IMG/VR virus record: IMGVR_UViG_3300023208_000010
Coordinates: 1-33,966 of that record
Direction: 5' to 3' (one strand)
Length of the DNA: 33,966 nt
Origin: a virus
Every line of letters starts with the position of its first letter. Positions within the stretch are counted from its first letter, which is position 1. Below the pieces are notes generated by a model, which made no database searches, was not told the DNA's origin, and saw nothing but the letters and a program-made list of their open reading frames with translations. This document shows, piece by piece, positions 1-33,966 of this stretch. The translations under genes were made by a program, and so were the position numbers.

Positions 1-2
1 GG

Positions 3-32
3 CTGACCGATATCGAAACCCAGCTGCCCTAA
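3..32 (+). CDS. possible 3' end of a host gene (partial)
   Basis: The first bases read as an open frame ending LTDIETQLP and a TAA stop at 30-32, immediately before the repeat-rich left end of the prophage. Many integrases insert at the 3' end of a host gene, so this could be the last codons of the target gene. Only ten codons are visible, so the assignment is weak and rests on position alone. Confidence 0.2.
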   Translation: MTDIETQLP

Positions 33-35
33 GCT

Positions 36-233
36 GTGCGACGAAACGCGCAAAACCGCGCAAAACCGTGCGATTTCGGCGGGCTAAATCACGGAAATAT
101 AACGATATCTGCCAAAACTAGGGTTAAGACGATTTAGCTTTTCGTTCATCTTAACCAATTGTTAGGGTTGGATTTTTCTTAAGTCTGACCGGGCCGTGCG
201 ACGATTTCACCGTCGCATGTGCGACGATTGCAC
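36..233. repeat. short direct and inverted repeats at the left prophage end
   Basis: GTGCGACGA occurs at 36-44, within GTGCGACGATTTCAC at 196-210 and within GTGCGACGATTGCAC at 219-233. The last two form an imperfect direct repeat. CGTCGCA (211-217) and TGCGACG (220-226) form an inverted repeat. GCGCAAAACC is tandemly duplicated at 48-57 and 58-67. The stretch between is AT-rich and has no gene. Repeats of this size near an integrase-bearing end resemble integrase or accessory-factor binding sites of an att region. The att core cannot be set without the right end of the prophage. The right-hand repeats overlap the last codons of the 117-residue gene. Confidence 0.4.
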
Positions 234-560
234 CTGATCTGTTCCGCCAGACCATGGCTTCGTGCAGATTTCAAACCGAGGCAAAGGGTTCCTGTCGCTC
301 GGGTCGATCTTGACCAGCAGGCCCATAAGCTTGGCTTCAAACTCGTCGCCTGCACTAGGGTTCATATGCTGCTGGCTCATGTGCGTCAGAATATCGAAAT
401 CGCGCCGAGCTTCATCAAACCCCGCGATGTTGAACAGCCAGTGCGTTGGTTCACCGGCGATGCCGCAGGCGTAGTTGCGCTGCGCTTCGCCACGGACTGC
501 CAGCAGCGTAGCGAAGAACGACCGCTGAGGGGGCGGGAACAACGCCTGAAGGTCCATCAT
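207..560 (-). CDS. hypothetical protein, last gene of leftward operon
   Basis: This gene encodes 117 residues and starts at an ATG overlapping the stop of the upstream 255-residue gene (ATGA), so the two are translationally coupled. I do not recognise a family. The protein is mixed in charge, with no membrane segment or signal peptide. It carries a methionine/histidine-rich middle (MSQQHMNP) and a basic end (SSHMRR). Its 3' end overlaps inverted repeats near the prophage end. It is the gene closest to the presumed attachment site, downstream of the integrase, a place where phages often carry cargo genes. It might act with the 255-residue neighbour, but that is inference from coupling only. 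Confidence 0.6.
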   Translation of the reverse strand: MMDLQALFPPPQRSFFATLLAVRGEAQRNYACGIAGEPTHWLFNIAGFDEARRDFDILTHMSQQHMNPSAGDEFEAKLMGLLVKIDPSDRNPLPRFEICTKPWSGGTDQVQSSHMRR

Positions 561-1324
561 GCAGCAACAGCCTCCTTTATTGCATAGGCTCGTTTGATGA
601 GGTCATAGCCGCTGAGGTTGTGACCGAAGCGATGGCCAAGACGTTCGGGGCTGATTTCCAGTCCGGGCTCCCTGCGCAGCTGAGCCATCCCGATTTCCCA
701 TTGCTCTGCCTCGGTCTTTTCGTCCCAAACCTCCCAAGGATCATCATGCCCTTCCAGCGCCGGGTCCAACGACGGTGATGGGAAGCTGTCACAGACGCTG
801 TAGCTGGTGACGACAGGGCCCTTGCCATCGCGCAGCATGGCGCTGACTGCAGGCCATCCATCATAGCCCCATGCGTCGGGTCGCAACAGATTATCATCGA
901 CCGCCTCATCGATCAGATCGGCCAGCCATGCGCGGTTCGCTTCCTCGCAATAGGCGTGAATTTCGCACTGGCCGTGCAGCTTGGCAATCAGGTGCATACG
1001 ATCGCTGCCCCAGTGGATCACGCTGTTCAGCTGCAGGGAGAACAGGCACAGCGGCTCGCCATCCAGATACATGTTGTCGCCCACATTCAAATGCGTTTCG
1101 ACCGAACTGTTAAAGCGGCTGATACCTTCAAAGGTGTCGGTGTCTCGCGCCATCGCCGCCAGATAGTGGTCGGGTGCAATGACATAGGGCACCCACTCCC
1201 TGTAGTCGCCCCGGTGACCCAGCTGGGCCAGCAGCATCCGATAACAGAGCTGCCCCATCATCGCGCGCTCGCGGCCTGACACGCGGGTTGTGCGGTCCTG
1301 TTCGTGGAATGCGATGGACGACAT
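557..1324 (-). CDS. hypothetical protein (255 aa) downstream of integrase
   Basis: This gene starts 3 bp after the integrase stop, with an AAGGA ribosome binding site 7 bp upstream of its ATG, and overlaps the next gene by ATGA. The 255-residue product is acidic and rich in Trp, His and Asp, with no evident signal peptide, membrane span or nucleotide-binding motif. Its C-terminal part (PERLGHRFGHNLSGYDLIKRAYA) looks like a compact helical region. I do not recognise the family. It shares the integrase transcript and could be expressed either from the early leftward promoter or with the integrase in the lysogen. The position between integrase and prophage end makes it a candidate accessory gene. 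No function can be assigned from sequence alone. Confidence 0.65.
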   Translation of the reverse strand: MSSIAFHEQDRTTRVSGRERAMMGQLCYRMLLAQLGHRGDYREWVPYVIAPDHYLAAMARDTDTFEGISRFNSSVETHLNVGDNMYLDGEPLCLFSLQLNSVIHWGSDRMHLIAKLHGQCEIHAYCEEANRAWLADLIDEAVDDNLLRPDAWGYDGWPAVSAMLRDGKGPVVTSYSVCDSFPSPSLDPALEGHDDPWEVWDEKTEAEQWEIGMAQLRREPGLEISPERLGHRFGHNLSGYDLIKRAYAIKEAVAA

Positions 1325-1327
1325 AGC

Positions 1328-2581
1328 TCAATCCTTCTGGTTGGTGGCCTGGCGCTGGGCGCGGTCGGCTAGGTTGCGGAGGGCGAGGGCGACACCGGCG
1401 CAGGCGGCGCGGGTGTTGCCGGGCATGTAGGTGTCCAGCACGGTCTTCTTGCCCAGCACGGCATGGCCTGACAGCGCCGTGATGAGGTGCACGGGCACGC
1501 CGAGGTCGCCATACATGCACATGCCGGTGCGGCGCAGATCGTGGAACTTGATGTTGGCCAGCTCAGCCGTCAGCCAGTCATTGCCAGCGGCGGCGGCGGT
1601 GTCGCGCGCATGGTCGCGCACCTTGCGCCAGCGCTTCTGGAACGTGCCTTGCGCATAGCGCCGCTTCGCCGCGTCGCCATCCATGGGAATCACCCAGCTG
1701 CTGTCCTTCAGCGAGGCCTGCACCGCGCCGTGCAGCGCCGGGGGCAGCGGCGCATCGATCCATACGCCCGTCTTGGTCTGGCGCAGGCGGAAGCCGCGCA
1801 CGATTCCGTCCTGCCCTGCCAGCATCGCCGCGTCTGCCGGGTCGATATTGTCGATGGCCCGGAAAGCCGTTTCAGGCAGGCCCAGCAGGTCGCCCTGGCG
1901 CTGGACCGTCCATAGCCCCAAATCGATCGCCAGAGCGATGCCAGGCCATCCCAGCGCGGTGGCGCTGGCCTTCAGCGCATCGACCGCCGCAAGGTCCAGA
2001 ATGCGCGTCCTGGACGGCGTGGCGGGGATATCCAGATCGGTGGCCGGATCGCTGCTGATATAGCGCTTCTTGCGGGCCCAGTTGAAGAACAGGCGCAGCA
2101 CCTTAAGATGGTTGATCGCGGTGTTGAGGCGCGGCCCTGACAGGATCACGTCGCGATAATCCTGCACCATGTCGGGCGTGATGTGCACGATCGCGGTGCG
2201 GCCGTCCTCTGCCCATGTCTCGATGCGGTTCAGATACTGGCCATAGAGCTTTTGCGAGCCGGTCTTCAGATCGCGGAAATCATCGCTGGCGCGATAGGCG
2301 CGCACGACTTCGCCCAGGCTGGCATAGCGGGGCCGCGCCGCGCCGCCAGTGGCCGAGGGCTGCGCCAGGCTGGCGTCGAGCTGTTGGTTGAGCTCGATCG
2401 CGGCGGCGGTGGCGGCGGCGAGGTCTTTCCCCAAATCGTGGTTCTGCCAGCCTATGCGGCGCAGCCGCGGCGAGGGCTTCCAGTGATATTTGATGGAGCC
2501 ATCGGCCAGCTGCTGGCTGCACAGGAAGCGGATGCGGTGCGCGGGGCGGCGACTGGTCTTGCGGCGGGGAGCTTTGGGCAT
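1328..2581 (-). CDS. int: tyrosine recombinase, prophage integrase
   Basis: This 417-residue site-specific recombinase would integrate and excise the prophage. Residues 1-80 are basic and resemble an arm-type DNA-binding region, residues 88-180 match a SAM-like core-binding domain (ending LRLFFNWARKK), and residues 195-400 form the catalytic domain. The expected catalytic set is visible: Arg228 (TVQRQGD), Lys270 (QTKTG), His347 and Arg350 (FHDLRRTG), His373 (LSGHA) and the nucleophile Tyr385 (LDTYMPG). The length is typical of phage integrases, and the gene looks intact. There is no good Shine-Dalgarno before the ATG (a C-rich stretch lies there), so translation may be weak or coupled to upstream genes. 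It belongs to the long leftward operon that starts at 7056. Confidence 0.95.
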   Translation of the reverse strand: MPKAPRRKTSRRPAHRIRFLCSQQLADGSIKYHWKPSPRLRRIGWQNHDLGKDLAAATAAAIELNQQLDASLAQPSATGGAARPRYASLGEVVRAYRASDDFRDLKTGSQKLYGQYLNRIETWAEDGRTAIVHITPDMVQDYRDVILSGPRLNTAINHLKVLRLFFNWARKKRYISSDPATDLDIPATPSRTRILDLAAVDALKASATALGWPGIALAIDLGLWTVQRQGDLLGLPETAFRAIDNIDPADAAMLAGQDGIVRGFRLRQTKTGVWIDAPLPPALHGAVQASLKDSSWVIPMDGDAAKRRYAQGTFQKRWRKVRDHARDTAAAAGNDWLTAELANIKFHDLRRTGMCMYGDLGVPVHLITALSGHAVLGKKTVLDTYMPGNTRAACAGVALALRNLADRAQRQATNQKD

Positions 2582-2623
2582 GGTGGGGGGGCCTGGTTGT
2601 GGCTGCGGGGCCGGTGAAGGGAA

Positions 2624-2854
2624 TCAGCTGCTGGCGGGTTCATCCTGCATGAGCTGCTGCGCGCGGGCGATGCAGCGCTGTCCCTTGGCCAGCAGTGCCT
2701 TGGCGAGTGCAGCCTGATTATGGGCGGACACGTCATAGGTGCCGGCGCGCAGCCGCTGCAGCGTGCGCGGGCTGATGCCCAGCGCCTCGGCAGCCTGGTC
2801 CCGCGTGCCCAGCAGGTCGATGGCGTCGTTGAATTCGCGGGTGGTGATGGTCAT
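2624..2854 (-). CDS. small HTH DNA-binding protein upstream of integrase
   Basis: This is a 76-residue protein whose residues 10-52 form a clear helix-turn-helix (RDQAAEALGISPRTLQRLRAG). The C-terminal half is helical and Ala/Gln-rich. It starts at an ATG overlapping the stop of the zinc-ribbon gene (ATGA) and ends 42 bp before the integrase. Small HTH proteins next to integrases often act as excisionases or integrase regulators; that role is an inference from position. The recognition-helix pattern is closer to Fis- or XRE-type regulators than to lambda Xis. It could equally regulate the leftward operon. Confidence 0.75.
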   Translation of the reverse strand: MTITTREFNDAIDLLGTRDQAAEALGISPRTLQRLRAGTYDVSAHNQAALAKALLAKGQRCIARAQQLMQDEPASS

Positions 2855-3003
2855 GCCGGGGTCTTTCCTGGATTGGCAGATGCTACGGTAAGAACGGTGG
2901 AGCCGCAATGCGGGCAGGGCTTGGGCGATCCGGCGCGCTTTCGCTTGCCCTGCCAGCCACAGGCGCAGGACCATGTGACGGAGACGGGCCAGATGGAGCG
3001 CAC
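2851..3003 (-). CDS. small zinc-ribbon protein, GTG start
   Basis: This predicted 50-residue protein carries two cysteine knuckles, CACG (Cys13, Cys15) and CPHCG (Cys30, Cys33), separated by a Lys/Arg-rich linker. That is the layout of a zinc ribbon. There is no suitable ATG. The GTG at 3003 is the best start and lies 5 bp beyond the stop of the upstream gene. Its stop overlaps the ATG of the HTH gene (ATGA), which supports it being translated. The frame is open further upstream, so a longer form is possible. Zinc ribbons of this size bind nucleic acid or protein partners; the specific role is unknown. Confidence 0.6.
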   Translation of the reverse strand: MRSIWPVSVTWSCACGWQGKRKRAGSPKPCPHCGSTVLTVASANPGKTPA

Positions 3004-3008
3004 GCGGG

Positions 3009-3317
3009 TCAGTTGGTTTCTCCCGGTGCGATGAACAGATCGTGCGCGCGGTTGCCGCAGCAGCGATAGCCCGCGATGAAGGCGCTGAACCACGCCTGTT
3101 CGATCGCGGTCGGCAGCAGGCCGGGGCGGGTGTGGCGCAGGTGATAGGTGGTGCCGTTTTCAGGGCTGTTGCGGATTTCCACGGCGATGGGCTTTTCGAA
3201 GCGTTCCATGAACTTCTCCTGCACGTCATCGACCAGGCCCTGCACCAGCTGCTGCCAGGGCGTGGGGTGGAGCGGGATGCCGCCTGCATCGGTGATCGGG
3301 GGCTGGGTGGTGGTCAT
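3009..3317 (-). CDS. hypothetical phage protein (102 aa)
   Basis: The start is supported by an AAAGGA ribosome binding site 8 bp before the ATG, and the gene lies 13 bp downstream of the methyltransferase. The protein is soluble and of mixed charge. Its middle (residues 20-65) looks like an alpha/beta fold and its end contains a CC pair (FIAGYRCCGNRAHD). I do not recognise a family. It belongs to the leftward early operon, whose other members handle DNA or are small regulators, so a minor early role is likely. No motif shows one. Confidence 0.6.
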   Translation of the reverse strand: MTTTQPPITDAGGIPLHPTPWQQLVQGLVDDVQEKFMERFEKPIAVEIRNSPENGTTYHLRHTRPGLLPTAIEQAWFSAFIAGYRCCGNRAHDLFIAPGETN

Positions 3318-3330
3318 GCGAACATCCTTT

Positions 3331-4008
3331 CTAGCTGAACAGGTCGAGGCGGGGGAGGACCGGGCCGCTGCGATCGAGCAGGCCGAATTCCTGATGCGGG
3401 CTGAGACGGTCCCACACGAACCAGGTGGTGGTCATGGTGGGGTTGCCGCCGCCGGTGAAATCCTGCCGCCAGGTCATGTCCCAACGGCGATTGCAGGGAT
3501 AATCCTGCCAGAGGGCCGCGCCGCCATCATCCCCGCTGTTCCAGAACGTGGTCTTGTGCAGGATGCAGACATAGGGGGCCTTGAGCGTGCCGAGCAGGTG
3601 GCGCAGCATGGCGCGCGCCGGGGCGAAGGGCGGGTTGGTGATGACGATCGGCGAGAGCAGGCGCGGGGCGTGCAGCAGATCAAGCGGCGAAACATGATTG
3701 GCGGGATCCGGCACGATATCGGTGGCGACCGTCTGCAGACCGAATTCCGCCGCGACGCGCGCGATCGCGCCGCCCCTGCCGCACGGTTCCCACATGCGGT
3801 TGCTGCCGCTGACCTCAATGTGCCGGTTGATATAGGGCATTTCCGCCAGGAACATGGCGCGGGTCGCTTCTGGCTGCGTGGGGTAGTAATCGTTCGCGCG
3901 TCGCCTGGCCTTGTCGCCGCCGCCGGTCATGGCCTTGCCAAGCCCGCGCGGCGCGTCTGGCGCCAGCGCGGGCTCGGATTCAGGGTCGAAGGGCAGAAGG
4001 GTCGTCAT
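3331..4008 (-). CDS. DNA adenine methyltransferase-like protein
   Basis: This is a 225-residue SAM-dependent methyltransferase. DYYPT (residues 40-44) is followed by an EPCGRGG motif (74-80), which fits the SAM-binding loop, Asp97 at the end of the second strand (VATD), and NPPF (125-128), the motif IV signature of N6-adenine and N4-cytosine methyltransferases. The C-terminal half is short with no obvious target-recognition domain, as in compact phage solitary methylases. It starts with an ATGA overlap to the upstream gene. No partner restriction enzyme is nearby, so protection from host restriction or epigenetic control is more likely than a restriction-modification system. Target base and site cannot be read from the sequence. 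Confidence 0.75.
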   Translation of the reverse strand: MTTLLPFDPESEPALAPDAPRGLGKAMTGGGDKARRRANDYYPTQPEATRAMFLAEMPYINRHIEVSGSNRMWEPCGRGGAIARVAAEFGLQTVATDIVPDPANHVSPLDLLHAPRLLSPIVITNPPFAPARAMLRHLLGTLKAPYVCILHKTTFWNSGDDGGAALWQDYPCNRRWDMTWRQDFTGGGNPTMTTTWFVWDRLSPHQEFGLLDRSGPVLPRLDLFS

Positions 4009-4259
4009 GCGCCCTCGGGCGGGCAGTGATCGTCATCGTCGAACGGCGTGCCGCTGGGCGTGACGTGCGACCAATAGACTTGATCGCTCTGGAAACCGCG
4101 CGCAGCCGGGGCCAGCACGTAGAACGCAAAGCCGGGGTTGAGGCGTGACAGGCGCTCTGCCTCGAGTCGTGCGCTCTCATAGCTGGCATGTTCATAGACG
4201 GGCGTGCGTCCGCCGCGACGCCAGACCAGCCAGAAGGGCGGCTTGGGATCGGCGCTCAT
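4005..4259 (-). CDS. hypothetical phage protein (84 aa)
   Basis: This gene starts by ATGA overlap with the acyl carrier protein gene and ends by ATGA overlap with the methyltransferase. The protein opens with FWLVWRRGG, then a helix rich in Glu/Arg ([16 protein letters not shown]) and a strand FYVLAP. This pattern is common in small phage proteins whose function is unknown. The C-terminal tail is acidic (FDDDDH). The coupling to the acyl carrier protein on one side could mean a joint function, but there is no motif to support that. Confidence 0.65.
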
Positions 4260-4501
4260 GCCGGTTCTCCCGTCTTGTCGGCGATCAGGTCGATCCAGTT
4301 GCCGACCGTGGTGCAGGATTCGGCTTCGTCGTCGGTGATTTCGGTGCCGAATTCTTCTTCCATCGCCATGGTCAGTTCGACCTGGTCCAGGCTGTCCGCG
4401 CCGAGATCGTCGACCAGATGCGCGTCGGCCTGCACGCGGTCGGCCTCGACGCAAAGGTGATCGGTGATGATCGCGCGGACGCGGGTGGCGGTGTCGGTCA
4501 T
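4256..4501 (-). CDS. acpP: phage-encoded acyl carrier protein
   Basis: This 81-residue protein matches the acyl carrier protein family over its whole length. It has helix I ([13 protein letters not shown]), the loop [11 protein letters not shown] with the phosphopantetheine-accepting Ser37 in a DSL motif, and acidic helix II ([13 protein letters not shown]). It continues with EITDDEA and helix III/IV ([11 protein letters not shown]). Length and acidity match bacterial AcpP. Helix II is the face that contacts fatty-acid enzymes. No ketosynthase or other fatty-acid gene is nearby; instead the gene sits in the phage early operon between two small unknown genes, overlapping both by ATGA. It could be loaded by the host holo-ACP synthase and redirect lipid metabolism, or act as a decoy for host ACP partners. 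The role is inferred. Confidence 0.9.
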
Positions 4502-4713
4502 GCCTGGTCAACCTTAGCCAGCGCGGCGTCGTAGCGGCGCAAGGCCTTCTGCGATGCATCGCGACAAATGCGGATGATCCTGGCCGCGTCTGCGTTGCCG
4601 TGATGGCTGATCGTGCCACCTTCCAGCGAGGCCATTACGCCATAGAACATGTTCAGGTCAGCGCGTGCCTGGGCGGCATCCTCGGCGTGCGATCGCCGTG
4701 AATTCTTGCTCAT
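4498..4713 (-). CDS. small hypothetical protein (71 aa)
   Basis: The ATG at 4713 is preceded by AAGGA at good spacing, so this start is preferred over longer readings. The product is helical and rich in Ala/Arg ([23 protein letters not shown], then [22 protein letters not shown]), with no cysteine cluster and no membrane segment. It is likely a small helical bundle or dimer. Its stop overlaps the start of the acyl carrier protein gene (ATGA). I do not recognise the family. Confidence 0.65.
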
Positions 4714-4723
4714 ATCCGTCCTT

Positions 4724-4942
4724 TCAGTAGGGGATGATTGCGGCCCATTCGTCGGGGTCGCCGTCATCGGTGGGAGGGGTGGGCGCGCCGTCGATCGCGG
4801 CATCGAGCCGGGCTTCGCAGCGGCGTTCAAAGCACGGGTCGCACATCACCGCGCCGAACGTCTCAAAGCTTTCCAGCAGGCAAATGGGATCGTCGATCGC
4901 GTCGTGGCAATCGGGGCAGGTTTCGCTGGCTGCACTGGTCAT
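4724..4942 (-). CDS. small Cys-rich zinc-ribbon-like protein
   Basis: This is a 72-residue protein with CPDC (Cys9, Cys12), Cys21, CDPC (Cys34, Cys37) and Cys42. The paired CxxC knuckles predict a bound zinc. The C-terminal third is acidic and proline-rich. The ATG at 4942 follows the hairpins that end the GD/GY-repeat gene. A GAGG lies 12 bp upstream, a little far. The same frame stays open far upstream only because the hexamer array is open in every frame, so the long Ala-Thr extension is not real. The role is unknown; small zinc ribbons of phages often modulate host enzymes. Confidence 0.65.
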   Translation of the reverse strand: MTSAASETCPDCHDAIDDPICLLESFETFGAVMCDPCFERRCEARLDAAIDGAPTPPTDDGDPDEWAAIIPY

Positions 4943-4967
4943 GTGGATAAATACCCTCTTGACAAAA

Positions 4968-5008
4968 CCGGTAGATTTACCGGCCACCCCTGCCCGCGAG
5001 GGCAGGGG
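4968..5008 (-). terminator. double hairpin after the GD/GY-repeat gene
   Basis: CCCCTGCCC (4987-4995) pairs with GGGCAGGGG (5000-5008) around a 4-base loop. Directly after it, in the leftward direction, CCGGTA (4968-4973) pairs with TACCGG (4978-4983) around 4 bases. On the minus strand the second hairpin is followed by TTTTG. The pair lies between two genes of one operon, so it may be a partial terminator or an RNA-stabilising element rather than a full stop. Confidence 0.5.
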
Positions 5009-5018
5009 TAAAATACGG

Positions 5019-5402
5019 CTACAGCCCCATCCCGCCGTCGCCGTAGCCGTAGCCGTAGCCGTAGCCGTAGCCGTCGCCGTAGCCGTAGCCGTCGCCGTCG
5101 CCGTAGCCGTAGCCGTCGCCGTCGCCGTAGCCGTCGCCGTCGCCGTAGCCGTCGCCGTAGCCGTCGCCGTAGCCGTCGCCGTAGCCGTAGCCGTCGCCGT
5201 AGCCGTCGCCGTAGCCGTCGCCATTTGACTGCCCCGCAGCGGCGAGCGCGTAGTCGCGCTCGCCGGGGGGAAGAAGCTTCAGCAATCGGGACAGGGGTTC
5301 AGCCGCAGCGATCTTGCCTGCCAACGCTTCGGCGCGCTTGTACACGCCGCCATGGCAAGCCCCTGCCTTGATCACGTCATCCGCCGTGATCAGCGGGTCC
5401 AT
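5019..5402 (-). CDS. GD/GY-repeat phage protein
   Basis: This 127-residue protein has a globular N-terminal domain (residues 1-60: ITADDVIKAGACHGGVYKR, then a helical LSRLLKLLPPGERDYALAAAG) and a tail of 31 Gly-Asp or Gly-Tyr dipeptides ending GGMGL. The start at 5402 overlaps the upstream stop (TGATG). The motif DVIKAGAC in front of a Gly/Asp/Tyr repeat recurs in my memory of uncharacterised phage proteins; no function is known to me. The tail is likely disordered. Alternating acidic and aromatic residues could support phase separation, metal binding or adhesion, but this is speculation. Repeat length is probably variable between strains because the coding DNA is a near-perfect hexamer array. 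Confidence 0.75.
   Translation of the reverse strand: MDPLITADDVIKAGACHGGVYKRAEALAGKIAAAEPLSRLLKLLPPGERDYALAAAGQSNGDGYGDGYGDGYGYGDGYGDGYGDGYGDGDGYGDGDGYGYGDGDGYGYGDGYGYGYGYGYGDGGMGL
5037..5222. repeat. GCCGTA/GCCGTC hexamer array (31 units)
   Basis: The 186 bases are 31 uninterrupted hexamers, GCCGTA or GCCGTC on the plus strand, read on the minus strand as GGCTAC (GY) or GGCGAC (GD). No synonymous variation occurs: every Gly is GGC, every Tyr TAC and every Asp GAC. Such purity indicates recent expansion by slippage. The only variable base is the one that switches Tyr and Asp. Confidence 0.95.
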
Positions 5403-5671
5403 CACGCCGCTTGCCATTTTGCCCATGCCTCATCGGTGATGCTGAAAATGCCGGTGATGTCGTGCAGCATCGGAATGTCGGCAGGGGCGCTGATCATGCT
5501 GTTGCTCGTGGGGCCGGTTTCGGCCAGCTGCATGACGCCCTTGGTAGTGCCAAACCGGATCGCCATGCGCGCGCCGGTCAGCGGCATCGAGCGGGCGGCA
5601 AGGTCCTGATAATCGGCAATCTGACCGGCGAACACGCCGCGATGCTGGGTGGTGACAAGCACGTTTTTCAT
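5402..5671 (-). CDS. DUF6948-like phage protein
   Basis: This is an 89-residue protein with the order VLVTTQHRGVFAG, a middle GARMAIRF, then TKGVMQLAETGPTSNS and a terminal DITGIFSITDEAWAKW. It matches my recollection of the small phage family DUF6948 over its full length. That family is predicted to be a small all-beta protein of unknown role. The gene starts by ATGA overlap with the upstream gene and ends by TGATG overlap with the GD/GY-repeat gene, so the three are co-translated. The family assignment is from memory of its conserved pattern and not from a search. Confidence 0.7.
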   Translation of the reverse strand: MKNVLVTTQHRGVFAGQIADYQDLAARSMPLTGARMAIRFGTTKGVMQLAETGPTSNSMISAPADIPMLHDITGIFSITDEAWAKWQAA

Positions 5672-6090
5672 GAGACTTCCTTCGATTGGCCCGGTTGTGA
5701 AGGACCAGGAAGGCCGGGCGTGGCACCTCCCTGATCAAGCTCGGATGATGCCGCTGCCAGGTCGGCGTCGATGCGGTCTATGGTGGCGATCAGCAGGGCG
5801 GCGGCGGTGACCAGGTGCTTGCGACCGTTGGCCAGGTTTTCCGCCGAGGCGTGCGCGCCATGGCCGCAGTGATCGTTGGCGCAGCCGATGAACAGGCCGA
5901 CCTTGCGGATCATCATGCCCAGCGGCTTGGCCGCGTCGATCGCGGGCGTGTGGCCGTGCAGAGTGATCTGTTCGCAGCGGCGCTTGTGCACCTCTGCGAT
6001 CACGGTGCTGGCCATGGCTTGCTGCAGGCCTGCGTCGATCGCTGCCGGATCGGTTTCGCGCGGCTGCGCGTGGCGATGGGGGGCGTTCAT
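5668..6090 (-). CDS. hypothetical phage protein (140 aa)
   Basis: The ATG at 6090 is chosen because GGAG lies 9 bp upstream; an earlier ATG in frame lacks one. The 140-residue protein has a His/Arg-rich start, a helix with EVHKRRCEQITLHGHTPAID, a Cys/His patch (CANDHCGHGAH) and a long helix (KHLVTAAALLIATIDRIDADL). The arrangement of a tryptic-like HGHTP motif followed by an Ala-rich helix resembles small phage proteins of unknown role found in early operons. The Cys/His patch could bind a metal. It overlaps the DUF6948-like gene by ATGA. Confidence 0.7.
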   Translation of the reverse strand: MNAPHRHAQPRETDPAAIDAGLQQAMASTVIAEVHKRRCEQITLHGHTPAIDAAKPLGMMIRKVGLFIGCANDHCGHGAHASAENLANGRKHLVTAAALLIATIDRIDADLAAASSELDQGGATPGLPGPSQPGQSKEVS

Positions 6091-6094
6091 GCGG

Positions 6095-6241
6095 CTAGGC
6101 TCCTTCAACAAGATCGTGCAGGCCGAGCCTGCGGGCCATGGTTTCGAGCTGGGCGACGCGGCGGCGGGCGCGGTCCAGCTGGATGGGGAGGCGGCGCACC
6201 TGGCGGTAAAGCGCCTCGCCTTCGTCGCGCGCCTTAGACAT
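6095..6241 (-). CDS. short coiled-coil protein (48 aa)
   Basis: This 48-residue reading frame starts at 6241, overlapping the upstream gene by 8 bp, and ends 4 bp before the next start. The product is strongly basic and helical, with heptad-like leucine and valine spacing (LPIQLDRARRRVAQLETMARRL). It is likely a short coiled coil or an RNA/DNA-contacting helix. It fills the gap between two well-supported genes in the operon and has the high third-position GC of its neighbours. I do not recognise it. Confidence 0.6.
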   Translation of the reverse strand: MSKARDEGEALYRQVRRLPIQLDRARRRVAQLETMARRLGLHDLVEGA

Positions 6242-6395
6242 GGGTGGCTCCATCATTCTGCCGCCGCAGGATGCGGAAGCGGCGATAGGGCTCTAGCCAG
6301 ACAATCGTGCCGTTATCGAGCCGACGGGGCAGCCAGGCGAAGCGTTCGTTGTGGTTCTTGGGCTTGAGGAAACGGAAGCGCACAGAAACCTCCAT
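6234..6395 (-). CDS. small basic protein (53 aa)
   Basis: The ATG at 6395 lies 14 bp after the preceding stop. A longer in-frame reading would overlap the membrane-protein gene heavily, so the short form is preferred. The product is very basic (VRFRFLKPKNHNERFAWLPRR ... EPYRRFRILRRQ) with aromatic residues between arginines, suggesting a small beta-rich nucleic-acid binder. No recognisable Shine-Dalgarno is seen, so coupling to the upstream gene is likely. The family is unknown. Confidence 0.55.
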   Translation of the reverse strand: MEVSVRFRFLKPKNHNERFAWLPRRLDNGTIVWLEPYRRFRILRRQNDGATHV

Positions 6396-6409
6396 CAATT
6401 GCGGCGCGG

Positions 6410-6604
6410 TCAGCGGTGCGCCATGGCGAGTATGAGAAAGCAGACGCTGGCCAGCAGCAGCACGGCCCACACGATCCGATCCATGTTGCGGCGGACGTGA
6501 GGCGGCAGATCATGGTGCAGGGGCACCACGCTGCCGAACGGGCGGCGCGCGGTCGCGGGCTTGCAATCGCGGCAGCGGCAACGCTGATCGTGAATGCCGT
6601 TCAT
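6410..6604 (-). CDS. small membrane protein with N-terminal Cys cluster
   Basis: This 64-residue protein has CRCRDC at residues 9-14, a basic linker, and one hydrophobic segment at residues 44-62 (IVWAVLLLASVCFLILAMA) near the C-terminus. That is the layout of a tail-anchored small membrane protein with a possible metal-binding cytoplasmic head. It starts by ATGA overlap with the first gene of the operon, which supports the start. Its early expression and membrane location would suit superinfection exclusion or modulation of a host membrane protein. That role is inference. Confidence 0.65.
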   Translation of the reverse strand: MNGIHDQRCRCRDCKPATARRPFGSVVPLHHDLPPHVRRNMDRIVWAVLLLASVCFLILAMAHR

Positions 6605-7056
6605 GCGGCACCGCCAGCGCCAGCGCGGGCGCGGTTGGCCAGGCGTTCGCGCAGGCGGGCCTGTTCGCGGTCGCTTGGTGCGGGCGGAGCCTTGCCGATG
6701 GCGTTGCTGCCCGTGCGGTGGAAATCGCGCCAAGCCAGCCATTCGCCGCGATCCCAAATGGAGCGGGCGCAGATATTGTCCGCGCCGGTGGCGGGCACGC
6801 CGCGCTGCAGCCGGGGATTGCGCGGCAGCGGCATGCCGGAATGGACGGCCAGCGCGCGCAGCTTGTCGATCGCGGTGCGGGTGGCATAATTGCCAAGCCC
6901 CAGCTCTGCTATCACATCGGCCAGGCCCATGTCGCGCCATGCGGCGAACGGGCGGCGGGGTGCCGCACCTGCCGGGGGAGCAGGCGGTGCGGGCGGGGCG
7001 ATATTGGGGGTAGGTGGTTTATCCTGGGGACGGTGGAACGGGACAACAACGGACAT
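6601..7056 (-). CDS. first gene of leftward early operon, unknown function
   Basis: This 151-residue protein follows a strong ribosome binding site (AAAGGAGG, 5 bp before the ATG at 7056) and lies just downstream of the operator-bearing leftward promoter. Residues 10-35 are proline/alanine-rich and probably disordered. Residues 38-75 look like a helical domain (WRDMGLADVIAELGLGNYATRTAIDKLRAL). The end is Arg/Ala-rich. In lambda the first gene of this transcript is the antiterminator N. A short basic early protein would be consistent with such a role, but no N-like arginine-rich motif at the N-terminus is visible. I do not recognise the family. Confidence 0.7.
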   Translation of the reverse strand: MSVVVPFHRPQDKPPTPNIAPPAPPAPPAGAAPRRPFAAWRDMGLADVIAELGLGNYATRTAIDKLRALAVHSGMPLPRNPRLQRGVPATGADNICARSIWDRGEWLAWRDFHRTGSNAIGKAPPAPSDREQARLRERLANRARAGAGGAA

Positions 7057-7081
7057 ATTGGCCTCCTTTAGCGAGGCGCAT

Positions 7082-7133
7082 TTTCACGGATGGCGAAATT
7101 GTTGTCCAGTGGAAAAATTCACATATGGCGAAA
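7082..7133 (-). promoter_or_regulatory. leftward early promoter with two operators
   Basis: Two copies of the 17-bp dyad element lie here: TTTCACGGATGGCGAAA at 7082-7098 and ATTCACATATGGCGAAA at 7117-7133, with centres 35 bp apart. On the minus strand a TGGACA -35-like box (7108-7103) is followed directly by the first operator. The gene at 7056 begins about 25 bp further on. Repressor bound to either site would block this promoter. The -10 is not well conserved, as often in alphaproteobacteria. Confidence 0.7.
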
Positions 7134-7170
7134 AAATGTGCCATTGCCGCCAAAATGAATGCAACAGAAA

Positions 7171-7196
7171 GGCCGCAACCCTTGGGGATTGCGGCC
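7171..7196 (-). terminator. rho-independent terminator of the repressor gene
   Basis: GGCCGCAA (7171-7178) and TTGCGGCC (7189-7196) form a perfect 8-bp stem with a 10-base loop. On the minus strand it is followed by TTTCTGTT. It lies 33 bp past the repressor stop and before the leftward early promoter, so repressor transcripts would end here and not run into the early operon. Confidence 0.75.
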
Positions 7197-7228
7197 AGCG
7201 GCTGTCCAGATGGTGGCGTGAATAGTGG

Positions 7229-7642
7229 CTAAGCGGCGCTCTTGCGCGAGCGCGGGAGCGGCGGTTCCACCGGCTCGGGCTTGTAGCCGATCAGATGTTC
7301 GGCAGCGCCGAGTAGCGCGGCGCGGTTTGCCTCTGGCGCGGCGCGCAGCGCCTCGATCAGGGCGCGTTCCTCGTCGTCCAGGACGTTGGGATTGTTTTCT
7401 GCGGTCAGCAGCTCGGACGGCGCGACGTTGAACACCTTGGCCAGGCGCTGCATCCATTCGAGGCTGAGCGTGCGTTCGCCCCGTTCCATCATGTTGATGG
7501 TGGATATGGCGCAGCCTGCTTCAAGCGCGACCTGTTCCTGCGTCATGCCGCGATCGAGCCGCAGCTGGCGCATGCGATTGGGGGAGCGCTTTGATTGAAG
7601 CTTTGCCATGGGGAAGTGTAATATCTGCGCAGACTGCAACAT
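7229..7642 (-). CDS. phage repressor, XRE-family HTH
   Basis: This is a 137-residue transcriptional repressor candidate. Residues 24-78 are a classic XRE helix-turn-helix (RMRQLRLDRGMTQEQVALEAG, then STINMMERGERTLSLEWMQRLAKVF). Residues 85-125 are acidic and helical, probably a dimerisation or contact region. No LexA/CI-type peptidase domain is present, so RecA-stimulated self-cleavage is not expected. I choose the ATG at 7642 because GGAG lies 10 bp upstream; the ATG at 7609 would give 126 residues without a ribosome site. The gene is divergent from the Cro-like gene and flanked by operators on both sides, the usual place of the lysogeny repressor. Confidence 0.85.
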   Translation of the reverse strand: MLQSAQILHFPMAKLQSKRSPNRMRQLRLDRGMTQEQVALEAGCAISTINMMERGERTLSLEWMQRLAKVFNVAPSELLTAENNPNVLDDEERALIEALRAAPEANRAALLGAAEHLIGYKPEPVEPPLPRSRKSAA

Positions 7643-7670
7643 GTCTTTTCGTCTCCGTGATGTTGGAAGA

Positions 7671-7705
7671 TTTTTCCTCTGGACAAAATTTTCGCCTGCG
7701 TGAAA
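7671..7705 (+). promoter_or_regulatory. rightward early promoter with operator
   Basis: A TGGACA -35-like box (7680-7685) is followed by the dyad TTTCGCCTGCGTGAAA at 7690-7705, a form of the phage operator with one base less in the centre. The block from GATTTTTCC to the operator is nearly identical to the leftward early promoter read on the other strand. It drives the Cro-like gene and probably the replication genes. The GTG at 7700 lies inside the operator and is not the start of the Cro-like gene. Confidence 0.65.
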
Positions 7706-7714
7706 ATAGCAGGC

Positions 7715-7987
7715 ATGATGGTAAACGCAATCCACCCGCTCAAACTGTGGCGTCTGACCCAGAAGGTCGGCGGTGAAAAGATGAGCGCGACCTATGCGGC
7801 GCAGCAGATCGGCGTTGCTGTCAGCAGCTGGTCTGTCTGGGAGAACGGCCAGAAAGTGCCGAGCCCGGAGCAAATGCGCAAGATCTTCATGCTGACGCGC
7901 GGGCAGGTGCGGCCCGACCATTTCCACGACATAGCCGCATGGCGCCAGGCGCTGGGCCAGGACCTGAGCGAGGCCGACGCGGCATGA
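7715..7987 (+). CDS. Cro-like HTH regulator
   Basis: This 90-residue protein, divergent from the repressor, carries a helix-turn-helix at about residues 10-45 (MSATYAAQQIGVAVSSWSVWENG), preceded by LKLWRLTQKV. The pattern fits an XRE-type regulator. The C-terminal half (PEQMRKIFMLTRGQVRPDHF) is a short helical region. Start choice: ATG at 7715 or 7718 with AGG just upstream; the GTG at 7700 is rejected because it lies in the operator. By position and size it is the counterpart of lambda Cro, expected to bind the same dyad sites and favour lytic growth. That role is inferred. Confidence 0.75.
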   Translation: MMVNAIHPLKLWRLTQKVGGEKMSATYAAQQIGVAVSSWSVWENGQKVPSPEQMRKIFMLTRGQVRPDHFHDIAAWRQALGQDLSEADAA

Positions 7988-8103
7988 CACGCATTAACCA
8001 GATTCCGGCGGGTCGACTGAACCCCGATGCCGCCGGATGGCGCGGGGCATGGTTGAACCCCATTCCCGCTTGCCCCGCGCCGCACCCCTTCCCCCGGCAG
8101 TGA
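7984..8103 (+). CDS. putative small protein (39 aa)
   Basis: An ATG at 7984 overlaps the stop of the Cro-like gene (ATGA) and opens a 39-codon frame ending at a TGA just before the primase ribosome site. The product is proline-rich (NPIPACPAPHPFPRQ) and has no recognisable domain. The coupled start and the way it fills the gap between two genes argue for translation. Its short length and composition leave it uncertain. It could also be a leader that affects primase expression. Confidence 0.35.
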   Translation: MTRINQIPAGRLNPDAAGWRGAWLNPIPACPAPHPFPRQ

Positions 8104-8125
8104 AGCGTGAACGGGGAGGGGACAG

Positions 8126-9241
8126 ATGAGCGGGATCCGCAATTCGATCAGCACTGACGAGATTGTCGCGCAGCTGAACCAGCGCGCCGACACGCTTGCG
8201 CCGAAGCTGTTGCCCGGCGGGCGGCGCGAAGGGCGGCACTGGTGCTGCGGATCGATCAACGGCGAGAAGGGGAACAGCCTGAAGCTGACCGTTGCGGGCG
8301 CTGGCAAGGGGCTGTGGACCGATTTTGCGACGACGCAGGGCATGCCCGAGCATGGCGGCAACATGCTGTGCCTGGTGGCGCTGACCATGTTCGGCGGCAC
8401 GCATCAGGAAGCGTGGCGCGATGCGATCGCGTGGGCCAAGAGCGAGCTTGGGCTGGACGATCTGGACCCGGCGCGGCTGCAAACGATCCGCCGCGAGGTG
8501 CAGCAGCAGCAGGCGAAGGACGATGCGGCGGCGCGCAAGCGGGCCGAGAGGATGCGCGACAAGGCGCGGCACCTGTGGTTCAGCGCGACCGAGGGACTGG
8601 GCACGCCTGCCGAGCTTTACCTGCGCGGGCGGGGCATAGACCTGCGCGGCTTTCCGCCCGAATATCGCCGCTGGCCGCGCGCGCTGCGCTATCATCCGCG
8701 CGCGTGGTGCAGCGAAATCAAGGGCGAGCTGCCGTGCATGGTGGCGGCGATCTTTTCGATCGAGGGCGAGCTGATCGCGTGCCATCGCACCTATCTGGAC
8801 CTGGCGCTGCTGGACCAGGGCATCGTGACCAAGGCGAAGCTGAAGGACGCGAAGCTGACCATGGGCAGCTATGCGGGCGGGCACCTGCCGCTATGGAAGG
8901 GCGTGCACGACCAGAAGCTGGCGGCGATTCCGCACGGCACCGATATCTATGTTTCCGAAGGGATAGAGGACGGGCTTTCGATCGCCATGGCGTTCCCCGA
9001 GCGGCGGATCGTGGCGGGGGTGGCGCTGTCCAACATCGGCGGCATGCAGCTGCCTACCCAAGCGGGCAGGCTGGTGCTGATCGGCCAGAACGACACGAAC
9101 CAGAAGACGATCGACGCGGTGGAAAACAGCATCGCGCGGCAGCAGCGCGCCGGGCGCAAGGTGGCGACGATCTTTCCGCTGCCCGAGTTCAAGGATTTCA
9201 ACGATCAGCTGTGCGGGAAGCGCACGAAGGTGGGTGCATGA
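8126..9241 (+). CDS. Toprim-domain DNA primase
   Basis: This 371-residue protein starts after a strong GGAGGGG ribosome site. Residues 35-75 (HWCCGSINGEKGNS ... GLWTDFATTQ) match the N-terminal zinc/DNA-binding part of phage primases. A charged coiled region spans about 115-150. Residues 195-340 contain a Toprim core: VSEGIEDGLS with the metal-binding Glu, and the strand RLVLIGQND with a terminal Asp. It would make RNA primers for phage replication and probably works with the helicase encoded two genes on. The gene looks intact. The closest architecture known to me is the DUF7146/Toprim type primase of prophages. Confidence 0.85.
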   Translation: MSGIRNSISTDEIVAQLNQRADTLAPKLLPGGRREGRHWCCGSINGEKGNSLKLTVAGAGKGLWTDFATTQGMPEHGGNMLCLVALTMFGGTHQEAWRDAIAWAKSELGLDDLDPARLQTIRREVQQQQAKDDAAARKRAERMRDKARHLWFSATEGLGTPAELYLRGRGIDLRGFPPEYRRWPRALRYHPRAWCSEIKGELPCMVAAIFSIEGELIACHRTYLDLALLDQGIVTKAKLKDAKLTMGSYAGGHLPLWKGVHDQKLAAIPHGTDIYVSEGIEDGLSIAMAFPERRIVAGVALSNIGGMQLPTQAGRLVLIGQNDTNQKTIDAVENSIARQQRAGRKVATIFPLPEFKDFNDQLCGKRTKVGA

Positions 9242-9348
9242 TGGCCGAGGATTGGAAGCCGGGCGATTTGGCGCGGTGTGTGCGTAGCTGCGACGATGAT
9301 CCCGACATGGACGCCGAATGCGGCACCTGGTGCCGGGAAGCCGCCTGA
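9238..9348 (+). CDS. small four-cysteine protein (36 aa)
   Basis: The ATG at 9238 overlaps the primase stop (ATGA), and the TGA at 9346 overlaps the helicase start (TGATG), so this short gene is firmly embedded in the operon. The product begins MMAEDWKPGDLARCV. It has Cys14, Cys18, Cys28 and Cys32, a compact arrangement that could hold one zinc ion. The opening WKPGDLA.CV resembles small phage proteins with a beta-barrel start, here cut down to a knuckle. It could assist the primase. The role is unknown. Confidence 0.55.
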   Translation: MMAEDWKPGDLARCVRSCDDDPDMDAECGTWCREAA

Positions 9349-11255
9349 TGCCGGCCAATCCTTCCGCTATCCGGGCGCAGGCCGAGGAACCGATGGACGC
9401 GCCCGAGCTGGGCGCGGTGCGCGACGATGCGATTGAGCCGGATGAGCCGCCGATGCTGGAAGGCTGCCCGGTGCAGCCGCTGGGGCGGTTGAAGCAGCGG
9501 TTCTTTTTTCTGGACGACGAGCGCCAGCTGATCGACCTGGGCACGGATTTCAAGAAGGGCGAAATCATGGCGCTGTTCGGCAGGCATATGGCCTGGCTGG
9601 ACCGGCGCTGGCCGCAATATCGCAATGTCGGAACGCAGGCCAAGCCCGAGTTTGTGCAGGACTGATTCAGCCAGAAGGAAGTGCAGCGCGACCTGATTGC
9701 CGCGTGCGCGCATCGCGGGCTGTTCGATCCGCAGGGCAGGGTGCGCGGGCGCGGCGCGCACCAGGGCAGCCATGACGAGCTGGTGCTGCACTGTGGCGAT
9801 GCGGTGCTGGTGGCGGGCATGCGGTCTGCGCATGGGCGGATGATGCCGCCTGCCTATCACGAACCGGGGCTGATCGGCGAATATGTCTATCCGGCGGCGT
9901 CGACGCTGCGCCATCCGCATTCGACGGCGGCCGACACGGGCGATGCGATGGCGCTGCTGGACATGCTGGAAACGTGGAGCTGGGGGCGCGGTCGCATCGA
10001 TGCGCTGCTGATGCTGGGATGGTATGCCGCTGCGAACATTGGGGGGGCGCTGAAATGGCGTCCGCACATATGGGTGCACGGCCCAAGCGGGTGCGGCAAA
10101 TCCACGCTGGAAGACCTGTTTCGCGCACTGATGGGCGATTGGGCGATCCGCACCGAGGACGCGACCGAGGCGGCGCTGCGCCAGACGCTGAACATGGACA
10201 CGCTGGCCGTGATGTATGACGAGGCCGAGCCCGACGAGGACGGCAGCCGCGCGATGAGCAAGATCGTGAAGCTGGTTCGCCTGGCTTCATCGGGATCGAG
10301 CTCGATGCGCGGGGGCACCGACCACAAGGCGCAGGAATTCGTCATCCGATCGTGCTTCATGTTCACGTCCATCCTGCACCAGGAGCTGCCGCAGCAGGAC
10401 CGCAACCGCATCACGACAATGCAGCTGGGCCCGTTGCGGCAGGGGCTGGCGCGGATGACGATCAACGAAACCAAGCTGGCCGAGCTGGGCCAGAAGATGC
10501 GGCGGCGGATCGTGGAGCAATGGCCGCGCTTCAAGAAGACGCTGCTGGCCTATCAGGCCGAAATGCAGGAGCAGGGTTACGAGGCGCGGCACCAGGACCA
10601 ATATGGCACGCTGTTAGCCGCGGCTGATCTGCTGCTGTATGAAACCGCCCCTGACCCGATGGATATCAACGAGCCCGAATACCGGGTGCACGACATGGTG
10701 AAGCAGCTGGCGGGCGTGCTGGACGCGGTGCGGCGCGAGGCGGAAACCGACACCGATCGCTGCATTCGCTTCCTGGCATCGAAGCGGCTGCCCGCTGCCG
10801 GCGGCGCGCAGCAGGAGACGGTGAGCCAGTGGGTCGAGAAGGCGCTGAAGCGCAGCGAGATGGCGGGCGACGGTGCGGCGGGCTATGGCGAGTTCAACAC
10901 CAAGGCGCACGACAAGCTGAAATCGCACGGCATGAAGCTGGTAGAGCTGAAGGCGAAAGAGGGCGGGCGCTTTGGCCTGACCGAGTTTACCGGGCGCACG
11001 GTGAAGGTGTTTCTTGCGATCGCCAACAAATCGAACGCGGGCATGGCCGAGCTTTATCAGGGCACCATCTGGAACGGTGGCGTGTGGACGCAGAGCCTGG
11101 CGCTGCTGCCCGAAGCGGCCAAGGGCGACGGGTGCAAGACGCGCTTTGCAGGACCGGCGGAAAACTGCCTGATCCTGCCGGTCTATCATCTGGTCGACCT
11201 GGACGCGATTATTGCGTGGAACCGCCGGAATGGTGGGCATGCCGAGGGGCTTTGA
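9348..11255 (+). pseudogene. replicative helicase-like ATPase interrupted by in-frame TGA
   Basis: The frame from the ATG at 9348 (overlapping the upstream stop) to 11255 encodes 635 residues if the TGA at 9663-9665 (codon 106) is read through. Residues 50-105 (RFFFLDDERQLIDL ... GRHMAWLDRRWPQY) and the part after the stop (RDLIAACAHRGLFDPQGRVRG) are the two halves of a domain that I know as continuous in phage D5/helicase-type proteins. Walker A is GPSGCGKST near residue 246, and an MYDEAEPDED segment suits Walker B. The TGA probably replaces TGG. A GTG at 9681 has AGAAGGA too close for good initiation, so the ATPase part could be made at low level or not at all. Confidence 0.75.
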
Positions 11256-11939
11256 TGTGATTGCAGCGCTCTACGTCGAAACAGGCGGGTGTTATTACGG
11301 GCTGCCCGATGTTGACCCATGGGATATCGAGCGCGATGCGCGGAAATATGACGGGCCTTGGCCGGTTGTGGCGCATCCACCGTGTCAGCGATGGGGAAGA
11401 TTCTGGCATGGCAGCACTCGCAAGCCGCATCAATTCAAACTGGGTGACGATGGCGGGTGCTTTGAAGCAGCGCTCCATGCCGTTCGAACTTGGGGGGCGT
11501 GATCGAGCATCCCGCTGACAGTCGGGCGTGGGCTCATTTCAACCTCAACAGTCCCGAACGTGGGCGCGGATGGATGGCAGCGGACATGGTGGGCGGATGG
11601 ACCTGCTATATTGAGCAGGGGCATTATGGGCACGCATCGCGCAAGCCGACCTGGCTCTACGCATTTGCCGTCGATCTTCCAGACTTGAATTTTGCGCTTG
11701 GAGAGCAGCGACTGCCGCAATGGATGATTGATCGATACGGTTATGAAAAGGCGCGGCGCATCGGCGTGGTGGCGATGATCGGCGGCAAGAACAAGACGCG
11801 GATTCGCAACTCGACGCCCGAGCCGTTTCGTGACCTGCTGATCTCGATCGCACGCACCGCGCGTCCGCGAGCCTTTGACAGCACGGCAGGCCGTGGCATG
11901 ATGCGGCCATGTTCGATTGGCCGTTCTTTGCAGCGATAG
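11239..11939 (+). pseudogene. conserved phage protein frameshifted in a G tract
   Basis: Two adjacent frames, ending VRTWGA at 11502 and starting GGVIEHPADS at 11490, are the two halves of one phage protein. The first half has DVIAALYVETGGCYYGLP, HPPCQRWGRFWHGS and KLGDDGGCF. The second has EHPADSRAW, GGWTCYIEQGHYGH, GYEKARRIG, MIGGKNKTRIR and RDLLISIARTARP. One extra G in the run at 11492-11497 (six Gs) would join them into about 233 residues. The function of the family is unknown to me; the HPPCQRW and EHP motifs recall DNA cytosine-modifying or nucleotide enzymes. The ATG at 11239 overlaps the helicase end. The terminal 20 residues overlap the next gene and may be non-native. Confidence 0.7.
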
Positions 11940-12169
11940 CGATTGGCGCTGGCCGCGCGCTCGATCGGGCGGGTGGTGACTCGACGCTTCAGCAACCATG
12001 GGCCAAGCTGGCCGTGTTGGCCTGGTGGCTGGCGATATGGGCGCTCGAGGCGGATTCGATCGCGGGCTTTGCCGTGCTGGCTCTGGTGCCGCTGGGAGCT
12101 TATAAGGTGGCGGACGTGGTGACGGGCGCGGCGCTGGCCATGTGGGGGCGTTTCCGCCCCTCACAATAG
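11909..12169 (+). CDS. small membrane protein (86 aa)
   Basis: This 86-residue product has hydrophobic stretches at about residues 33-47 (KLAVLAWWLAIWALE) and 51-66 (IAGFAVLALVPLGAY), plus a weaker one at 5-14, predicting two membrane helices. It overlaps the end of the frameshifted gene by 31 bp and converges on the leftward gene at 12161, overlapping it by 9 bp. No ribosome site stands out. It is the last rightward gene of the early block. It might be a membrane anchor or small holin-like protein, but its place away from late genes argues against lysis. Confidence is limited by size. Confidence 0.45.
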   Translation: MFDWPFFAAIAIGAGRALDRAGGDSTLQQPWAKLAVLAWWLAIWALEADSIAGFAVLALVPLGAYKVADVVTGAALAMWGRFRPSQ

Positions 12170-12631
12170 CGTTGGCAGCCATGCGCGGATTCGGGCCGCG
12201 CTCTTGTCGTCTTTTCGCTCTACGCGGCGCAGAAGCTCTTTCCGCGCCATGTTCAGGGCGGTGGCGCGATCGGGCAAAAAGCCCTCCCACCCGGCAGACA
12301 GCGGCGAAGTGCCGCCGCTGGTTTCGGTGTTGTAGTCCATGCCATAGATCCAGCCCTGAAGCGTGTGCAGCAGCCGGATTTCAGCCGTAGGACCGCCCTG
12401 CCAGTTCTTGCGCGTGCAGGGCAAGGTGAGCCGTTCGGCCAGGTCATGGGGATAGACGCCGTGTTCGTTGGGCTGCACGTCCAGCGCCGGGGCTGCGGGC
12501 TTTGCTGGCAAGGCGGGCAGAGCGCCGCCTAGCGTGTGGTGCGGGCTGGCGGCCAGCAGCAGCGGCAAATCAATGCGCTGCGGCTGACTGGCGGGCGCTG
12601 CAGCGGTGCCGAATAGGTCTAGCTGGGTCAT
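12161..12631 (-). CDS. phage protein with C-terminal conserved domain, unknown function
   Basis: This 156-residue protein starts MTQLDLFGTA at 12631 by ATGA overlap with the upstream gene. Residues 1-70 are Ala/Pro-rich and probably flexible. Residues 80-156 form the conserved part: EIRLLHTLQGWIYGMDYNTETSGG, then SPLSAGWEGF and a long helix (ATALNMARKELLRRVER ... IRAWLPTL). I recognise the WIYGMDYNT..SGG pattern from phage proteins and from C-terminal ends of larger DNA-acting proteins, but no activity is known to me. It is the last gene of the second leftward operon. Confidence 0.7.
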   Translation of the reverse strand: MTQLDLFGTAAAPASQPQRIDLPLLLAASPHHTLGGALPALPAKPAAPALDVQPNEHGVYPHDLAERLTLPCTRKNWQGGPTAEIRLLHTLQGWIYGMDYNTETSGGTSPLSAGWEGFLPDRATALNMARKELLRRVERKDDKSAARIRAWLPTLL

Positions 12632-13038
12632 AGTGCCAACTCCGCCTGGCCCATCTGTCTGCCGCCGGTGTTGCGCTCGCGGCGGCGATGGTCTGCTGCA
12701 GCGCGCTCGAGCTGATCCGTCCGCAGATGCGCCAAGCTGGCGGCGCGGGCTGCGAATTTCTCTCGAGCGATGCCGCTGCGCCATAGGCGATCGATGCCCG
12801 CGCGCAAGCGAGCGTCAGTCTGTGCCAGTCGATCGAGCGCGGCGATGACGAATGCGCCGTCATATTGCTCAAAGCAGCCATCGAACCCGCGCGATCCGGT
12901 GCCGGTGTCGTTGGCGATGCACTGGGCAGCCAGCTGGACGCGCTGCCAGAACGGGCCGGGCGTTTCGGGATAATGCGCGCAAGGGGCTTTAGAGCCGCAA
13001 TGCTCGCACGGTTCGCGCCATGCGTAGCTGCGGCTCAT
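12628..13038 (-). CDS. hypothetical phage protein (136 aa)
   Basis: The start at 13038 overlaps the upstream stop (ATGA). The protein begins with a Cys cluster (Cys11, Cys14, Cys20 in CEHCGSKAPC, then CAHY) that could bind a metal together with His22. A long helical, Ala/Arg-rich region follows (FVIAALDRLAQTDARLRAGIDRL ... REKFAARAASLAHLRTDQL). No family is recognised. Neighbours on both sides are translationally coupled. Confidence 0.65.
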   Translation of the reverse strand: MSRSYAWREPCEHCGSKAPCAHYPETPGPFWQRVQLAAQCIANDTGTGSRGFDGCFEQYDGAFVIAALDRLAQTDARLRAGIDRLWRSGIAREKFAARAASLAHLRTDQLERAAADHRRRERNTGGRQMGQAELAL

Positions 13039-13340
13039 GCTGCACCGCCTTTCGCCTTGGCGATGGCGGCGCGTAGGCCATCAATCGCTGCTTCAAGGCG
13101 ATCCTCGTGATTGTGTTCCGGCGTGTCGATTTCCATGTCCCAAGCGGCTATTGCTTCAACAGCGTGCTTCAGGAAATCAGGCGCGGCGGCGAACATGTTG
13201 CCGAATTCATCTTCCCGGCCCCAAAGGCACGCATCTATCCGGCTCAGGTCTGCTGCCAGATAGTTGGACGGCATGGCACGCACGGTTTTGGAATAGCTGC
13301 ACCATTTCAGGTCCAGCGGTTTATCAGCGTTATGGGACAT
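13035..13340 (-). CDS. hypothetical phage protein (101 aa)
   Basis: The ATG at 13340 is preceded by AAAGGAG at 6 bp, which fixes the start. The 101-residue product contains a helix APDFLKHAVEAIAAWDME and ends DGLRAAIAKAKGGAA. This is the usual layout of small phage proteins built of two antiparallel helices with the end RAAIAKA.G. The function is unknown. It lies 79 bp after a hairpin that follows the long first gene of this operon, so it may be expressed less strongly than that gene. Confidence 0.65.
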   Translation of the reverse strand: MSHNADKPLDLKWCSYSKTVRAMPSNYLAADLSRIDACLWGREDEFGNMFAAAPDFLKHAVEAIAAWDMEIDTPEHNHEDRLEAAIDGLRAAIAKAKGGAA

Positions 13341-13383
13341 AAATCGCTCCTTTGTTGCTGTCCGACCGGATGGCCGCACAATG

Positions 13384-13408
13384 CCCGCCCGGACCCGATC
13401 CGGGCGGG
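13384..13408 (-). terminator. GC-rich hairpin between first and second genes of leftward operon
   Basis: CCCGCCCGGA (13384-13393) and TCCGGGCGGG (13399-13408) form a perfect 10-bp stem with a 5-base loop, 11 bp after the stop of the 334-residue gene. No T run follows on the minus strand, so it is a weak terminator or a processing and stability element. Confidence 0.5.
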
Positions 13409-13418
13409 TGGGGTGCGG

Positions 13419-14423
13419 TCAGGCGGCTTGAGCCTCGATAAGGGGCAGCACATAGGACAGGGCCTGCCGGGCGTTGGCGGTCAACTGGCGCTGCCATGCG
13501 CCGTTGCGCGGGCTCCACCGGAAGCCGTAGCGCTTGAGGGCGTGGCGCAGCTGGTCATCGGGCTTGCCGGGGAAAACCAGCTGCAGGCGATCTTCGGCGG
13601 CGTTCTCGATGATTTCACAATTGCCAACGGTGCGGGCGGGCGCTGCGCCTGCTTCCTCGTCGGCCTGCGCTGCAGCCAGTGCCCGCTCGACCTGAGCGAC
13701 ACGATCACGCAGACGGCGGATTTCGGCGTTGTTGTTGGACAGCTGGAAGCTCTCAAAGCCGATCTTGCCGAGATAGTTGGGGGTGGCGACCGCCTGTGCC
13801 GTAGCAGCGCCGATCGTGACGCCAGCTGCGGCGCATGCCTGCTGCACCTGGTCGGCGGTTGCGCCGCTCTTAAGCCTGGCCTTGCGGATGGCAGCATTGA
13901 TGCTGCGCATGAGTTCCTGCCGATCCTCCCGGCCCTGCAGGCGACGGCGCAGATCGTCCAGCTCAGCCGATTTGAGGCCGCTGGTGCCAATCGCTGCACG
14001 CTGGGCAGCCTTGGCGCGCTTGACGGCGCGCGATGCCGCACCGCTGGTGAATTCCTTCAGTTCGGCATAGCGGCGGTCTTCTGAAGCCAGCGCCTTTTCA
14101 TTGCGGGCAACGGGGAATTTGGCCGGACCCGTCACCATCCAGTTGGCGACCCGGGATCCGGCGCGCTGCCAGGCGGACCAGAGGCGCACATAACGCTCGG
14201 TTAGTTCCTCGTCGGTGCACTGCCGATAATCGATCAGCTCGGCGTCGATCAGGGCGCGCTTTACACGCTCGAGCAGTGCGGCGCAGTCGCTCGCGCCGTC
14301 ATCCAGCTCTCGCGCGGCGCGCTTTGCGGTGTCGCGCATCGTGCGCTGGTTGAAGAAAGATGCCAGGCGGGGTTCGCCACCGACGCTGGCGGCAAGACGA
14401 TCGCGGATGGTCTGGGTGTTCAT
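13419..14423 (-). CDS. phage protein with GFRWSP-type C-terminal domain
   Basis: This 334-residue protein starts at 14423 with AGGAG 9 bp upstream; the frame is open further to 14492 but lacks a ribosome site there. The N-terminal half is helical and charged (MRDTAKRAARELDDGA, VKRALIDAELIDY). A coiled stretch lies near 230-260 (NNNAEIRRLRDRVAQVERAL). The C-terminal 70 residues (RLQLVFPGKPDDQ, GFRWSPRNGAWQRQLT, ARQAL) are a conserved module. I know that module from DUF3560-type and other mobile-element proteins, some near antirestriction genes; its activity is unknown. It is the first gene after the operator-bearing leftward promoter, so it is directly under repressor control. Antirestriction or DNA binding are guesses. 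Confidence 0.75.
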   Translation of the reverse strand: MNTQTIRDRLAASVGGEPRLASFFNQRTMRDTAKRAARELDDGASDCAALLERVKRALIDAELIDYRQCTDEELTERYVRLWSAWQRAGSRVANWMVTGPAKFPVARNEKALASEDRRYAELKEFTSGAASRAVKRAKAAQRAAIGTSGLKSAELDDLRRRLQGREDRQELMRSINAAIRKARLKSGATADQVQQACAAAGVTIGAATAQAVATPNYLGKIGFESFQLSNNNAEIRRLRDRVAQVERALAAAQADEEAGAAPARTVGNCEIIENAAEDRLQLVFPGKPDDQLRHALKRYGFRWSPRNGAWQRQLTANARQALSYVLPLIEAQAA

Positions 14424-14476
14424 TGTGGCTGGCTCCTGTGCCATTCGGCGCGGCTTAATTGCCGGGCCTGTCATGG

Positions 14477-14505
14477 CAGATATATTCGCCATTTGTGAAA
14501 GTCAA
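14477..14505 (-). promoter_or_regulatory. leftward promoter with operator for the 13-14 kb operon
   Basis: On the minus strand TTGACT (14505-14500) is followed after 17 bp by TATCTG (14482-14477). The phage dyad ATTCGCCATTTGTGAAA (14484-14500) fills the spacer exactly. Binding there would block RNA polymerase. The transcript would start about 50 bp before the ATG of the 334-residue gene. Confidence 0.7.
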
Positions 14506-14542
14506 TAGGTAAAGTGCATAAGGTTGACCTAGACGCCAAAGC

Positions 14543-14585
14543 AAGGCGACAGGCTGGCGCGCAGCGCCTGCCGGTGCGTCGCCTT
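14543..14585. repeat. structured inverted repeat upstream of the 14.5 kb promoter
   Basis: AAGGCGAC (14543-14550) pairs with GTCGCCTT (14578-14585). Inside, CAGGC and GCCTG can form a further stem. On the plus strand the outer stem is followed by TCATCATTCC. It may be a transcription terminator for rightward transcripts or a small structured RNA. Nothing more specific can be seen. Confidence 0.4.
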
Positions 14586-14710
14586 TCATCATTCCTCTCG
14601 CTATCGCGTTGCGATCATGGCGTTATTCCGCGCCATCCTGCCTCTATCTCCCGGCCCTCGCCCTGACCCGTTCTTGGCGGGAATTAATGCCAGCGGCGGG
14701 TTGGGGGGGT

Positions 14711-14974
14711 TGTTCCGGTGTTCCGTCTGGTCGATGGTGCTAGAACATTCTCAAAGCATTGATATAGCGTGGTTTTTCAGCGTGTTCCGGTTGTTCCGGT
14801 CAAATGGGCGAAGGCCTCGCGCCGCGATGTGCGCGTGATCGTGTGTGCGGGCGCGTAGATCATCGGAACAAGCGGAACACTGCCTTTTATTCCTCATAAC
14901 CCATTGTGATATATAGCTAATTATGTTCCGCTCGGCTGTTCCAACGGGCTTTTTGCATCGGAACAATCGGAACA
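14711..14974. repeat. five pairs of TGTTCCG/CGGAACA boxes
   Basis: TGTTCCG occurs at 14711-14717 and 14719-14725, and at 14783-14789 and 14792-14798. It also occurs at 14924-14930, paired with TGTTCCA at 14937-14943. The opposite orientation, CGGAACA, occurs at 14864-14870 and 14873-14879, and at 14959-14965 and 14968-14974. Within pairs the spacing is 8, 9, 9, 13 and 9 bp, about one helical turn, and an AT-rich stretch lies at 14900-14925. The layout resembles iterons of a replication origin or a cluster of regulator sites. No gene is convincing here. Confidence 0.75.
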
Positions 14975-14987
14975 TTGGGCGGCGCTC

Positions 14988-15016
14988 TTGCTCGGGTTTC
15001 GCCATTTGTGTATTTC
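14988..15016 (+). promoter_or_regulatory. candidate late promoter with operator
   Basis: TTGCTC (14988-14993) and TATTTC (15011-15016) are separated by 17 bp. The spacer and -10 region contain TTTCGCCATTTGTG, the left and central part of the phage operator (14997-15013), with a degenerate right arm (GTGTAT). It faces the terminase and structural genes, with a leader of about 740 bp before the first of them. Confidence 0.55.
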
Positions 15017-15765
15017 CTGCGCCCCATGGGAACCGTCGCCGCCTCCCGCGATCGATCGCCGCCAGCTGGCCCGATTATTCTAAGGGGCGGATATTCGGCG
15101 CTTGGCGCTGAATGGGTGTTGAGGGGGCGTGCGTGCGCGGTTCCGGGGAAATTCGCGGGTGGCGCTGCGGCTGCCTGGCGGATCGGGCGCGGTGGCTGGG
15201 CCGAGCTGGGGAGCCGGGTCAGCTGCCGCGTCCAAACCGTGCGGAATCAGGCGCTTAGCGGCCTCGATCCGCACTGCGTCGCATGGCTGCCGTCGCATGG
15301 TATCGCCCATATCATTGAAAAGACGCGCTTTTATTGTGCCGTGCGGTTAACTGCCGGTTTCGCGCGCGGGGTCGCCGCGCCGATCGGCAGGGCGGGGGGG
15401 GCGTCCAGGAGGCACCCGGCCATGGCCGGGGGGCGTCCCCCCTTCGCCTCGCGCGCCCGTGTGTCAGGGGGGTCGCGTTCACGCAGGCCAGAATTTCAGG
15501 GCTTCGCCCAAGGCGATCGAGGCCGATCCGGCCCCGTCGCCCATGATTGCAATCGGCGGGTGCGCGGAACGTTAGCCCGGCCCAATGGGGTCGGGGGTGC
15601 GGGCCGCGCCGAAACGCGCGAAATCAGCCGAAAAACGGCAGAAAACCGGGGTGAACCGGGCAGAAAAGCAGCGATGGAAATGGGTCGGGGAGCATCGGGC
15701 CTGCGTTGTGCTGCGGTGGTCGGCCAGGGGAGCCGGGGCGGGCAGGCTATGGCGGGGGCGCTGGC
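15017..15765. other. 750-bp region without convincing genes before terminase
   Basis: Open frames here have no recognisable domain, poor start sites and low-complexity Arg/Gly/Ala composition, so I leave them out. The stretch contains a palindrome and direct repeats (15394-15438) and, at 15613-15670, repeated short blocks of CGGCAGAAAA / CGGGCAGAAAA. Immediately upstream of the small terminase gene is the usual place of a cos or pac packaging site, which could explain an untranslated stretch. Confidence 0.5.
15394..15438. repeat. GC palindrome flanked by GGGGGGCGTCC repeats
   Basis: CCCGGCCATGGCCGGG (15415-15430) is a perfect 16-bp palindrome. GGGGGGCGTCC occurs at 15395-15405 and again at 15428-15438. 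The combination is a candidate terminase recognition or cleavage site, given the terminase genes 330 bp downstream; this is inference from position. Confidence 0.5.
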
Positions 15766-16476
15766 ATGTCAACCGATGTGAGCATCGCCGCTGCCGTGCA
15801 GGAAACGGTCATCGGACGCGGCCTGTTCGGCGTCGATGGCAGCGTCGAGCAGCTGGACCTGCTGCGCGACGAGGACGGCAGGCTGCCGCAGGACGCGTTT
15901 CGCCAGATGCGGGCGCGCGGGCGCGGTCGGCCGCCGGGATCGCGCAACAAGGCGAGTAAGAAAATCGCGCAGCTGGTGTGCCAGACCTATGGCGATCCGG
16001 TGATGGAGCTGGCCAGTATCGGCTTTATGCCGCTGGACCAGATGGTGGAAACGCTGCTGATCGCGACCGGCAACAGCAAGGTCGAGGAAAAGCTGACCGA
16101 AATGGCCGAGGCGCTGACGGCGAAAATTGCCCAGCTACCCGCCAATGCCACCAAGGAGCAGCGCGAGGCGCTGACGGACCTGGCCGAGAGCGTGATGCAG
16201 GCACTGCACCGCTATGCACTGAAGCCCGGTGACCTGGCCGAGAAGGCCATGAAGATCAAGAGGGACGCGCTGAAAGAGGTTGCGCCCTATGTCCACGGCA
16301 AGCAGCCGGTGGCGATCGACGTGACGCACAAGGCCGATGTGATCCTGAACATTCCGGGCCTGACCGATCCGGCGCATCTGGCCGAGTTTGCCGAGGTCGA
16401 TCTGCAGGAATCCGACCTGGAACACATGCAGTTTGCCGAGTTCGAGCCCGTGGAGCGCGATGATGCTGACGGGTGA
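15766..16476 (+). CDS. small terminase subunit-like protein
   Basis: This is a 236-residue protein just upstream of the large terminase and overlapping it. Residues 45-70 carry a basic GRGRPPGSRNKASKKIAQL motif, then a helical segment (YGDPVMELASIGFMPLDQM). The end includes LKEVAPYVHGKQP and VILNIPGL. The GRPPGSRNK start and the EVAPYVHGK.P pattern are usual in small terminase-type phage proteins related to DUF5681. It would recognise the packaging site on phage DNA and recruit the large subunit. The ATG at 15766 has only a G-rich stretch upstream as ribosome site. Confidence 0.7.
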   Translation: MSTDVSIAAAVQETVIGRGLFGVDGSVEQLDLLRDEDGRLPQDAFRQMRARGRGRPPGSRNKASKKIAQLVCQTYGDPVMELASIGFMPLDQMVETLLIATGNSKVEEKLTEMAEALTAKIAQLPANATKEQREALTDLAESVMQALHRYALKPGDLAEKAMKIKRDALKEVAPYVHGKQPVAIDVTHKADVILNIPGLTDPAHLAEFAEVDLQESDLEHMQFAEFEPVERDDADG

Positions 16477-18256
16477 GCTGATCGGCCTTCGCGATCTGAC
16501 CGCATGGACCGAGCTTCTGGCGCGGGCCCAGACGCTTCGCGACGTGCCGCCCAGCTCGCTTTCGGTCGAGAATGCGCGGCAGCTGCAGGAAGCCGAGCGC
16601 ATCCGCCAGCGGCTCGCCTCGATCGAGCTTGACGAGTTGGAGCCGGAAGCCCTGCCGCGCTACGGCGACCTGATGGCCGCTGCCAAGGGTATGACCATGC
16701 GGCAGGTTGGCCCGGTGGCGCATGCGTTTCGCACCGACAAGGCGGCGGTCAGCACGATCATGGGCCCCTATGGGTCGGCAAAGACCACCACCGGCATGCA
16801 GAAGGTGCTGAATTCGGTGATGTGGCAGCCGCCGGGGCCGGATGGCGTGCGCCGGGCGCGCTGGTGCATCGTCCGCGACACCTATGGGCACCTTGAGGCG
16901 AACATCATGGCCGACTGGTTCATGTGGTTCCCCAAGACCGAGAAAAACTACAACCTGCGGCAGAACACGCACAAGCTGAACATCGATATCCCCATCGCCG
17001 GCGGGCAGGTGATGCGGCTGTATCTCGAGGTGCTGTTCCGCGCGGTGGAATCGCAGTCTGCCGAGGAGCTTTTCAAGGGCCTGGCGCTGACCGGGCTGTG
17101 GCTCAACGAAATGGACACGCTGCACTACGACGTGTTCAAATACGGCTTCCCGCGCCTTGGCCGCTATCGCCCGCCGGGCACGCCCATCGGGGGATGGTCT
17201 GGCCTGATCGGCGACATGAACGCGCCTGCGGAAGACAACTGGACCTATGACTTCAACGTCAACAAGAATATCGGCCTGACCGAGGACCAGATGCGCGAAT
17301 ATCGCAAGGTATTCGGCGACAATTTCCGCGTGAATTTCCATGTGCAGCCCGGCGGGCTCGATGCCGGTGCAGAGAACCTGGCCAATCTGCCACCCGGTTA
17401 CTATGACCGCATCCAGATCGGCATGAGCGAGCAGGAAAAGCGCCGCTTCATCCACAACAAGTTCGGCGCGGTGCGCGACGGCAATCCGGTCTATACCCAG
17501 TATAGCGATGAACGCCATTGCGTGCGCGACCTGAAGGTCGATCCGCGCGTGCCGGTGAGCCTGGCGCTCGATGGCGGGAACACGCCTGCCTGCCTGTTCG
17601 GCCAGAAAATGCCGAATGGCCAGATCCGCGTCGTCGACGAGGTCGTGATCTACAAGCCCGGCAAGACAGCTGTGCTGGAAAAGCTGGGGGCCAAGGAATT
17701 CGGCCAGCAGTGCGGCGAATACTGGAACGAAAACTTTGGCGGTTGCCGCCTTGCCGACCTGAATTGGAGCGACCCAGCTGCCTGGGATGGCGACAGCGCC
17801 AAGAATGAGGAAGACCGCGCCTGGATCATCCGCTTTGTCGCGGGTTTCAACGAGACCGCGATCGGCGCGAAGCTGAAAATCAAGCCCGCGCCGGTCAGAG
17901 GAAACCGGATCGGTCCGCGCCTAGAAGCCGTGCGCGATGTGCTGAAGGGATCGATCGATTCCGTCCCCAAATTCGTGATTTCCGACCGCTGCAAGGTGCT
18001 GCGCGAGGGCTTCAACCGGGGTTATGTGACCACGCGCGTGCAGTATTCGACCGGCGGCGGTCGGTGGAAAGACGAGCCGCTGAAGAACGACTTCAGCCAT
18101 GTGCACGATGCCAACCAGTATCTGGTGCTGGGCTTCACCAAGTTCGATGGCTGGGAAGACAGCGATGCGCGCGAGCGCCAGCGCCGCGCCTCTGCGCAAC
18201 GGCACAGGCCGAAGGTCGATTATGGCCGGGGTTATTTCAGACCAAGGGGAGCTTGA
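16460..18256 (+). CDS. large terminase subunit
   Basis: This is a 598-residue DNA-packaging ATPase-nuclease, close in length to T7 gp19 (586). Walker A is GPYGSAKTT at about residue 102, and a Walker B-like strand LTGLWLNEMD lies near residue 213. After the ATPase part, VSLALDGGNTPACLFG begins the RNase H-like nuclease with its metal-binding Asp, and DWSDPAAWDG-type and HVHDANQY segments complete it (seen as LNWSDPAAW and FSHVHDANQYLV). It starts at tandem ATGs (16460 or 16463) with GGAG upstream, overlapping the small subunit by 17 bp. It would cut concatemers and pump DNA through the portal. Confidence 0.9.
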   Translation: MMLTGELIGLRDLTAWTELLARAQTLRDVPPSSLSVENARQLQEAERIRQRLASIELDELEPEALPRYGDLMAAAKGMTMRQVGPVAHAFRTDKAAVSTIMGPYGSAKTTTGMQKVLNSVMWQPPGPDGVRRARWCIVRDTYGHLEANIMADWFMWFPKTEKNYNLRQNTHKLNIDIPIAGGQVMRLYLEVLFRAVESQSAEELFKGLALTGLWLNEMDTLHYDVFKYGFPRLGRYRPPGTPIGGWSGLIGDMNAPAEDNWTYDFNVNKNIGLTEDQMREYRKVFGDNFRVNFHVQPGGLDAGAENLANLPPGYYDRIQIGMSEQEKRRFIHNKFGAVRDGNPVYTQYSDERHCVRDLKVDPRVPVSLALDGGNTPACLFGQKMPNGQIRVVDEVVIYKPGKTAVLEKLGAKEFGQQCGEYWNENFGGCRLADLNWSDPAAWDGDSAKNEEDRAWIIRFVAGFNETAIGAKLKIKPAPVRGNRIGPRLEAVRDVLKGSIDSVPKFVISDRCKVLREGFNRGYVTTRVQYSTGGGRWKDEPLKNDFSHVHDANQYLVLGFTKFDGWEDSDARERQRRASAQRHRPKVDYGRGYFRPRGA

Positions 18257-18257
18257 C

Positions 18258-18491
18258 ATGTCCGTTTTCGGGAAAGTGCTGGGCGGCGTTGCAGGGCTGC
18301 TGATGCCGAGCCTGGTGAAGAAACCGAAGCAGCCTGTGGCGCAGCCGGTGGCGACGCGAAACGAGGCGCGCGAGGCCGCGATGCGCAGCGACGCGCTGAC
18401 CCGCCGTGCGGGATATGCCGCCAATGTCGTTACCGGCAGCGCCGGTGCAGAAGCGCCGCGCGGTGCGGCGAAGGTGCTGCTGGGCACCTGA
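18258..18491 (+). CDS. small structural-operon protein (77 aa)
   Basis: This gene starts at an ATG 1 bp after the terminase stop, with GGGGAG 6 bp upstream. The product begins with a hydrophobic, Gly-rich segment (VFGKVLGGVAGLLMPSLV), then a basic Pro/Gln-rich linker and a helix with RNEAREAAMRSDALTRRAG. T7-like phages commonly carry a short protein of this kind after the terminase; its function is unknown to me. A peripheral membrane or virion role is possible from the amphipathic start. Confidence 0.6.
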   Translation: MSVFGKVLGGVAGLLMPSLVKKPKQPVAQPVATRNEAREAAMRSDALTRRAGYAANVVTGSAGAEAPRGAAKVLLGT

Positions 18492-18519
18492 CCCCGGCGA
18501 TCAAGCGAAGGACCGAGCC

Positions 18520-18930
18520 ATGAAAACGTTTATTGGCACCAAAGTTGTTGAAGCTGAAACCGAAGAACGCGACGGCGTTCTGGGCTACAAGGTCGTTTAT
18601 CCCGACGGCTATGTGTCTTGGTCGCCGCCTGAAGCCTTTGAAGAAGCTTATCGCCTGTCAGGCGAGATGAATTTCGGCCATGCGCTCGAAATGCTTAAGC
18701 GCGGCCATCGTGTGGCACGCTCGGGCTGGAACGGCAAGGGCATGTTCCTTTTTCTGGTCCCTGGCTCGACCTTCAAGGTCAACCGACCGCCTCTGCTGGG
18801 CATCTACCCCGAGGGCACCGAGGTCAACTATCACGCGCACATCGACATGAAGACTGCCGATGGGCAGGTCGTGCCGTGGCTTTGCTCGCAGACTGATGCG
18901 CTCGCCGAAGATTGGTGCGTGCTGGATTAA
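18520..18930 (+). CDS. Tad2-like (DUF2829) anti-Thoeris protein
   Basis: This 136-residue protein has AAGGA 7 bp before its ATG. Residues 1-46 (FIGTKVVEAETEERDG, GYKVVYPDGYVSWSPPEAF) match the Phi92 gp17-like domain as I know it. Residues 50-136 match the Tad2/DUF2829 domain: MNFGHALEMLKRGHRVARSG, WNGKGMFLFLVPGS, HIDMKTADGQVVPWL and a final EDWCVLD. Tad2 proteins bind the cyclic ADP-ribose-type signal made by Thoeris defence and so stop the effector from firing. Here the gene sits in the late operon between terminase and portal, an unexpected place. It could instead be a virion protein with the same fold. Family match from memory of the conserved pattern. Confidence 0.85.
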   Translation: MKTFIGTKVVEAETEERDGVLGYKVVYPDGYVSWSPPEAFEEAYRLSGEMNFGHALEMLKRGHRVARSGWNGKGMFLFLVPGSTFKVNRPPLLGIYPEGTEVNYHAHIDMKTADGQVVPWLCSQTDALAEDWCVLD

Positions 18931-18956
18931 TCGCTTCAAACTGAAAGGAAGCTGCC

Positions 18957-19781
18957 ATGACCAAGGCCAAGAATGTTTTACCGCAAGACAAGGGCGGCGA
19001 GAGCGAAGCCGTTGAAAACACAACGGAAACCAGCCCAAACGGCGCAGAAAAAAATTCGCAGAACGATGCCGCTGGCACCCAGGATGCGGATGCTGGGCAG
19101 AATGCCCCTGCAGGCGATGCTGGCAGCGGCGGGGATAAGCCTTTCTTCACGACGTCTGGATTTTCAGACTATGAGGCGGAATTGATCAGCTCCATCGCTG
19201 TCGCCGCCGTGCGCGATGCGCTGCCGCAGATGCTGGCCGAGGTCGAGGCGCGGCGTCTGGCCGATGCCGAGCGCGCGGCAAAGGAGCTGCAGGACGCCCA
19301 GCTGGCCGAGCAGCGCAAGGCCGACCAGGATCAGCGCAATCGCGAGCGGCGCCAGCAGCGCGAGGAACAGAAAGCCCGCGAGAAGGCGGCGGAAGCCCGT
19401 GCGGTCGAGCTTCAGGCTTCGGCAGAGTTCCATGCCCATATCGCAGGCAGCGAAGTGCCGCGTGCCGAGATTGTCGAGCGCGTGCAGGCCGCTGAGCAGC
19501 TGCTGGTGATGTTTGCCGATGGCAAGCGGTTCAATATCGACCTTCGCCATGCCGTGACGCGCACGGACCTGAAGGCCGATGGCGGTTCGCTGTTGCTGAA
19601 GACACCCATCCATGTGCCCGCCAGTTATCCTTTGGACGCGCTCACCGAATGCTGGCTGATCCCTGCCAGCGACGGCAAGCAGGCCGATTGCGGCCTGCGA
19701 TGCGACCTGGGCAGCGCCATCGCGATCGGCGGCGGCAGGCCGGTGACGTTCCCTGCCGAATCCATTGCCTGGCGCTGCTGA
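18957..19781 (+). CDS. coiled-coil structural-region protein (274 aa)
   Basis: AAAGGA lies 7 bp before the ATG. Residues 1-60 are acidic and low-complexity (rich in Asn, Asp, Gly, Ala). Residues 95-150 form a long charged coiled coil (RLADAERAAKELQDAQ ... RRQQREEQKAREKAAEAR). The last 100 residues look beta-rich, with AVTRTDLKADGGSLLLKTPIHVP and two cysteines near the end. I do not recognise the family. Its position between the Tad2-like gene and the portal suggests a virion or assembly factor. Confidence 0.65.
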   Translation: MTKAKNVLPQDKGGESEAVENTTETSPNGAEKNSQNDAAGTQDADAGQNAPAGDAGSGGDKPFFTTSGFSDYEAELISSIAVAAVRDALPQMLAEVEARRLADAERAAKELQDAQLAEQRKADQDQRNRERRQQREEQKAREKAAEARAVELQASAEFHAHIAGSEVPRAEIVERVQAAEQLLVMFADGKRFNIDLRHAVTRTDLKADGGSLLLKTPIHVPASYPLDALTECWLIPASDGKQADCGLRCDLGSAIAIGGGRPVTFPAESIAWRC

Positions 19782-19818
19782 CCCCAGCGCACACTCCACC
19801 TGACGGGGCAAGACAGAC

Positions 19819-21465
19819 ATGTTCAATGCAGAGCAGATCATCAAAGACCAGGCGCGCATGGAGAGCGAGCGTTCGACGTTCGATGCCATGTGGCAGGAGA
19901 TTGCCGAGCTGGTCTTGCCCCGTCAGGCCAGTTTCACGGTCCAGCAATCCGAGGGATCGAGCCAGACCAACAAGATTTTCGACAGCACCGCGGCGCAGGC
20001 GCTTGAGGATGGCGTGTCGAATTTCGTCAGCCATGTGATGCCGCGCGGCCAGCGTTACCAGATGCTCGAGCCGAAGGATGAGGCGCTGCTGAACAACCAG
20101 CGCGTGATGGCCTGGTATGAGCTGAAGACCACCCAGCTGCTGCAGCTGCGCCACGACGCGCGCAGCGGCTTTGTCAACCAGAGCAACGAGAGCGTGGCAA
20201 GCCTGCTGGCATTCGGCCCGCAGGCCATGTGGGTCGACATGCGCTATGACCGGCTGACCGGCAGGCCGGTGGGATTCCGCTACAGCAGCGAGCATGTGGG
20301 CACCGTCTGGATCGACGAGGATTTCCAGGGCAATGTCATCCGCACGCACCGCAAGTTCACGCTGACTGCCGAGGCGGCGTTCAAGAAATGGGGCGACAAG
20401 CTGCCCGGCAAGGTGCTGGAAAAGGCCCGCAACCCCAACTCGCAGCACGAGAAGTTCACCTTCATCCACCGGATCGAAGTCAACCCGCGCCCCAATCCCG
20501 ACACGCCGCTTTCCTGGAAGGGCAAGTTCTGGATCGGCTGCTATCTGTGCGTCGAGTGCAAGGAAGCGTTCGGCGAGGGCGGTTTCAACACCAACCCGCT
20601 GATCTATTCGCGCTTCAGCCAGAGCCCCAACGAGAAATATGCGCGATCGCCGGCGGTCACGGTGCTGCCCGATATCAAGGCGGCGCAGCAGGTGATGATG
20701 GACCTGGTGCTTATCAGCGAAATGAGCGCGATGCCGCCGCTGCTGGCGCATGATGACATGCTGGACCAGACGATCCGCTATGCGTCGCGCGAAATCACTT
20801 ATGGGGGGCTGGACTATCGCGGCAACCCGACCGTGAGGCCGCTCTACGAGGGCGGCGATGCCAATCCGCTGATGGCGCTGCAGGAAAGCACGCGGCAGAT
20901 CATCCGCCGCGCGTTCTTTGCCGACATGCTGTTCAGCAACCGCGAGGTGAAGACGCATGTGAACGTGCAGGAAACGCTCGAGCGGATCAGCGAGAAGGGC
21001 ATATTGCTTTCTCCGCTGGCGCGGCAGGAAACCGAGTGGTTTGGCCCGATGACCGATCGCGAGCTGGACCTGATGGACCAGATGGGGCTGTTCGACGACA
21101 TGCCCGGCGAAGTGATCGAAGCGGGCGGCATGATGCAAAACCGCTTCGACAATCCGCTTGGCCGCGCGCAGAAGGCCGACCAGATCGTGGGCTATATGCG
21201 GTTGCTGGAAGCGGTCGCGCCGCAGATGCAGCTGGACCCCGAGCGTCATATTCCGATTCTGAACCAGACCCTGCCGTTCGAGAAGGTCTTAACCGGGCTG
21301 TCGCGGGTGCTGGCGGTGCCAGCGTCGTTCCAGGCCAGTGATGACGAGCGCGACGCGCAGCGGGAGGCCGATGCCGAGGCGCAGGGCACGCAATCGCTGA
21401 TCGAGGCGCTGCCCGCTATCGCGCAGGCGACCAGCTCGCTGCAGCAGGTGAGCATGGGCGCATGA
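19819..21465 (+). CDS. portal protein, T7 gp8-like head-tail connector
   Basis: This 548-residue protein is close in length to T7 gp8 (536) and carries the connector-family hallmarks. The start is MFNAEQIIKDQARMESERST, W..IAELVLPRQ follows, then KIFDSTAAQALEDG and SHVMPRGQRYQML. Later come EHVGTVWIDEDFQGN, YSRFSQSPNEKYARSP and the long C-terminal helix region (FEKVLTGLSRVLAVPASFQ). It would form the dodecameric ring at the vertex through which DNA passes and to which the tail attaches. It is followed by an ATGA-coupled small gene and the scaffold. The end is Gln/Ser-rich. The gene appears intact. Confidence 0.9.
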   Translation: MFNAEQIIKDQARMESERSTFDAMWQEIAELVLPRQASFTVQQSEGSSQTNKIFDSTAAQALEDGVSNFVSHVMPRGQRYQMLEPKDEALLNNQRVMAWYELKTTQLLQLRHDARSGFVNQSNESVASLLAFGPQAMWVDMRYDRLTGRPVGFRYSSEHVGTVWIDEDFQGNVIRTHRKFTLTAEAAFKKWGDKLPGKVLEKARNPNSQHEKFTFIHRIEVNPRPNPDTPLSWKGKFWIGCYLCVECKEAFGEGGFNTNPLIYSRFSQSPNEKYARSPAVTVLPDIKAAQQVMMDLVLISEMSAMPPLLAHDDMLDQTIRYASREITYGGLDYRGNPTVRPLYEGGDANPLMALQESTRQIIRRAFFADMLFSNREVKTHVNVQETLERISEKGILLSPLARQETEWFGPMTDRELDLMDQMGLFDDMPGEVIEAGGMMQNRFDNPLGRAQKADQIVGYMRLLEAVAPQMQLDPERHIPILNQTLPFEKVLTGLSRVLAVPASFQASDDERDAQREADAEAQGTQSLIEALPAIAQATSSLQQVSMGA

Positions 21466-21827
21466 GCAGCAACGGGGGCTTGGCGGCGGAAATCCGCGCG
21501 TCGCTTGGTGCGGCGAAGCAAGAGCGCGGCGCGATGATGCGCCGCCTGGCGCGGCTGAGCGAGCGCCACCAGAATTATCGCGCGCTGTTCTATGACGAGG
21601 CGACGGGCGAGCTGAAGCCGAGTGCCGCCTATTTCATCCACGATATCGCCCGGCAGGCAGGCATGCACCGCACCGCCTTTTCGGAGAGCGCGCACGCGAT
21701 GGCGCACAAGTCCGGCATGCGCGACCTGGTGCTGTTCATCCTGGGCGTGATCGACATGGACCCGAGCGAAATGAACGATTTGAACGCGCAGCTGCGCAAA
21801 CTGGAAAGGGACGGCAATGGCGGATGA
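21462..21827 (+). CDS. Bbp19-like small phage protein
   Basis: This 121-residue protein starts by ATGA overlap with the portal and overlaps the scaffold gene by 11 bp. The conserved core RHQNYRALFYDE..GELKPSAAYFIHDIARQAG, HRTAFSE and a hydrophobic helix LVLFILGVIDM resemble the Bbp19-type protein encoded near portal genes of podoviruses. Its function is unknown; the gene order suggests a capsid or assembly role. The assignment rests on gene order and pattern. Confidence 0.65.
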   Translation: MSSNGGLAAEIRASLGAAKQERGAMMRRLARLSERHQNYRALFYDEATGELKPSAAYFIHDIARQAGMHRTAFSESAHAMAHKSGMRDLVLFILGVIDMDPSEMNDLNAQLRKLERDGNGG

Positions 21828-22680
21828 GAATGGCACGGGCGATCAGGGGCAGGGCGGCGGCGGTGCGCCAGCGGGATCCGGGGGCGGTGCCGCTGGCGCA
21901 CTGGCCGCGCCGCCTGCTGCCGGTGGCGATGGCGGGCAGGGCGGCGGCGGTGCTGCCAGCTGGCTGGACGCGCTGCCCGATGACCTGAAAGGCAACGCCA
22001 CGCTGGCCCGCTACAAGTCGATCGACGAGCTGGCGCGCGGCCATATCGAAGCGCGCAGCGTCGCGAGCTCCCGTGTGCCGCAGCCCGGCGACAGCGAGGA
22101 AAGCTTCAACGCCTTTGCCGCCGCCATCCGCCCCGAGACGCCGGATGCCTACAAGATTGAGGTGCCGGAAGGTCAGCCGACTGAATATGCCGAGACGATG
22201 CGCGGCGTGTTCCACCAGGCGGGGCTGCACCCGAAGCAGGTGGAAATAATCGTCGCGGCCAACAATGCGCAGGCCGAGGCGCTGGCGCAGCAGGCCGACC
22301 AGGCGGTCGAGGCGTTCAAGGCCGAGCGCGGTGCAGCCTATGCGCAGGAGCTGGGCCAGGTGCAGGCGTTCATGAAGAAGCTGGGCGTCGACGAGGCGAC
22401 GGTGAGCAATGCCGAAAAGGCGCTGGGCAGCAACAACCTGATGACGTTCATGTGGAAGCTGGCCGAAATGTCGGGCGAGATGCAGCGCGTCGATGGCGAC
22501 CCGGCCATGGATGCCAATATCGCCGCGCTTTCGCTGGAACAGGCCGAGGCCAAGAGCAAGGAATTGCTGGCCGACAAGGAGTTTGCCGCGAAGATCAACC
22601 GGGGCGATGCGGCGGCGCTGGCGCAGCACAACCAGCTGATTGCGCGGATCGCGCAGCTGCGCGGTCAACGCCGAGCGTGA
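21817..22680 (+). CDS. capsid assembly scaffolding protein
   Basis: This 287-residue protein is near the size of T7 gp9 (307). It has a Gly/Ala-rich disordered start (residues 1-45), then WLDALPDDLKGNATLARYKSIDELARG, and ETPDAYKIEVPEGQP. A long helical region from about 130 to 200 (KQVEIIVAANNAQAEALAQQADQAVEAFKAE) is followed by a basic C-terminus (IAQLRGQRRA). A helical, acidic protein with a basic end is typical of scaffolds that direct capsid assembly and leave before DNA packaging. It precedes the major capsid gene, as expected. Confidence 0.85.
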   Translation: MADENGTGDQGQGGGGAPAGSGGGAAGALAAPPAAGGDGGQGGGGAASWLDALPDDLKGNATLARYKSIDELARGHIEARSVASSRVPQPGDSEESFNAFAAAIRPETPDAYKIEVPEGQPTEYAETMRGVFHQAGLHPKQVEIIVAANNAQAEALAQQADQAVEAFKAERGAAYAQELGQVQAFMKKLGVDEATVSNAEKALGSNNLMTFMWKLAEMSGEMQRVDGDPAMDANIAALSLEQAEAKSKELLADKEFAAKINRGDAAALAQHNQLIARIAQLRGQRRA

Positions 22681-22698
22681 AATTCAACGCGCGATGCG

Positions 22699-22728
22699 TT
22701 GACAAGTTTCGCCATTTGTGAAAATCAT
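22699..22728 (+). promoter_or_regulatory. capsid-gene promoter with operator
   Basis: TTGACA (22699-22704) is followed after 18 bp by AATCAT (22723-22728). The operator TTTCGCCATTTGTGAAA occupies 22707-22723, between them. This is the best match to a sigma-70 -35 box in the set and the fullest copy of the phage dyad. It gives the capsid gene its own regulated promoter about 200 bp upstream. Confidence 0.75.
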
Positions 22729-22835
22729 GCGCCCGCGTCTTCAGTGATGCGGGCGCAACCTCTTCCGGCCACCCCGATGCGCGCGTTCCGCCGCATGGCT
22801 CCGGTGCAAACCAGCGAAAGCAGCGGCGCGGAACG
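22728..22835 (+). other. structured leader of the capsid transcript
   Basis: TGCGCCCGC (22728-22736) and GCGGGCGCA (22749-22757) form a 9-bp hairpin, and CGTTCCGC (22784-22791) pairs with GCGGAACG (22828-22835). Together with the promoter they fill the 250 bp between scaffold and capsid, which contains no convincing gene. Such hairpins could stabilise the capsid mRNA or reduce readthrough from the scaffold gene. Confidence 0.5.
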
Positions 22836-22931
22836 TGGGCGCGATATCTCCACCAGATTGGCCCTGCGTGCAGCAGTCACCCCGATCGAAGCCACCAGAC
22901 ATAGCAACTTTGGTCCTTCGGGAGACTTACA

Positions 22932-23906
22932 ATGGCAATCGAGAATTGGGCTGATACGACCCGCACCGTCGAATATGAAAAGTCGGTCGAGTTTCAGCTG
23001 AACCAGCAGCCGGGCATGCTCAAGCCCATGGCTACCCAGTATAATTCGACCAGCAGCAAGAAGCAGATCACCGATCGCTTCGACGACATGTATGCCGAGG
23101 AAATCGATGAGCGGAACGGTGATACCAAGAACACCGACACCGATGTCGAGCGTCGCTGGATCCACAAGCCCAAGCGCGCTTCGGTCGCGCCGCTGCTGGA
23201 CCCGGATGACGAAATGTCCACCGAGGTCGGCCTGCGATCGCCGCTGGCGGTGGGCGTGGCCAAGGCCATCCGCCGCTACCAGGACGACAAGTGGCTGGAA
23301 GGCTTTTATGGCCCGGCCTATACCGGCGAAGAAGGCCTGACGTCGGTTCCGTTCAAGTCGGCGAACATCATTGCCGCCGATTTTGGAGAGACTGCCGGCA
23401 CGCATGTCGGCCTGACGCTGAAGAAGCTGCGCCAGGTGCGCAAGCTGGCCCGTCAGCGGTTCGTCGATACCCAGGCCGAGCAGCTGAACATGCTGATCAC
23501 GGCCGAGGAAGTCGACGATCTGTTCGAGATCGACCAGTTCCTGAACAGCCGCTACAACCCGGACAGCCAGCGCCGCCGCTACACGCCGATGAGCGAGGAT
23601 GCCAAGCAGGCGCTGCAGGATGGCGAGCCTTCGCCGTTTTTGGGCATCGTCTTCTGGCCGGTGGAATTCACCAACCCGAAGGCGTTCAAGCGCGTCAATG
23701 CGGCGGGCCTGACCACCAATGGCAGCGGCCATCGTCGCTGCCCGGTGTGGGTGAACAGCGGCATGGCGTTCTGCACCTGGCTGGATTTCACCACCAAGGT
23801 CGACGAGCGCGCCGACAAGAACCACAGCACGCAGTTCGCTGCCTATACCTGTGGCCGCGCGTCGCGCACCAACGAGGACAAGTGCTTCATCGTCGAATGC
23901 AACTGA
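22932..23906 (+). CDS. major capsid protein
   Basis: GGGAG lies 7 bp before the ATG. The 324-residue protein begins AIENWADTTRTVEYEKSVEF, with a region rich in charged residues (FDDMYAEEIDERNGDTKN) and RASVAPLLDPDDEMSTEVGLRSPLAV. A later FLGIVFWPVEFTNP and the end CGRASRTNEDKCFIVEC are also typical. Position between scaffold and tail genes, its own promoter and the length all fit an HK97-fold major capsid protein of a short-tailed phage (T7 gp10A is 345 residues). It would form the icosahedral shell in hundreds of copies. Confidence 0.85.
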   Translation: MAIENWADTTRTVEYEKSVEFQLNQQPGMLKPMATQYNSTSSKKQITDRFDDMYAEEIDERNGDTKNTDTDVERRWIHKPKRASVAPLLDPDDEMSTEVGLRSPLAVGVAKAIRRYQDDKWLEGFYGPAYTGEEGLTSVPFKSANIIAADFGETAGTHVGLTLKKLRQVRKLARQRFVDTQAEQLNMLITAEEVDDLFEIDQFLNSRYNPDSQRRRYTPMSEDAKQALQDGEPSPFLGIVFWPVEFTNPKAFKRVNAAGLTTNGSGHRRCPVWVNSGMAFCTWLDFTTKVDERADKNHSTQFAAYTCGRASRTNEDKCFIVECN

Positions 23907-23915
23907 CCGCCTGAA

Positions 23916-23935
23916 GGGGCGGCGGTTGCCGCCCC
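23916..23935 (+). terminator. hairpin after the capsid gene
   Basis: GGGGCGGC (23916-23923) pairs with GCCGCCCC (23928-23935) around a GGTT loop, 10 bp after the capsid stop. No T run follows. It may act as a 3' stabiliser or a partial stop that lets capsid mRNA exceed that of the following gene. Confidence 0.5.
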
Positions 23936-23972
23936 GGATGGGAGCCAGAGGCTTTCAATCGGAGTTATCGAA

Positions 23973-24416
23973 ATGGGTAATGCAGCAGAATTGATCGGCG
24001 TGACGGACGGCAGCGTCAGCCCCGCCAAGAAGAGCGACGGTCGCCGCCAGGATGCGAAGCTGCGCATCAAGACGGCAACGCTCAACCTTGCCTCGTCCAC
24101 GGTGGACAAGGTGGCGGGCACGGTGAACAACCTTTTCAAGCTGCCGCGCGGCTGCGGCTATGAAGGGATCATGGTGCAGTCGAGCGTCAGCCTCACCACC
24201 TCGCAGCTGAAGTTCGGGATCGTCGGCGACGATGCGATCTTTGGCGCGCTGAAGGCCTATGGCACCACGGCAGAGGCCGAGGTGAAATGGGGCAGCGTGG
24301 CGCAGAAGGGGGCGACGCCTTCGGACGACGATCGCATGGTCATCATGACCAGCGGCACGGCGGACCTGCCCGGCGCGGGCATCGTGCGCGTGACGCTTTT
24401 CTATTCGGGCCGCTGA
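23973..24416 (+). CDS. head decoration-like protein (147 aa)
   Basis: GGAG lies 8 bp before the ATG. The 147-residue protein is beta-rich, with alternating small and hydrophobic residues (KLRIKTATLNLASSTVDKVAG, GYEGIMVQSSVSLTTSQLKFG, GIVRVTLFYSG). There is no signal peptide. Its place directly after the capsid gene, its size and its fold-like pattern fit a capsid decoration or minor head protein. I do not recognise the family by sequence, so the role comes from gene order. Confidence 0.65.
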   Translation: MGNAAELIGVTDGSVSPAKKSDGRRQDAKLRIKTATLNLASSTVDKVAGTVNNLFKLPRGCGYEGIMVQSSVSLTTSQLKFGIVGDDAIFGALKAYGTTAEAEVKWGSVAQKGATPSDDDRMVIMTSGTADLPGAGIVRVTLFYSGR

Positions 24417-24429
24417 TCCGGCGCGAACA

Positions 24430-24486
24430 GGCGCTGGCGGTCGGCCCTTTGGATCAACAGGGAACGGAAAACCGACCGCCAGCGCC
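24430..24486 (+). terminator. strong rho-independent-like terminator before the tail genes
   Basis: GGCGCTGGCGGTCGG (24430-24444) and CCGACCGCCAGCGCC (24472-24486) are perfect 15-bp inverted repeats with a 27-base loop, followed by GCCTTTT. It lies after the decoration gene and 31 bp before the tail tubular A start. It would separate abundant head transcripts from tail transcripts. Confidence 0.75.
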
Positions 24487-24517
24487 GCCTTTTCACTAAT
24501 TATACAGGAACAAAGCC

Positions 24518-25153
24518 ATGGCCGTGCAGCAGAGCGTGACGCGCATTGCGAACCGGGCTTATGTGCTGCTTGGCCAAGACAGCCGCATCGATTCGATCGA
24601 CAGCTCCACGAACGCGGCGCAGCGGGTCAAGGCCGTATGGGATGGCGCGCGCGATACCGTGCTTTCGCTGCATCCCTGGAATTTCGCCACCAAGCGCCAG
24701 ATGCTGGAACGCGACACCGAGACGGTGCCCGCGTTCGGATGGTCCTATCGCTTCCGTCTGCCCGCCGATTGCCTGCGCTGGCTGCCGCCCGCGCGCGATG
24801 ACCGCGACTATGTGTTTGCAGTCGAGGAAGACGGGTTTTTGCTGTGCAATGACGAGGGGCCGATTCCGGCGCGCTTCATCTATCGCAACGAGGACGTGAC
24901 GCGCTGGTCGAGCAGCTTCATCACCGCGATGAGCTATCAGCTGGCGCTGGAAATGTGCGAGTCCGCGACCGAGCAGAAGGGGCTGCGCGACCGGCTGCTG
25001 AACGATCGTGACGAGGCGGTGCGCGAGGCCAAGAAGCTGGACGGGCTGGCCAGCGGCGACCGCGAGCGCGGGAATGTGGTGGCACAATCGCGCATCCTGT
25101 CTGCCCGCCATGGTGGAACGGGCCGTGGGGGCCGCTATGTGAGATATCGCTGA
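24518..25153 (+). CDS. tail tubular protein A (gp11-like)
   Basis: AGGA lies upstream of the ATG. The 211-residue protein resembles T7 gp11 (196 residues): QSVTRIANRAYVLLGQD, SIDSSTNAAQRVKAVWDGARDTVLSLHPWNFA, YRFRLPADCLRW and a charged helical end (DEAVREAKKLDGLASGD). It would form the adaptor ring between portal and nozzle and help keep the DNA in the head. The stop overlaps the start of the tubular B gene. Confidence 0.9.
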   Translation: MAVQQSVTRIANRAYVLLGQDSRIDSIDSSTNAAQRVKAVWDGARDTVLSLHPWNFATKRQMLERDTETVPAFGWSYRFRLPADCLRWLPPARDDRDYVFAVEEDGFLLCNDEGPIPARFIYRNEDVTRWSSSFITAMSYQLALEMCESATEQKGLRDRLLNDRDEAVREAKKLDGLASGDRERGNVVAQSRILSARHGGTGRGGRYVRYR

Positions 25154-27432
25154 TGAGCACGGTTTCTCCGCGCCAGACCAGCTTTAACGGCGGTCAGATC
25201 AGCCCGCGCATGCAGGGGCGGATCGATCAGAATATCTATTCGATATCGGTGGAGCAGATGGTGGGCTGGCTGCCGCTGCTGCAGGGACCGGCTGAAGCTG
25301 CGCCGGGCTTTCAGTTCATCGAGAAGTGCAAGCAAGCGGCGCGGTGCATCCCGTTCGAGTTCAACGTCACCCAGGGCTATGTGATCGAGGCCGGAGCGGG
25401 CTATTTCCGCTTCTGGACCAATGGCGGGCAAATCCTTTCCGGCGGCGCACCCTACGAGATTGCGACGCCCTATACCTACGACCAGGTCAAGCGGCTGTTC
25501 TATGTGCAGTCGGCGGACGTGCTTTACCTGTTCCACCCCGATGTGCAGCCGCGCAAGCTGACGCGCACCAGCGCGACCACCTTCACGCTGACCGCGATCG
25601 AGTTCAAGCAGGGGCCGTTCGAGCGGCAGAACCGCGACGAGGGCGTGATCGTGAGCGCCAGCGGCGTGACCGGATCGATCACGCTGAGCTGCAATGCGGC
25701 GATCTTTGCGGCGGGCGATGTGGGCGGGCTGTTCCGCATCGAGGCGGGCGACCTGGGCGATATCCCTTCATGGGAGCCAGGCATCACGATAGCAGTGGGT
25801 CAACTGCGCCAGTGGAGCGATCGCGTCTATCGCTGCGCCGGGGTGGGCGCTGGCGGCAAGACGGGGACCGTGCCGCCGATCCATGGCGAGGGCGTCGAAT
25901 GGGACGGCATGGGCAGCGGCACCGATATCAACAACAAGGCCGCTGGCGGGGTGCAGTGGGAGTATCTGCACGATCGATTCGGGATCGTGCAGATTACGGG
26001 CTTTACCGATGCCGAGACCGTGACCGGCACGGTGCAGCGCCGCCTGCCGTTCACGGCCAGCGGCACCTATGACTATACCGGCGGCTATCGCCCCCCCGAG
26101 GAAACCCCGTGGGAGCCGATCGAAACCGGCGTGGCCTATGCCTATGGCACCTGGCGCTGGGCCTTTGGTGCATTCAGCCCGCGCCGGGGCTGGCCGAGCT
26201 GCGGCGCGATCTGGCAGGAGCGGCTGATCGTCGCCAAGGATTCGACGATTGACGGCAGCGTCATCGGCGATTTCGAGAACATGGCAGCCTATAACGAGTT
26301 CGGCGCGATCACGCTGGACATGGCGTTTCGCGTCACGATCCCCAATCCCAACCCGATCCGCTGGCTGATGGCCGAGACGCGGCTGATGATCGGCACGGCG
26401 ATTGCCGAATATGTGATGGGGCCGAGCAATGCCGCGAGCGGCATCGGCCCGGGCAATATCGCGATCGACATGCAGAGCAATGCGGGCAGCGCCATCCAGA
26501 ACCCGGTGATGATCGACGGGCGCGCGGTGTTCGTGCAGAGCGCCAAGCGCAAGATCGTCGAGTTCGGCTATCAGCTGCAGCGCGACCGCTATGAAGCGCC
26601 GGACCTGACCCGCTTTGCCGATGACATTGGCGACCCGGGCTTTGTCGAGCTGGCATGGGCCAAGGAAACCGAAAAGCACCTATGGGCCTGCCGGGGTGAC
26701 GGCACGCTGGCGGCGGCGCTGTATCTGCCGACCGAGCAGGCGCTTGGCTGGGCAGTGCGCAAGCTGGCACCCGGCCTATCGGCAAAGTCGATCTGCACGA
26801 TCAGCGACGAGGCGGGCGAGCGCGCGGAATTGTGGTGCATCGCGCAGCTGGGCAGCGAGCATCTGATGCTGCGCATGAGCCGGGTGCGGCACAGCAGCGA
26901 TGACGATAGCGATATCATCATGAGCGATGCGGCGGGCGTGTATGAAGGCAGCCCGGTGACGACGATCAGCGATATCGACTGGCTGCAGGGGCGCGAGGTC
27001 GAGATACTGGCCGACGGCAAATATGCGGGGCTGAAAACGGTGAGCGCGGCGGGCGTGCTGACGCTGCCCTATGCCGCGAGCAAGGTGACATTCGGCCTGC
27101 CGTTCCCGGCCTATATGGACCTGCTGGAACCGGAAGCCGGCGGCGACAATGGCCCGGCGCAGGGCAAGAAGAAGCGCATCTTTCGCGTGCACATGCGCGT
27201 GTGGCGATCGATGGCGCTGGCGCTGGAAGTGCATGGGCAGGACGTGGGTGTGCTGCCCGTGCAGCGATCCGACAGCCCGTTCAACGAGGCGTTCACGCCG
27301 CTGACCGGCGAACAGATATTCGAGCCCGGCGGCGAGCATGATCGGCGCGCGCGGGTGCGCGTGTCGCGGGTTGCGCCGCACCCCGCAACGCTGCTGGCGA
27401 TCACGCACTACATGACGGTGGAACAGCGGTGA
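25153..27432 (+). CDS. tail tubular protein B (gp12-like nozzle)
   Basis: This is a 759-residue beta-rich protein, near T7 gp12 (794). The start, SPRQTSFNGGQISPRMQGR, is the usual opening of this family. The middle contains YVIEAGAGYFRFWTNGGQ, ADVLYLFHPDVQPRKL and GYRPPEETPWEP, and later RVSRVAPHPATLLAI. It would build the nozzle of the short tail through which DNA leaves. The ATG at 25153 overlaps the end of the tubular A gene. The length and lack of frame breaks suggest an intact gene. Confidence 0.9.
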   Translation: MSTVSPRQTSFNGGQISPRMQGRIDQNIYSISVEQMVGWLPLLQGPAEAAPGFQFIEKCKQAARCIPFEFNVTQGYVIEAGAGYFRFWTNGGQILSGGAPYEIATPYTYDQVKRLFYVQSADVLYLFHPDVQPRKLTRTSATTFTLTAIEFKQGPFERQNRDEGVIVSASGVTGSITLSCNAAIFAAGDVGGLFRIEAGDLGDIPSWEPGITIAVGQLRQWSDRVYRCAGVGAGGKTGTVPPIHGEGVEWDGMGSGTDINNKAAGGVQWEYLHDRFGIVQITGFTDAETVTGTVQRRLPFTASGTYDYTGGYRPPEETPWEPIETGVAYAYGTWRWAFGAFSPRRGWPSCGAIWQERLIVAKDSTIDGSVIGDFENMAAYNEFGAITLDMAFRVTIPNPNPIRWLMAETRLMIGTAIAEYVMGPSNAASGIGPGNIAIDMQSNAGSAIQNPVMIDGRAVFVQSAKRKIVEFGYQLQRDRYEAPDLTRFADDIGDPGFVELAWAKETEKHLWACRGDGTLAAALYLPTEQALGWAVRKLAPGLSAKSICTISDEAGERAELWCIAQLGSEHLMLRMSRVRHSSDDDSDIIMSDAAGVYEGSPVTTISDIDWLQGREVEILADGKYAGLKTVSAAGVLTLPYAASKVTFGLPFPAYMDLLEPEAGGDNGPAQGKKKRIFRVHMRVWRSMALALEVHGQDVGVLPVQRSDSPFNEAFTPLTGEQIFEPGGEHDRRARVRVSRVAPHPATLLAITHYMTVEQR

Positions 27433-27881
27433 TCTTTATCCGACCCTTCAAGCCCGCCGACATGGTGGATATTGCCGTGCAGCAGGGCCAGATCGCGCTG
27501 GGCGAGGCCGGGCTGGTGACGCTGGCGCAGGGCCGCGAATATGCGGCAAGCGGCCCGGCGCAGGCGTTCACGCGCGGCATTGACGGGCCGCTGCTGTGCC
27601 TGGCGGGGCTGCGCCAGACGCATCCGCATTATGCCACGGCCTGGTGCGTGATGGCTGATGGCAAGCGCCATGATTTCGTGGCGATCACGCGGGCCTGCCG
27701 CCTGATGCTGGACTTTCACCCGCAATACACCCGCATCGATACGCTGGTGCACGTGGATTACGAGGCGGGGCACCGCTGGGCGCAGCTGCTGGGCTTTGAG
27801 CCCGCACATGTGCTGCGCCATGCCGCGCCCGATGGGGGCGACATGATGCTGTATGAGCTGAAGCGAAAGGCACAAGGATGA
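27429..27881 (+). CDS. gp13-like GNAT-related virion protein
   Basis: This gene starts with GTG at 27429, overlapping the tubular B stop (GTGA). The 150-residue product begins IFIRPFKPADMVDIAVQQ and has a central sheet/helix pattern (LAGLRQTHPHYATAWCVMADGKRHDF). It ends HRWAQLLGFEPAHVL..AAPDGGDMMLYEL, the arrangement of GNAT-fold proteins and of the T7 gp13 type (138 residues), which has this fold. Gene order (between tubular B and the gp14-like gene) matches T7. Whether it keeps acyltransferase activity is not clear; gp13 of T7 acts in virion assembly. Confidence 0.75.
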   Translation: MIFIRPFKPADMVDIAVQQGQIALGEAGLVTLAQGREYAASGPAQAFTRGIDGPLLCLAGLRQTHPHYATAWCVMADGKRHDFVAITRACRLMLDFHPQYTRIDTLVHVDYEAGHRWAQLLGFEPAHVLRHAAPDGGDMMLYELKRKAQG

Positions 27882-28498
27882 GCGCGGGGGTATTGATCGG
27901 CCTGCAGGCGTTTTCGTCGCTGACGGGCGCGCTGGACAGATTCGGCGCGGCGCGCAACGAGGCCAAGGCGCTATCCGAGAATGCCCGCCGCACCGAATAT
28001 GACGGCGCGATCCAGGGGCAGGAAATGCGCCGGGAAAGCCGTGCGGCGATCGGCGAGCAGCTGGCGGCGGGGGCAGGCAGCGGCATCGCGATCGGCACGG
28101 GATCCGCGCTGGACCTGATCGGCGAGAGCGCGCAGGAAGCCGAGTTCGAAATTCTGAACCTGCGGCAGCAGGCGGCGGACCAGGCGGCGGGACTGCGTTA
28201 CCAGGCCAAGGTGATCCGGCGCGGCGCGACGGCGCAGCTGTTCCGCGATGTCATCAATATCGGAACGCAGGCAGCGTCGGCAGCTTCGGGCGCTGGCGAT
28301 GCAGCGGCCATCAGCGCGGCGCGCGGGCGCGAGCGCGCAAGCATGCTGCCGCGCGAAAGCGGCACGGGGATTCCGCTGCCGGGCAGTTCGCTGGTTGCAC
28401 GCCAGCCCGCCGGTTCGCTGGCGCGTCGCCGCCTTGACCCGATGGGCATGGACAGTGGCCGGTTTGACCCGGTGCTGAATTGGAGGGGGCCGCGCTGA
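27878..28498 (+). CDS. gp14-like internal virion protein
   Basis: This 206-residue protein follows the gp13-like gene with an ATGA overlap. It is rich in Ala, Gly and Arg. It has a helical core (NEAKALSENARRTEYDGAI, GQEMRRESRAAIGEQLAAGAG) with Gly-rich segments that could insert into a membrane, and a proline/arginine-rich tail. T7 gp14 (196 residues) has the same place and size and is injected into the host outer membrane during infection. The assignment is mainly by order. Confidence 0.75.
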   Translation: MSAGVLIGLQAFSSLTGALDRFGAARNEAKALSENARRTEYDGAIQGQEMRRESRAAIGEQLAAGAGSGIAIGTGSALDLIGESAQEAEFEILNLRQQAADQAAGLRYQAKVIRRGATAQLFRDVINIGTQAASAASGAGDAAAISAARGRERASMLPRESGTGIPLPGSSLVARQPAGSLARRRLDPMGMDSGRFDPVLNWRGPR

Positions 28499-30348
28499 TG
28501 GGCATGCAGCCGATCCGGGCGCGCGTGCGCCCTACCGTCACCGCGCTGCAACCGGCAGACCGCCGCTATGCCACCAGCGGCGTGGGCGATGCGCTGGCCG
28601 GTGCCGCTGGCCAGATGCTGCAGGACCAGCAGCAGCGCCAGCAGGTGCGGGACACCGTGGACGATATCGACGCTCGTATTGCCGAGCGGGAACGCCAGCA
28701 GCGTCGGCAGGTCTCGTTCACAGACGGCTTCGCTCGCTACGCCCAAGAGCAGGCCGACATGCGCGTCTGGCTGGCGAACAATCCGCCTGATGTGGCGGGC
28801 AAAGACTATGCCGTAAAAGTCCAGGAGTATGTGCAGGGTCGCATGGCCAATTTCAGGGCATCGCTCGACCCGGACGAGGAAGTGCAGCTCCGCTTCGGGC
28901 TGATCACAAGGCAGTTCGAAAGCGAGCAGATAGCGAATGCCCAGATCATCGAGGGCAAGGCGCGATCGCAAGCGCAGGCCGATAACTACGCGGTCTGGCG
29001 CGAGACGCAGAGCAACAACATCTATGAGACGATGTCCGATGAGACCGCGCGCCAAGCGCTGGTGCAGTCCGGGCAGATACTGGCGGCGCTCGAGGGCGTT
29101 GACGGAAACACCAAGGCCAAGCTGGCGCGCGAAGATGCGCAGGCCTTTACCCGCGCACTGATCACGGGGCTTAGCGACAAGGGCCAGCATGAAAAAGCCG
29201 GGGCGCTGCTGGACAGTGGCCTGGTCAATGGTGTGTTCGACGATGAGCAGATGAAGCAGCTGCGTCGTCAGGTTGGCCTCTCGCGCGAGCGAGCGGAACT
29301 GGAAGCGGAAAGGGCGCAGCGTGAAGCCGAGGCCGGGCTGAAGGAAGAATATGATGGGATCGTCCAGCGTGCCGAGGATGGCGTCGCCAGCCCAGCGCAG
29401 TTGCAGCGCGCCGCCGCAATCGCCAAGCAAATCGGCACGGATTCCGACCAGTATGAGATCGAGAAGCTGACGATCGTCAACCAGACCGCGGCGTCGCTGC
29501 AAGGCGCTTCGATCCGGCAGATCGACACGGCGATCAGCACGGTGCAGGCGCGCATCGCGCGGGCGGGCGACAAGGCGACGGTGACGGATCGTCTGTCGCT
29601 GCAGAAGATGCAGGATATTCGCAAAGATCGGGTGACCGAACAGGGGGCCAGGTACAAGGCGATGCTGGCCGAGGGTCCGCAGGGAGTGCTCGCGGTTCTG
29701 CGGGAACTGGACGGATATGACCGGGAGACGCGGTTCCAGATCGCCAATGAGGCGCAGGATGGGCTGGGCATCGTCTCGTTGCTGGGGGCCAAGATGCGCG
29801 GGCTGGCGGTGGAAGGCAGGGCGATGCCGGAAACGCGAAAGGAGCTGGCCCCCGACGAAAAGGTCAAGCCGGCGATGAAGAAATTCCTCGGTCGCGTGCG
29901 GCGCGAGCTTGGCCCGGAGTATGACGCCTATCTGGATGTGGCCGCCGATATCTACACCGCTGCATCGGCATCGCGCGGGAGGGCGGCGTTCGACGAGAAG
30001 GCGTTCGGGCACTATGTCAATCAGGTGTTCGGCGCCACGCAGCGCCCGAACGGCGTGATGCAGGGCGGGATCGGCACCTATCTCGAGGAGAAAGTGCAGC
30101 TGCCCGATGACTATACCGAAAGCGAGTTCATCAGGTCGATCCATCGCTACGATTTTGCGCCTGCCCGGAACCCGCGCGGCGGCAAGATTCCGAAGGACTT
30201 CATCACGCAGCATACGATCCCCGAATATGTGCGCGATGACCCGGACGGTCGCCCCGTGTACCAGTTCCGCGACCGGCAGGGTGAGCTAATTCTGAGGGAG
30301 GGCGGCGGGCCCATGCTGGTCAAGATACCGCCGAAGGTGCGCCGATGA
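28498..30348 (+). CDS. gp15-like internal virion protein
   Basis: The ATG at 28498 overlaps the previous stop (TGATG) and follows GGAGGGGG by 8 bp; a non-ATG start further upstream is less likely. The 616-residue product is highly helical and charged (QQQRQQVRDTVDDIDARI, ERERQQRRQVS, ELEAERAQREAEAGLKEEY), with the long alpha-helical character of T7 gp15 (747 residues). The C-terminal 150 residues include a folded part (RRELGPEYDAYLDVAADIYTAA). It would be ejected with the DNA and bridge the periplasm together with the gp16-like protein. No enzymatic motif seen. Confidence 0.8.
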   Translation: MGMQPIRARVRPTVTALQPADRRYATSGVGDALAGAAGQMLQDQQQRQQVRDTVDDIDARIAERERQQRRQVSFTDGFARYAQEQADMRVWLANNPPDVAGKDYAVKVQEYVQGRMANFRASLDPDEEVQLRFGLITRQFESEQIANAQIIEGKARSQAQADNYAVWRETQSNNIYETMSDETARQALVQSGQILAALEGVDGNTKAKLAREDAQAFTRALITGLSDKGQHEKAGALLDSGLVNGVFDDEQMKQLRRQVGLSRERAELEAERAQREAEAGLKEEYDGIVQRAEDGVASPAQLQRAAAIAKQIGTDSDQYEIEKLTIVNQTAASLQGASIRQIDTAISTVQARIARAGDKATVTDRLSLQKMQDIRKDRVTEQGARYKAMLAEGPQGVLAVLRELDGYDRETRFQIANEAQDGLGIVSLLGAKMRGLAVEGRAMPETRKELAPDEKVKPAMKKFLGRVRRELGPEYDAYLDVAADIYTAASASRGRAAFDEKAFGHYVNQVFGATQRPNGVMQGGIGTYLEEKVQLPDDYTESEFIRSIHRYDFAPARNPRGGKIPKDFITQHTIPEYVRDDPDGRPVYQFRDRQGELILREGGGPMLVKIPPKVRR

Positions 30349-32954
30349 CCGGCGCGCGGCTCAACTCCCGGCGCAGTATCGCCATCGACACGCTGCCTTC
30401 GCGCGGGAGCGACGGGCCAGCGCCCGGCATTCTCGATACGCTGATGGCGGCGGGGCGGGTCGAAGACGATGACCTATCGACCACGCAGGACCTGCGGATC
30501 ATCGATGCGTACAAGGGCCTGTCCGAGGCGCTGATCGAGGCGGGCGAAAAGCCCGACGGTTGGAAAGTCGGCATTGCGGAATCGCTGGTCAATACCGGCG
30601 AGCGGGTCGATGGCCTGTACGATCGTGACGCGCTGTGGGAAGCGGTGCAGTGGATGCGCAAGCAGCGGCCCGGGGCGTTCAAAGACCTGCCCAGCGATCG
30701 CGCGACATTCGAACAGAATGTTCTCAACCGCGGCGGTGCATCGCAAGAGGACGCCTATACCGCTAGCCGCGGGCCGGGCTGGGCAGCATTTATTGGCGGT
30801 ACTGCGGTCGGCCTGAAGGATCCGTGGAACCTGGTCACCACGATCTTTGGCGGCGGGGCCAAGACGATAGGCAGCGCCATCCTGCGCGAGGCCGTGGTCA
30901 ATACGGCGTTCGAGGCTGCGCAGCAGCCGGTGGTCGCGCGCAACCGCGCACGGCGCGGAGAGGAGCTGACCGGCCAAGAGGCGGCGATCAACATTGCCGG
31001 GGCGGCTGTGGTGGGCGGTGTGCTGGGCGGGGCAGGCAAGTATGTCGGCGACAACTGGGGGGCCATCAAGGCTTTGCCCAAGGCGGCGCAGCAGCGGGCA
31101 TGGCAGAAGATTGCGCCCCATTTACCCGAGAAGCTGCGCGGCACGATGGACTGGGACGCAGTGACGGACGATGTGTTGCCGGACCTGGCCGAGGGCCTGA
31201 TCGGTCGCGGCAACCTGACGCCGGATGAGACCACGGCGATCGACACCTCGCGGGTGCATGCAGGCGTCCGTTCTGCCAGCCCGTTCACCGATGACCCGGC
31301 AGGCGACATGGCGCATCTGGAAGAACTGGGCGACATGATGCGCCGCATCATCGCGGATGCCGGCGGGAGCGATGCGCCGCCGCCGCGCGCAGTGCGACCG
31401 GCGGCCGTGATGCAGCCATCCGCCGGGGCGGCAACGGGCAGCGGAAGGGCGGTGCTGAAGCGCAACATCGGCATTACCGAGAGCAATCTGAACCCGAGGG
31501 CGAAGAACCCGAATTCATCGGCCTATGGCACGTACCAGTTCACGACGCCCACGTGGCTGACATTCTGGAAGCGGCGCTATGGCACCAAGGGCATGAGCGA
31601 TGCCCAGATCGCGGCCAAGCGCAGCGACCCGCGCTATCAGGAAATCCTGATGGATGACCTGATAGATTACAACACGCGGGTGCTGGCGCGCGCCGGGTTC
31701 AACGACAGTGCAGGCAACCTGTACCTTGCCCATTTTGCAGGAGCCGAGACAGCTGCCAAGCTGCTGCGAGCCGACAGGAATGCGCCTGCTGCCTCGATCT
31801 TTTCGCCGGATGCGATCAATGCCAACGGATCAATCCTGCGCGGCAAGACGGTAGGCCAGGTCATCGACTGGGCGCATCGCAAGATGGGCAGCACGCCAGC
31901 GCCCGGTACGGCGCGGGCAGCGGGCGATAGTGGCGACCCGGTTGCTGCGATCGACAGCCAGCTTGCCGACATTGATCGCCAGCTCGCCGAGCTCGATGCG
32001 GCGGATGGAGCCCAGCCCAGCGCGATCGATGCCGCGCCGCTGGTCGACGTGGATGCGATCATGCCAGAGCCGCTGGACTTCAGCGCATCGATCCCCATGC
32101 CGAGGGTGCCGCTGGAAGAGGCGGAGCGCGCGGCGGGGCTTTCACTGGTGACGGCGCGCTATGCCACGCCGGAGGATGTGCGTGCGGCGCTTGAACCGAC
32201 CGCGCCGGTGGAGCTGTTCGAAGCGGTGGTCGCGCCGCGCCAGCAGGTGCTGGCCATGGCTGAAAGCGCAGAGCCGCAGGCGCAGGCCGTGATGCGGGCG
32301 GTGCTGGGCAAAGAGCGGGCCGACGCGCTGGCGCAGGTGGCAGAGCGTGTGAGAGGGGCCGATGCCGATGCGCTGCCCGCCCGCCTGGCGGAAGTGACGC
32401 CTGCGGACGTGGCGGCCATCGGCCAGTGGGAGGCACGTTTCCGGCAGGGCATGGAGATCATGCAGATGCGGGAGGCCGGTGCCGTGGACGCGCGCATGGC
32501 CGAAGCGCTGCCGATGGCGGAGGCGCGCTGGGCCGATGCAACCGGCATCGACCTGCCCGACGATCTGCGCGGCGACATGCCGGATGCGCTGCGGTCCTTC
32601 ATGCTGCGCGAGCAGGTGGCGACGCCAGCGGCAAGCCGGGCTGCGGCGCAGCAGACCGGTGGCGGGGCGCGGGCAGGCGACGATTACGGGGCGACCGAAA
32701 CACCCGGCCCCATGGCAGAGACCGTGGCCCGAGAGTTTGACGAAGCGGATGGCCCCGGCAGCGAGGTGGTCAGCGATAGTCTGGACCATGACATGCGGGC
32801 GGTGCTGGCGCGGGAGGATGAGGCCAGGCCGTTGTTCAACCCCGATGACATGTTCCGCCTGGACACGGGCGACGAGCCGCGCCCGGTGGCCGATGTGCTG
32901 GAAGCGATCGATGACGAACAGGCCGCGATCGAGACCATCAGGGGGTGCCTGTGA
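30345..32954 (+). CDS. gp16-like internal virion protein with lytic transglycosylase
   Basis: This 869-residue protein is shorter than T7 gp16 (1318). The N-terminal 260 residues are helical, with a Gly-rich stretch (AGAAVVGGVLGGAGKY) that may interact with membranes. The SLT-type muralytic domain spans about 370-520: GITESNLNPRAKN with probable catalytic Glu379, SSAYGTYQFTTPTW, LYLAHFAGAETAAKLL and VGQVIDWAHRKM. It would open a local hole in peptidoglycan for DNA ejection. In T7 gp16 the SLT domain is near the N-terminus; here it is internal. The gene ends 2 bp before the stop of the converging membrane-protein gene. Confidence 0.85.
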   Translation: MTGARLNSRRSIAIDTLPSRGSDGPAPGILDTLMAAGRVEDDDLSTTQDLRIIDAYKGLSEALIEAGEKPDGWKVGIAESLVNTGERVDGLYDRDALWEAVQWMRKQRPGAFKDLPSDRATFEQNVLNRGGASQEDAYTASRGPGWAAFIGGTAVGLKDPWNLVTTIFGGGAKTIGSAILREAVVNTAFEAAQQPVVARNRARRGEELTGQEAAINIAGAAVVGGVLGGAGKYVGDNWGAIKALPKAAQQRAWQKIAPHLPEKLRGTMDWDAVTDDVLPDLAEGLIGRGNLTPDETTAIDTSRVHAGVRSASPFTDDPAGDMAHLEELGDMMRRIIADAGGSDAPPPRAVRPAAVMQPSAGAATGSGRAVLKRNIGITESNLNPRAKNPNSSAYGTYQFTTPTWLTFWKRRYGTKGMSDAQIAAKRSDPRYQEILMDDLIDYNTRVLARAGFNDSAGNLYLAHFAGAETAAKLLRADRNAPAASIFSPDAINANGSILRGKTVGQVIDWAHRKMGSTPAPGTARAAGDSGDPVAAIDSQLADIDRQLAELDAADGAQPSAIDAAPLVDVDAIMPEPLDFSASIPMPRVPLEEAERAAGLSLVTARYATPEDVRAALEPTAPVELFEAVVAPRQQVLAMAESAEPQAQAVMRAVLGKERADALAQVAERVRGADADALPARLAEVTPADVAAIGQWEARFRQGMEIMQMREAGAVDARMAEALPMAEARWADATGIDLPDDLRGDMPDALRSFMLREQVATPAASRAAAQQTGGGARAGDDYGATETPGPMAETVAREFDEADGPGSEVVSDSLDHDMRAVLAREDEARPLFNPDDMFRLDTGDEPRPVADVLEAIDDEQAAIETIRGCL

Positions 32955-32956
32955 TG

Positions 32957-33352
32957 TCAGCCAAAGAACGGTCGGATCAGCAGCCAGTAAAGCGGCCAGA
33001 TTTCAGCCAGAAAGAGGTTTATAGTAACGATTACGATCCAGTTCCACCACGTCCAATTTGTACCGTCAGTAAAAAGCAAGATTGCGGTGATGATCGATCC
33101 AATCTGCCAAGCTATGAGCGCACCGACCTTTTGGTGATCGTCGCGCCACAGCCTGATGGCCATGTAAACGCCGGTGTGAATGAGCGTATTTGCGAGACCA
33201 AGATGGAATTGGCCATCTGGCGCATTTGGAAAAAACAGGGTCGAAAGATTAGACACGGCAATCAGTGCCAGCCATATCAAACCGGGCCATGGCAATCGCG
33301 CCAAGGAAGTCGCAATAGTAATGGTATAAAGCGCCACCACCCAGCCCAGCAT
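32957..33352 (-). CDS. multi-pass membrane protein opposing the late operon
   Basis: A strong ribosome site (AAGGAGGT, 4 bp before the ATG at 33352) makes this gene convincing. The 131-residue product is very hydrophobic, with segments at about 3-16, 23-41, 51-68, 76-95 and 103-126 and many tryptophans (TNWTWWNWIVI). Only short loops join them. It is convergent with the virion operon, 2 bp apart, and its start faces the antirepressor control region. The strand and placement, independent of lytic genes, fit a lysogenic-conversion gene such as a superinfection-exclusion protein; a holin is a less likely alternative. I do not recognise the family. Confidence 0.75.
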   Translation of the reverse strand: MLGWVVALYTITIATSLARLPWPGLIWLALIAVSNLSTLFFPNAPDGQFHLGLANTLIHTGVYMAIRLWRDDHQKVGALIAWQIGSIITAILLFTDGTNWTWWNWIVIVTINLFLAEIWPLYWLLIRPFFG

Positions 33353-33398
33353 AGCAACCTCCTTGATCGAGTCGGCATTTTGTGCCATAGGCTGCAGC

Positions 33399-33416
33399 GT
33401 TGCGCAAATTCGCAAC
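33399..33416. repeat. inverted repeat upstream of the C4-like RNA
   Basis: GTTGCG (33399-33404) and CGCAAC (33411-33416) form a perfect dyad around CAAATT, between the membrane-protein start and the C4-like RNA. It may be a regulator site for either direction or the first stem of the RNA. Confidence 0.4.
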
Positions 33417-33422
33417 AAGGGG

Positions 33423-33545
33423 TTGGACTCCCTTTTCCTACAGGCGCAGCCCGCGCCACACGCCCCGTGTGGGCGCGGCTTTTCGTATGGTCGGGCGTGT
33501 CGCGAGCACCGCAAGGTGCGCCGTTTCCTGTAGGCGGTAGTCCAA
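33423..33545 (+). ncRNA. c4: C4-like antisense RNA controlling the antirepressor
   Basis: The RNA would contain TTGGACT (33423-33429) and CCTACAGG (33437-33444), which pair with CCTGTAGG (33527-33534) and AGTCCAA (33539-33545) in the same RNA. Between them lie a GC hairpin (CCGCGCC 33451-33457 with GGCGCGG 33472-33478, followed by CTTTT) and a GCAA-tetraloop hairpin (GCACC 33506-33510, GGTGC 33515-33519). The 3' elements are also complementary to the antirepressor leader: AGTCCAA to TTGGACT at 33570-33576, and TCCTGTAG (33526-33533) to CTACAGGA at 33591-33598, the ribosome site. This two-block pairing is the known plan of P1/P7/P22 C4 RNA, which blocks ant translation. Confidence 0.8.
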
Positions 33546-33590
33546 TCGTGGCACGTCCGACCACCCGCTTTGGACTGCGGGACCGGACTT

Positions 33591-33605
33591 CTACAGGAGA
33601 AGCCC
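33591..33605 (+). promoter_or_regulatory. antirepressor ribosome site, target of the antisense RNA
   Basis: AGGAG (33595-33599) lies 6 bp before the GTG at 33606. CTACAGGA (33591-33598) is the exact complement of the second block of the C4-like RNA, so pairing would hide the ribosome site. TTGGACT at 33570-33576 is the first target block. Confidence 0.7.
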
Positions 33606-33966
33606 GTGGCTAACGATCTGATCAACTATCAATTCGAGAGTGAAACTGTCCGCGTCATCATGATTGCGGGTGACCCATGGTTTGTTGCGAACGACCTCGC
33701 CAAGGCGCTCGGCTATTCGTTGGCAACCAACATGACCAAGATGCTGGAAGACGATGAAAAGGGTATTCACAATGTGAATACCCTTGGCGGGGATCAGGAT
33801 CACCTCATTGTGTCAGAATCCGGCATGTATGCGGCAGTCCTTAAATCTCGCCGTCCGCAGGCGAAGCGTTTCCGGCGCTGGGTGACGGGTGAGGTTCTGC
33901 CGTCGCTGCGCCGCACGGGCAGCTATACGCTGCACACGCACGAGCCGCCGCCAGCGGTGGCGGGGG
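33606..33966 (+). CDS. ant: BRO-family antirepressor (partial)
   Basis: This gene starts with GTG at 33606 after AGGAG and runs off the right edge after about 120 residues. The visible part is a BRO-N domain: INYQFESETVRVIMIAGDPWF, VANDLAKALGYSLATN, NVNTLGGDQDHLIVSESGMYAAVL and KSRRPQAKRFRRWVTGEVLPSLRRTG. BRO-N proteins of phages bind DNA or the repressor and act as antirepressors. The C-terminal domain, which decides the partner, lies outside the window. The upstream C4-like RNA and its complementary ribosome site indicate translation control. It would counter the repressor at 7229-7642, which has no self-cleavage domain. Confidence 0.9.
   Translation, partial: MANDLINYQFESETVRVIMIAGDPWFVANDLAKALGYSLATNMTKMLEDDEKGIHNVNTLGGDQDHLIVSESGMYAAVLKSRRPQAKRFRRWVTGEVLPSLRRTGSYTLHTHEPPPAVAG

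Follow-up and report, generated by a model that had tools for sequence, protein, structure and literature searches.

Gene content of the record and layout of the locus

The DNA analysed here (the window), 33,966 bases long, makes up the whole of a virus record in a public viral collection. The genes recognized in it include an integrase gene, an HTH repressor-like gene, and genes for portal and head protein and for tail and internal virion proteins; the right end holds a Bro-N antirepressor gene truncated by the contig end. Judged from this gene content, the record belongs to a temperate, podovirus-like phage. The sequence-only reading had described it as a T7-like prophage, which is consistent with the virion genes; however, a PF00940 search of the window for a T7-type RNA polymerase was empty, as was the same search in all control genomes, the contig itself being perhaps incomplete. 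Because no such polymerase is detected, the term T7-like is limited here to the virion genes. The alphaproteobacterial host proposed in the sequence-only reading is a conjecture. The integrase matches only a Bradyrhizobium plasmid (22.6%) and most named relatives of the capsid are Pelagibacter phages (about 27%), neither of which is decisive for the host.

The control region lies 5' of the antirepressor gene and comprises the following features:

33363–33391, + strand: putative promoter TTGATC, 17 nt, CATAGG, placed by position and spacing as in sister loci
33398–33483, + strand: IsrK-like leader RNA with an intrinsic terminator at its end, from a sub-threshold isrK (RF01394) match abutting C4 and from the reciprocal model R1
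33399–33416, + strand: 5' hairpin of the leader, GTTGCG-CAAATT-CGCAAC, the first of the isrK-like element (RNAalifold, 14 leaders)
33423–33429, + strand: upstream target block b1, TTGGACT, in a hairpin loop, complement of b'
33437–33444, + strand: upstream target block a1, CCTACAGG, complement of a'
33443–33457, + strand: alternative hairpin GGCGC-AGCCC-GCGCC, which folds in the unfinished transcript, a possible antiterminator
33451–33483, + strand: intrinsic terminator (33451–33478) and T run (33479–33483), 5' of C4
33489–33565, + strand: C4 antisense RNA, predicted mature form of 77 nt, within the RF01695 match
33526–33533, + strand: antisense block a', TCCTGTAG, partly within the third hairpin's loop and partly beside it, the inner five of its eight bases about 99% unpaired
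33539–33545, + strand: antisense block b', AGTCCAA, in a single-stranded linker, 82–100% unpaired
33570–33576, + strand: target block b2, TTGGACT, in the ant leader, exact complement of b'
33591–33598, + strand: target block a2, CTACAGGA, covering the ant Shine-Dalgarno, exact complement of a'
33606–33966, + strand: ant gene, GTG start, Bro-N domain, end cut by the contig end

The ant product matches PF02498 with 80.9 bits and the PHROG anti-repressor Ant with an E value of 1.5e-43, both placing it among the Bro-N antirepressors on the N-terminal portion present in the window, the C-terminal part lying beyond the contig end. Its Shine-Dalgarno, AGGAG, is at 33595–33599, and the start codon is at 33606. 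A generic sigma-70 scan found no consensus promoter; read by eye, four sister loci (L003, L018, L026, and L031) have TTG...(17)...TATARC at the same place and spacing as the putative promoter, and transcription would be expected to start near 33398. On the − strand, divergent from this promoter, there is a 131-aa membrane-like ORF (33352 to 32957) with no Pfam or PHROG match. ORFs crossing the C4 region were set aside, none of them being supported.

The C4 RNA

The sequence-only reading had proposed a C4-type antisense RNA at this place, and the Rfam covariance model bears this out, since RF01695 matches 33483–33568 with 57.9 bits against a cut-off of 45, over model positions 1–87 of 87. The RNA has the three-stem C4 fold with a' and b' in unpaired loops (z = −6.6), and this fold is retained with 29 pairs in an RNAalifold analysis of the C4 RNAs of 14 related modules. 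Also, the GCAA tetraloop hairpin noticed earlier is present. The 77-nt span runs from a GGT start at 33489 to a CACC end. RNase P cleavage of C4 is expected at GG (PMC5320573), and by analogy we infer that RNase P would process the transcript to about 77 nt at this site. A literature list of C4 carriers quoted in the same work consists of gamma- and betaproteobacterial orders and of phages (PMC5320573).

Two-block pairing with the ant leader and its covariation

The two antisense blocks find exact reverse complements at 33591–33598 and 33570–33576, so that the claimed pairing with the ant leader, with one block over the ribosome site, holds as it was put forward; thus, both the antirepressor ribosome site and the region upstream of it are complementary to the C4 RNA. 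Dinucleotide shuffling (20,000 shuffles) reproduces a two-block antiparallel match of equal total length eight times with the downstream leader and not once with the upstream one, some six-base matches in this GC-rich region arising by chance.

Sister loci were collected in two ways, by searching with the Ant protein and by scanning for the C4 core, and all the close ones have C4 directly 5' of the next gene. Fourteen modules of one clade were compared (the window, L002–L005, L018, L023, L024, L026, and L029–L033, with L032 represented by one of its two C4 RNAs). Among them there are 12 different a' and seven different b' blocks, and both pairings are kept; in the block table, a change in one block is matched by a change in its partner, with a few G-U pairs included, the leader a1 of L005 being present as well. 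When duplex energies are calculated for all combinations of a C4 core with a leader or a target, the own pair is stronger by about 8 kcal/mol, with a mean of −25.2 kcal/mol for own versus −17.4 kcal/mol for foreign cores on the leader and −24.5 versus −16.5 kcal/mol on the target (permutation p = 1e-5 in each case). At each site, 12 of the 14 modules are bound at least as well by their own C4 as by any foreign one. Together, the matched block changes and this own-pair preference are the best evidence for selection on the pairing.

Other arrangements of the module are found among these loci. For example, L032 has tandem C4 RNAs on the − strand (8357–8444 and 8584–8671), the first-transcribed of which (8584–8671) lacks its own Bro-N gene; the short ORF behind it overlaps with the leader that comes next. 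In L029 (12703–12830), the target blocks of a C4 RNA are intact, but the short ORF after it does not encode a Bro-N antirepressor. On contig IMGVR_UViG_2757320419_000012 (L018/L025 and L023), the C4-ant module occurs twice with different blocks, once after the virion genes and once after an integrase, possibly reflecting two prophages or a double immunity. Moreover, four bacterial genomes (G146, G302, G253, and G162) have 13–14 scattered C4 RNAs each. The C4 core of the clade did not turn up in a pattern scan of 398 genomes, and when named phages and plasmids were searched for the module at the DNA level, phages yielded only short weak matches and plasmids none.

The IsrK-like leader

Internal copies of the target blocks and a terminator-like hairpin had been assigned to the antisense RNA itself. 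Both elements are present, but they are located in a separate leader that precedes C4 (33489–33565). This leader lies directly before C4, has three hairpins with the terminator as the last of them, and carries copies of both C4 target blocks. In an RNAalifold comparison of 14 leaders, 11 of the 21 pairs in the three hairpins have changes on both sides, six of the seven pairs in the first hairpin having changed in this way. The palindrome at 33399–33416 was considered as a repressor operator and rejected; we read it as the first hairpin of the leader because it has no second copy in the window and covaries as an RNA hairpin. Its loop is like GGUAAAUCCC or GCAAAAUCC in most leaders, those of unrelated phages included.

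The isrK model (RF01394) gives the leader of the window 23 bits, below its gathering cut-off of 50. At this loose level (E up to 1), isrK also matches in 10 of 14 control genomes, and the matches are therefore convincing by position only; the isrK match abuts C4 in 14 of the 15 records searched. The reciprocal model R1, built on the 14 sister leaders, finds the leaders of Gifsy-1, PAJU2, and N15 and several from bacterial genomes. In known phages, the scores for isrK and C4, respectively, are 79.3 and 69.0 bits in Gifsy-1, 62.4 and 78.8 bits in N15, 55.2 and 69.6 bits in PAJU2, and 35.1 (below the cut-off) and 68.8 bits in P1, isrK always coming first with C4 within about 30 bases. Because isrK directly precedes C4 in Gifsy-1, N15, and PAJU2, these sequence comparisons identify IsrK and the C4 leader as one element, IsrK being the leader of a C4 operon. 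The 'c4-a1b1' motif listed beside C4 by Weinberg in 2010 (PMC2864571) is very likely the same element. In the literature, isrK and C4 were found named together only as adjacent rows of a Xylella annotation table (PMC12189769).

Comparison with known systems

The control plan of P1 and P7, suggested earlier for this locus, is recognized in the P1 RefSeq record, which annotates a1, b1, C4, a2, b2, icd, and ant, with the same order of C4 and blocks as here. The C4 RNA of P1 shares the fold, the predicted mature length of 77 nt, and the GGT start; its target blocks likewise number two 5' of C4 and two 3' of it, the latter over the Shine-Dalgarno, and b1 is separated from C4 by a terminator-like hairpin. 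However, in P1 the target of C4 is icd, to which ant is coupled, whereas here ant is targeted directly. The block sequences differ too, and the block names are swapped, b being the ribosome-site block in P1.

The IsrK/STnc1160/orf45-anrP region of Gifsy-1 likewise consists of an IsrK-type leader with a terminator, C4, and an antirepressor, but differs in having the small orf45 at C4, coupled to anrP. In Gifsy-1 (NC_010392, 34131–34316, − strand), IsrK is 25 bases 5' of C4 (34131–34214), at the place of STnc1160 and orf45. In the IsrK study, STnc1160 is presented as an 80-nt processed RNA downstream of IsrK and complementary to it, and is likened to P4 CI (PMC4825925); no mention of C4 was found in the passages and term searches of this 2016 article. 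Because the Rfam C4 match falls at its place in Gifsy-1, sequence comparison indicates that STnc1160 is a C4 RNA.

In N15 immA (CA RNA, an icd-like gene, and antA), the isrK match is also directly before C4, with an annotated Rho-independent terminator between them; in contrast to the locus described here, two annotated genes precede ant, gene 32 (which overlaps the end of C4) and gene 31. In Pseudomonas phage PAJU2, isrK and C4 are followed at once by a Bro-N Ant with 52% identity over 78% of the query, although phage type and host are different and C4 is unannotated in the record. The junction of C4 with a BRO antirepressor, pointed out before as a particular trait of this phage, is indeed present, but since PAJU2 has C4 directly before a Bro-N Ant, the combination is not new.

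P4 CI RNA, with seqA and seqC, is also a processed antisense RNA with complementary sites on both sides of itself, but according to the IsrK study it acts by transcription termination (PMC4825925), which differs from a translational block. P22 immI had been placed under the same control plan as well, a comparison that does not stand. To our knowledge, Sar of P22 has neither the C4 fold nor the two-block plan. Sar, not C4, is the antisense RNA of immI, and it is like the RNA described here in that it represses ant (PMC12197685).

Then, the locus is a clear new member of the C4 switch known from P1, N15, and Gifsy-1, and not a new kind of switch.

Proposed mechanism and alternatives

The whole of these data is very probably explained by a C4-type immunity switch with a translational block of ant and a C4-binding leader. 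A single promoter would produce a transcript with the leader (b1, a1), the terminator, C4, b2, a2, and ant, and the 77-nt C4 RNA would be cut from the read-through transcript by RNase P and other nucleases, following the precedent of P1. In the lysogen, C4 would act in trans on new transcripts, with b' pairing to b2 and a' pairing to a2. No antirepressor would be made because the a'-a2 pairing covers the Shine-Dalgarno of ant, and the prophage repressor would stay active. The leader could also bind C4 because it carries the same two target blocks, and its homology with Gifsy-1 IsrK suggests titration of C4 or competition for it, which would turn the switch toward Ant. In Salmonella, short IsrK in trans strongly raises anrP translation, as reported in the IsrK study (PMC4825925).

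A different possibility, somewhat unlikely as the main mode of action, is that C4 works mainly on transcription. In this case, pairing at a1/b1 would break the antiterminator (33443–33457), the terminator (33451–33478) would form, and the operon would be attenuated before C4 and ant. This would be analogous to P4 CI RNA at seqA, a precedent described in the IsrK study (PMC4825925), and may operate together with the translational block. The GGCGC/GCGCC hairpin starts inside a1, with a 2-nt overlap, and its 3' arm is the 5' arm of the terminator. Also, hairpins of different sequence occupy the same place in P1 (TGCGG/CCGCA), L007 (TGCGGC/GCCGCA), L042, L043, PAJU2, N15, and others, and the mean z over 18 leaders is −2.45, a value biased by segments that were delimited by hand with the idea in mind. 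Attenuation is kept as a rival only, because of these hand-chosen segments. Moreover, the antiterminator hairpin is much weaker than the terminator, its arms are nearly invariant in the clade of the window and thus give no covariation there, and in the gammaproteobacterial leaders part of the sequence could pair instead with bases past the T run.

It is far less probable that the element is a C4-shaped RNA now directed at different targets, for example host mRNAs. A shift of this kind has been proposed for the C4-like sRNAs of Acinetobacter by their authors (PMC5320573), and certain genomes contain many C4 copies, with a maximum of 14 per genome; however, both blocks match the adjacent ant leader exactly, and the blocks of the sister loci coevolve with that leader. 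Finally, chance complementarity, for which only the GC-rich composition and occasional six-base matches could speak, is refuted by the shuffle test, the covariance model, and the permutation test on 14 phages and is the least credible of all.

For the translational switch with its C4-binding leader, a wider reading is put forward tentatively. The IsrK-type leader and C4 may constitute a single two-RNA circuit that is conserved among temperate phages of very different kinds, in which the terminated leader would be an anti-antisense RNA that relieves C4, and C4 would close the attenuator of the leader via a1, next to the antiterminator hairpin; the block sequences would then divide one phage group into many immunity types that do not recognize each other. 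The most interesting point is whether C4 also attenuates its own operon via the terminator of the leader, which is conceivable but doubtful.

Implications

The locus extends C4 control to temperate podovirus-like phages known mainly from metagenomes. The two Rfam families isrK and C4 are joined, and the Salmonella IsrK experiments can be read again as C4 biology. Moreover, the at least 12 block specificities among the 14 modules offer a naturally occurring series in which to test how a pair of short loops would set phage immunity.
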